This document shows positions 1-42,743 of a DNA stretch of 42,743 bases, piece after piece. The stretch's first letter is position 1. Each line of letters opens with the position of its first letter. Location: assembly GCA_028867275.1 (NCBI GenBank), contig JAGWGU010000011.1, positions 1 through 42,743 of the forward strand, given 5' to 3'. A model generated the notes under the pieces. That model did not search any database. It was not told the origin of the DNA and saw only the letters and a list, made by a program, of their open reading frames with translations. Source of the stretch: Nitrososphaerota archaeon. Lineage in GTDB: Archaea; Thermoproteota; Nitrososphaeria; Nitrososphaerales; Nitrosopumilaceae. The position numbers and the translations under genes are program-made.

Positions 1-150
1 GTTATAATCACAGTAACCGATCTAGTATTGTTTTACTATCTTATGAAACACCCTGAAAAACTTACTTGGAGATTTGTACCCTTGGCTATAGTGGTAACGA
101 TAGTACCCATAGTCGTAAATTTATGGTATGTACTAGTTTACAGAGCTTGA
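1..150 (+). CDS. 3' end of a membrane protein gene (partial)
   Basis: The frame is open from the first base to a TGA at 148-150 and gives 49 residues. Two hydrophobic stretches (VIITVTDLVLFYYL and VPLAIVVTIVPIVVNLWYVL) are separated by a short charged turn (KHPEKLTW), which looks like the last two helices of an integral membrane protein. The stop codon falls where similarity to the downstream transposase remnant begins (about 147-150), so the natural C-terminus may have been replaced by mobile DNA. The family cannot be named from this fragment. Confidence 0.5.
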   Translation, partial: VIITVTDLVLFYYLMKHPEKLTWRFVPLAIVVTIVPIVVNLWYVLVYRA

Positions 151-422
151 GAACCGAACACATTAGCCATATCCACTTCAAGAAAGATATGAACAATAAC
201 AAGATGGAACGTCTAAACGGGGAGATTCGAGACAGGGAAAAGACCATGAGAGGATTAAAGAAAATGGATACTCCCATTTTGAAAGGCTATGAGATATTCC
301 ATAATTACATTAGGACACATGAGGGATTAGACGGTAAGACTCCATCAGAAGCTTGCGGAATTGAAGTGAATGGAGATAACAAGTGGATAACCTTAATTCA
401 AAATGCAAGTATCAAGAATTGA
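147..422 (+). pseudogene. IS6-like transposase remnant, C-terminal quarter
   Basis: The translation from RTEHISHIHFKKDM to the stop matches the last ~90 residues of the intact transposase at 1992-3125. It keeps the catalytic Glu context NNNKMER, the FHNYIRTHEGLDGKTPSEAC block and the LIQNA C-terminus. The SWIM and zinc-ribbon domains and the first two catalytic Asp are missing, so it cannot be active. In-frame sequence upstream of 147 is unrelated and belongs to the membrane-protein end. This is the 3' remnant of a diverged second copy of the element. Confidence 0.85.
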
Positions 423-1021
423 TGGTATTAACTGATTTTGAAGCTAGTCTAGTCAAATTACAATGGGTATGGTATAGATTACAAGGTATTTACAAATTCG
501 CACCAAAAATTCCACTCGATAATCAAGAAGACAAATTATTCTCTCAGATTGTGAGAGAGATGATAATGATTCAACTTGATAATTTTATAGTTGTTCGTAA
601 AAAACTACTTCAGAATAAACAATTTGTAAAATTAGATTCTTGTTTAGATTTGTTATCTAAACCAATTCTTGATAAAGAAAAACCTATCAAACTTCTTAGA
701 AATAATTACATTGCTCATATTCAGGATAAAGAAAAACCATTTGGATTAATGGTTCAAGAAATAGTCGATAAATATCAAGTTCCTACTTCGTTCGGAGATT
801 GGGTCTTTTTATCTGGCTGTGCATCATTTTACAGTGGAATAATTAATGTTAATTTCAAACAAGAAACGGATAAAGCCATAGCTAAGTATGATGCTCAATC
901 ACACGCCTTAACAAACTATCAAAAGTATAATATGCAAACATACAAGTCAGCTCTTGGAAAAGTATTATCTCAAACGTTGATAAAATTAAAATCAAATGGT
1001 TACAAAGGCGTTGGAATATGA
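422..1021 (+). CDS. Passenger protein with a HEPN-like RNNYIAH motif
   Basis: This 199-residue protein starts at an ATG that overlaps the stop of the transposase remnant (TGATG), so it would be translationally coupled. It is predicted mostly helical and has LLRNNYIAHIQDKEKPF around residues 91-107. R-x5-H followed by an acidic turn fits the RX4-6H signature of HEPN ribonuclease folds, including AbiU2-like domains. That assignment is inference from one motif. A start 39 nt upstream inside the transposase frame is possible but would encode LNSKCKYQEL-like transposase-derived sequence. It occupies the same slot as the ORF at 3122-3547 but shows no clear similarity to it. Confidence 0.6.
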   Translation: MVLTDFEASLVKLQWVWYRLQGIYKFAPKIPLDNQEDKLFSQIVREMIMIQLDNFIVVRKKLLQNKQFVKLDSCLDLLSKPILDKEKPIKLLRNNYIAHIQDKEKPFGLMVQEIVDKYQVPTSFGDWVFLSGCASFYSGIINVNFKQETDKAIAKYDAQSHALTNYQKYNMQTYKSALGKVLSQTLIKLKSNGYKGVGI

Positions 1022-1095
1022 CCCGACGATTTTTTTACACGCTGAAAACCTGACTGACTTCACAGAACTCAAAATATTAGTCAAATATCTGCATA

Positions 1096-1121
1096 GATTC
1101 TAAACACTTTCTATAAAATGT
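1096..1121. repeat. Direct repeat, copy 1 (26 bp)
   Basis: Core CTAAACACTTTCTATAAAAT. It matches 1222-1247 at 25 of 26 positions (T/C difference near the start). It lies between the two IS6-like copies. Confidence 0.8.
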
Positions 1122-1221
1122 TCAACTACTGCCTATACCATACAGTTATTCTTATTATTTTGTTAGTCGTAAGAGAGTTGATGAACATACTCAATTTGTG
1201 CCTATTTACGTATGATATTGA

Positions 1222-1247
1222 GATCCTAAACACTTTCTATAAAATGT
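1222..1247. repeat. Direct repeat, copy 2 (26 bp)
   Basis: Second copy of the repeat at 1096-1121, 126 bp downstream in the same orientation. Its role is unknown. I did not see further copies in the window. Confidence 0.8.
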
Positions 1248-1307
1248 ATTAAAACTCACCAACCGATTTTTTACAGGAGAATTATCAAACGACAACTTTA
1301 CAGCACC

Positions 1308-1315
1308 CAAAACGA
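1308..1315. repeat. Target-site duplication, left (CAAAACGA)
   Basis: Eight bases directly before the left end GGTTCTGT, identical to 3604-3611. An 8-bp duplication is what IS6-family transposition produces. Confidence 0.85.
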
Positions 1316-1446
1316 GGTTCTGTCAAATCTACGGTGGATCTTCTACGTGTAAAAAGTCGGTTGATTGGTTTCAATGGGTGTTTTAGTAGTCATAAGATAT
1401 AAGAAAACCAAGCGTAAGAAATTAAACGAGATTCTAAACTAGTGTA

Positions 1447-1773
1447 TCAGAAATTACGTGTTACGATCTTTTTTGTTTTACGATCTAAAATACGATATTC
1501 TGTGGGAACTGAATCTTCAACAATATCTTTGAACTCTGCATAATCTTCAGATGTAAATGCTTGAGATGCTAATTTTAATAGATAATTACGTCTAACTGCA
1601 AGATTATTTAGAATCCTCTTGATTTTCGCTTCATCGAAATTACCTTTTGTATTAAAAAAATTTGCGTTATGCATAATCTCCTGTTTTAATAAATTCAAAT
1701 TTGTAAAAAGATGTGTTTGAATTGTAAGATACTCTAATGGGGATATTCCAACATCGCCATGGTCACTACTCAT
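1447..1773 (-). CDS. Unknown protein paired with an RHH gene (possible toxin partner)
   Basis: This 108-residue soluble protein starts at ATG 1773-1771, overlapping the end of the RHH gene by 8 nt, with a purine-rich GGAAGG about 8 nt before the start. It is mostly helical (QEIMHNANFF, KRILNNLAVRRNYLLKLASQ) with a basic C-terminus (DRKTKKIVTRNF). I recognise no family or catalytic motif. The two-gene order (small DNA-binding protein, overlapping larger protein) resembles toxin-antitoxin operons, but the toxin role is inference only. The pair lies wholly inside the IS6-like element. Confidence 0.6.
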   Translation of the reverse strand: MSSDHGDVGISPLEYLTIQTHLFTNLNLLKQEIMHNANFFNTKGNFDEAKIKRILNNLAVRRNYLLKLASQAFTSEDYAEFKDIVEDSVPTEYRILDRKTKKIVTRNF

Positions 1774-1915
1774 TTTTTCCTTCCTTAATCCAATATTGGA
1801 TAGCTTCCTCTAATGCTTCGGTTATGTTTCCTTTTTTCATGCCTTTTCGTTTGTAAACTTCTTTACGAAATTTATCTTCTAGTGTAGGATCAAGATTGAA
1901 ATCTATTCTTCCCAA
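1766..1915 (-). CDS. Ribbon-helix-helix DNA-binding protein (antitoxin-like)
   Basis: The protein has 49 residues if it starts at TTG 1915-1913. An N-terminal strand (GRIDFNLDP) is followed by two helices (LEDKFRKEVYKRKG and NITEALEEAIQYWIKEG), the pattern of RHH antitoxins and repressors. The upstream frame is open to an ATG at 1966, but those residues are hydrophobic and unlike RHH proteins. An A-box (CTTTATATC on the minus strand) sits about 25 nt before the TTG, supporting a leaderless TTG start. It is divergent from the transposase and probably represses its own promoter and perhaps that of the transposase. Confidence 0.65.
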   Translation of the reverse strand: MGRIDFNLDPTLEDKFRKEVYKRKGMKKGNITEALEEAIQYWIKEGKNE

Positions 1916-1991
1916 TAAACAAAATATGAAACACAACGATATAAAGATATACACATATACATACATTTAAATAATTTAGAGATGTACAGAT

Positions 1992-3125
1992 ATGTGTACA
2001 AGTATGACACAAAATGAACGTGAAATCAAAGGAAAAGAAATCGCCTCACGACATGATCTTACAAGAATCAGCGATAACCTCTATCATGTCAAATCACAGA
2101 CTACTGATAAAGAATACAACGTTATCAAAACTAATGACAAATGGATCTGTAACTGTCCTGATCATACATTCAGACAAGTATGTTGCAAGCACATTCACGC
2201 AGTAGAATTTAGTTTAAAGATAAGAGAAGAAGTCAAAGAGAAAAACAAGATAACAATTCAACCAATTACAATAGATTCGTGTCTATTCTGCAAGTCAAAA
2301 GAGATCAAGAAGTATGGAATCAGACACAACAAGAATTATGATATTCAAAGATTTGTTTGCCAAGATTGCCATAAAACATTCAGCGTAAACATTGGTTTTG
2401 AAAAAATGAAGCATGGTCCTAAAGGAATCACGACAGCTATGCAGTTGTACTTTAGTGGAGAGTCGCTAAGGAATGTTTCAAAATCATTGAAGCTGATAGG
2501 AATGGATGTTACTCATCAAACTGTGTATAATTGGATCAAGAAGTACACAGAATTGTTAGGAAAATACATTGAAGGAATTACACCACAAGTAGGCGATACA
2601 TGGAGATCAGATGAACTATTCCTGAAGTTTTCTGGAAATATCAAATACATGTATGCATTACTTGATGATGAAACCAGATACCTAATTGCTCAACAAGTAG
2701 CCAATACAAAATTCAAGGAGGATATTAGACAACTATTCAGAGATGGGAAGAAGGTAGCAGGGAAAAAACCCAAAGTCTTGATTACTGACGGTGCAAGAAA
2801 CTTTCATCAAGCTTACATGGCTGAATACTGGACTAGACCATTAGAGACTAGGACACAGCATATTAGCCATATTCACTTCAAGCGAGACATGAACAATAAC
2901 AAGATGGAACGATTGAACGGAGAGATTAGACATAGAGAGAAGGTAGTAAGAGGTTTGAAGAAAGAAGATTCGCCTTTGATAGACGGATATCAGATATTTC
3001 ATAACTACATTAGACCACATGAAGGACTGGAAGGTAAGACACCATCAGAAGCTTGTGGAATTAGAATTAATGGACGGGACAAATGGAAAACTTTAATTCA
3101 AAATGCAAACAAAAGCCTACAATGA
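1992..3125 (+). CDS. IS6-like DDE transposase with SWIM and zinc-ribbon domains
   Basis: The 377-residue protein has a SWIM zinc finger at residues 53-67 (CNC, then CKH), a zinc ribbon (C97/C100 and C123/C126, RFVCQDCHKTFS) and an IS6/IS240-type catalytic core. Likely catalytic residues are D207 (WRSDELF), D266 (LITDGARNF) and E306 (NNNKMER). The C-terminal FHNYIRPHEGL block is typical of the family. The start could be ATG 1992 or ATG 2004; an A-box (ATTTAAATAATTTA) ends near 1978. Nothing suggests inactivation. It divides the RHH pair (-) from the coupled ORF (+). Confidence 0.9.
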   Translation: MCTSMTQNEREIKGKEIASRHDLTRISDNLYHVKSQTTDKEYNVIKTNDKWICNCPDHTFRQVCCKHIHAVEFSLKIREEVKEKNKITIQPITIDSCLFCKSKEIKKYGIRHNKNYDIQRFVCQDCHKTFSVNIGFEKMKHGPKGITTAMQLYFSGESLRNVSKSLKLIGMDVTHQTVYNWIKKYTELLGKYIEGITPQVGDTWRSDELFLKFSGNIKYMYALLDDETRYLIAQQVANTKFKEDIRQLFRDGKKVAGKKPKVLITDGARNFHQAYMAEYWTRPLETRTQHISHIHFKRDMNNNKMERLNGEIRHREKVVRGLKKEDSPLIDGYQIFHNYIRPHEGLEGKTPSEACGIRINGRDKWKTLIQNANKSLQ

Positions 3126-3547
3126 ATGAAAAAGAAATAATTTTGGAGGCATTACACAAGTACAGAGAAGATAGCGATTTACGCAGAAAAAATACTAAAG
3201 AGCTATATGAAAAAGCATTAAATGCCAAATCTTACAGAGGTCCAAAAACTCCATTTGATCAATCATTCGGAGGATACTTACAAAAGCTTGATGAGTTGAT
3301 TGTATCAGTAGAACAGAATAAACCAATAGATACCTCCGAGAAAAAGCATTATGTTTGTGATGCATTAGTGAATTATTTGGCAAGTAAATTACATGCTGAA
3401 CGTATAATGCGAAAAATCCTAATTAATGAGGATCAAATCCTTGATGAAAATCTAAAACAGGCATATGAAATTCAAAAGAAATTCTGTGAAGGACGAAGTC
3501 TTGGCATAGGGGAAGCTGTCATCCAAGAACTTACAAAATCAGTATGA
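3122..3547 (+). CDS. Passenger protein coupled to the transposase, unknown function
   Basis: This 141-residue protein starts at an ATG overlapping the transposase stop (ATGA). It is charged and helical (EIILEALHKYREDSDLRRKN; NYLASKLHAERIMRKILINE) with no signal peptide or membrane segment. I recognise no family. It lies between the transposase and the right inverted end, in the same slot that the HEPN-motif ORF occupies in the decayed copy at 147-1069. This suggests a variable cargo position. Confidence 0.7.
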   Translation: MNEKEIILEALHKYREDSDLRRKNTKELYEKALNAKSYRGPKTPFDQSFGGYLQKLDELIVSVEQNKPIDTSEKKHYVCDALVNYLASKLHAERIMRKILINEDQILDENLKQAYEIQKKFCEGRSLGIGEAVIQELTKSV

Positions 3548-3603
3548 TTTCTATGTCCCGAATAAAAACACAAAGAATCATGTCCCATGAACCGAACAGA
3601 ACC

Positions 3604-3611
3604 CAAAACGA
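3604..3611. repeat. Target-site duplication, right (CAAAACGA)
   Basis: Identical to 1308-1315 and directly after the right end ACAGAACC of the IS6-like element. Confidence 0.85.
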
Positions 3612-3640
3612 TCATCCTTTTATTTTATCAATGTGTATAT

Positions 3641-3696
3641 CTACCCGGGTAGCAACCAACGGGATTACTCACTGACGCGCCTATGCCGGATCAGTG
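3641..3696. other. GC-rich palindromic patch
   Basis: A perfect 12-bp palindrome CTACCCGGGTAG (3641-3652) is followed by an inverted repeat CACTGA (3670-3675) / TCAGTG (3691-3696). The patch is noticeably more GC-rich than its surroundings and lies just outside the IS, at the 3' side of the converging gene 3750-4103. It could be a terminator-like structure or a remnant of another element. Confidence 0.35.
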
Positions 3697-3749
3697 GAAA
3701 TGTAGTCTGAGGATTACTGGTATAATTCCCATTGTATTGCTATCCAGAT

Positions 3750-4103
3750 CTATTCCATTCTTTTGTATATTGACTTGAAGTCTTCTGCAATTAAGTATGC
3801 AGTGTTTTCCATGTGTGTCATTTCAGTCATGTTTGATTTGCCTCTTGCAATTTGCCTGATGAGTGTCATACATTTGTGAATCTGGTTATGATCAAGTGAA
3901 TCCTCGCCAGACATGGCGTTAAAGCAATCTACGAAATCAAGGCAAAAATTCAAGACTATTAATTCCCAGTTGCTTGTATTGATTGGATATCCTATGCCTT
4001 GAGCAAATTGACGAAACTCATTACTTCTATCAATTAGGAGCATCTTTAGGGCTTGGTGGGATTTTCTCAGGTCATACTTGTCTAGAGCGCTTGAACCTTG
4101 CAC
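3750..4103 (-). CDS. Thaumarchaeal-type helical protein, paralog of 13267-13614
   Basis: This 117-residue soluble helical protein shows clear similarity to the protein at 13267-13614: MLLIDRSNEF near residue 22, IGYP, NW..., a C-terminal IHKCMTLIRQI block, GKSNM and IAEDFKSIYKR. I do not recognise a named family. The GTG start at 4103 is preceded by CTTAAAATAC about 26 nt upstream, consistent with a leaderless transcript. It is divergent from nothing obvious and converges on the IS region. Confidence 0.75.
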   Translation of the reverse strand: MQGSSALDKYDLRKSHQALKMLLIDRSNEFRQFAQGIGYPINTSNWELIVLNFCLDFVDCFNAMSGEDSLDHNQIHKCMTLIRQIARGKSNMTEMTHMENTAYLIAEDFKSIYKRME

Positions 4104-4227
4104 GGTATACTAACGTATGAATTGTATTTTAAGATGGATCTCAGTTTTTCTAGTTGATAATAAGGTCGTGCCTGTTTGGTTGAAGGCTATCAATACTGTG
4201 TTTATGATTGCTAAAATGGAATTTATC

Positions 4228-4515
4228 TTATTTTGGTTTGTTACATTTTGGCAGTCTTCCATGTTCATACTGGAATGCCGTCAATTGTTTTTCTTCTTCA
4301 GCCTCTGGAAATAAAGTCTCATGATAACAAAATGCGACTGTGTCCCTGATGCATGAATCCGTTGAATTCAGGTGCTCTCTCAGTCTCTCCTGGATGTTGT
4401 TGCTTGCACCAATGTATGTTGTTTCATGCTCTGAGCCAAGAAAATACACTCCTGCCTTGATTGGAGCCTTGTCTATGGTTTCTCTGTTAAATGGTGTCCA
4501 GTCAGAGTATGACAT
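4228..4515 (-). CDS. GIY-YIG domain protein
   Basis: This 95-residue protein consists of a single GIY-YIG fold. AGVYFLG (about residues 21-27) corresponds to the GIY strand, TYIGASNNIQERLREHL to the YIG motif plus the helix with the catalytic-type Arg, and the C-terminal acidic EAEEEKQL to the conserved Glu region; it ends LPKCNKPK. GIY-YIG proteins are usually endonucleases or DNA-repair factors. Stand-alone copies of this size exist, but their substrates are mostly unknown. The start ATG is at 4515. Confidence 0.8.
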   Translation of the reverse strand: MSYSDWTPFNRETIDKAPIKAGVYFLGSEHETTYIGASNNIQERLREHLNSTDSCIRDTVAFCYHETLFPEAEEEKQLTAFQYEHGRLPKCNKPK

Positions 4516-4570
4516 GACATGTTGTCTTCATGCCTGACATTTAACAGATTAGGTCAACATTTTGTATTTT

Positions 4571-4589
4571 GGTGACAATGTCTGTCACC
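4571..4589. promoter_or_regulatory. Inverted repeat upstream of a zinc-ribbon gene
   Basis: Perfect GGTGACA / TGTCACC with a 5-nt spacer, directly upstream of an A-box-like CTTAATAG (about 4590-4597). The position fits an operator at or next to the transcription-factor-B recognition element. Confidence 0.5.
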
Positions 4590-4618
4590 CTTAATAGTGT
4601 CGGGTGCCATATTATGTC

Positions 4619-4825
4619 ATGAACATATATGATAAAAAATCAGTCCACTGTTCCAAGTGTGACAGGTTCATAGGCGAGATTGACTACGATGCAGTAGTCG
4701 TTTTACCAAAATGTGGCAAATGTGCAAATCCGATGCCAGAAGGAGACGATAAAGTACAGTACATCGTAAGCAAGTTTAACAAGAATCCAAAAAGTCTGGT
4801 ACCTGTGGATTCCACTGTTGCCTAA
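4619..4825 (+). CDS. Small zinc-ribbon protein
   Basis: This 68-residue protein has two CxxC pairs (CSKC and CGKC) 20-odd residues apart, a typical rubredoxin-like or zinc-ribbon knuckle spacing. The C-terminus is basic then polar. An in-frame GTG at 4604 would add five residues. I prefer ATG 4619 because the A-box at about 4593 lies 26 nt upstream. The function is unknown; binding to protein or nucleic acid is possible. It is preceded by a perfect inverted repeat (4571-4589) and followed by the fluoride riboswitch. Confidence 0.65.
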   Translation: MNIYDKKSVHCSKCDRFIGEIDYDAVVVLPKCGKCANPMPEGDDKVQYIVSKFNKNPKSLVPVDSTVA

Positions 4826-4949
4826 TTTTTTGAAGACTGGTTACATTTTGATTAGATATGCATATGTAAGGAAAAATTTACTTGACATGTCTTTCAAATT
4901 GTGATGATTAATTTTGGATTGTAAAAAGCCTTAAAAGTAGCACCGTAAA

Positions 4950-5028
4950 AGCCAAGAAAGGCTATGACATTAGCCTTGGAATAAAACTCCTAAACCGCCC
5001 AAGAATGGTGCTGATAATGTCTACCTAA
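4950..5028 (+). promoter_or_regulatory. Fluoride (crcB-type) riboswitch
   Basis: Stem 1 is GGCT (4960-4963) / AGCC (4972-4975) around the 8-nt loop ATGACATT. CTAAACCGCC (4989-4998) is the conserved middle segment, then GGTG (5007-5010) closes a second helix with CGCC. CTGATAATGTCTAC (5011-5024) is the conserved 3' segment. Loop bases GACATT (4966-4971) are perfectly complementary to AATGTC (5016-5021), the signature pseudoknot. The layout matches the Thermotoga petrophila fluoride aptamer. CCAA/TTGG (4952-4955/4976-4979) extends stem 1. A possible A-box (TTGTAAAAAG, about 4919-4928) would start the RNA near 4950. A CrcB gene lies in the downstream operon. Confidence 0.85.
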
Positions 5029-5049
5029 TGGAAATTAAATGGGTAGACA
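5017..5049 (+). promoter_or_regulatory. Start-codon hairpin, proposed expression platform
   Basis: GTCTACC (5019-5025) pairs perfectly with GGTAGAC (5042-5048). The hairpin contains ATG 5039-5041 at the base of its 3' arm. GTC 5019-5021 is also used by the riboswitch pseudoknot, so the two structures exclude each other. Fluoride binding would open the hairpin and expose the start: a translational ON switch. The pairing is seen directly; the mechanism is inferred. Confidence 0.6.
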
Positions 5050-6091
5050 AATGAAAACAAAAATTACAAAAAGAAAAACTTGGTCGGGAGATGAGAAAAC
5101 TATGTCTGGTAATCAATTCTACACTTCTTCACTATGTTTTACAATTGCATTGCTAGTTCTAGTTGCAAGTCCAGTGTTGTTACAGATTATTGCGCCACAA
5201 GCTTCTGCCACGGTGCAAATTGTCACAATACCTTATGGTGCATTTGATCCAAACTTTAACACAGCAGCACCACAGTGGTATCTGCCATCTGCAACCACGA
5301 TACAAGTCAATCAGACTGTCACATGGGTGAACCAAGATACTGAAGGACACACAATTACAAGTGGAAAAGCAGGAGGAAGGGAAGGACTGATACAAAACAA
5401 CATGGGTCAACCATCAGGTCTGTTTGATAGTGGTACCATCAAACCAGGTAAGACTTGGTCATACACATTTACAAAACCTGGACAGTATGAGTATTTTTGT
5501 ACAATACACCCATGGATGGATGGGTACATTATAGTAAATGAAAATCAGCCTGATCCAACTGATGCAGATGGTAAAAAGCTTACACAGTTTCCACTAGTTC
5601 GCCTGACTCCTGACAGAAGATATGAGGCAGATCTTACTTGGGAGCCACACTATATTATGACCGGACACAAAACCATATTTGTATTCCAATTCTATGACAA
5701 TGTAATGCCACATCCCATACCTGCACACTATGTATTTACAATCACACAAAATGGAAAAGAGCTCTTCAAATCAGAAGACAGGACTCAGTTTGGAGGAGGC
5801 TACAACTATTTCCGTTTTGATGAACCAGGACCAGCTATCTTTAGGTTTGATGACATTGACAATTCTGGCCAATCTGTGCAATATTCTACAATTGTAGAAC
5901 AAATGAATTCAAGTTCTAATGTGGGAAACATGGCTGGAATGGATGACATGGTCCAGCCTGCAAGAAACATGGTGTTGCAAGATTACCTCATACCATTATT
6001 TTTCACTCCCGCATTAATTACAGCTGGAGTGGTTGTGCTTCTTGTCAAGATACGAAAAAAGAAACCACAGGAGAGAAAATACATACAATGA
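5039..6091 (+). CDS. Membrane-anchored cupredoxin, first gene of the fluoride operon
   Basis: The 350-residue exported protein has a basic N-terminus and hydrophobic signal (residues 32-58, ending PQASA). A type I copper domain follows with likely ligands H104, C154, H157 and M160 (FCTIHPWM). A second beta-rich domain, a Met-rich linker (NMAGMDDM) and a C-terminal membrane helix (about 315-336) with a basic tail complete it. Such domains carry electrons or store copper outside the membrane. The start at 5039 lies in the riboswitch hairpin; ATG 5051 is an alternative. The stop overlaps the next start (ATGA). Its place with CrcB under fluoride control is unusual. Confidence 0.85.
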   Translation: MGRQMKTKITKRKTWSGDEKTMSGNQFYTSSLCFTIALLVLVASPVLLQIIAPQASATVQIVTIPYGAFDPNFNTAAPQWYLPSATTIQVNQTVTWVNQDTEGHTITSGKAGGREGLIQNNMGQPSGLFDSGTIKPGKTWSYTFTKPGQYEYFCTIHPWMDGYIIVNENQPDPTDADGKKLTQFPLVRLTPDRRYEADLTWEPHYIMTGHKTIFVFQFYDNVMPHPIPAHYVFTITQNGKELFKSEDRTQFGGGYNYFRFDEPGPAIFRFDDIDNSGQSVQYSTIVEQMNSSSNVGNMAGMDDMVQPARNMVLQDYLIPLFFTPALITAGVVVLLVKIRKKKPQERKYIQ

Positions 6092-6702
6092 GGCATTACA
6101 ATCTAAAACAGATGCCTGTTGGCAAGACAAAAAAAGACAAGATTGTACTAGGAATACTTGTAATTCTTGTCACTGTGCCATTTTTAGGAAATCAATCATT
6201 TGCCCAAGAATCCAGTGATTCGTCTCTTATAGTTACAAAAGGCATCTCTTCAGATGGTACTGTGCATATCACAATAATCTCCACTCCTATTGAAATGCAC
6301 AAACCCCTTGCACTCCAGATCTCGTTTACAGATTCAAAAGGAAACAAAATTCTACATGAAAATTACGGAATAACTGCAATGCAGCAAGAGACCAATGGAA
6401 TTACAATCTTGTCAAACCACACAGCTTATGCAGAAAATGGAGATGATTTACAGGTGACACTTCCTTTGGATAATACAAGCCCTGTAAATTTTCTAATACA
6501 GTTACAGGGTTCGGGGTTACCAGGTACTGACCCGTCTACTTGGGAAGGACAGATTGATACTGTTGGTATGACTGTTGTTCCAGAGTTTGGTCCGCTTGCA
6601 TCCCTTATTCTTGTTGCTTCATTTGTAGTTGTGGTATTGTTTGTGCGTAGATCTGGATTTAATTTTGCATGTTTTGTAAAACATGGGAACCAAGTGAAAT
6701 GA
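6088..6702 (+). CDS. PEFG-CTERM secreted protein
   Basis: This 204-residue protein has an N-terminal signal (GILVILVTVPFLGNQSFAQ), a beta-rich extracytoplasmic domain and the C-terminal sequence VPEFGPLASLILVASF followed by VRRSG. That is the PEF(G)-CTERM architecture: motif, membrane helix, basic tail, thought to be recognised by an archaeosortase. The body is typical of thaumarchaeal surface proteins without enzymatic motifs. It is second in the riboswitch operon, coupled to the genes on both sides by ATGA overlaps. Confidence 0.8.
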   Translation: MRHYNLKQMPVGKTKKDKIVLGILVILVTVPFLGNQSFAQESSDSSLIVTKGISSDGTVHITIISTPIEMHKPLALQISFTDSKGNKILHENYGITAMQQETNGITILSNHTAYAENGDDLQVTLPLDNTSPVNFLIQLQGSGLPGTDPSTWEGQIDTVGMTVVPEFGPLASLILVASFVVVVLFVRRSGFNFACFVKHGNQVK

Positions 6703-7085
6703 GACTTATGGAGGTAATTCTTCTTGCTTTGGGGGGATTGGGAGGAATCTTTCTGAGATATGGCATCACAAAATCACAGCTAGTGCTTGGTGTACTACCT
6801 GTCAATGTTTTAATTGCAAACATTATTGGAAGCTTTATTCTTGGTGCATTTGCAGTGCTTTCACAACAATGGAATCTTGATGAAAAGTATGCCTTGCTAG
6901 TTGCAATAGGATTTTGCGGAGGGTTGACTACGATGTCTTCTTTTGCTTTGGAATCAGCTAATCTAATAGATGGCAAGCAGTATTCATTAGTGGCGATTAA
7001 TGTGATTGCAAATGTTGGATTATCACTTGGTGCAATATTTGGCGGAAGAGCCTTGACAGGTATAATACTTGGAGGGTTGAGATGA
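6699..7085 (+). CDS. crcB: Fluoride ion channel CrcB/Fluc
   Basis: This 128-residue protein has four hydrophobic helices. Signature segments are GGLGGIFLRYGI (helix 1), NVLIANIIGSFILG (helix 2, with the pore Asn) and GFCGGLTTMSSFALE (helix 3, with the Phe and Thr-Ser of the fluoride path). Fluc proteins work as antiparallel dimers that let cytoplasmic F- out. The ATG at 6699 overlaps the previous stop (ATGA); a longer reading from 6669 would lie inside the upstream gene. Control by the fluoride riboswitch 1.7 kb upstream fits this role. Confidence 0.92.
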   Translation: MRLMEVILLALGGLGGIFLRYGITKSQLVLGVLPVNVLIANIIGSFILGAFAVLSQQWNLDEKYALLVAIGFCGGLTTMSSFALESANLIDGKQYSLVAINVIANVGLSLGAIFGGRALTGIILGGLR

Positions 7086-7396
7086 GATTAACAAAGATGT
7101 GGTCTCTTGTCATTAGAATCAAAAAGAATGACACCATAAATGGAAAACGTGTGCATTCTATAATACTTGATATCCTGAAAAAAGGATCGGTATCTGGTGC
7201 AACCATGTATACAGGCATAGGAGGATATGGCAAACGAGGTGACTCGACTACTCACGTAGAGGGGATATCGATAAACATGCCTCTTATTATAGAGGCCATC
7301 GATGAACTTGAAAAACTTGAAAAAGTATTGCCTGAAATAAAAAAACTAGTTGATGATAATGGCTTGGTTACGATGCATGAAGTTGGAATCGTTTAG
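7082..7396 (+). CDS. DUF190 family protein, CrcB partner
   Basis: This 104-residue soluble protein matches the DUF190 pattern: a strand LVIRIKKNDT, a helix HSIILDILKKGSVSGAT, the glycine loop GIGGYGKRG, MPLIIEAIDELEKLEKVLPEI and a C-terminal GLVTMHEVGIV. The fold is PII-like (ferredoxin), and genes of this family often neighbour crcB, which suggests a regulatory role. It is last in the riboswitch operon; its ATG overlaps the crcB stop. Confidence 0.88.
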   Translation: MRLTKMWSLVIRIKKNDTINGKRVHSIILDILKKGSVSGATMYTGIGGYGKRGDSTTHVEGISINMPLIIEAIDELEKLEKVLPEIKKLVDDNGLVTMHEVGIV

Positions 7397-7447
7397 AAGA
7401 GATATCTTGATTAAAAAAATAGAGCATAATATGTGGAATAGAAACTA

Positions 7448-7558
7448 ATGCCTGTCTACTATTGCCTTGATTGTAAAAAAGTCATATTCAGCAAGGGCCG
7501 AGATTATGGACCAATCTGTCCTGCATGCAAGCAAAAAAGAAAACTAGCATCCCAGTAA
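7448..7558 (+). CDS. Zinc-ribbon mini-protein (36 aa)
   Basis: Two CxxC knuckles (CLDC and CPAC) are separated by 17 residues, followed by a Lys/Arg-rich tail (KQKRKLASQ). This spacing forms a minimal zinc ribbon. It follows the fluoride operon by 51 nt in the same direction and may be read through from it. The function is unknown. Confidence 0.6.
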   Translation: MPVYYCLDCKKVIFSKGRDYGPICPACKQKRKLASQ

Positions 7559-7597
7559 TTGTTATCTTATTATTTGAATGGTACAAAATATCATTCC

Positions 7598-7696
7598 ATG
7601 GAATGCCCAAAATGTGGCTCGCCAATGGATAGATCCATTATGGAATCAAAGATTGTCTACACTTGTTTTTGTTGTAATAATAAAATCATAAAGTAA
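7598..7696 (+). CDS. Zinc-ribbon mini-protein (32 aa)
   Basis: It starts MECPKCGSPMDRS and has a second pair CFCC near residue 23, so it is a four-Cys minimal zinc-binding protein. It lies 39 nt after the previous mini-gene. It is too short to place in a family, but such CPxCG proteins are common in archaea. Confidence 0.55.
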   Translation: MECPKCGSPMDRSIMESKIVYTCFCCNNKIIK

Positions 7697-7766
7697 AACC
7701 TGTAACGTACGGTTTCTTGGAGTTAATTTTAACATATCAAAATAAAAAGAAAAAGAGATTTTTAGT

Positions 7767-8267
7767 TTACTGTGGGTTCACACAGATATTACCGTTCTCA
7801 AGAGTCAGTGTAAAGGAAACAACTGCATTTGTCAGGGTTCCAACGCTTGAATCAATGTTGGTTATACTGATATTGTCTCCAGAAATCTTGAGATTGCCTA
7901 CCTCATTGAAGCTTGCGCTTGCGACCTTCAGTCCGCTTGCACAATCACCTGTTGATGCTAGAGTCACAAAGTGAGTGTGAAATACTGGGCTTTGGTTTGT
8001 GACCTGTGTAATGCTGTCAGGACCTACTCCCTTGTGAGTAGTCACCGCAAGTACACCGTTGCTTGTAATTACGCCGTATCCATAAGCACTTGGTATTCCA
8101 CTAGCTACGGGTGCAGCAGTAGTGATCGAGACTGATGCAGGACTGTCTGACACACTAGACGAAACAATCTGTAGGTATGGTAGTGGCGATAGAGCCATTG
8201 CTGGAACAGCGGTCATGGAGATGACTGCAACCGCAGCAAGTATTGCTCCAAGTATTATTTTTGTCAT
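7767..8267 (-). CDS. Secreted protein, unknown function
   Basis: This 166-residue protein has a clear signal peptide (LGAILAAVAVISMTAVPAMA). The mature part is Ser/Thr/Val-rich and beta-like, with single Cys residues near DCAS and NICVNPQ that could form a disulfide. It has no C-terminal anchor. I do not recognise a family. It converges on the preceding mini-genes. Confidence 0.75.
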   Translation of the reverse strand: MTKIILGAILAAVAVISMTAVPAMALSPLPYLQIVSSSVSDSPASVSITTAAPVASGIPSAYGYGVITSNGVLAVTTHKGVGPDSITQVTNQSPVFHTHFVTLASTGDCASGLKVASASFNEVGNLKISGDNISITNIDSSVGTLTNAVVSFTLTLENGNICVNPQ

Positions 8268-8688
8268 TGGGTCATTTTTCTTTCAGATTTATTTAAGCAG
8301 TTCGTATTATTTTCAAAATAGTTTGCACTAATTTGACACAATAAATACATTAATGCAAAATTTTACATCATAGTATATTCGGACAAAAAAATTATTACAT
8401 GTACAACCAAGGTTATGATTACAAATATTGTATGATGTAAACTATCATCATATTGCTTTCAAAAGAAATGACATGCAAGTAACTAAGTTCTATTCTCGAA
8501 AATGAAATCGCAGATCGAGTTATGAAATTCTTGTACGAGATGTCAAAAGATAATCTGGAGAGGTTTCATGAATCGGTGGAGGAAAATGTGCACACCCAAT
8601 TAATCCTTGTAGGTGGAAGTCAAGTGTGATTTTGTGAAGTTGCAGATTTGACAGAGTCGTTAAATCAAAGATTGTTCAATATCATACA
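8268..8688. other. Intergenic region with inverted repeats and a 35-codon ORF
   Basis: It contains a perfect 11-bp inverted repeat, TTTACATCATA (8362-8372) / TATGATGTAAA (8431-8441), and an overlapping ATGATG / CATCAT pair (8432-8451). A 35-codon ORF at 8522-8629 (+) encodes a Glu-rich peptide (NLERFHESVEENVHTQL). The open frame extends upstream to 8483 without an ATG, so it may be a gene remnant. I see no convincing RNA gene. Confidence 0.4.
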
Positions 8689-8988
8689 ATGAAGTTTGAC
8701 GAGTTTTGGGGTATGATGGTAGAAAATCTTGCCGAGTCAAAACAATTTGCAACCCAGACCAAGCCATTTTCTGCCAAGTATTCTGGGGGAAGGATAATGG
8801 TGACAACAAGCGATTCCCTGTGGCCAATTGAGAGGTCTACAATGAGGCAGGTATGGACAAAAGCACTATCGATGCATGAAAAGATGAGGTTTATTCATAC
8901 AAATTACTCACATGAAAACATCCGAACATCATCGTATATCATATCATTAATGAAGCATTTTGTTGCAGACGAGTCCAAGATGGAATGA
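8689..8988 (+). CDS. Conserved-looking small protein, unknown function
   Basis: This 99-residue soluble protein starts MKFDEFWGMMVENL and has a strand-rich middle (FSAKYSGGRIMVTTSD) and a helical C-terminus (SSYIISLMKHF). The pattern FW...NL...F.A.Y...I.V, then a Trp and SSYI, suggests a defined small domain, but I cannot name it. It has its own start 42 nt before the next gene in the same direction. Confidence 0.65.
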   Translation: MKFDEFWGMMVENLAESKQFATQTKPFSAKYSGGRIMVTTSDSLWPIERSTMRQVWTKALSMHEKMRFIHTNYSHENIRTSSYIISLMKHFVADESKME

Positions 8989-9030
8989 TTTCTTGATAAA
9001 TATAATAAAGAAAGGCTTGGTACAATAACC

Positions 9031-9171
9031 ATGGAAGAAAAAAAGAGAATGAAGTCAAACACTGAAGATGAGTACAACAAGGCTCTGGCCTCTGAGGATC
9101 CTACCGTAATATCTGAGGAAGAAAAAGAGAGACTGACAAGAGAGGCAATCAAGAAATTCAAGTCACTATGA
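9031..9171 (+). CDS. Charged helical mini-protein (46 aa)
   Basis: It is rich in Glu, Lys and Arg (MEEKKRMKSN at the start, SEEEKERLTREAIKKF near the end) and predicted to be one or two helices. Its stop overlaps the next ATG (CTATGA), which supports it being a real coupled gene. It is soluble and of unknown function. Confidence 0.55.
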   Translation: MEEKKRMKSNTEDEYNKALASEDPTVISEEEKERLTREAIKKFKSL

Positions 9172-9299
9172 ATCTAGAGTGGATTGTCACAGGCATTGTC
9201 TTGTTTGGTGCTATGATTGCAGGTGGGATTAGTTTGTATGTCAAAAGGAGAAGAGAACAGAATATGTCACTTGACAAGTCTGATGACCTTAGAATTTGA
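9168..9299 (+). CDS. Single-pass membrane mini-protein (43 aa)
   Basis: A hydrophobic helix (WIVTGIVLFGAMIAGGISLYV) is followed by KRRREQ, giving an inside-positive C-terminal tail. It is coupled to the preceding charged mini-protein by an ATGA overlap, so the two probably act together at the membrane. No family is recognised. Confidence 0.55.
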   Translation: MNLEWIVTGIVLFGAMIAGGISLYVKRRREQNMSLDKSDDLRI

Positions 9300-9539
9300 T
9301 TTTTGCTATCTGAAATCTTTATTCTTGTAGGCCTTCATTTTACTGTTGAATACTTTGTCGTCATAAATTCCAAAAGATCTCAATATGACGGAAAACGGTC
9401 CTCACCAAAACTATTCTCTAGTGTCCAATATGTGTCAAGGTACAAGGACTATAATGGCAACAAGAGAAGCCGTTAGCATCAACTTTTTTATGATTAAACT
9501 TTTGAAAGGTTTTAGGCATCAAAAACTAGGATGTGGTAT

Positions 9540-10118
9540 CTATAATCCCAATACCACAAGAGACGAATCAACTGAACTTCGAATCACGTTATATGGCAGC
9601 TCGCCAACCTTTGATGGATCAATTGATCCCTTGTACGGGTTACAATATCCAGTATACGTTCCATAATACCCGGAATTTGATATCTGGTAATTACTGTAAT
9701 ACTTGGTAGCATGTGCCGTTGTTTCACAGCTCCAGTTAGTCATTGGTTTTAGTGCTTCTCCTGATGTTGGATTGTACACATCAGCAGTCTTGTATGTAAA
9801 AATGGTAATTGTATTGTTACTCACTTGATACTTGATAGTCTTGTCAGTATATCGGTAGTTTTCATTTATTGCCCTGTCTATCTTTATTATAATATTACAG
9901 TCTGCATTATTTCTCAATATTTGATCTATTATAGGTACAGTCCTTACATTGATACCATGAGTCTGCACTTGAGATGATACCAGACCTGGTAGTGACTTGT
10001 CCATGAACAAATCCATCGGCTGGTACACACAGACAAGCTTTTGGTTCTCTGCATGTGCCAAATGTCCAAAAGATATCATTGCAAAGACTACGCCCAACAC
10101 TAGAGCTAGTTTGATCAT
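9540..10118 (-). CDS. Secreted protein, unknown function
   Basis: This 192-residue protein has a signal peptide (LALVLGVVFAMISFGHLAHA). The mature part has several Cys (LVCVYQP, ADCNIII, NWSCETT, GYCNPY) and a Tyr-rich segment (KYYSNYQISNSGYYGTYTGY). It may be disulfide-stabilised at the cell surface. The start overlaps the stop of the upstream gene (ATGA), so the two form an operon. The family is unknown. Confidence 0.75.
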   Translation of the reverse strand: MIKLALVLGVVFAMISFGHLAHAENQKLVCVYQPMDLFMDKSLPGLVSSQVQTHGINVRTVPIIDQILRNNADCNIIIKIDRAINENYRYTDKTIKYQVSNNTITIFTYKTADVYNPTSGEALKPMTNWSCETTAHATKYYSNYQISNSGYYGTYTGYCNPYKGSIDPSKVGELPYNVIRSSVDSSLVVLGL

Positions 10119-10354
10119 CTTTCCCGCACTACCTTGGTGGTATCATTTCCAGGTGTTGCAGGCTCTTGTCGCGACGGAATCTCTATCTTATGTCGCTTGA
10201 TGTCTGCCTTGATCAATTCGCGCAGCTGTTGCACCTTGGTACGACCATGAAACTTGGCATCATAGTACAATAATTTTGATGTGATATGGTCATACTGTAA
10301 CGTAGTACGGTTCCGCTTTGGCTTGTTGCATGCCTGGGAACTTGTTGATAACAC
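10115..10354 (-). CDS. Basic helical protein, operon partner of a secreted protein
   Basis: This 79-residue protein is rich in Lys and Arg, with a helical core (KVQQLRELIKADIKRHKIEI). It starts at GTG 10354-10352. It overlaps the secreted protein gene by 4 nt. No signal peptide is visible despite its partner being exported. It is divergent from the RHH-type gene at 10470, with shared ACATGTC motifs in the intervening 115 bp. The function is unknown. Confidence 0.55.
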   Translation of the reverse strand: MLSTSSQACNKPKRNRTTLQYDHITSKLLYYDAKFHGRTKVQQLRELIKADIKRHKIEIPSRQEPATPGNDTTKVVRER

Positions 10355-10455
10355 GTCAATAACATGTCATCAAGATGTAATAAATATTACGAGCCGATAA
10401 CTTGGCACTCAGATGCTATTGACCGGTTGATGTATATCGTAGAGCCTCACAGAAA

Positions 10456-10474
10456 GACATGTCAAAGACATGTC
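10456..10474. promoter_or_regulatory. Tandem GACATGTC palindromes over a start codon
   Basis: Two identical palindromes (10456-10463 and 10467-10474) are spaced 11 bp apart and the second includes the ATG at 10470. A near copy AACATGTC lies at 10361-10368. They are likely operators for the RHH-type protein encoded here. Confidence 0.5.
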
Positions 10475-10820
10475 ATCACACCCAGGGTCCAAGCGCAAGC
10501 CAACTGTTGCCATAAAAGATGACGTGTACGAAAAGGCAAAGATAAAGGCTGCAGAAAAGGGCCTTACACTAGTTGATTACGTAAACGAGACCATACTGCA
10601 AAGCGTGGAAAAGGACGCATTCCTGAAGACATATGCACCGCACATAGAAAAAATAAGCACAGGGGATACAATCATACTTCGCGACAATAAAATAAAAAAA
10701 ATTGTCGAGGTGTATCTTAAGGAAGGAAAAATGCACTGTACAAATGACGAAAACCATGACTGCATCCACGTACATTTTGCGCTTGGGTTGCCCGAAGTTG
10801 GAAAGCTAAAGAAAAAATGA
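10470..10820 (+). CDS. RHH-like protein with a C-terminal Cys/His segment
   Basis: In this 116-residue protein the N-terminal part (TVAIKDDVYEKAKIKAAEKG, then LTLVDYVNETI) has the strand-helix-helix pattern of ribbon-helix-helix regulators. The C-terminal half adds a beta segment and a metal-like cluster (MHCTNDENHDCIHVHF) with two Cys and four His. It may be a metal-responsive regulator, though that is inference. An A-box (TATATC, about 10434) lies about 30 nt upstream. Its start codon sits inside palindromic repeats, fitting autoregulation. Confidence 0.65.
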   Translation: MSSHPGSKRKPTVAIKDDVYEKAKIKAAEKGLTLVDYVNETILQSVEKDAFLKTYAPHIEKISTGDTIILRDNKIKKIVEVYLKEGKMHCTNDENHDCIHVHFALGLPEVGKLKKK

Positions 10821-10969
10821 AACAATTGGGATGTTTCTTTTAGTCTTGAACAAGTAACTAGAAAGCCAACATCACTAAATGATTCCACAAAACCGCGATT
10901 TTCGCTTGGATGAATATATCGCTTAACACCCCCACAATTTATAACGAAATCCGGGAAAACCCAAATTAC

Positions 10970-12415
10970 ATGACTGTAAGCGGAAAAGAAACAGATCCAA
11001 CAGTATCCTCTTCTGCATGGCTTGCACTTGCAATAATCAGCAGTCTTGCACTAGTTACAATGTATGGTGAAACCATGGTACTGCCTGCCATTCCTAATTT
11101 CATAAAGGACTTTGATGTGTCATACAACACATCATCTTGGATCTTGTCATCATATCTTATCGCAGGTGCAGTGATGACGCCCATTGCAGGCAAACTTTCA
11201 GACGTATACGGAAAAAAGAAGATACTGTTAATTGTCATGATGATATATTCTGCAGGAATTCTAGGTGGTGGATTTGCAAACTCGTTTGGTACAATGATAT
11301 TTGCAAGGATTGCCCAAGGTGTGGGAATTTCCATGTTCCCAATCGCATTTGGTATTGTGCGTGATATATTTCCCATAAAAAAACTTGCAATTGCTCAAGG
11401 GATATTCACATCTACATTTTTTGGAGGCTCTGTAGTTGGACTCTTAGTTGGTGCAAGAATAATCTCAAGCTATGGATGGCACGCAACATTTTTCTCTGTA
11501 TTTCCTATTGCTATAATGCTTGCAGTGGTAATGGCAAAGCTTATCCGGCTACCAACGTCCGAAGACCCTGGATATCCTCATGGGCTTGATATCAAGGGTG
11601 CAATTGCACTTTCTGTTACAGTAATTTTGTTCTTGATGGGAGTATCCTACATTGAAGAAATCGCTCTAGGGGACATGAACTCGCTTATCTTCTTTGCAGG
11701 ATCAACAGCATCTGCAATTGTATTTGCCATAATAGAAAAAAGAACACCTCACCCACTAGTTGATTTCAAGGTTCTTGCAAACAAGATACTCTTGCCAACT
11801 AATGTAATACTCATGATAGTTGGTGTGTCAACATTCATGGTATACCAGACCATCCCAATATTGGTACAGAGCCCAAGACCGCTAGGTTTTGGAGGTGATG
11901 CAATATCTACTGCAAACGTCCAGCTCCCATTTATGATAATATCGCTACTAGTCTCTGCAGCGTCAGGTTTTATTGTATCAAGGGTAGGAAATTTCAGGCT
12001 GACTGCACTTGGTACGGTGGTGTGTACCATGGGATTTTTCGGGCTAGTGGCATTCCACTCTACTGAATTTATGATATCTGCAGCGCTTGGAGTAATATCG
12101 ATAGGGCTGTCATTTGCATTTGTTGGCGGATTTAATATCATACTTGTGTCATCCCCGCACAAAGTGGAGGGCATATCTCTTGGCATGTCGGTACTATTGA
12201 TTCTTGTAGGACAATCACTTGGACCATCAGTTGCAGGAATGTTCCAACAGATGTATAGCCAAACAATTCCAAATGTTCAAGGAGCATTTCCATCTGCTCT
12301 ATCATACATGCAAATATTTTCTAGTGCAGGCATACTCTCACTTGTCTCAGTTGTACTTGTTGTTCTTTTACGAAGTAAAGTAAAAACACTGCCAAGTTAC
12401 AATTTGGAAAGTTAG
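10970..12415 (+). CDS. MFS transporter, drug exporter type
   Basis: The protein has about 481 residues and some 14 hydrophobic segments, the size of DHA2-type drug:H+ antiporters. MFS motif A appears as GKLSDVYGKKK after helix 2, and helix 1 carries ETMVLPAIPNF. It would export a toxic organic compound by proton antiport; the substrate cannot be told. The frame is open from 10910, but TTTATAA (10938-10944) lies about 28 nt before ATG 10970, so I chose that start as leaderless. Confidence 0.85.
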   Translation: MTVSGKETDPTVSSSAWLALAIISSLALVTMYGETMVLPAIPNFIKDFDVSYNTSSWILSSYLIAGAVMTPIAGKLSDVYGKKKILLIVMMIYSAGILGGGFANSFGTMIFARIAQGVGISMFPIAFGIVRDIFPIKKLAIAQGIFTSTFFGGSVVGLLVGARIISSYGWHATFFSVFPIAIMLAVVMAKLIRLPTSEDPGYPHGLDIKGAIALSVTVILFLMGVSYIEEIALGDMNSLIFFAGSTASAIVFAIIEKRTPHPLVDFKVLANKILLPTNVILMIVGVSTFMVYQTIPILVQSPRPLGFGGDAISTANVQLPFMIISLLVSAASGFIVSRVGNFRLTALGTVVCTMGFFGLVAFHSTEFMISAALGVISIGLSFAFVGGFNIILVSSPHKVEGISLGMSVLLILVGQSLGPSVAGMFQQMYSQTIPNVQGAFPSALSYMQIFSSAGILSLVSVVLVVLLRSKVKTLPSYNLES

Positions 12416-12463
12416 CAAAAAACTCTGCATATATTCATATTTTCAGATCTTCTTGTTGGTACC

Positions 12464-13249
12464 ATGAATGTAAAAATTGGATGCACTGGCTGGAGCTACT
12501 CAGGCTGGATTGGCCCATTTTATCCAAAAACAATGCCAAGCTCTGACTATCTAAGGCACTATTCCAAAACATTTGATATTACAGAAATAAATTCTACATT
12601 TTACAAAATTCCATCTCAACTTGCAACAAAAAAGTGGTCATTAGACACGCCAGCAAATTTTGTCTTCACTGCCAAGCTGCCAAGACAGATAACTCATGAT
12701 GCAAGGTTAAAGCCTGGCCCATACTTGGACCAATTCCTAACTGCAATCAAACCAATTGGATCCAAGATGAAAATTATCGTGATACAGCTTCCGCCATCAT
12801 TGTCATTTACTGAAGCCAAGACAAATCTTGAAAAAATGTTAAACTATCTTCCAATTGGATATCGATACGCCGTAGAGGGAAGGCACCCATCGTGGTTTAC
12901 TGACGAGTCAAACAAATTCCTCTCAGGTAAGAATGTCTGTCTTGTATGGAATGATGTACAAGGCGTCCTAAATCCTGCTGATGTCACAACAGACTTTGTT
13001 TATCTTCGATTAATTGGGGACAGGTCAATTCCTGAAAACAAATTTGGTACGATGCAAAAAGACCAGACAGAATCAATTTACAAATGGGTGCAAAAACTAG
13101 ATGAGATAAAAAACAAGGTATCCCTTGCAGTTATAATGGCAAACAACCATTTTGAAGGGTTCTCTCCAGCTACTGCCAACAAGATAAGGCTTGCGATGGG
13201 GCTTGAAGAAATCACTTGGTATGGTAAAAACCAAGAAAAATTGTTTTAA
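12464..13249 (+). CDS. DUF72 family protein
   Basis: This 261-residue protein matches DUF72 (TIM-barrel-like). It starts KIGCTGWSYSGWIGPFYP, has FDITEINSTFYKIP, FVFTAKLPRQITHDARL, a VIQLPPSLSF strand and YRYAVEGRHPSWF, and ends with the NNHFEGFSPATA block. The biochemical role of DUF72 is not established. The A-box (ATATATTCATATT) upstream fits a leaderless ATG. It stands alone between an MFS gene and a converging gene. Confidence 0.88.
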   Translation: MNVKIGCTGWSYSGWIGPFYPKTMPSSDYLRHYSKTFDITEINSTFYKIPSQLATKKWSLDTPANFVFTAKLPRQITHDARLKPGPYLDQFLTAIKPIGSKMKIIVIQLPPSLSFTEAKTNLEKMLNYLPIGYRYAVEGRHPSWFTDESNKFLSGKNVCLVWNDVQGVLNPADVTTDFVYLRLIGDRSIPENKFGTMQKDQTESIYKWVQKLDEIKNKVSLAVIMANNHFEGFSPATANKIRLAMGLEEITWYGKNQEKLF

Positions 13250-13266
13250 TCTCATGTTTTGGCAAC

Positions 13267-13614
13267 TCAGAGCCTGCCGTACATGACCTTGAAATCCTTG
13301 GCAATTCTGTATGCCATGTTCTGAAGCTTGGTTACTTGGACTATGTTTGATCTTCCCTGTCCAATCTGCCTCATTATTGTCATGCATTTGTGTATCCTGT
13401 TGTGGTCTCCAAGGTTGTCTTTTTCTGACCACATCTCAAAACAGTCATCAAACTCCAGACAAAATTTCAAAATAAATTCTTCCCAGTTGCGGTATGTTGT
13501 AGAATATCCTATTGCGCTTGCAAGTTCATGGAACTCGTTGCTTCTGTCAATTAAGAGCATGTCAAGTGATCTTTTTGCCTTGATGTCGTTTTGGTATATT
13601 GCAGTTGATGACAT
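13267..13614 (-). CDS. Helical protein, paralog of 3750-4103
   Basis: This 115-residue protein shares MLLIDRSNEF, AIGYS, NWEEFILKFCLEFDDCF, HNRIHKCMTIMRQIGQG and IAKDFKVMYGR with the protein at 3750-4103. It is soluble and all-helical, with conserved Cys in both copies. The family is unrecognised. It ends 17 nt from the converging DUF72 gene. Confidence 0.75.
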   Translation of the reverse strand: MSSTAIYQNDIKAKRSLDMLLIDRSNEFHELASAIGYSTTYRNWEEFILKFCLEFDDCFEMWSEKDNLGDHNRIHKCMTIMRQIGQGRSNIVQVTKLQNMAYRIAKDFKVMYGRL

Positions 13615-13709
13615 GCCATGTAATCCGTATTGAAAATATTAAGCACTAGGAATACACTGCAATCAAGTGCAACTAGATTGCATTTCTGATATTTTGCACT
13701 AATGAAAAT

Positions 13710-14243
13710 TTACCATCCACGCTGAATCAATATCTGTGCAACTTGTGAATATACACATGCGGGAGAACCATCTTCTGCTTTGATGATAAGTGTAAAGCCT
13801 TGTTTACATTGTACGTCTTTTGCATGGACTCCTGATTTTACCTGCTCTAACGGAGGCAATGTGCTTGCACTGTTAGATGATACTGCTGGTATGTTTACAG
13901 GCATGTTGTTTTCTGGCATGGTCATATTATCTACTGGCAATGCATTGTTATCAACAGGACTCAAATCTTGCATATCTGTTGAATTATCCATGGGATTTGG
14001 AATCATGCTTGGATCTGTAGAACTATCTTCTGGAATAGGCCCCATGCTTGAATCTGTAGAGTTGTCTTCTGGGATAGGTCCGGTGTTTGTATCTGTGTAG
14101 TTACTCTCAGGAATTGGATCTGAACTGGAATCATCTGGAGTTTGTGCAAATGCACTAAACTTTGAGTCAAATGCATGAAAAGATGAAACCAAGATGACTG
14201 TAATACCAAAAAGCAATATTGTCGATACTAGTTTGTTCTTCAT
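13710..14243 (-). CDS. Secreted protein with acidic repeats and a Cys-pair domain
   Basis: This 177-residue protein has a signal peptide (VSTILLFGITVILVSSF). A low-complexity region has repeats of GPIPEDNSTD type with many N-x-T/S glycosylation sites. The C-terminal domain (about 130-177) reads QCKQGFTLIIKAEDGSPACV, then QILIQRGW. The same domain occurs in the dienelactone hydrolase-like protein at 24702-25697 (CPDGLEIVMKKSDGSPAC, ILIERGW). It is likely a surface protein; the domain function is unknown. Confidence 0.75.
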   Translation of the reverse strand: MKNKLVSTILLFGITVILVSSFHAFDSKFSAFAQTPDDSSSDPIPESNYTDTNTGPIPEDNSTDSSMGPIPEDSSTDPSMIPNPMDNSTDMQDLSPVDNNALPVDNMTMPENNMPVNIPAVSSNSASTLPPLEQVKSGVHAKDVQCKQGFTLIIKAEDGSPACVYSQVAQILIQRGW

Positions 14244-14393
14244 CTTACATCCAACATTATTCCTGCCTTTCTGTCAAATACTTAAGAATTGCTGAACATT
14301 GGTCTTACAACGATTTCTATTTTTCTGATTGGTATGACTGAACGATTGCACGAATATAGTTGAAAAATAAGGCTTTCGCATAAATCCGACTGT

Positions 14394-14413
14394 ACTTTGT
14401 TAGTTTACAAAGT
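14394..14413. promoter_or_regulatory. Inverted repeat ACTTTGT / ACAAAGT
   Basis: Perfect 7-bp arms with a 6-nt spacer, 48 nt upstream of ATG 14462 and 10 nt before the A-box-like TTATATG (14424-14430). It is placed like an archaeal operator or activator site. Confidence 0.45.
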
Positions 14414-14461
14414 TCCGCAACCGATTATATGTACAATATCTAAGACTTGACAAGAAATATC

Positions 14462-15481
14462 ATGAACATCACAAAAACAAACAAAGAAACCAAAAACTCC
14501 TTGACAAAAAAGGCAACAGCATTTGCAGTAATATCTGTATTAGCTGTATCCATTTTTGCAGGAAATTTGATGACTTTGCAGGCAATGGCAGATAGTGGAA
14601 ACAACACACACACCAATACAAGTTCCAATGCTGGTTCAACTAATGAGAAACAAACTGCAAGACAAACATTACGTCAAACACTGCAACAAGATCAGGTTAC
14701 ATACAAACAAGCAGTACAGACGGCAGATCTCACATACAAACAAGCAGTGCAGACAGCTCAACTTGCTCATTCTCAATCTGTACGAGATGCAAATACTGCA
14801 TACAATCAGGCCGTAAAACAGGCACAAACTGCATACAATGGTGCTGTAAACGCAGCACATGGTAATGCAGCTACTATAGGCCAGGCAATGGCAACAAGGG
14901 ACCAGGCAATCGCAGCAGCCAAGACTGCACAAATAAACGCAGTTGTAGCAGCAGATGTTACACGTGACAAGGCAGTAAATGAGGCATGGCTAACACACGA
15001 GAATACTGTATATGCTGCTCTTGCAACACGTGATGGTGCTGATGGAACTGCACAAAGTGCATTTTATACTGCAATTGGCAATGCTACACTTGCAACACGT
15101 TCACAAACAATAGGTCAAGCACATGTTACTGCAGATAATTCGATTTTGCAGGCTAGACAGACAAGAATCACTGCGGTGGAAACTGCTGATGTGACAAAAG
15201 ACCAAGCAATTGGTTCTGCACGGACTGCATACATTACTGCAGAAAGCACTGCCCATATTGCACTTGACAATGCCTACACAAAAGATAGCAAGGCTTGGAA
15301 TCTTGCCTTGCAGTCCTATTGGAATTCTGTAGCTCCGCTAACGCAAACACAAGATAGTGCAATTGCCACTGCCAACGCAAACCATGTATCTGCAGTTGGT
15401 ATTGCCGATGCCACAAGAGATCAAGCAATTGATCAGGCCTATGCCACAATGTATGGTTCTATTTCTGCAGCTTATTCCTAA
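14462..15481 (+). CDS. Secreted Ala/Gln/Thr-rich helical repeat protein
   Basis: The protein has 339 residues. A basic N-terminus and signal (ATAFAVISVLAVSIFAGNLM) are followed by about 270 residues of irregular 11- to 14-residue repeats such as TYKQAVQTADL, AYNQAVKQAQT and ATRDQAIAAAKT. Ala is dominant and charged or Gln positions are regular, so it should form a long helical rod or coiled coil. No anchor is seen at the C-terminus. A TTG at 14447 could extend it by five residues. It may be a surface fibre or spacer protein; that is inferred from composition only. Confidence 0.75.
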   Translation: MNITKTNKETKNSLTKKATAFAVISVLAVSIFAGNLMTLQAMADSGNNTHTNTSSNAGSTNEKQTARQTLRQTLQQDQVTYKQAVQTADLTYKQAVQTAQLAHSQSVRDANTAYNQAVKQAQTAYNGAVNAAHGNAATIGQAMATRDQAIAAAKTAQINAVVAADVTRDKAVNEAWLTHENTVYAALATRDGADGTAQSAFYTAIGNATLATRSQTIGQAHVTADNSILQARQTRITAVETADVTKDQAIGSARTAYITAESTAHIALDNAYTKDSKAWNLALQSYWNSVAPLTQTQDSAIATANANHVSAVGIADATRDQAIDQAYATMYGSISAAYS

Positions 15482-15532
15482 GCTACCTAACTCTCTTCCT
15501 TTTTTATTTTAAATTATGTTGGTAAGAAAAAA

Positions 15533-16528
15533 CTATAATCCTATACTGTTGATGGCATTTCCCGAATTTGCATCAATTATGAGAATTATTTTTTTGCCCT
15601 TGTGATCATATTGGGCAAACCATATTGGAACATGCAATAATTCCCCTTCTGCAACGTCTTCCTGGGTATCCATCTGCCTAATCATGTGATACTTGGAATG
15701 AACCATCTGTGATTGAATTTGGTCTGTAATGTTTTTTGCTTGGTTTTTTGCAGCGTCCTCGTTTATATCGCCATTTAAGATCTTGATTGACTTGGGAATC
15801 TTTTTTGAGTCAAAATCAATTCTACTGTCAAGTGGAAATTCATATCCATGTGGTTGGTATGCAGTCAAGGATTTTATAGCAACTACTGGGCAGTTGTAAC
15901 TTTCATTTACGGTGTACGCCTTTGTTGCACTGCCACCGCCCATCATTCCACCTCCTCCCATCATTGTACCAAACAACATGCCGTCCATCATTCCTCCGCC
16001 AAAGCCACCTCCTCTTCTAGAGCCTCCACTGATTGCTCCTCCCATTAGCCCTGCCATGGCGGCAGTTGCTGCAATGCTTCCAACTTGAGCCGCAATGTCT
16101 GTTGCGATAAGATTTGTCTTTGCGGTGACAGGAATAACCCAATATGGTATCATGGAAAGATTCAGTTCTTCTAGTTTGGAGCTCTCTTGCAAGTGTCTAT
16201 GTAGCAGACCCTTGTCCATCATATGATGTAGTCTTGCAGTGATCTGGTCCTGGTCTGATATTGTAATTGGAAGCATTGTGTGTTTTGCAATATTCTTCCA
16301 TCCTTTGTTCTCAAGGCTTACACTACTGCCACAATATTCGCATGTGACCACCATCTCACCAAACTTGGGCAAAATTGGGGCACTGCAGTTTGGACATTTT
16401 ATTTCCTTTACTTCTGTTCCTGCGTCTGATTGATTTGAAACTGCAGGAATTGTTGTCTGTTTTGTACCACACTTGACACAAAAGACTGCATCATCTGGAA
16501 GTTGTATGCCACATTTTACGCAAAACAT
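15533..16528 (-). CDS. Zinc-ribbon protein of the SPFH cluster
   Basis: The 331-residue protein starts with a double CxxC ribbon (MFCVKCGIQLPDDAVFCVKC) and a second ribbon (CPNC at ~45, CEYC at ~64). A Gly/Met-rich central segment (GGGFGGGMMDGMLFGTMMGG) that could insert in a membrane follows, then a beta-rich C-terminal domain with MIPYWVIPV and VPIWFAQY strands. It resembles zinc-ribbon proteins next to YdjI-like SPFH genes. It lies 10 nt after the SPFH gene and is the third gene of the cluster. Confidence 0.7.
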   Translation of the reverse strand: MFCVKCGIQLPDDAVFCVKCGTKQTTIPAVSNQSDAGTEVKEIKCPNCSAPILPKFGEMVVTCEYCGSSVSLENKGWKNIAKHTMLPITISDQDQITARLHHMMDKGLLHRHLQESSKLEELNLSMIPYWVIPVTAKTNLIATDIAAQVGSIAATAAMAGLMGGAISGGSRRGGGFGGGMMDGMLFGTMMGGGGMMGGGSATKAYTVNESYNCPVVAIKSLTAYQPHGYEFPLDSRIDFDSKKIPKSIKILNGDINEDAAKNQAKNITDQIQSQMVHSKYHMIRQMDTQEDVAEGELLHVPIWFAQYDHKGKKIILIIDANSGNAINSIGL

Positions 16529-16538
16529 TTTCTCTTAC

Positions 16539-17615
16539 CTAACTTGATTTCATCTCATTTCCACAATGAGAACAGAACTTGGAATCAACTGCAACTATGG
16601 TATTGCATTTTGGACATGTGATTCCTTGAGGTTTATGTACTACTTGTTGCTGATTTTCACCACAGCTTGGACAAAAGTTACTAGACACTGGCATCATCAT
16701 GGCACACTTTTGACACTGCTTCATAGGTGGTTGGTACATGCCCTGACCCATCTGGCCTGCCATTGCATATCCAATGCCAGATCCTGCGCCAAATCCAACT
16801 CCGAGGCCTGCCATGGAGCCTGCACCTCCTGAAGGATTCTTGGCAGCCTCTGTCATGGCCTGCCCTGCCTGATACTGCATGTAATTCACACCAAGAACTG
16901 ACATTTCTGATCTGGTGTTGATTGCTTTTTGTACCTCGTCTGGAAGACTGATTGTTAATCCTGATATCTTGTTTATCTCTAATCCATATTGACCAAAGCT
17001 TGACGGTGCATTGGATAGTACAACCTGTTCAATGTTTTGCAAGTTTGATGCCAAATCGGTAACCTTCATTCCACTTTCCTTCATCTTTCCAATTGCATTA
17101 AACACCAAAAGCACCATCTGTTCTTTTAGCCGTGATTCTATTGCATCTGATGTCTGCATTGCAAATGTCCCGACAAACTGATTCACAAAATTCTCAGGAG
17201 AGGAGATCTTCCATCTGAATTCTCCAAATATTCTCAAGTTTACTATGCCCAGTACGGGGTCCACAAACTGGTATGGTCCCTGAGAACCAAACTTGCCGTC
17301 GATATATCTATTTTGTAAATAATATACTTCAGCAGCTTGCACTACTCCTGTAAAAAATTTCAACAGTCCACCCACTATGGGTGCATTAAAATCTGTCAGC
17401 GCGTATCTGTTTGGCTTGTCAAAATACGTCAAGACTTTTCCATCTCTGAAAAATACTGCAACCTCGTCTTCTCGGACTACGATGTTGTCGTTGAGTCTTA
17501 TCAATCGCGGGACTTTCCACATGATATTGCCCTCTTTGTACTGTGATTCCCACTCTATAGTAGTTGAACCAACAACACTTCCACCAGAATCTTGATCTTT
17601 TTTACGTCCAAACAT
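16539..17615 (-). CDS. SPFH-domain protein (YdjI/virion-core type) with zinc ribbons
   Basis: The 358-residue protein has a short N-terminal region, then an SPFH/band-7 domain (about 45-250; PRLIRLNDNIVVREDEVAVF, VVQAAEVYYLQ, INKISGLTISLPDEVQKAIN). A Gly-rich linker and two C-terminal zinc ribbons (CQKC...CPSC and CPKC...CSHC) follow. This matches the family annotated as YdjI or 'virion core protein', which in bacteria accompanies PspA-type membrane-stress proteins. It likely assembles as a ring at the cytoplasmic membrane. It follows a coiled-coil gene by 32 nt. Confidence 0.82.
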   Translation of the reverse strand: MFGRKKDQDSGGSVVGSTTIEWESQYKEGNIMWKVPRLIRLNDNIVVREDEVAVFFRDGKVLTYFDKPNRYALTDFNAPIVGGLLKFFTGVVQAAEVYYLQNRYIDGKFGSQGPYQFVDPVLGIVNLRIFGEFRWKISSPENFVNQFVGTFAMQTSDAIESRLKEQMVLLVFNAIGKMKESGMKVTDLASNLQNIEQVVLSNAPSSFGQYGLEINKISGLTISLPDEVQKAINTRSEMSVLGVNYMQYQAGQAMTEAAKNPSGGAGSMAGLGVGFGAGSGIGYAMAGQMGQGMYQPPMKQCQKCAMMMPVSSNFCPSCGENQQQVVHKPQGITCPKCNTIVAVDSKFCSHCGNEMKSS

Positions 17616-17647
17616 TTACAGACACTCTCCAGTTTCTACCATTTTTA

Positions 17648-18190
17648 TCACTTTGTAACCAATATGTTTTCAACTGACTCTAGTCTCTGTTTCAAAGAAT
17701 GATTCAAGTCATCTAACATTGAACTAATCTTGGATGTGATTTCTTGTACTGATTTGCCTGAATTGTATTCTGATATGGAACTTGAACATGATGAAAAAAT
17801 CTGCTCTGCAGTATTTACAAAATTAAAATCATACTCGTATAGTTTGTTGAGAACTCCCTCGTCAATTCTTATGTTTGGGGATATTCCTGCAGAACCTTGC
17901 TGAGCGTGCTGCACAACACCGGATATCTGCTGTATTTGGGATATGGTGCTTCCTATCAGAGTTAGATTACCAAAATCTCCTTTTGCCGTGACGGCTTTTC
18001 TAAGGTCTTCAACCTTGTTTTTGGATTCGTTTAGGTTGTCTGACACCTGTTTGCGTAGCAACTGGTCTGCGGCTCTCAGGTCTTCAAGACTGCGGTACTC
18101 TCTGAGGCCTGGTATCTTTAGCTGTAATTTTTTCCACGTGCCTCTATTCTCAACTATCTTGTCTCTGAGGTCTGGGTTATTCTCCGGCAT
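17648..18190 (-). CDS. Coiled-coil protein, first gene of the SPFH cluster
   Basis: This 180-residue, nearly all-helical protein includes PGLREYRSLEDLRAADQLLR near residue 30, a charged coiled coil (ESKNKVEDLRKAV) and a C-terminal helical segment (SSMLDDLNHSLKQRLESVEN). There is no signal or membrane helix. Position and helical makeup suggest a PspA-like role in membrane stress, but I see no specific PspA signature. It is transcribed with the SPFH and zinc-ribbon genes. Confidence 0.65.
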   Translation of the reverse strand: MPENNPDLRDKIVENRGTWKKLQLKIPGLREYRSLEDLRAADQLLRKQVSDNLNESKNKVEDLRKAVTAKGDFGNLTLIGSTISQIQQISGVVQHAQQGSAGISPNIRIDEGVLNKLYEYDFNFVNTAEQIFSSCSSSISEYNSGKSVQEITSKISSMLDDLNHSLKQRLESVENILVTK

Positions 18191-18340
18191 GTGTCTTACT
18201 GATCTATGCTATAAAACTTAAAGATTCCGAGAACAAAGTTACCTCATCCGATAAAATTTGTCTCTAGCATGTTTTTATAAAAAAGAATGTTTGTGACAAT
18301 TAAAGTGATATAATACAAAGACACATCTCAATCTCATCAG

Positions 18341-20281
18341 ATGGAAAAAACTATCTTATCTATTGCATTGTTATCTCTTTTGCTCTTGTCCATAGTTCCA
18401 TCGTTTGCACAAACAAATTCTACGACCCAAGATTTTAAAACACTACAGCAACAAAGAAACCAAAATAGTCCCGATTTATCATACGCCGTGTTCTTCATAA
18501 CTGAAAATGACAAGTGTTCTGATTCTGAATACAAGAGCTTGAAATTTTACCAAATAGTTACAGATGAATACCTTTCATTGTATGACATACCCCATGATCT
18601 GCAAGGTTCGCTATGTGTCCCACTGAAAAACTATCAATCATATTTTTCTGGCCTATCTACATTTACACTCCCTGTTGTAATATCTGATAATACGGTTGGC
18701 CAGCAGCTAGTACAACAAGGCTTTTACGGAATGTATGAAATAACTGGTACAGGCAAACAAGCAATCTATGTATGTTCATGCGATACTCAAATAGAGAGTT
18801 GGGCAGGTGCATGGGTTCTATCTCATGAACTATCTCACTTTGCATTACGATATTTTGGAGAGCCTGACACAATTGCTGTTTCATGGGTGCATTATATCCA
18901 AGCACTAGAAAATGACTGCCAACAGGGTGATTTCTCCAAAGTATGTCCACAATATTCTGCATCTGTAACATCTCCCTCTGGAAACCAAATTCCTGTGATG
19001 GTGGTATATGGGCAAGGCCCATCTGACAGTCTTCCGAAAAATGCGCCACAAAGTGAAGCAATGACCTTACTCCAAAATTCTATTGTTCAAACTCAAAACC
19101 CCTCATGTCAAGCAAATCAAATATGTGCACTGCCAGGGGATTATGTCAAGTATCAGATCACAACCCCTGATCTAAACCAAACTATACGTTTTGACTTTGT
19201 AAATCCTACCGACAACAAGAATATTGCAGTCAAGACTAGTGTAGTGCAAAACGGTTCACCTGCATCTGAATCTGACATACTTGATCTAACAAAATCATTG
19301 CTTACAAGACCAAACGGACAGAACTCTAATTTTATGTACATGCTTCCAACTCCACTGAAACTAAACAGTGCATATCACCAAGAGGTTGCACAGTTCAAGA
19401 ACTATGACAGAAGTGTCATGTCTGCACAAAATAATAACCAGACAAATTCTATTCTGGTAAAAATTGACAAAGACACTGGAATATTGGTGGACCTTGAAGT
19501 ATCAAGTGTTGTAAACGTAAACGGCCAAGTCTCTGTTAAACAACAATCTTACAAACTTGTTGACACAAACAAAATTACCCTTTCAAACTATGTGACAGGA
19601 GTCTCAATTCCATCGTGGGTAAAGCATGATGCCAAGTTTTGGTTTGATGGTTCTATAACTGACACACAGTTTATTCAAGGAATCCAGTACTTGATTGAAA
19701 CTGACATCATAAAGATTCCTTCTTCTAGTGCTGCAAACAGTACCTTGTCTCAAATGCCGTCATGGGTCAAAAGTGATGCCAAATCTTGGTCAGAAGGCTC
19801 CATGTCTGATAATGAATTTGCAGGTGCAATACAGTATTTGATTTCAAATGGACTCATGCATATCTCATATGGTCAAAATGAATCCAGTACAAATTCAAGT
19901 GATATGCCAAGGGGTCAAGTCAAGATAGGGGGAGTATTGCTTGACGTTGAAATTGCCAACACCCCTCAAAGGCAAATCAAAGGTCTCCAGTATCATGCTC
20001 AGCTGTCATATGGTCAAGGTATGCTCTTTTCATTTGCACAGCCCCAAGTGATATCGATATGGATGAAAGACATGCAGTTTCCTATTGATATAATTTGGTT
20101 TGATAGATCAGGAAACGTTCTACATGTGGAAAAAAATGTAGCACCGTGTACTGAGGATCCTTGCACAATATATGGCCAAAGTATAACACAAGCGCAATAT
20201 GTCTTGGAGGTAGCTTCGGGTTTTGCAGACAAGTTTGGAATTGACCAGAACTCTCACATGCAGATATTGACGCCAGTTTGA
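18341..20281 (+). CDS. Secreted HExxH-domain protein with tandem repeats and DUF192
   Basis: The 646-residue protein has a signal peptide (LSIALLSLLLLSIVPSFAQ). A metallopeptidase-like domain carries H162-E-L-S-H166 (WVLSHELSHFALRYFGEP). Two ~38-residue repeats follow at about 422-507 (IPSWVKHDAKFWFDGSITD and MPSWVKSDAKSWSEGSMSD, each ending IQYLI). A C-terminal DUF192 domain (about 523-644, GLQYHAQLSYGQGMLFSF, WMKDMQFPIDIIW) ends the protein. The third zinc ligand is not obvious, so peptidase activity is uncertain. GATATAATAC lies ~28 nt before the ATG, so it is probably leaderless. Confidence 0.82.
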   Translation: MEKTILSIALLSLLLLSIVPSFAQTNSTTQDFKTLQQQRNQNSPDLSYAVFFITENDKCSDSEYKSLKFYQIVTDEYLSLYDIPHDLQGSLCVPLKNYQSYFSGLSTFTLPVVISDNTVGQQLVQQGFYGMYEITGTGKQAIYVCSCDTQIESWAGAWVLSHELSHFALRYFGEPDTIAVSWVHYIQALENDCQQGDFSKVCPQYSASVTSPSGNQIPVMVVYGQGPSDSLPKNAPQSEAMTLLQNSIVQTQNPSCQANQICALPGDYVKYQITTPDLNQTIRFDFVNPTDNKNIAVKTSVVQNGSPASESDILDLTKSLLTRPNGQNSNFMYMLPTPLKLNSAYHQEVAQFKNYDRSVMSAQNNNQTNSILVKIDKDTGILVDLEVSSVVNVNGQVSVKQQSYKLVDTNKITLSNYVTGVSIPSWVKHDAKFWFDGSITDTQFIQGIQYLIETDIIKIPSSSAANSTLSQMPSWVKSDAKSWSEGSMSDNEFAGAIQYLISNGLMHISYGQNESSTNSSDMPRGQVKIGGVLLDVEIANTPQRQIKGLQYHAQLSYGQGMLFSFAQPQVISIWMKDMQFPIDIIWFDRSGNVLHVEKNVAPCTEDPCTIYGQSITQAQYVLEVASGFADKFGIDQNSHMQILTPV

Positions 20282-20326
20282 TAAAACAAGACTAGATTTT
20301 TAAATTCCGTTAAAACGACTGTAACC

Positions 20327-20629
20327 ATGCCAAATAAAATAATGATAAATCTTGACAAAGCAATATACAACGAAGGAGAGTATGTCAAGATAAAATTAGA
20401 TTATGAGACACTCTCTCCAAAACAGGCAATGCATCTGGTCATCTTTGATCCTTCAGAAAAAGAAGTCTTCAGTGAAGACCAATATCTAAACTCGCAAAAG
20501 GGTTCATACTCTAATGTTCTAAGATTTGATACAAAACAGTGGAGAATTACAGGAAGATACAAAGTTGCAGCCTGGGATCAAGAGGGAATAAGAAAAGAAG
20601 TCTTTTTCCAATTCAAAGCAAGAGCCTAA
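20327..20629 (+). CDS. Small beta-sandwich-like protein
   Basis: This 100-residue soluble protein has alternating strands: KIMINLDKAIYNEGEYVKIK, MHLVIFDPSEKEVF, NVLRFDTKQWRITGRYKVAA. The 'Y..GE.V.I......' start resembles MG2/Ig-like domains of macroglobulin-type proteins, here as a stand-alone cytoplasmic domain without signal peptide. A TTTTTAAATT box lies ~28 nt before the ATG. The function is unknown. Confidence 0.65.
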   Translation: MPNKIMINLDKAIYNEGEYVKIKLDYETLSPKQAMHLVIFDPSEKEVFSEDQYLNSQKGSYSNVLRFDTKQWRITGRYKVAAWDQEGIRKEVFFQFKARA

Positions 20630-20726
20630 ACCGACTTTTGTGGTCCACAGAAAGTATCTCTGTATCACAATTGTGATAAGAAGATGCGATCAAACTTTAT
20701 TAAAATGGATAGGTGATATTTTATTA

Positions 20727-21236
20727 TTGAATAGTGATCAGTGCTACATTTTACTTGGTTTGAGTCAAGGTGCATCCATGACTGAAATAAGAAATGCATA
20801 TCGTAGACTGGTCTTGGAATATCACCCTGACAAAAACATTTCATCCAAGGATGGTATAAAATTCAAATTGATAACAGAAGCTTATCAAACTTTACGTATC
20901 AAGAACATGAGTGCTGGTAGAAATTCTGTATATCAAAATGAAGCAACTGGAGATCATATTTGTAAAAAAATAAAGTCATGGAATTTCTATCTGAATGTGT
21001 TTGATGATGTTATTGATTATACTAGAAAAATAAAATATGTAAAAACCATCTGTAGTTATTTGCTAAAGTACAAACCCATTTTCATAGCATGTTGTGGGTC
21101 GATACAGAAACATGCCACTAATTCAATATGTCATTTAATCACATTCTCGTACGCGCACGTTGATTCATTCATTTCACACACTCAATACAGGCGCATGACT
21201 CAAAGCCTGCTAAAATATTTGGGCATACATTCCTAG
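20727..21236 (+). CDS. J-domain protein
   Basis: The protein has about 169 residues. An N-terminal J domain (LNSDQCYILLGLSQGASMTE, then IRNAYRRLVLEYHPDKN with the HPD triad) would stimulate DnaK/Hsp70 ATPase. The C-terminal ~110 residues lack the Gly/Phe and zinc-finger regions of DnaJ and are mixed hydrophobic with several Cys and His. The frame is open from a GTG at 20640, but those residues are atypical. TTG 20727 lies about 27 nt after TTTATTAAAA and starts exactly at the J-domain, so I prefer it. Confidence 0.75.
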   Translation: MNSDQCYILLGLSQGASMTEIRNAYRRLVLEYHPDKNISSKDGIKFKLITEAYQTLRIKNMSAGRNSVYQNEATGDHICKKIKSWNFYLNVFDDVIDYTRKIKYVKTICSYLLKYKPIFIACCGSIQKHATNSICHLITFSYAHVDSFISHTQYRRMTQSLLKYLGIHS

Positions 21237-21309
21237 AAGTGCCAATCTCAACAATCACGATTGGAATTTTGAGGTATTTTTAAATAGAAAAGATGCTATT
21301 CAGATCTCA

Positions 21310-21807
21310 TTGCAATCTAGTGTCAAGGCTGTATTGCTTACAATGTCTATCACTGCTATTGTGATTACGTTTGTATTTGGATCTGTAACCCCTGTATTGG
21401 CACAAACAGCTCCTGCAACAAGTAATCTGGTTAAACGAGATTATTCTTATTTGAACGATCAACACACCACTGCAAGATTTGGTAATGACCGGGTCTGCGG
21501 AGATCACATATGTGCACCAGGTGAATGGGCTAAACTACAAGAAAATCTAAACCAAGCCCAGATTTCACACACTCAAACAAATTCTACAAAAGCCATCTCG
21601 ATATCAACTGGCACAACAATGACTGCCTCTGCAAACACTACCTCACAAATTCCATCTCAACCAGTACCGCCTGTACCTGCACCAATTCCAACGCCACCAT
21701 CTGGACCATCTTCTGTCTGTATTGCAGTAAAAGCAGTTCTTGGAAATTCAGTTGTACCATCAACCACTGTTGCAAAAATAATGGCAGATCTTGGTTGCAA
21801 TAACTGA
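21310..21807 (+). CDS. Secreted protein with the CGDHICAPGEW motif
   Basis: This 165-residue protein has a signal peptide (VLLTMSITAIVITFVFG, then PVLAQ) and the motif VCGDHICAPGEWAKLQENLN at about 58-77, which recurs in thaumarchaeal secreted proteins. A Thr/Ser-rich segment, a Pro-rich hinge (PVPPVPAPIPTPPSG) and a C-terminal two-Cys domain (VCIAVKAVLG...DLGC) follow. The start is TTG 21310; TTTTAAATA centred ~27 nt upstream supports a leaderless TTG. Confidence 0.75.
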   Translation: MQSSVKAVLLTMSITAIVITFVFGSVTPVLAQTAPATSNLVKRDYSYLNDQHTTARFGNDRVCGDHICAPGEWAKLQENLNQAQISHTQTNSTKAISISTGTTMTASANTTSQIPSQPVPPVPAPIPTPPSGPSSVCIAVKAVLGNSVVPSTTVAKIMADLGCNN

Positions 21808-21902
21808 GATATTGTATAACTGATTGAAACTTGGGAAATTGTAAATACTATTACTACAAATGCTTCTTACAACCCGCAAACAGGCATTAATGAATATGAG
21901 AT

Positions 21903-22469
21903 TTAGTCTCCTTCTGGGAATTGATAGAATGTAGGTATGTTGGGTGGTACGTTTCCATACACAATTACAATTTCATCATGTGCCTTCATTATTGTGTTTT
22001 CTAAATTTGTGCTAACCAGATTTCCATTTACAAAAATCTCTGGCTCACTGGTAGATGTGGGATATCCACTGTTAGTTAATTTCCAAATGTTGAAAAATTG
22101 TCCTACGGTAAAGTCTCTCTCTTTAGGTGATTCCATGTGAACTATGCCATCCGATGTGTGAGTGTGTAGCCAGTAGAGGCATTCGTTTGACTTGATTCCT
22201 ATTTGTGCAGGAATTGGAATATGTTGACCATTGACAAAGATATCCATATGTGAATGGATGTGATATGTTACATATTCCTGGGTTTCACATGGTATGCCAT
22301 CAATTGAGGCAAAATTTGTATCAATCGTATTATCTGATCTGTATGTAACATAAGCTACTCCTGCTATTATGGCAGCAATGACTCCTAATGCGATAAACTT
22401 ATTTCTGCTGGAGGATGGTGGTCTTGTCTTGGCCTCTTTTGGCTGGTCTTTGTCTTTTATCTTAGTCAT
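21903..22469 (-). CDS. Membrane-anchored His-rich extracytoplasmic protein
   Basis: The 188-residue protein has a Lys-rich cytoplasmic N-terminus, one membrane helix (FIALGVIAAIIAGVAYVTY) and an outside domain rich in His: VTYHIHSHMDIFVNGQ, CLYWLHTHTSDGIVHMESP. The His cluster and one Cys pair (CETQ, NECL) suggest metal binding, perhaps copper given the organism's biology (inference). FTVGQFFNIWKL and EIFVNG are further landmarks. I know of no assigned function. Confidence 0.7.
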   Translation of the reverse strand: MTKIKDKDQPKEAKTRPPSSSRNKFIALGVIAAIIAGVAYVTYRSDNTIDTNFASIDGIPCETQEYVTYHIHSHMDIFVNGQHIPIPAQIGIKSNECLYWLHTHTSDGIVHMESPKERDFTVGQFFNIWKLTNSGYPTSTSEPEIFVNGNLVSTNLENTIMKAHDEIVIVYGNVPPNIPTFYQFPEGD

Positions 22470-22593
22470 GCTATGTTGTTACACCTCTTCAGGTCAAGTA
22501 TTAATATATTTCAACATCGCAATATGTGATTCTTGTGGTATGCAAAAATCTGATAGATGTACTCAAAACTAATCTCTTTTGCTGTAAGAATGC

Positions 22594-22737
22594 ATGATGG
22601 AAAGTTCTATTATTGTAGATGATGTTGTTACAATTAATCCAACAGTAGGAAATAAAACCAATAGCGGCGTTAAAGATATTCTTTTGTCTATGAGCCTGCT
22701 TGCAAAATTCAAAAATGCTGACTTGAACATTATTTGA
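22594..22737 (+). CDS. Possible small protein (47 aa)
   Basis: The ORF encodes ESSIIVDDVVTINPTVGNKT then a helix (KDILLSMSLLAKFKNADL). It overlaps the 3' end of the converging gene 22730-22960 by 8 nt. There is no family and only weak promoter evidence; it may be real or chance. Confidence 0.35.
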   Translation: MMESSIIVDDVVTINPTVGNKTNSGVKDILLSMSLLAKFKNADLNII

Positions 22738-22960
22738 TCATTTCCTTGAGCTGCTCTGGGGTTGCACTCATGATCTCATTTTTGGTGTATCTTCTATTCA
22801 GTTTCCTGTTTACCAAAACAATGCTCATTCCTCTTGGTATCTCTCTTCTTGAACTCAAGAAGCTCAGATAGTGTTCCTTTTCATCCTGTGTACAAAATAC
22901 TGTTTCATAATTACTGGAAACCCACACTTCTTCAAATGACTCTTCGTTTATGCTCATCAT
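22730..22960 (-). CDS. Small soluble protein, unknown function
   Basis: This 76-residue protein has an acidic N-terminus (NEESFEEVWVSSN), a basic centre (VLVNRKLNRRYTKNE) and a C-terminal helix (SATPEQLKEMIK). The single Cys is not part of a motif. CCTTATAG on the minus strand lies ~26 nt before the ATG (leaderless), and a perfect 15-bp palindrome (23008-23022) lies just upstream of that box. This suggests specific regulation of an otherwise unknown gene. Confidence 0.6.
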   Translation of the reverse strand: MMSINEESFEEVWVSSNYETVFCTQDEKEHYLSFLSSRREIPRGMSIVLVNRKLNRRYTKNEIMSATPEQLKEMIK

Positions 22961-23007
22961 GCTCTACCCACGCTTGCGAATCTATAAGGAATTGCGATAC
23001 ATTGTTC

Positions 23008-23054
23008 AGTAACAAAGTTACTTGCACTATATGCGATAATGTGTTTTATCGCAT
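23008..23054. promoter_or_regulatory. Two adjacent perfect palindromes
   Basis: AGTAACAAAGTTACT (23008-23022) and ATGCGATAA-6 nt-TTATCGCAT (23031-23054) lie about 20-90 nt upstream of the A-box for the minus-strand gene ending at 22960. They are likely binding sites for a dimeric regulator; the target gene is inferred. Confidence 0.5.
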
Positions 23055-23138
23055 GGCAAAAAGGTGTTCTTGTAAATTTATCTTTTAGTGATGAATCCTA
23101 CGTTTCTTTTTTAATCTTGATGCCATTACTGTATTACA

Positions 23139-23205
23139 GGCAAACGGGAAGATCTCTTGTGAGAAAAACCCAAATCCATTCCCATATCATGTGAACCTGT
23201 TTGCC
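23139..23205. other. Candidate structured RNA or long stem-loop
   Basis: GGCAAAC (23139-23145) pairs with GTTTGCC (23199-23205). Inside it GGGAA (23146-23150) pairs with TTCCC (23179-23183), and TCTC (23153-23156) pairs with GAGA (23161-23164) around TTGT. GGG 23146-23148 could instead extend the outer stem with CCT 23196-23198. Strand and function are unknown. Confidence 0.35.
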
Positions 23206-23264
23206 CTAATGAATTCGATACTTGTAACTCATTTGGTATTTGGTAGCATACCATTCATTTAGTT

Positions 23265-23726
23265 TTATGCAAGATATTTTTTGAGATGTTGTTTAGGGTA
23301 TTTAGTTTTTGAAGGTTTCATGTTTTTGTTTTTTTCATTATCTTGATTTTTTACATGATTGATGGCATCCAAAACTTTCCTTATCGTGGATGAAAAACTT
23401 CCCTTCATCACAATAACTACTGTGTCCTGCCCGTTTGGTATTGATACTATTCTCAAGCTTTCTCTTTCTGTGATTGTGTATCTTACAGCGCCAAAACTAT
23501 CGTCATAATCATGCTGCATTGATTGGTGCAAGGAGACTGACATGAAAAACATCTCTTTTTGATCCTCTGGAAATTTCAAACCATTCTTTGCTCTATAATC
23601 CACAAGACGACCATTTCTAGTTACTAGCCCAGCAAATTCTACTCCGGGTACTAGGAGGTATTCATCAAGGTATGCAACCTCAACGTTTTGTGATATGTTA
23701 CTTCACCTATCTCTATTGGTATTCAT
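23265..23726 (-). pseudogene. Small-domain paralog interrupted by an in-frame TGA
   Basis: Canonical translation could start at GTG 23603 (112 aa: VDYRAKNGLKF to the stop). However, family-like sequence continues upstream in the same frame (EVAYLDEYLLVPGVEFAGLV, then TRNGRL) with no ATG, GTG or TTG before a TGA at 23705-23703, seven codons after ATG 23726. The shape (opening helix, GVEFAGLVTRNGRLVDYR, MFFMSVSLHQSM, then a late LRIVSIP..VVIVM strand pair) parallels the paralogs at 25914, 26810 and 38799. Either the gene is broken by the TGA or it uses an unusual start. Confidence 0.55.
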
Positions 23727-23859
23727 TATTAATAAAACTGATCACATGGATAATGATGTTTTGTGTAGCCTTGGTTGTCTACTTGGTAATAAAAACAAAT
23801 TTTTGTGTAATAATTGACAAGCATTATCTAAAAGTTTTTCTTAAAACATACCATTGACG

Positions 23860-24441
23860 ATGACTAGATACGTTATAGTGATCACAGTGCTAATTGGAAT
23901 ATCATGTTGTATTGTCACAATTGAAAATGCGTATGGATCTTGTAATGTGGCTGAAAACTGCGGTAGTGTATATGTCTCTCTAAACAATTCGCCTATTGTA
24001 ATATCTCGAGATCTTTCTAGTCCGCAAATCAACATTGTAATTCACGCACCTGATTTTAATTCAAATTCATACTCTATTGATACTATTGGAGAAGATGGAA
24101 GTAGCATCATCATATCCACAAGAGAGGCCAGTATTCCATATAGGCTTGTAGAAACAGGGCCTGACACTGGGGACTTTGCAGGCTATGTTATATTGTCCTC
24201 TACCACATCTGTCTGCTCTCCAATATGTGGACCTACTGATGGATTTCTGGCTGCAGGAGGTGATGATGCCGTTACTGTTTCATTTACATATGCTAATGGG
24301 CATACAATTTCGGCATCATCTTATGATCAAAGACCAGCTCTGAATCGCAGTGTAATACCTGAATTCTCTTATGCAGGATTTGGATTGTTTGTAGGTATGA
24401 TATACTTGATACTCGTGTCCAAAGTGAACTTTATACACTGA
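23860..24441 (+). CDS. Secreted surface protein with PEF-type C-terminus
   Basis: This 193-residue protein has a signal peptide (VIVITVLIGISCCIVTI), then a beta domain with VYVSLNNSPIVISRDLSSPQ, YRLVETGPDTGDFAGYVIL and a Gly/Asp-rich FLAAGGDDAVTVSFTYANG. Its phrasing resembles repeat units of thaumarchaeal S-layer-like proteins. It ends VIPEFSYAGFGLFVGMIYLI, a PEF-CTERM-like anchor. Paired Cys (SCNVAENC, VCSPIC) may form disulfides. A TTG 6 nt upstream is less likely than this ATG. Confidence 0.75.
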   Translation: MTRYVIVITVLIGISCCIVTIENAYGSCNVAENCGSVYVSLNNSPIVISRDLSSPQINIVIHAPDFNSNSYSIDTIGEDGSSIIISTREASIPYRLVETGPDTGDFAGYVILSSTTSVCSPICGPTDGFLAAGGDDAVTVSFTYANGHTISASSYDQRPALNRSVIPEFSYAGFGLFVGMIYLILVSKVNFIH

Positions 24442-24445
24442 AAAA

Positions 24446-24700
24446 ATGCCTATGAAAAATATGGAATCAAAAAAGAGTATTAAAAATGCACAATGCAAAA
24501 GGTGTTTGAATAAATTCCGAGAAAAAGATATCTATACTATTCAGCAATTTCAATACCGAAAATCTCCTACATATGACTGGACAAAAGAATTCCTTCACAT
24601 GCTTGAGATAAGTGAATGGGATTCTTTCTGTGAAAAATGTGTCAATTATTATGGAAAAATATCTAATGCTGTTTGGTTGAGATACTGCACACGATCATAA
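24446..24700 (+). CDS. Small four-Cys zinc-binding protein
   Basis: In this 84-residue protein CKRC (about 17-20) and CEKC (about 62-65) would form a zinc knuckle around an insertion with aromatic residues (YTIQQFQYRKSPTYDWTKEF). The N-terminus is Lys-rich. It follows the PEF-anchored protein by 4 nt, so it is probably cotranscribed. The function is unknown. Confidence 0.6.
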   Translation: MPMKNMESKKSIKNAQCKRCLNKFREKDIYTIQQFQYRKSPTYDWTKEFLHMLEISEWDSFCEKCVNYYGKISNAVWLRYCTRS

Positions 24701-24701
24701 G

Positions 24702-25697
24702 TTATTTCAAATATTTGTCCATGAAGGAAAGTGTCTTGTTCCATGCATCGTTTGTTTCTTTTGGTGCATAGCTTGCACCTGATGGGTTTGCAAATGCATG
24801 ACCTAATCCTGGATAAATATGAATCTCGTTTTTAATTCCTGCATTATCAAGATCAGCTTTGAATTCTTTTACTTTGTCTATTGAAATCGATTGGTCTTTG
24901 TCACCATAAAATCCCAACACAGGCCATTTGATTACTGATAACTTGGCAGTATTTGTGACTGGCTGACCGTAATAGATTACTGTAGCGTCAAGCTTGTTAC
25001 CACTTAGTGCATAGTTTAATGACTGACTTCCTCCAAAACACCACCCGATTGTGGCGATCTTTGTTGCGTTATAGTTGTGCCTGAGAAGACTTGCGGCTGA
25101 ATCTATGTTGGATATTCCTTTTTGTTCATCAAAAGAAAGTAAGAGTTGTCTTGCACCATCTGGAGTTGTAGCAATCTGTCCCGCATACAGATCAACAGCT
25201 AGAACGATATATCCGTGAGATGCAAGTCCGCGTGCCATACTCTTGATGTTGTTATTTAGACCCCACCATTCATGAATTAATATTACTCCTGGAAATCCAT
25301 TGCCTTGTATCGGTTCTGCCAAATATCCTGTAGTGTTCTCAAAATAACTCACTGGAATGGTCTTTATCTTGAAAGGACCACCATCGAACATGTCCGAGTT
25401 CTTGGTGCCTGTCGTGGTGTACTCTGGCAAAACATGGATTGCCCAGCCACGTTCAATCAATATTGACACATTATTTTTCTTTATACAGGCAGGGCTTCCG
25501 TCACTTTTTTTCATGACAATCTCCAAACCATCTGGACAAATAATTTGGTTGATAGATACATGCATCCTTGCTTGTTGTAAGGGTGATACTGCATGAGTTT
25601 TCTCAGAAATGGCTTCCAAACTAGTACCATGTTGTAATGTAAACAATGATGATGTTAGAACGATTATCAAAAAAATTGTGATCATTCTCGGATGCAT
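24702..25697 (-). CDS. Secreted dienelactone hydrolase family protein
   Basis: The 331-residue protein has a signal peptide (TIFLIIVLTSSLFTLQHG). A small N-terminal domain follows (CPDGLEIVMKKSDGSPAC, ILIERGW), shared with the protein at 13710-14243. The alpha/beta hydrolase core shows the triad: nucleophile Cys in GWCFGG, Asp in GDKDQSI, His in GLGHAFANP. VILIHEWWGLN contributes the oxyanion-type loop. Cys instead of Ser is normal for DLH. It would hydrolyse an ester or lactone outside the cell; the substrate is unknown. It converges on 24446-24700. Confidence 0.85.
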   Translation of the reverse strand: MHPRMITIFLIIVLTSSLFTLQHGTSLEAISEKTHAVSPLQQARMHVSINQIICPDGLEIVMKKSDGSPACIKKNNVSILIERGWAIHVLPEYTTTGTKNSDMFDGGPFKIKTIPVSYFENTTGYLAEPIQGNGFPGVILIHEWWGLNNNIKSMARGLASHGYIVLAVDLYAGQIATTPDGARQLLLSFDEQKGISNIDSAASLLRHNYNATKIATIGWCFGGSQSLNYALSGNKLDATVIYYGQPVTNTAKLSVIKWPVLGFYGDKDQSISIDKVKEFKADLDNAGIKNEIHIYPGLGHAFANPSGASYAPKETNDAWNKTLSFMDKYLK

Positions 25698-25913
25698 GAA
25701 ACATGATTACATGAATTGTCATTTAAACTTGAATGCTGTTTCAGACATTTTTTCATTTTATTGTCATTGGTTTTTGTGTTTATACATTTTACAAATGGAA
25801 TGTGGATTTTTTGCAATTTGAATAACACAGATGCAATAATTTTATTCGTTAGAAATATGAATCCATTTTGTTCTACTGTTATTCTTATAAGCAATCAAGT
25901 GTATATACTACCC

Positions 25914-26300
25914 ATGTCCCAAGCTGTCCAATATTTTGATAGGGTGCTTGAAAACATTATGCATACTGACAAACAGATTCGATATGCCACAATCTTTGAT
26001 AATGATGGAAATGAGCTAAGTACTAGAATACGTGATGGTGTGGAACCATTTCTTAATGATGCTGATACAAAAGAAACCTTACGTTATGCTGCAAATGCCT
26101 GGAAGATACGTAGAACATTTGAACCAAAAGTTGGCAAAGGAAGGTATGTCTTGGCAGTATATGATCAACTAAGACGACTGACGATGCCACTTGGAGACAA
26201 GTATCTCATAATGGTGACATGGGGAATTGATGGGGGTTCATCCCAAATTATTGAACACCTGGAAAACATGTTTTCAGGTGATCCGACTAGAGATTGGTAA
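25914..26300 (+). CDS. Small paralogous domain protein
   Basis: The 128-residue protein has a helix (YFDRVLENIMHTDKQ), a strand pair (IRYATIFDNDGNELSTRIR), a helical middle, RYVLAVYDQLRRLTMPLGDKYLIMVTW and a C-terminal helix. It is similar to 26810-27166 and 38799-39182; the layout resembles roadblock/profilin-like sensors (inference). The frame is open from 25716, but TTCTTATAA lies ~26 nt before ATG 25914 and the upstream residues are low-complexity. It is the first of three neighbouring genes that include a TPR protein. Confidence 0.65.
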   Translation: MSQAVQYFDRVLENIMHTDKQIRYATIFDNDGNELSTRIRDGVEPFLNDADTKETLRYAANAWKIRRTFEPKVGKGRYVLAVYDQLRRLTMPLGDKYLIMVTWGIDGGSSQIIEHLENMFSGDPTRDW

Positions 26301-26423
26301 TATCTTAAAATCCGTTGAAATTTCCATCTTTTATTCACAGAAAGTAATTTCTCAATATGATTTTGTGATATGATAGTAAACTTGTTATTAAAATAGGCCT
26401 TACTGATGTAATTTTCTGTGGGC

Positions 26424-26813
26424 ATGGCTGATCATAATTCGTGGTATAGTGCAGGTAATGAGAGTGCAAAGAACGGAAATTACGATGATGCACTTGTTGC
26501 TTATGACAAAGCCCTTGAGGTAGATCCAAACCATGTGAGTGCCTGGAATAACAAAGGAATTGTACTCTCTAGACTAAAGAGATTTGAAGAATCTATTGTC
26601 TGCTATGACAAAGCAATTGAGCTAAATCCAGAGTATGCTAATGCGTGGTATAACAAGGCAAATGCATTACGAAATTTTGCACAATCACTAGTTGATAAGG
26701 CAAATGATGATCGTACAAATGCACCTAAACTAGTAAATAGATCAATTGCGTTGTTTGACTCTGCTGACAAGTGTTATGACATGGGAGATGTGCTCTCAGG
26801 AAAAAAACAATGA
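26424..26813 (+). CDS. TPR-repeat protein
   Basis: The 129-residue protein has two or more tetratricopeptide repeats: WYSAGNESAKNGNYDDALVA, AWNNKGIVLSRLKRFEESIV and AWYNKANALRNFAQSL, each with the conserved W/G/Y/A/P pattern (DPNH, NPEY). It is a protein-protein interaction scaffold. The stop overlaps the next start (ATGA), pointing to a functional link with the small-domain protein downstream. A GTG 6 nt upstream is possible. Confidence 0.82.
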   Translation: MADHNSWYSAGNESAKNGNYDDALVAYDKALEVDPNHVSAWNNKGIVLSRLKRFEESIVCYDKAIELNPEYANAWYNKANALRNFAQSLVDKANDDRTNAPKLVNRSIALFDSADKCYDMGDVLSGKKQ

Positions 26814-27166
26814 ATCTTGAAAAGATCTGTGATGAAATAATGCAGTCTAACAACGATATCACCTTGGTTGCAGTATCGTATAGAGCAGAATTTCATTTTA
26901 AAGAACGTGAAGGAATCAAAAGTCTGCAGACACGAGAAGATATAGAAAAATCCCTAGCTGATGCATCATTACGATGGGTAACTAGAAGATCTCATAGAAC
27001 ATTAGGTGAGCCGCTTTATGCAATGGCAAAATATGAGAAAGCAAAACGTATCACTGCTCCACTTGGTAGATATGGTATAATTTTATGTGTAGTAAATCCA
27101 AATTCTGACGCAGAAAAAGTTGCTACCCAATTGATTAAACTTGTAAAGAAATATTCTGTTCCTTAA
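26810..27166 (+). CDS. Small paralogous domain protein coupled to a TPR protein
   Basis: In this 118-residue protein LEKICDEIMQSNNDITLVAV is followed by a charged middle (LQTREDIEKSLADASLRWVT), YEKAKRITAPLGRYGIILCV and a C-terminal helix. The YEKAKRITAPLG block parallels YDQLRRLTMPLGDKYLIMV in 25914-26300. Overlap with the TPR gene suggests the two proteins bind each other. No enzymatic motif was seen. Confidence 0.65.
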   Translation: MNLEKICDEIMQSNNDITLVAVSYRAEFHFKEREGIKSLQTREDIEKSLADASLRWVTRRSHRTLGEPLYAMAKYEKAKRITAPLGRYGIILCVVNPNSDAEKVATQLIKLVKKYSVP

Positions 27167-27227
27167 AAATAGTACATGATTATTGTTCAAATGATAGTCT
27201 ATCCATAATATTGCTGGTGCAAAAAAC

Positions 27228-27641
27228 TTACCCGCCATAACCTGAATTTCCAACAAAGCTTGCACTTGCAGGAGTTCTGTATTCTTTTGTTATGTTGATT
27301 CCCTGATCTGTTGTTATCCGTACTTCGTTAAGATCACTACCATCTGGCGGTGAGAGTGAAATCTTTTCTCCTGGGTTAAGTATGGGGATGACCTCTGATT
27401 TTGCCGAGCCTCCATAATCCACAACAACGTTAGTCAATGCATTAGTTCCTGTGTTCTTGATGGCAACATGTGTTTCTGTACCCATCTCGTCTTTTACTAT
27501 TATGGGATCAACTGACATGCTGTACTTTTCAGAGGTGGGAATTATTGGTAGGAAGATGGCTAGGAAAAATATTGCGACTGCTGCAAAACCTACTCCCATC
27601 ACTATTGAAAGAATTGATTTCTTCAACTGATAATAGATCAC
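27228..27641 (-). CDS. Membrane-anchored extracytoplasmic protein
   Basis: The 137-residue protein has one N-terminal membrane helix (VMGVGFAAVAIFFLAIFLPI) and a beta-rich outer domain (THVAIKNTGTNALTNVVVDY, NPGEKISLSPP, VRITTDQGINI) resembling CARDB-like/Ig-type domains. It ends with a Ser/Gly-rich tail. The family is not recognised with confidence. Confidence 0.65.
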   Translation of the reverse strand: MIYYQLKKSILSIVMGVGFAAVAIFFLAIFLPIIPTSEKYSMSVDPIIVKDEMGTETHVAIKNTGTNALTNVVVDYGGSAKSEVIPILNPGEKISLSPPDGSDLNEVRITTDQGINITKEYRTPASASFVGNSGYGG

Positions 27642-27764
27642 AGTCTAAATATTTCAATTTTGATGTGGTGGATCTTCCAAAATATCTCGTTTGTCTAGTT
27701 TTAATTCTGTTAGGTAAAATTACTTGAATAATCTATAATATACAGTAGTGAATTCCATTTTTAC

Positions 27765-28025
27765 ATGTCTGTAAATATATCGCTGCCAAATTTTGTAGAG
27801 TGCAAAACCATTCTACCAAATGCATGTTGGGTTGAGGCTCAAAATGATCAAAAAGATGCCATTCTCTTGGTTTCTGTACCCTGTGAAGATGTCTCATCTA
27901 TCATTGTGATAGACATACACGGAAAACGAAGTGAAATGTGCTTCTCGACAGGCTCTATTGTAAAAATTGAAAATAACAAATTACTCTATGATAAAAACAG
28001 ACTAGAAGATTGTGATTCTGAATGA
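27765..28025 (+). CDS. Small beta-rich protein, unknown function
   Basis: This 86-residue protein has alternating strands (AILLVSVPCEDVSSIIVIDI) and an acidic tail (RLEDCDSE). Its Cys residues are scattered, not in CxxC pairs. It has no signal and its ATG is preceded by AT-rich DNA. It converges on the glycosyltransferase gene. Confidence 0.5.
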   Translation: MSVNISLPNFVECKTILPNACWVEAQNDQKDAILLVSVPCEDVSSIIVIDIHGKRSEMCFSTGSIVKIENNKLLYDKNRLEDCDSE

Positions 28026-28043
28026 ATGTGATAATTCTGTTAT

Positions 28044-29582
28044 CTATGCTGTAACTTTGTTTTTTAATTGAATTGCTATCTGAAATGCGAAAAATACCAT
28101 AAATGTTATACTGACAAATAGCGTGAATGGGTTTACCAGTGATTCTTGGAGTGTTCCATATGGTAATGGATTTGTCCAAAATGCCTCTGGTGAAAAATAG
28201 ATCTTTTGCCAGTACGACATGGAAGTAGCAGCATGAGCAAATATGGTACATGCTATAAACGCAACTTGTATCTTTTTACTTGCGATATGTCTTGTAAACC
28301 TGTAAAATCCATATGATGCAATAACTATGATTGAGATCAAAAATGGCAGCATATATCTCTCAAGTGAAAGATCTCTTGCAATCATGAGTGTAGTGATAAA
28401 AGTGCTAGCAAACCAAATTAGTACAAGTAACTCTGGAATACAGTCTTTGGTTTTTCTTATTTTTTGGATAACATATCCCATCCCAACAAAGAAAAAGATG
28501 GTCAACGGTATGCTGGAGTTAGTAAGAGGGCTATTCCAGCCTAGTTTGAAAGTGGAATTGGGGTATGCTCCAGGTATTGTGTGTTCTATTGGGCTTGGAA
28601 ATAAGGCATAGTGAAAGAGCAAGAGCATTCGAGTTGGTTGCAGTCCTTGTATGGTTGGATATGCAATGAACCACACATCACGATTATAGTTGTCCATGTC
28701 TGATTTCATAACCTTGATCTGAAGAATAGGGTTTTTATAAAATCCAGGCTCTGTTAGAAGAAATGCAAACACTGCAATACAGAAAAATGCAAAAATTGTT
28801 AAACTAATTCGCAAGATCTGATTTCTGTTAACCACTGATCCAGGTTGCCTCTGAGACACACCATTCAATAAAATTATTCCTGCAAACAATATTGAAAATT
28901 CCACAGATAATAACTTTGAAGTAAATGCGCATCCAAATGCGACTCCACTCAAAATTAGATATTTTATTCTAAGACTGCCTGTTTTAAAAGAATACAGCAA
29001 AAGCAATAGGGATAGCATACTGAAAAAAATATAATGAACTTCTGTCATTATGGTTCTACTGTACCACACCCAAAGGTTGTAAAACATGAAAAAAAGTGAA
29101 AAAATTATGCCCATGTTTCTGTTAAAGAGAATCTTCCCAATCAGAAATGTAACCACTACAGTGAGTGCTCCAAATACTGGAGATAGTGTACGACCTGCAG
29201 CCATTTGCTCAATAGTTGGGGCATTGTGAAAATTGTAACAAGTGAACCAATAACAAGACCAGTCATAATAGTCACCGGTATCTTGATGTTCAAGACTCAT
29301 AGGAAGTCCAATCAAAACCATTCGCAGTGGGCTATACGTGGCACCATGTGCGGGTATGTGGTACAATGAATCACAATTGTCTATTGATATTAGACAAGAG
29401 TTGCTAAGGTTACCATTGTTTATCAAGTGAATATAATTTCCGGCCCATCCTAGATAGTTAATCTCGTCTCCATGTCGTGGTTGTCCTTCTAAATTGTAAG
29501 AATAGATCAAAATGGAAGCAAAGAATAGTACCATGGGAATTGTGTAACTTGATTTTATTCTCATAAAATGGACTGAATTCAT
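28044..29582 (-). CDS. GT39-like membrane glycosyltransferase
   Basis: The 512-residue protein has about 11-13 hydrophobic helices. The first outer loop has HGDEINYLGWAGNY with D39-E40, the acidic pair typical of GT-C enzymes of the PMT/ArnT group (GT39) that use polyprenyl-phosphate sugars. ARDLSLERYMLPFLI late in the protein matches the conserved R-Y-x-L-P region. It likely glycosylates surface proteins or lipids, which fits the many N-x-S/T-rich secreted proteins here; that link is inference. Confidence 0.78.
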   Translation of the reverse strand: MNSVHFMRIKSSYTIPMVLFFASILIYSYNLEGQPRHGDEINYLGWAGNYIHLINNGNLSNSCLISIDNCDSLYHIPAHGATYSPLRMVLIGLPMSLEHQDTGDYYDWSCYWFTCYNFHNAPTIEQMAAGRTLSPVFGALTVVVTFLIGKILFNRNMGIIFSLFFMFYNLWVWYSRTIMTEVHYIFFSMLSLLLLLYSFKTGSLRIKYLILSGVAFGCAFTSKLLSVEFSILFAGIILLNGVSQRQPGSVVNRNQILRISLTIFAFFCIAVFAFLLTEPGFYKNPILQIKVMKSDMDNYNRDVWFIAYPTIQGLQPTRMLLLFHYALFPSPIEHTIPGAYPNSTFKLGWNSPLTNSSIPLTIFFFVGMGYVIQKIRKTKDCIPELLVLIWFASTFITTLMIARDLSLERYMLPFLISIIVIASYGFYRFTRHIASKKIQVAFIACTIFAHAATSMSYWQKIYFSPEAFWTNPLPYGTLQESLVNPFTLFVSITFMVFFAFQIAIQLKNKVTA

Positions 29583-29703
29583 GTATTATTCTCCATCATT
29601 TTCTTGTCCTTTGTAATTGATTGATATCTCTATCTGTTGAACCTGTTGTATAGTTTCTACCTAAAAGATTATCAAATAAACAAGTGTGTCTTTAGAATAT
29701 TTC

Positions 29704-30717
29704 ATGGAGTCAAATCAAATGACTTGGCAATTTGCACCTGATCTAAAAATATGTAGAATACTAAACGGGATGTGGCAAGTGGCAGGAGGTCATGGCGATA
29801 TTGATCCAGAATCTGCAGTATCTGAAATGTTTTCATATCATGACTCGGGTCTCACAACTTGGGACATGGCAGATATCTATGGTCCAGCAGAAGAATATTT
29901 TGGAAAGTTTAGGCAAAGACTAGAAAAACAAAGAGGCGAGGATGAAATAAAAAAAGTTCAAGCATTTACAAAATTTGTACCAAATCCAGGACCTATGACT
30001 CGATCAATAGTTGAGCACCATGTAGAAAAATCAATCCATAGAATGGGTGTCAAACTAATAGATGTGCTCCAGTTTCACTGGTGGGATTATAATGATACTA
30101 GATACCTTGATGCACTATATCATCTCTCAAAGCTTCGTGATGAAGAAAAGATACGATATATAGGACTGACAAATTTTGATACTGACCGAATAGAAATAAT
30201 GTTAGAACACGGATTCAAACTTGTATCTAACCAAGTACAATATTCTATCTTAGACCAGCGCCCACAAGTCAAAATGGAACCATTTTGTAAGAAAAATGGG
30301 GTGCATCTTCTTGCGTATGGAACACTCTGTGGGGGATTTCTGTCCAAAAAATATCTTGGAAAGCCTGAACCCTCAAGATCAGACATGAATACGTATAGTT
30401 TACAAAAATACAAGAATGTGATTGATGCATGGGGAGGCTGGAATTTGTTTCAGGAACTCTTGTGTGTATTAAATGAAATCGCAATAAAACATGGTTCTAG
30501 TATTGCAAATGTTGCTACTAGATACATACTGGACAAGCCTGTTGTTGCAGGCGTGATAATAGGTGCCAGACTTGGTATATCTGAAAATAGATCTGATAAC
30601 CTGAAAGTGTTTTTGTTACAACTAGACAAAGAAGATGACGAAAAAATAAAATCTGTCACATCAAAAGCAAAAGATCTTTTTACAGTAATAGGTGATTGTG
30701 GTGACGAATATAGATAA
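29704..30717 (+). CDS. Aldo/keto reductase
   Basis: The 337-residue TIM-barrel oxidoreductase has the likely tetrad D54, Y59 (TTWDMADIYG), K90 (AFTKFVP) and H125 (QFHWWD). QYSILDQRP and LGIS-type residues near VIIGARLGISENR bind NADP(H) in this family. The substrate is unknown. A GTG at 29686 would add six residues; ATG 29704 is preferred. It is followed by an MDR reductase 42 nt downstream, possibly one unit. Confidence 0.82.
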   Translation: MESNQMTWQFAPDLKICRILNGMWQVAGGHGDIDPESAVSEMFSYHDSGLTTWDMADIYGPAEEYFGKFRQRLEKQRGEDEIKKVQAFTKFVPNPGPMTRSIVEHHVEKSIHRMGVKLIDVLQFHWWDYNDTRYLDALYHLSKLRDEEKIRYIGLTNFDTDRIEIMLEHGFKLVSNQVQYSILDQRPQVKMEPFCKKNGVHLLAYGTLCGGFLSKKYLGKPEPSRSDMNTYSLQKYKNVIDAWGGWNLFQELLCVLNEIAIKHGSSIANVATRYILDKPVVAGVIIGARLGISENRSDNLKVFLLQLDKEDDEKIKSVTSKAKDLFTVIGDCGDEYR

Positions 30718-30759
30718 CACTTCATTTTCTTAATATTGCCAACATGTTTCACATGAATT

Positions 30760-31830
30760 ATGAAAGCTCTAGTCTATGAAGAATATGCCCCTGATGACGA
30801 TTACAAAAAAATTCTCAAAGTAAAGGATGTGCCTGAACCCAAACCAAAATCCCATGAAGTAGTCTTCAAAGTAATAGTTGCAGGATTAAACCATGATGAT
30901 ATTTGGGGAATGCGTGGAAAACCAATACAAATACCAATGCCGCATATATCAGGAACTGATGCTGCAGGTCAAGTTGTTGCAGTAGGCGAGGATGTCACTA
31001 CAATTAAGGTTGGAGATCGAGTTGTTTCACACGGTAACCTCTCTTGTAGGGTATGCATTGCATGTACTGAAGGACGCGAATATGACTGCAGATATAGAAA
31101 AGTTTGGGGTTTCCAAACCGGTCCTTTGTGGGGTGGATATTGTGAGTATACTCATCTACCTGAGGTGAATGTGGTTAAAATTCCAGAAAACATATCCTAT
31201 GAAGATGCAGCAGCTGCTTCAATGACAATGACAACATCCTGGCACATGCTTGTGGGAAGGGCAAAAATCAAACCTGGTCAAACGGTGCTTATCATGGGCG
31301 GGGGTTCTGGTATGGGCACGTTTGGAATTCAAATTGCTAAACTTTATGGTTGTGATGTAATTGCAACTGCAAGCCACAATAAATTGGAGGAATGCATAAA
31401 ACTTGGCGCAGATTTTGCTGTTGATCATAGAAAAGAAGATTGGAACAAACAAGTCTTTGCAATCTCAAAGGACCTGGCAAAAAAGAAGCAAACCAGTTCT
31501 GGAGTTGACGTAATCTTTGAACATATTGGAGGCTCTCATTGGAACAAAGAACTTGCCTTGCTAAAATATGGAGCAACTCTTGTTACAACCGGTGCAACAA
31601 CTGGATATGAAGTAAATTCTGATTTGAGGCATATATTTTTCAAGGGGACCAATATTTTGGGTTCTACCCAAGGAACACGCTCCGAGCTTGAATCTGGAAT
31701 TTTTTGGATGTCTAAAGGAAAAATAAAATCCATAATTGATTCCATTTATACATTTGAAAATGCAGTGGAAGCTCACACCAAAATGTTAAAGGGAAACTTG
31801 TTTGGGAAAATCCTAATGAAACCGGAATGA
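30760..31830 (+). CDS. MDR-family oxidoreductase lacking a catalytic zinc Cys
   Basis: The 356-residue protein has a GroES-like N-terminal domain and a Rossmann domain with GGGSGMGTFGIQIAK. The structural-zinc site is intact (C96, C99, C102, C110). At the catalytic position the usual Cys is N44 (AGLNHDDIW), while H62 (PHISGTD) is kept, a pattern of zinc-independent enoyl/acryloyl-CoA reductases rather than alcohol dehydrogenases. A role in acryloyl-CoA reduction in the 3-hydroxypropionate/4-hydroxybutyrate cycle is a hypothesis. Confidence 0.8.
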   Translation: MKALVYEEYAPDDDYKKILKVKDVPEPKPKSHEVVFKVIVAGLNHDDIWGMRGKPIQIPMPHISGTDAAGQVVAVGEDVTTIKVGDRVVSHGNLSCRVCIACTEGREYDCRYRKVWGFQTGPLWGGYCEYTHLPEVNVVKIPENISYEDAAAASMTMTTSWHMLVGRAKIKPGQTVLIMGGGSGMGTFGIQIAKLYGCDVIATASHNKLEECIKLGADFAVDHRKEDWNKQVFAISKDLAKKKQTSSGVDVIFEHIGGSHWNKELALLKYGATLVTTGATTGYEVNSDLRHIFFKGTNILGSTQGTRSELESGIFWMSKGKIKSIIDSIYTFENAVEAHTKMLKGNLFGKILMKPE

Positions 31831-31831
31831 C

Positions 31832-32056
31832 TTGAAAATTCATTACTGTGTGTTTTTAGACTATGTGTTTTCTAATGGTTGTGAATGCGATGAATGGAAT
31901 TATCTCAGGGGAGAAATCTCACCTATTGCAATGTCTGGTGGTGTAAATTCTACCATGTCTTCCAACATAAATTCAACTGCAATGACAAACTCTACAGTTC
32001 AAAGGCACTTTGCTCTAAACCTAAATGAATCTATAGGTATCAAGGCAAAAAGCTAA
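31832..32056 (+). CDS. Doubtful small ORF with N-x-S/T-rich C-terminus
   Basis: The ORF has 74 codons from a TTG; from ATG 31931 it has 41. The C-terminal part (GGVNSTMSSNINSTAMTNST, then HFALNLNESIGIKAKS) reads like a thaumarchaeal secreted protein, but no signal peptide precedes it in frame. It could be a small gene, a frameshifted remnant or chance. Confidence 0.3.
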   Translation: MKIHYCVFLDYVFSNGCECDEWNYLRGEISPIAMSGGVNSTMSSNINSTAMTNSTVQRHFALNLNESIGIKAKS

Positions 32057-32112
32057 CTATCACATTTCTAATTTTTTGGCCATTTGTAGACACTCATGGT
32101 GTTTGTTGTATG

Positions 32113-32277
32113 CTATGAGCGATTCTTCTTACTCTTCTGGTTCTTGCTCACAAGTGACACTAGAAATGTACTGTTGTCAAGTGATGGGTCTTCTTGTTTT
32201 GCCTTTTTTATTGCTTTAGCAAATTGTTGAAAGGCGTCAACTTTTACCGTGATTGTTTTGTATTCTTTTCTTGGCAT
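32113..32277 (-). CDS. Small RHH-like protein (54 aa)
   Basis: MPRKEYKTITVKVDAFQQF then KAIKKAKQED and STFLVSLV follow a strand-helix-helix plan with a basic C-terminus (KNQKSKKNRS), as in small ribbon-helix-helix DNA-binding proteins. It has an ATG start and clear coding character. It lies between an MDR reductase and the FN3 surface protein. Its target is unknown. Confidence 0.6.
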   Translation of the reverse strand: MPRKEYKTITVKVDAFQQFAKAIKKAKQEDPSLDNSTFLVSLVSKNQKSKKNRS

Positions 32278-32469
32278 GGTTACACTCGTCCGGTACTATT
32301 GATAAATTATTGGTAGAATTTTTTTATGAAATTGTTATAATACTGTCCAAAATATGAAAAAACATCTCAGTGATTACTTTAAACAGAAACTCTGATGCAT
32401 GATTGCATGAGGTACTAGAGTTAAAACAATGGGTAACATCATTATGTACTTAATGTCTGTATGAGAATC

Positions 32470-34668
32470 TTATCTGATATGATCTAATTTCATGATTCTT
32501 CTTGAAAGCATAATTGCTGGAATAAATGAAATAAGAAATGCAATCAGTGCAATTGGAAATTCGGGTACTGCGGTTGTTCCATAAATTGATATCTTGCTTG
32601 TGTTTGCAGGAAATGGAATCAAAAGCATCCTGTATGACCCAGTCTTGGTTTCATTAAACTTGGCAAGGCTTCTATCGTCTGTAACAATATATGTGTCATC
32701 TGTACCGTCTAGTTTCTTTGCATCAACCATATCTCTTGGAATCGTGACAGATAATGTTCCAGGACTATCATCTTTCAAATTAATGTTCAAAGAAAATGTT
32801 TCTGGATTGACACTTATGCCTAATATCTGACCTCCTGTGATTTCATAGCTTATTGTTGAAGTTGTATTGAAAACAGGAATCATGCCCTGAGAATGTAGTT
32901 GAACTGATGGCGGAGGTGTAGGTGTCTGACTTGAAGTCTGTGATGTGCTTACAGAAACTTGGCTAGAAGGCTGACTGGTTCCTACATTGCTTATTGAAGA
33001 TACTCGATAAAAGTAAGTTGTACCAGCTTGAAGTCCTGATTTGATAAATGACATTTGAACCCCCGTGTTTGAAGTAATTGTAGACCACGTATCTGATGTT
33101 CCAGTCTTTGACTCTATTTTGAATCCTGTGATGGGAAGTTTGCCGTTATTTGATGGCGCTACCCATGAAATCCGTACTGTATTCTCTGAGATTAGTGTGG
33201 CATTGATACCTGATGGGGGATCTGGTAATGCTAGATTTTGTTGTGGTGCTGGGGTTTGTGATGGCAATTGATCAGATGAATTTGGTGCAGACGATGTGCT
33301 TGTAGGAGTGACAGAAACAGTGGGGGAAGGATTAGTCTGTGATCCTCCTGATAGTAATGCAGTCACTGCGAAAGTGTATGTCTTACCTGTTGTAAGGTTT
33401 GGAATCGTATAACTTGTGACACTGCTTGCAGTATCATCTATTGGAAGAAAGTTACCACTTATCACTTGATCAATTTTGTATCCGCTTATGATCTGCCCGT
33501 ATGTCTGAGATGGCTGGATCCATGATATTTTTACACTAGTTGGTGATATGGCAACAGCAGTGATGATAGTTGGGGTTTTTGTATCTTGAGGCTGGGCAGT
33601 CACAACATTTGATGGATTTCCAGCGCCGATTGAATTGATGGCAGTAACACGGTATGTGTAGCTTGCACCTGTGGAAAGACCATTGTGAATGTATGAAGTT
33701 TGTGTGTTACCTGTGTTTGCAACAAGTATAGTGTAAGTGGATGTTCCATTTGCATATTCTATTTTATATCCCTTGATTGCAGATCCTCCATCGCTTGATG
33801 GAGGCATCCATGACAAGCTGATACTTGTGGAGGATAGGGATGTTGCACTAAGAGTAGGTGAACCTGGGACTGTGGTGATCTGTGTTGGTATTGCAGATGC
33901 GGTGTTTGATGCATTACCTATACCAACAGAATTTATCGAAAAAACTCTGTAAGTGTATGTATGGCCTGTTTGCAGTCCTGTATGAGAATAGGTGGTAAGT
34001 GTACTACCAGAGTTTGCTACGATGGTAGTAAAAACTCCAGAGTCTAACATGTAATCTATTTTATATCCTGTTACTGGAGGTCCGCCGTTAGATGATGGTG
34101 CGTTCCATGAGAGATTTATCTGCGTTGAAGAATATATTGATGCAACAAGATTTTGTGGAGGATTTGGAGCAATGTTTTTTGGTGGCGCAGAACTGCTTGT
34201 CGGAGTAGCGACAACTTCTGGTGAAGGGCTTCCAGTACCTATTGCATTTATTGCATAAACTCTGTAAATGTATGTCTTACCTGTAGTTAGACTAGTGTGA
34301 GTATATGTGGTGACGTTATTTAATGTGGCAAGTGTGGAATATGTTGATGATGGAGCAATTCTATAATCTATCCTGTATCCTGTAATTGGCGATCCTCCAT
34401 TATTCTGAGGTGGGCTCCAGTTAAGATTGATGCTTGTAGGGGACACTGCAATCGCTGTAACTCCTGTTGGCTGGTCAGGTGCTGTTGCAGTTTGTGCAAA
34501 AGACTGTTCTGCAAAAAAACCAATGCTTACTAAAACCATTATTGATATGATTGATGTGTTTACAAAATCATTTTTTTGAAAATTTCTTGCATTTTTGTCA
34601 CTCTGAAACAATGCTAGCCCTTGTTTCCTATCGTTGATAAGTTGTATGGAGAAAGTATTTTGAATCAA
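32470..34668 (-). CDS. Surface protein with five FN3 domains and PEF-type anchor
   Basis: The 732-residue protein has a signal region (SIISIMVLVSIGFFAEQSFAQ) after a long N-terminus. Five fibronectin type III domains follow, recognised by repeats such as INLNWSPPQNNGGSPITGYR, ISLSWMPPSSDGGSAIKGYK and TYTYRVTAINSIGAGNPSN. Pro/Ser/Gln linkers, a beta C-terminal domain and VPEFPIALIAFLISFIPAIM with a basic tail complete it. FN3 arrays are typical of adhesion or surface polymers. The start is uncertain: TTG 34668 opens the frame, and an internal start nearer the signal segment is possible. Confidence 0.8.
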   Translation of the reverse strand: MIQNTFSIQLINDRKQGLALFQSDKNARNFQKNDFVNTSIISIMVLVSIGFFAEQSFAQTATAPDQPTGVTAIAVSPTSINLNWSPPQNNGGSPITGYRIDYRIAPSSTYSTLATLNNVTTYTHTSLTTGKTYIYRVYAINAIGTGSPSPEVVATPTSSSAPPKNIAPNPPQNLVASIYSSTQINLSWNAPSSNGGPPVTGYKIDYMLDSGVFTTIVANSGSTLTTYSHTGLQTGHTYTYRVFSINSVGIGNASNTASAIPTQITTVPGSPTLSATSLSSTSISLSWMPPSSDGGSAIKGYKIEYANGTSTYTILVANTGNTQTSYIHNGLSTGASYTYRVTAINSIGAGNPSNVVTAQPQDTKTPTIITAVAISPTSVKISWIQPSQTYGQIISGYKIDQVISGNFLPIDDTASSVTSYTIPNLTTGKTYTFAVTALLSGGSQTNPSPTVSVTPTSTSSAPNSSDQLPSQTPAPQQNLALPDPPSGINATLISENTVRISWVAPSNNGKLPITGFKIESKTGTSDTWSTITSNTGVQMSFIKSGLQAGTTYFYRVSSISNVGTSQPSSQVSVSTSQTSSQTPTPPPSVQLHSQGMIPVFNTTSTISYEITGGQILGISVNPETFSLNINLKDDSPGTLSVTIPRDMVDAKKLDGTDDTYIVTDDRSLAKFNETKTGSYRMLLIPFPANTSKISIYGTTAVPEFPIALIAFLISFIPAIMLSRRIMKLDHIR

Positions 34669-34692
34669 TAAATGAAAAGAATTTTGGCAAAA

Positions 34693-34715
34693 AGTACCGC
34701 ATTAGATACGGTACT
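34693..34715 (-). terminator. Hairpin plus T-run, minus-strand terminator
   Basis: On the minus strand AGTACCG, a 9-nt loop and CGGTACT (perfect 7-bp stem) are followed by a T-run (TTTTTG counting the last stem base). It lies downstream of the 23S-like fragment and upstream of the FN3 gene, so it could end transcripts from 35153. Confidence 0.5.
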
Positions 34716-34749
34716 AGTAAAAATCACTTTAATTTCAGCACCCTGTGAT

Positions 34750-34823
34750 TAGATGCCTTCATGTTGAGGTCTATTAGTACTTCAATATCACATGCCTTGT
34801 TAGATCTAGAAAGTCTACCTGAG
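34750..34823 (-). pseudogene. Fragment resembling the 3' end of 23S rRNA
   Basis: On the minus strand the segment reads GGTAGACTTTCTAGATC, AAGGCATGTGATATTG, then AAGTACTAATAGACCTCAAC. Archaeal 23S rRNA ends with a closely similar CACTAACAGACC / GTACTAATAGRCC block after a GGT-rich helix (Haloarcula 23S ends GCACUAACAGACCAAAGCC). About 70 nt match this pattern; no other rRNA part is nearby. The identification is from memory of rRNA ends and not aligned. Confidence 0.5.
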
Positions 34824-34847
34824 TGAAAAGTAGCAAGTCTGAATTTT

Positions 34848-35153
34848 TTAATATTTTTTTCTTAATTCCTTTAACTCATCATATTCTTCCTGAGGTGTCT
34901 TCTTGTTAGATTTGCTCCCAGGTTTGTTTCTTGGTCTTGACCTTACCATACAATCACAACAATTGCAATACAAGTCTACAGTATCATCTGTTGCAGGTTT
35001 ATTTTCTTTGTCGTGACATGCTTCTCTTGACATGAAAACCCCGCAAATCTGGCATCGCACTTGGCCTGATAAATAACGACTAGTACCATCTCTTGGTTTT
35101 CTAACCTTGTGTTCTTTACACAGCCCTTTACAAATACCTCTATCTTTATTCAT
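34848..35153 (-). CDS. Cys-rich zinc-binding protein of thaumarchaeal type
   Basis: In this 101-residue protein GICKGLCKEHKVRKPRDGTS, RYLSGQVRCQICGVF and DLYCNCCDCMVRSRPRNKPG give a basic protein with several Cys pairs, probably two zinc sites. The C-terminus is Lys-rich (KSNKKTPQEEYDELKELRKK). Proteins with this GICK..C..Y/HK..KP....RY..GQ.RCQ.C layout occur in several copies in Thaumarchaeota. DNA or RNA binding is likely; the function is unproven. Confidence 0.7.
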   Translation of the reverse strand: MNKDRGICKGLCKEHKVRKPRDGTSRYLSGQVRCQICGVFMSREACHDKENKPATDDTVDLYCNCCDCMVRSRPRNKPGSKSNKKTPQEEYDELKELRKKY

Positions 35154-35447
35154 GACTGACTCTTGTTATGGAAGAATAAATTCCATGCATTAATTCATGT
35201 TGTGTTTACTCTGGTTTCTAGATATTGTGGGAATTCTAGTTCTTGGTGAACTTGATATTATTAGATCCATGTAATTTTTAATGAATAAACCATCGCAATC
35301 TCCCTTAATGTGTTATACACAAATATTTTCTACAGGTTTGTTCATCTCAAAGAAGCTACGGGTTTATTGACGTAATGACAAATAATCTTGTATACATGAT
35401 ACGCATTCCTTTTATCTTCTTATTGAACATGGTGAAAGTAACCTGAA

Positions 35448-36830
35448 ATGATACGAAAATTTAGTACGAAAAATCCTGCAAAAACTAGGATATTAATACT
35501 TGGAGGAGGCTTTGCTGGGAGCAATGTGTTACGCGAATTACAAACACACTTCAAAAGAAATGACGTTGAAATTACTCTGGTAAGTCAAGATAACTTTTTC
35601 CTTTTTACTCCTATGTTGCCTGAAGTTTCATCCGGAATGCTCCATGCAAGTGATATCACTACACCAATTCGATCTTTTTGTAGGACTGCAAACTTTTGTC
35701 ATGCAAAGATTCTATCCATTGATATGGAAAACAAACATGTTTCTGTAATTAGAATATTTGATCAAAAAGAAACTGTATTAGAATATGACTATCTTGTTCT
35801 TGCTCTTGGTAGTAAGGATAATTTCTTTGGCAATGCTAACATAGAAGAATTTGCATTTACAATAAAAACATTAGAAGATGCAATAGCTATCCGAAATCAT
35901 ATCATTAGTGTACTAGAATGTGCAGATCAAGAAAGAGATCAAATTCTTCAAGAGCAGCTTTTACGATTTGTAGTAGTGGGTGGGGGATTTGCAGGGATAG
36001 AAATCGCAACAGAAATACATCACTTTTTGAAGGATGCAACAAAAAACTATTACAAAAATATTGATTCAATGAAAATTCGTACTATTATTGTGTCCGCAAG
36101 AGAAGGAATTTTGCCTGAGGTTGGTGAAGAACTTGGTAAATTTGCACTTGATTACATTAGAAAATCTGGAATTGAAGTAATTACAAATACTAAAGCAGTG
36201 GATGCTGGAGAAGATCACATACTCTTAAGTGATAATACTATAATTCCTTGCGCTACTCTGATCTGGGCAGGTGGAGTTACAGTAGACCCGCTTATATCTA
36301 CACTCAAGTGTGAACACGGTCAGTCAGGTCGCTTGGTAGTTGATCAATATATGAGGCTAAAAGATCATCCTAGTATCTTTGCATTAGGAGACTGTGCTCA
36401 TCTGGTTGACAACAAAAACAATATTGTATATCCTACAACTGCACAGATTGCAATAAGGCAAGCCAAACTAGTCTCAGAAAATCTGGTTGCAGAGATTACA
36501 GGCAAAATAAACTTGATGAAACCATTTCTATATCATAACAAAGGGGTGATGGCTACAATAGGCAAGAGGACTGGAGTCGCGCTTCTTAATGGAAAGAAGA
36601 TACGTGGATTTTCTGCATGGATCTTGTGGAGATCATTTTATTGGGCACACTTGCCAACGCGTGAAAAGAAGATAAAAGTTGGATTTGATTGGTTGCTTAG
36701 CTTGATCTTCCGTGCTGATATTATGACAGTGGGATTTATCAAGAAAAAAACTTTGAGTAAGTTAGAAACCCCGATCTATTCTGTAATAGAACGCGGCATG
36801 GACCAATCTCAAAATATGTCGTATCTGTAA
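35448..36830 (+). CDS. Type II NADH dehydrogenase-like flavoprotein
   Basis: The 460-residue protein has an N-terminal FAD dinucleotide fold (ILILGGGFAGSNVLRELQ), a middle NAD(P) fold (RFVVVGGGFAGIEIATEIHH) and the FAD-binding PSIFALGDCAHL. LFTPMLPEVSSGML and VYPTTAQIAIRQAKLV are NDH-2 signatures. The enzyme would pass electrons from NAD(P)H to quinone at the membrane without proton pumping. The C-terminal hydrophobic/basic segment (RSFYWAHLPTREKKIKVGFD) probably attaches it to the membrane. Confidence 0.85.
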   Translation: MIRKFSTKNPAKTRILILGGGFAGSNVLRELQTHFKRNDVEITLVSQDNFFLFTPMLPEVSSGMLHASDITTPIRSFCRTANFCHAKILSIDMENKHVSVIRIFDQKETVLEYDYLVLALGSKDNFFGNANIEEFAFTIKTLEDAIAIRNHIISVLECADQERDQILQEQLLRFVVVGGGFAGIEIATEIHHFLKDATKNYYKNIDSMKIRTIIVSAREGILPEVGEELGKFALDYIRKSGIEVITNTKAVDAGEDHILLSDNTIIPCATLIWAGGVTVDPLISTLKCEHGQSGRLVVDQYMRLKDHPSIFALGDCAHLVDNKNNIVYPTTAQIAIRQAKLVSENLVAEITGKINLMKPFLYHNKGVMATIGKRTGVALLNGKKIRGFSAWILWRSFYWAHLPTREKKIKVGFDWLLSLIFRADIMTVGFIKKKTLSKLETPIYSVIERGMDQSQNMSYL

Positions 36831-36868
36831 TAGTTCTTTGACAGTACTCGATCTGGACAGAAAATATT

Positions 36869-37066
36869 CTACCTAAACCAAGGAAAATTTTCCTTATCTG
36901 CTTCTTTTGGAAATTCTTCAATTATTGCCTGTGCTACTTCGGTGTGATTGTATGTTATGTGTCGTAAAAGTTTCTTGGATCCGTCGTCTGTAGACATGTT
37001 TTCATTTGCTTCTCTGATTATGTCTTTGCACTCTCTACATGGGTTGAATTCTATGTAAAATTTCAA
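36869..37066 (-). CDS. Small soluble protein, unknown function
   Basis: This 65-residue protein has one CxxC-like pair near the N-terminus (FNPCRECKDIIREAN), His residues (RHITYNHTEV) and an acidic C-terminal helix. The Cys/His set could hold a zinc ion. It converges on the NADH dehydrogenase gene. No family is recognised. Confidence 0.5.
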   Translation of the reverse strand: MKFYIEFNPCRECKDIIREANENMSTDDGSKKLLRHITYNHTEVAQAIIEEFPKEADKENFPWFR

Positions 37067-37206
37067 ATTATATTTTCACTCATGATATGTTGGGCTTTCT
37101 ACTATTATTTGACTTGGGATTATAAAACTTGGTCACACCATGTTGATCTAATATTGTATATTATACTAAAACGAGATTATTTATCCCCTTAAAGTAGAGG
37201 ATATGT

Positions 37207-37788
37207 ATGGCATTTCGAGTTCTAGGAATAGGTTCGAGTCTGCGTGACAATGCTTCTAGTACTACAGCATTATCAATAACGCTAGATCTTGCAAGAAAAT
37301 ATGGTGCAGATACACGACTATTAGATCTCAAGCAAAACAAATTACCATTGTATGATCCAAGTGAAAATCAGTCAAGCCTTGGGATAAAAAAGATCAAAGA
37401 TGATGTAGTCTGGGCAGATGCCTTGATTCTTTCTACTCCTGATTATCATGGTTCCATGTCTGGGGCAATGAAAAACTTCCTTGATTACTTTTGGGCAGAA
37501 TTTGCAGGAAAAACTTTTGGATATCTCTGTGCGTCCCATGAGAAAGGCCTGACCGCAATGGATCAAATGAGAACCGCAGTTCGGCAATGCTATGGATGGA
37601 GCATGCCTTATGGTGTGTCCATAAATGACAGCGAAGATTTTACAGATGGAAAAATAAACCCAAAACTAGAATCACGATTAGACATGTTGGCAAGAGATCT
37701 AGTTGTCTATGGTGATCTCTTGCGCCAACAGTTTGTAAGAGACTTGGATGATTCTGCTAATACCTTTGCATCACGATATAGAAAATAA
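37207..37788 (+). CDS. NAD(P)H-dependent FMN reductase-like protein
   Basis: The 193-residue flavodoxin-like protein starts FRVLGIGSSLRDNASSTTAL (phosphate loop for FMN). LILSTPDYHGSMSGAMKNFLDYF is the second FMN-binding loop, typical of NADPH-dependent FMN/azo/quinone reductases. It is cytoplasmic, with the physiological electron acceptor unknown. The A-box ATTATTTATC lies about 28 nt before the ATG. Confidence 0.85.
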   Translation: MAFRVLGIGSSLRDNASSTTALSITLDLARKYGADTRLLDLKQNKLPLYDPSENQSSLGIKKIKDDVVWADALILSTPDYHGSMSGAMKNFLDYFWAEFAGKTFGYLCASHEKGLTAMDQMRTAVRQCYGWSMPYGVSINDSEDFTDGKINPKLESRLDMLARDLVVYGDLLRQQFVRDLDDSANTFASRYRK

Positions 37789-37829
37789 CTTGGAATGATT
37801 TTGTTGTATTGATGCCTTTTTGCTGAATT

Positions 37830-38258
37830 CTACTTCACAATCAAAACAGGGCACTTTGAATGCTGTGACACACCGCTTGCAACACTTCCAAGCAGTAATT
37901 TTTTAAAACCTCCTAATCCGCGTGAACCCATTATTATTATGTCTACATTGTGAGATTCTGCATATGATGTCAATGAATCTGTAATTGATGTTACTTCTAA
38001 TACGTCAATTTTGTATTGTATCTTTAATTCCTTTAATCTGGACTCTAGGTTTGATGTTGATTTTATGGCATCTTCTTTTAACAGCCTTGTAGTCTCAATG
38101 TATGCTGTTCCAAAATATGGTTCTATTGGAATCTGTATTGAAACACATGTCACTATACTGATGCTTGCATTGTATTTTTCTGCAAGATCGATTGCATATT
38201 CAAATGCGCGGGTAGCAGACTCTGATTTGTCGTATGGCACCATGATATGTTTTATCAT
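37830..38258 (-). CDS. Universal stress protein (UspA family)
   Basis: The 142-residue single UspA domain has KHIMVPYDKSESATRAFEYA at the start and the ATP-binding signature MGSRGLGGFKKLLLGSVASG (G-2X-G-9X-G-S/T type) followed by CPVLIVK. It is thus of the nucleotide-binding type. The frame is open to a TTG 12 nt upstream, but ATG 38258 is preferred. Its role would be in stress tolerance; the trigger is unknown. Confidence 0.88.
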   Translation of the reverse strand: MIKHIMVPYDKSESATRAFEYAIDLAEKYNASISIVTCVSIQIPIEPYFGTAYIETTRLLKEDAIKSTSNLESRLKELKIQYKIDVLEVTSITDSLTSYAESHNVDIIIMGSRGLGGFKKLLLGSVASGVSQHSKCPVLIVK

Positions 38259-38472
38259 GTGATTGTTCAACCGCTCTGTGATTTAAACAATTTAGATTCT
38301 TATTTTTTGTTTGATCTAATTGTTTTGGTCTAATAAAACTAGGTAACATTGTCATCTGATAATGTATTGTCTAATTATAGATCTCTAGCATACCTGATGG
38401 TATGTTTATTTAAAATTGTATCTTGCCTCATAATTGTTAAGATTTATTAGAAATATCATTTGGAGGATATTT

Positions 38473-38778
38473 GTGTTATTTGGAGTCTTTGCGGTACACA
38501 GTCCTGATCTATGTCCGATGAATAATAAAAACAGCAAGAAAATATTCCTAGAAATACAAGGAAAAATGAAGGCTACACAAAAAAAATTTAACATAAACAA
38601 AGTACTGGGATTTTACATGTCTGTTCTTGAGCACGAATGGATAATCATCTTGGATGCAAAAAATGCACATGATATAGAACAGATGTGTATAGCAGTGGGA
38701 ATATCCACAACAAGTACGGTAAAAATTGTTCCAATAAATGATATGCAGAAAGTAATGAAAAACCTAAAATCGACTTAA
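38473..38778 (+). CDS. Small ferredoxin-like-fold protein, unknown function
   Basis: The 101-residue protein reads VLFGVFAVHSPDLCPMNNKN, a helix, KVLGFYMSVLEHEWIIILDA, a helix and VKIVPINDMQKVM: a beta-alpha-beta-beta-alpha-beta plan as in GYD/DUF3303-like dimeric alpha-beta barrels (inference). The conserved-looking H-x-P-D-x-C-P may be a functional site. The start is GTG 38473, with GGAGG 8 nt upstream; the longer frame from 38434 is less likely. Confidence 0.6.
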   Translation: MLFGVFAVHSPDLCPMNNKNSKKIFLEIQGKMKATQKKFNINKVLGFYMSVLEHEWIIILDAKNAHDIEQMCIAVGISTTSTVKIVPINDMQKVMKNLKST

Positions 38779-38798
38779 AATGTTCTTAAAATAAAATC

Positions 38799-39182
38799 TT
38801 AGTCAAGTTTTTTGAAATCATTTACCAGGTAGGCTATCTTTGTTGCAAAGGTAATTGGGCTAATTCTCTTTGTACTTGTAATGATGATTATGTTTCGGTG
38901 GTGTGGAAAACTAAACATCACAAAGTCATCCTTGTCTGAATGGTGATATCTGATTGGTCCGTAGAGATCATCAAATTTTGCTCCAAGTGAAATGTCAAAC
39001 ATACATTCCATATAGTGGACATCGTTCCATTTTTCTAAACTTGGTTGTACAAAGCCTCTATGAGTCATACTGTGAAGCAGTCTTCCTTTGCTGTCTAATA
39101 TTGCAATAGAACGTATATTTCTGTCAGTATCTAGTATGGACTTGCAGAATTGGTCTAATTTTATAGTCTTTGATATGGCCAT
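38799..39182 (-). CDS. Small paralogous domain protein
   Basis: In this 127-residue protein KLDQFCKSILDTDRNIRSIA and ILDSKGRLLHSMTHRG match the opening of 25914-26300 (FDRVLENIMHTDKQIRYATI, FDNDGNELSTRIRDG), followed by a beta-rich half (DDFVMFSFPHHRNIIIITST). It is probably a sensor or adaptor domain with a profilin/roadblock-like fold (inference). ATG 39182 lies ~25 nt after a CTTTATTAC box on the minus strand; the TTG at 39194 is less likely. Confidence 0.65.
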   Translation of the reverse strand: MAISKTIKLDQFCKSILDTDRNIRSIAILDSKGRLLHSMTHRGFVQPSLEKWNDVHYMECMFDISLGAKFDDLYGPIRYHHSDKDDFVMFSFPHHRNIIIITSTKRISPITFATKIAYLVNDFKKLD

Positions 39183-39247
39183 GCCAAGATCCAAGACATG
39201 GTTGTAATAAAGTGCACTGATTGTTTACAACGCCATGTAGACATGTG

Positions 39248-40420
39248 TTATTTTTTATAAAACTTTTTTAATGCTCTGGTTATGTTTTGCTGAAGTCTCT
39301 TGTCTCCAACATTTGGTATTATGTTATCATAACGCAATTGTTTCTTTGGTATGGTGTTTGCAACCGCAATTGCTGCAGCATAAAGTATCTTTGTATTTAT
39401 CTTGGATATTCCGTGATCTAGGATTGCTCTCATAAGATATGGGAAGACTAGGGCATTATTTACTCTGTTATTAAACTGATAGCTACCTGTGGCAACAATT
39501 CTTGCACCTGCTTTTTTTGCGGCGATGGGATAAATTTCTGGTTCTGGATTGGTGAGTGCAAACACTATTGGATCCTTTTTCATCAATTTTATCATATCTT
39601 CTGTAATCAAATTGCTGATTCCTGAAACTCCAATAAAGACATCTGCATTTTTCATTACATCTTCAAGAGAACCTTTTTCTCTTTTTGGATTTGTATATCT
39701 GGCAATTTCATTTTTGTATTGATTCATATTTTTTCTTCTCCCTCTGTAAATTGTTCCTATTGAATCTACTACAATCAGATTCTTACATCCTGCAAATCTG
39801 AGCAGCTCAGTTATGCCAACTCCTGCAGAGCCTGCACCAGCTACAATGATCTTGATTGACTTTAATTGTTTTTTGACAAGTTTGAGTGCGTTTACAAGGG
39901 CTGCCAGTGCTACAACCGAAGTACCATGTCTGTCATCGTGAAATACTGGGATTGATATTTTTTTTTGTAACTCTCGTGAAATTTCTAGAACCTTTGGTGA
40001 TTCAATGTCTTCTAGATTTATTGCACCAAATACTGGTTCTATTGCCACGATGGTTTGAATTATTTCTTTTTTATCTGTGGTGCCAAGACATATTGGAAAT
40101 GCAGTGATTCCAGCATATTGTTTGTACAATATTGCTTTTCCTTCCATTACTGGCATTGCCGCATATGGTCCAATATTTCCAAGGCCCAAAATTCTTGTTC
40201 CATCTGTCACAATTGCTACGTTGTTTCTTTTTGATGTAAGAACAAATCTTTTTTCTGGATGATCAAATACTTCTTTTGATACTGCTGCAACACCCGGTGT
40301 GTATATGAGCTGAATCTCCTTTATGCTAAGACTACGTGACTTTTGCCCTAGTAGTATTGTACCTTTTAGTTTCTTGTGGAACATAATTGATTTCTTGGCA
40401 ATGTCCTGTGACGAGGTCAT
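39248..40420 (-). CDS. NAD(P)-dependent malic enzyme
   Basis: The 390-residue enzyme of the short malic type (no PTA domain) oxidatively decarboxylates malate to pyruvate and CO2. Landmarks are the catalytic Tyr in LIYTPGVAAVS, the Lys in VMEGKAILYKQ, the metal site INLEDIESP and VFHDDRHGTS, and a Rossmann loop IIVAGAGSAGVGITELL. ALTNPEPEIYP is also conserved. A GTG 9 nt upstream is possible; ATG 40420 follows TTTTAATAAG by ~30 nt. It links the TCA intermediates to pyruvate and reducing power. Confidence 0.9.
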   Translation of the reverse strand: MTSSQDIAKKSIMFHKKLKGTILLGQKSRSLSIKEIQLIYTPGVAAVSKEVFDHPEKRFVLTSKRNNVAIVTDGTRILGLGNIGPYAAMPVMEGKAILYKQYAGITAFPICLGTTDKKEIIQTIVAIEPVFGAINLEDIESPKVLEISRELQKKISIPVFHDDRHGTSVVALAALVNALKLVKKQLKSIKIIVAGAGSAGVGITELLRFAGCKNLIVVDSIGTIYRGRRKNMNQYKNEIARYTNPKREKGSLEDVMKNADVFIGVSGISNLITEDMIKLMKKDPIVFALTNPEPEIYPIAAKKAGARIVATGSYQFNNRVNNALVFPYLMRAILDHGISKINTKILYAAAIAVANTIPKKQLRYDNIIPNVGDKRLQQNITRALKKFYKK

Positions 40421-40535
40421 TACTATCACTCAAATGATCTTCTTATTAAAAATTCAAAATTGTCATTTTCTTAAAATGTAGAACAAAAACTAAGTTTAGA
40501 AAAAGGATAAGACCTTTTTTACAGGTCAAATTATT

Positions 40536-40595
40536 TTATTTCTTCTTTGCCTTTGCTTTTGATTTTGCTTTTGGTTTTGCTTTGGCTTTTGCCAT
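40536..40595 (-). CDS. Lys/Ala mini-protein (19 aa)
   Basis: The ORF encodes MAKAKAKPKAKSKAKAKKK. It has a strong A-box (TTATACTTAATAC) about 30 nt upstream on the minus strand and a GACCT/AGGTC inverted repeat just after the stop. Composition is like histone or ribosomal-protein tails, so nucleic-acid binding is expected. Simple AAA/GCA codons mean it could also be low-complexity DNA without function. Confidence 0.5.
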   Translation of the reverse strand: MAKAKAKPKAKSKAKAKKK

Positions 40596-40736
40596 GAATA
40601 ATTGGTCCCGCTATCCGTATTAAGTATAATGAAATGAGCGAATGATCGAAAAAGAGTCAAAATTTTGACATCAAAAACAAATTTCGAGCATTTTTATTGA
40701 GTGTCATCTAATGCACGATCAGAAGGAGGTGCGACG

Positions 40737-41036
40737 ATGAGTTACAACGATAGAGGCGGTTCGTATGGCGGACGATCAGGTGGAGGATACGGCGGCGGTC
40801 GAAGATTCGGCGGCGGTGGCGGTAGAAGTTTTGATAACAGTCCAAAACCAGTAGAAACCGGAAAGGAATACGACGTTTCCATTACTGAAATCAGTAGAAA
40901 AGGCGACGGTATTGCAAGAGTAGAAGGCTTTGTGATATTTGTTAAAGACGGCAAGGCTGGCCAAAATGCTAAGGTAAGAATTACCCAAGTAGGCCAGAGA
41001 TTTGCTTCTGCTGAACTAGTAGAAGGTTCTCAATAA
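40737..41036 (+). CDS. TRAM-domain protein with Gly/Arg-rich N-terminus
   Basis: The 99-residue protein begins with an RGG-type tail (residues 5-33: GGSYGGRSGGGYGGGRRFGG). A TRAM domain (about 40-97; GKEYDVSITEISRKGDGIAR, EGFVIFVKDGKAGQNAKVRI) follows. TRAM proteins bind RNA and in archaea act as cold-shock-like RNA chaperones; the RGG tail should add RNA affinity. AAGGAGGTG, a strong Shine-Dalgarno that is rare in this window, precedes ATG 40737. CAGATAATATCTG (41053-41065) just downstream may end transcription. Confidence 0.85.
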   Translation: MSYNDRGGSYGGRSGGGYGGGRRFGGGGGRSFDNSPKPVETGKEYDVSITEISRKGDGIARVEGFVIFVKDGKAGQNAKVRITQVGQRFASAELVEGSQ

Positions 41037-41052
41037 AAATAAGGTAATTCAG

Positions 41053-41065
41053 ATAATATCTGATT
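41053..41065 (+). terminator. Palindromic hairpin after the TRAM gene
   Basis: Perfect CAGATAATATCTG followed by ATTCCTATATTTTTCTC, a pyrimidine-rich tail. Placed 16 nt after the TRAM stop, it is a plausible terminator. Confidence 0.4.
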
Positions 41066-41222
41066 CCTATATTTTTCTCAAATTTTTATCTAATATTTTC
41101 ATTTACTGTAATCTTTTAGTGAGTTTGGTTATCAACACTTGATATCTATATTTGGTATCTTACTTGGTTGTGTTCCATATTTCTCTGATGGCTGTCTAGA
41201 TGCCGCTGTATTTGCGGAACTG

Positions 41223-41522
41223 TTATTTGGTTTTTGAAATGGCGTTTCTTATATCGCCTGATTTCTCAAAGATTGTTTTTCCTATCTCGTCTACTTCAAC
41301 ACCAGTTGGTTTTTTCCCTGAATGTACGACAAAATAATATGTTTCAAACTTGCCTATGATTGAGCCGTGCGTATACCCGTAGACGTATTCTGATTCATTT
41401 CCTATCTGAAAGACTTCCTGATATTGAGGTAGACGAAGATTTTTGACAAGTCCTGGTATCTTAGATATTTCTTCTTCTATCATTGTATCAAGAATTTTTT
41501 TATCTTTTTTGTCTAATGCCAT
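41223..41522 (-). CDS. Small protein, tandem paralog of 41571-41873
   Basis: In this 99-residue protein a helical, charged N-terminus is followed by a strand pair YVYGYTHGSIIGKFETYYFVV, then HSGKKPTGVEVDEIGKTIFE and a final helix. The Y-G-Y-x-x-G...F.V.H/GK.P...EI..I pattern is shared with the next gene upstream. It has no signal peptide. It lies 48 nt downstream of the paralog on the same strand, so the two are probably cotranscribed. The function is unknown. Confidence 0.65.
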   Translation of the reverse strand: MALDKKDKKILDTMIEEEISKIPGLVKNLRLPQYQEVFQIGNESEYVYGYTHGSIIGKFETYYFVVHSGKKPTGVEVDEIGKTIFEKSGDIRNAISKTK

Positions 41523-41570
41523 GTTTGAAGGATGTACTGGTTCAATAAAAGTCTGATATGATACAAAACA

Positions 41571-41873
41571 TCAATTATCTTTTTTCTCATACGATGACAT
41601 TACTTGCCTGATCTCTTTTGCACGTATTTCTACCATCTTTCTGATTTCTTTATTTTCTTCTGAATCTGGTATTTTGCCATGTCTTCCAACTATGAATCCA
41701 GCAATATACCCCTCCATTTGGCCAACCAAATATCCATATATGAAATCTGAGCCGTTTTTGAATTTCCAAATTTTTTGTAAGCGAGATTCACCCTTTTTCA
41801 GCAGGGTCACATTGGGACACCAATTTTTAATGGCACTCTCAATCTCTTTTCGAATGTATGGGCCTAGTACCAT
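41571..41873 (-). CDS. Small protein, tandem paralog of 41223-41522
   Basis: This 100-residue protein shares the strand pair FIYGYLVGQMEGYIAGFIVG, RHGKIPDSEENKEIRKMVE and a C-terminal IRQVM helix with its neighbour. The central part alternates aromatic and Gly residues, suggesting a small antiparallel sheet flanked by helices. A single Cys (WCPNV) is not conserved in the paralog. It arose by tandem duplication; the role is unknown. Confidence 0.65.
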   Translation of the reverse strand: MVLGPYIRKEIESAIKNWCPNVTLLKKGESRLQKIWKFKNGSDFIYGYLVGQMEGYIAGFIVGRHGKIPDSEENKEIRKMVEIRAKEIRQVMSSYEKKDN

Positions 41874-41941
41874 GACTCTCTTTTCTGATTCAACTCTAAA
41901 AGGTTTGTTGAACTGATTTCACACCGTATTGCTGTGAAAAA

Positions 41942-42496
41942 TCATTGAAAAGCAACAGGCCGTAATCCATATGATGTGACAATGTCATTAATTCCATTTA
42001 CAAAACCGATAATTCCTGGCATCTGGGCCTTGTTTTTGATTAAATCTGTTTTTATCACATTCAGGTAGTATAGTTTCTTTTTCATTTCCTTTATTTTCTT
42101 TGTCTTTGAAAACGACGAATTCTTCAAATCTTTGATACTTGAAGATATGTCACATAACTTGATCAATTTTGCTTCAAGAGTTGATTCCTTTAATTGTTTT
42201 ACATATTGTTCTTCTTGTATTGATCTTGGAAGGTTCTTGTCCTTTGACATTGACAAGACCAGAACTGCCACTCTTGAGCTAAATCTCTGATCCAATTCAT
42301 CAAAGCTTGTGTCTGTATAATTTATGATATCGTGAAGCCACGCAGCTGATAGTGTGTCCTCATCAGTTACTCCAAGATTTTTGAGTCTTGCTACGACGGC
42401 TGCCAAATGTTCGTAGTGTGGAACATTTGAATCCTTTCTAATCATGCCCAAGTGTCGTTCTTTTGCAAAATTTTCTGCAGATTGTACCTTGGACAA
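41942..42496 (-). CDS. HD-domain protein related to RelA/SpoT hydrolases
   Basis: In this 184-residue protein metal-ligand-like residues H30, H55-D56 (AAWLHDIINYTDT) and D116 (KLIKLCDISSS) follow the RSH/MESH1 hydrolase order. FAKERHLGMIRKDSNVPHYE corresponds to the family's AH..Q.RK.G..Y..H start. The ED pair that follows HD in (p)ppGpp hydrolases is replaced (N59-Y60), so alarmone hydrolysis is doubtful and another phosphoester may be the substrate. It has no synthetase, TGS or ACT domain. Confidence 0.8.
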   Translation of the reverse strand: MSKVQSAENFAKERHLGMIRKDSNVPHYEHLAAVVARLKNLGVTDEDTLSAAWLHDIINYTDTSFDELDQRFSSRVAVLVLSMSKDKNLPRSIQEEQYVKQLKESTLEAKLIKLCDISSSIKDLKNSSFSKTKKIKEMKKKLYYLNVIKTDLIKNKAQMPGIIGFVNGINDIVTSYGLRPVAFQ

Positions 42497-42584
42497 TGGA
42501 TGATCTTTTTATGAAATGAACTTAATCGTTCTGATCTAACAATATGGTTTGATTCAAAAAAATTTTTTTTAAGCGTTTTTCAGC

Positions 42585-42728
42585 CTAAAATCTGCGTGCT
42601 GGACGATGTTTTGGTAAACATTCTTTGCAATATACTGGTCTTCCTTCTGCTGGTTTGAAGGGAACCTGTGTTTCTTTTTTACAGTCTGCGCATGTGGCAG
42701 GAAACATTTGTCTGTCTTCTGTTGACAT
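42585..42728 (-). CDS. CxxC-x17-CxxC zinc-ribbon protein (47 aa)
   Basis: MFPATCADCKKETQVPFKP and GRPVYCKECLPKHRPARRF match the small CxxC...CxxC domain found repeatedly in archaea (TIGR04272-like, VPFKP..GRPVYC). Two Cys pairs bind zinc; the tail is basic. The ATG at 42728 lies 15 nt from the window edge, so upstream signals are only partly visible. The function is unknown, likely nucleic-acid or protein binding. Confidence 0.75.
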   Translation of the reverse strand: MSTEDRQMFPATCADCKKETQVPFKPAEGRPVYCKECLPKHRPARRF

Positions 42729-42743
42729 GATCTCCGTTGTTAA

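Follow-up and report, generated by a model that had tools for sequence, protein, structure and literature searches.

Terminator-type fluoride riboswitches of the RF01734 class (crcB motif) are described from Bacillus cereus and Thermotoga petrophila, where a hairpin that overlaps the pseudoknot of the aptamer serves as the terminator, and the concept of a 'linchpin' base has been set out for this class (PMC11077080). A translational fluoride riboswitch has been reported in archaeal hyperthermophiles (Speed et al. 2018, AEM 84:e02306-17, cited in PMC11077080). Two further systems bear on how a riboswitch can act on genes further downstream: in Mycobacterium tuberculosis, the leader ORF controlled by the ppe2 B12 riboswitch feeds the downstream gene by termination-reinitiation (PMC11260477), and in Haloferax and Escherichia coli 13 of 14 tested gene pairs with ATGA overlaps showed strict coupling (Huber et al. 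2019, PMC6728339).

The locus reported here lies in a 42,743-nucleotide stretch of archaeal DNA that is referred to as the window. In common with the B. cereus and T. petrophila switches it has the aptamer, the pseudoknot, crcB as the controlled gene and a hairpin that competes for the 3' strand of the pseudoknot; unlike them it has no U-tract, its hairpin abuts a start codon, its host is an archaeon and the operon behind it encodes surface proteins. The switch of Speed et al. (2018) is likewise archaeal, translational and fluoride-inducible (the last two being predictions in our case); the text that cites it mentions neither leader ORF coupling nor a surface-protein operon. With ppe2 the shared element is a short upstream ORF under riboswitch control combined with termination-reinitiation, here predicted; ppe2, however, is a bacterial B12 OFF switch, whereas ours would be an archaeal fluoride ON switch whose leaders stand in about 20 loci before several types of effector. 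The overlaps are those of the ATGA/TGATG gene pairs (PMC6728339), which are ordinary genes with measured coupling, while here they are joined to a riboswitch. The RF01734 class and translational archaeal examples are already known; what is new is a predicted translational start-site platform, backed by three-way covariation and joined to predicted coupling through leader ORFs or an operon.

Of the Rfam models, RF01734 alone reaches its gathering threshold in the window, and its match covers the full model (Table 1). The conserved CUGAU and CUAC core is present together with P1 and the 6-bp pseudoknot, and the conserved segments are AAACCGCC (4992-4999) and CTGATAATGTCTAC (5011-5024). An earlier note, made from the letters of this DNA, had recognised a fluoride riboswitch in an archaeon with a complete aptamer signature and a perfect pseudoknot, and had proposed the Rfam search; that search and the comparisons below bear out each of these points, every element lying where the note had placed it. 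For comparison, riboswitch loci were gathered from 400 genomes of the order (85 of them positive) and from nearer relatives, and 87 loci with the core AT(A/G)ATG(T/C)C were kept; many are closely related and close relatives are over-represented, so that all counts given here refer to non-independent events. Weak RF01734 matches in three further loci (L044/L045 in genomes G046 and G048, and L103 in G252) were taken by eye as chance and excluded, and two weak matches (13 bits) in the host genome were disregarded. Across 57 distinct relatives, P1 and the pseudoknot together have 99.8% of cells paired, and the aptamer presumably binds fluoride with Mg2+. Over 87 unique upstream sequences, the best-matching TATA-like hexamer mostly begins at -33 to -29 relative to P1; given this position, and that of the box in the window, the transcript is predicted to start at or just before the aptamer.

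Table 1. Features of the fluoride riboswitch locus in the window and of related loci elsewhere
Feature	Position	Strand	Basis
TATA-like box TTAAAA	4931..4936	+	29 nt 5' of first P1 base
Fluoride riboswitch aptamer	4951..5030	+	RF01734, full model 1-64, 38.7 bits (gathering 34), E=2.4e-7 (cmscan)
P1 hairpin GGCT-ATGACATT-AGCC	4960..4975	+	Arms 4960-4963/4972-4975, loop 4964-4971; 100% paired in 57 distinct relatives, two-sided changes at 2 pairs
Pseudoknot 5' strand GACATT	4966..4971	+	Helix 2: 99.7% of cells paired; A-U to G-C two-sided change in 23/57 sequences
Pseudoknot 3' strand AATGTC	5016..5021	+	Final four bases common to the hairpin
Hairpin 5' arm (switch strand) UGUCUACCUA	5018..5027	+	Minimum-energy fold, covariation
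Hairpin 3' arm UGGGUAGACA	5040..5049	+	Minimum-energy fold, covariation, chance-tested in 87 loci
ATG of the earlier note	5039..5041	+	3' edge of hairpin loop; non-conserved, probably not the start
Gene 1, membrane/surface cupredoxin, 346 aa	5051..6091	+	PF00127, E=3.5e-10 (search with the longer frame opened by 5039); start placed by conservation
Gene 2, secreted PEFG-type protein, 204 aa	6088..6702	+	PEFG motif, C-terminal TM (both by reading the sequence); Pfam gave no match
crcB (Fluc fluoride channel), 128 aa	6699..7085	+	PF02537, 77.7 bits
DUF190 protein, 104 aa	7082..7396	+	PF02641, E=1.9e-21
Island loci L034/L035	G018:C37:52000-80000		
Island loci L036/L037	G020:C57:24000-52000		
Loci of families f9 and f10	L051, L055, L067, L071, L073, L075, L078, L086, L093-L096, L099, L100		

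Immediately behind the aptamer, the seven pairs between GTCTACC (5019-5025) and GGTAGAC (5042-5048) that had been pointed out before are present, and they form part of a longer hairpin of 10 bp. The hairpin appears in the minimum-energy fold of 4951-5065; the segment 5016-5056 folds at -13.1 kcal/mol against a mean of -3.4 for shuffled sequences (z=-5.8, none of 200 shuffles as good), and a search for the pattern GTCTACCTA-N8..16-TRGGTAGAC finds a single instance in the window and zero in 100 shuffles. In 79 of the 87 loci the downstream stretch holds a complement to the switch strand that is significant by dinucleotide shuffling (no more than 10 of 200 shuffles as good); 67 of them reach at most 2 of 200, and most of the other eight have a similar hairpin if loss of the first pair or a bulged base is allowed. 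Two-sided changes at six hairpin pairs amount to 46 cells in the 57 distinct sequences, compared with 22 in shuffles and no more than 16 in slid controls; compensatory arms include GTCTACTCA/TGAGTAGAC, GTCTCCAG/CTGGAGAC and GCCTACC/GGTGGGC. Since the 3' arm of each locus was picked by its complementarity, these pair counts are biased towards structure, and the fair test of significance is the shuffle test rather than the pair count.

The stem takes up four bases of the pseudoknot (5018-5021) together with U5022, a somewhat wider overlap than the three bases (5019-5021) from which mutual exclusion had been proposed. U5022, in its contact with A5014, would be the equivalent of the fluoride-locked linchpin base of the bacterial structures. 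The most telling position is base 5020 of the switch strand: its changes go along with changes in the pseudoknot loop and also in the hairpin's 3' arm. Written as loop/switch strand/3' arm, the triplets are GAC/GTC/GAC in 38 loci and GGC/GCC/GGC in 24; G-U pairs bridge the remaining 17 (GGC/GTC/GAC 5, GGC/GCC/GGT 5, GAC/GTC/GAT 4, GAC/GTC/GGC 2, GAT/GTC/GAC 1), and no locus among the 79 violates both alternative pairings. A base with two covarying partners implies that one strand serves two exclusive helices; the pseudoknot and the hairpin are, on this comparative evidence, mutually exclusive, as had been predicted. The alternative hairpin thus adjoins a start codon and would be incompatible with the ligand-bound aptamer, which is the arrangement expected of start-site sequestration.

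Our preferred reading, to which we assign a probability of about 0.8, is that of an RF01734 translational ON switch heading a four-gene operon, with termination-reinitiation leading on to crcB and DUF190. When fluoride is absent, the strand 5018-5027 would leave the aptamer and pair with 5040-5049, and the resulting 10-bp hairpin, ending right before ATG 5051, would block ribosome loading. When fluoride is bound, the switch strand would be retained by the pseudoknot (4966-4971/5016-5021) and by the A5014-U5022 contact next to it, the hairpin would be prevented and gene 1 would be translated; ribosomes would then proceed via genes 1 and 2 to crcB and DUF190 by termination-reinitiation at the ATGA overlaps. 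Many relatives have, in place of gene 1, a short leader ORF whose end lies on or beside the start of the effector. The blocking step in particular is putative for the Nitrosotalea ribosome, as the start adjoins the stem rather than lying inside it and the Shine-Dalgarno-like element, a short GGT(A/G) in the 3' arm, is weak. A search of the host assembly for 16S, from which the anti-Shine-Dalgarno sequence would be read, gave no match.

The alternative that survives best, unlikely as it is, is transcriptional attenuation, whereby the hairpin would stop or pause the archaeal RNA polymerase before the gene. Its geometry resembles that of the B. cereus and Thermotoga switches, in which the pseudoknot-overlapping hairpin is a terminator (PMC11077080). 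However, a run of five T within 15 nt 3' of the hairpin, corresponding to the U-tract of the terminator type, is found in 0 of 79 loci, which speaks against termination; the hairpin is tied to the start codon at short spacing, and the reading frames of the leaders described below are preserved as far as the effector start, which would be unneeded under termination control. With the hairpin so near the start and no such T run, the translational platform suggested in the earlier note is the likelier of the two.

A translational switch raises the question of which start codon it regulates, and here the earlier interpretation needs to be amended. It had placed the start at ATG 5039, enclosed by the hairpin. 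A start-proximal hairpin and that ATG do exist, and ATG 5039 is in frame with gene 1 and located at the 3' edge of the loop; a version of the mechanism in which the hairpin hides ATG 5039 itself and ATG 5051 plays no role is nevertheless slightly less probable still than attenuation. The triplet at this place is ATG in just 10 of 79 loci, compared with ATA in 16 and AAT in 17. ATG 5051, by contrast, sits outside the stem, 2 nt 3' of the hairpin's GGTAGAC, and an ATG follows the 3' arm by 0-5 nt in 59 of the 79 loci, most commonly by 2 or 3. In N. devanaterra there is ATA at the 5039 place and ATG at the 5051 place, followed by a homologous N-terminus (MKTKITKRK). From the conserved ATG behind the hairpin and the variable triplet at 5039 it follows that the predicted regulated start codon is ATG 5051. 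What the note had observed is therefore confirmed, and its interpretation stands in part, with the start moved to 5051 and the stem extended; the predicted operon coupling, the leader-ORF design of relatives, the second copy in the genome and the multi-copy islands, all described below, had escaped it. That the inverted repeat is instead a DNA operator for a transcription factor, overlapping by chance an aptamer that works otherwise, is very improbable: nearly perfect and conserved as the repeat is, G-U pairs are common where its arms differ (9/57 at pair 1, 10/57 at pair 4), which is expected of RNA and favours RNA pairing over a DNA palindrome, its loop varies from 3 to 39 nt among related loci, and its switch base also changes in step with the aptamer loop.

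In the window, the genes behind the switch overlap by ATGA at all three junctions (gene 1/gene 2, gene 2/crcB and crcB/DUF190). RF01734 characteristically stands before fluoride-resistance genes such as crcB, antiporter or enolase genes; here crcB is in the same operon as the riboswitch, and in most Nitrosotalea genomes crcB is located within about 2 kb downstream of it. A type-1 copper site (H, YFC, IHPWM) is apparent in gene 1. Taken together, genes 1 and 2 look like the halves of one 517-aa protein linked to a fluoride riboswitch in another genome (G020:C57:25220-26773). Just upstream of the operon lie a fragment of an IS-type DDE transposase (66-422) and a transposase that seems to be full-length and has a SWIM-like zinc motif (CxC...CxH) at its N-terminus (1992-3125); a small GIY-YIG domain protein (PF01541, PF24348) adjoins the operon on the reverse strand (4228-4515).

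A related layout is found in about 20 loci in which the ATG behind the hairpin opens only a leader ORF of 13-61 aa. The stop of the leader falls within -8/+3 nt of the start of the next gene in 16 of 22 loci, compared with 3.65 expected from shuffles, in a test that has weak power for short leaders. If crcB is taken to start at an in-frame ATG further upstream, three more leaders (L008, L015, L021) come into this range; for L036_41537 a second ATG has this effect. The effectors behind the leaders comprise crcB, a CPA2-type antiporter and a HAD-like protein (both assigned by eye), TFB and an AsnC/Lrp-like protein. The riboswitch precedes an antiporter-like gene in L001, L046, L066, L009, L002 and L003; in the first three a 13-aa leader ends in TAATG or TGATG, directly followed by that gene. 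The L007 leader appears to join the N-terminus of the cupredoxin, in frame, to the final residues of gene 2 (GNRVK, then ATGA), as though a deletion had preserved the path of the ribosome. The stop/start overlaps that mark termination-reinitiation are present both at the ATGA junctions and at the leader ends, and we infer that the operon and the leader loci are coupled in this manner.

Two genomes of Nitrosotalea relatives, G018 (JASHNR01, JOPF002) and G020 (JASHOW01, JOPF033), carry 7 and 8 riboswitches, respectively, in each case clustered in some 20 kb of a single contig. The genes of these islands encode a complex-I/hydrogenase-like membrane complex in which no NiFe ligands are visible, TFB, AsnC/Lrp-like proteins, ferredoxin and DUF190, as well as a second enolase (four other genomes searched have one) and a HAD phosphatase, neither of which is directly behind a riboswitch. 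Enolase, formate-hydrogenlyase-type and HAD genes are known companions of fluoride riboswitches (PMC11139923). Directly before a TFB gene, encoding the archaeal general transcription factor B, stands a riboswitch with a leader ORF of 47 or 30 aa in L035 (6819-7961; G018:C37:71818-72960) and L036 (3048-4233; G020:C57:27047-28232), which suggests a tier of fluoride-induced transcription. It is possible, although we hold this only tentatively, that in ammonia-oxidising archaea the riboswitch often gates its effector not directly but through a ribosome-delivery leader. Such a leader, be it a freely varying short ORF or the eroded remnant of a surface-protein gene, would conserve nothing but its end on the effector's start codon; this unit would have multiplied into the two islands, whose riboswitches would also drive alternative TFBs, making up a two-tier fluoride regulon. 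A second, unrelated platform, putatively translational, occurs in a different lineage (families f9 and f10): in most of 18 loci CCGCTCGC within the aptamer core can base-pair with GCGAGCGG ahead of the start codon, typically with at most 4 of 100 shuffles as good; this pairing would be expected to displace P3 and not the pseudoknot.

The host belongs, by a scan of named genomes, to the genus Nitrosotalea, which includes N. devanaterra and N. bavarica and consists of obligate acidophilic ammonia oxidisers (PMC5767755). Its genome has a second riboswitch (L038, G000:C24:1-5107), heading genes for a secreted protein of 392 aa, crcB, DUF190 and an MFS-like transporter (DUF190 and the transporter assigned by eye), and N. 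devanaterra has the same arrangement as the window. No paper linking fluoride riboswitches to Nitrosopumilus was found in the literature searched; judged by title and abstract, papers on Nitrosotalea with fluoride or riboswitches hold nothing on the present subject, and the N. devanaterra genome papers make no mention of fluoride or crcB.

To our knowledge, archaeal riboswitches with a comparatively supported mechanism are few. The present platform can be read base by base, with a single nucleotide covarying with both of its alternative partners, and a fluoride-inducible translational switch with leader coupling could serve as an archaeal genetic tool. Because N. devanaterra is in culture, experimental tests are possible. 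Riboswitches are carried by 28 of 37 Nitrosotalea genomes compared with 16 of 213 in the remainder of the family (Fisher p=3e-18, relatedness ignored). This enrichment may reflect HF stress at low pH; it fits the chemistry of HF entry under such conditions, and fluoride would then be an overlooked stress in acid-soil nitrification.
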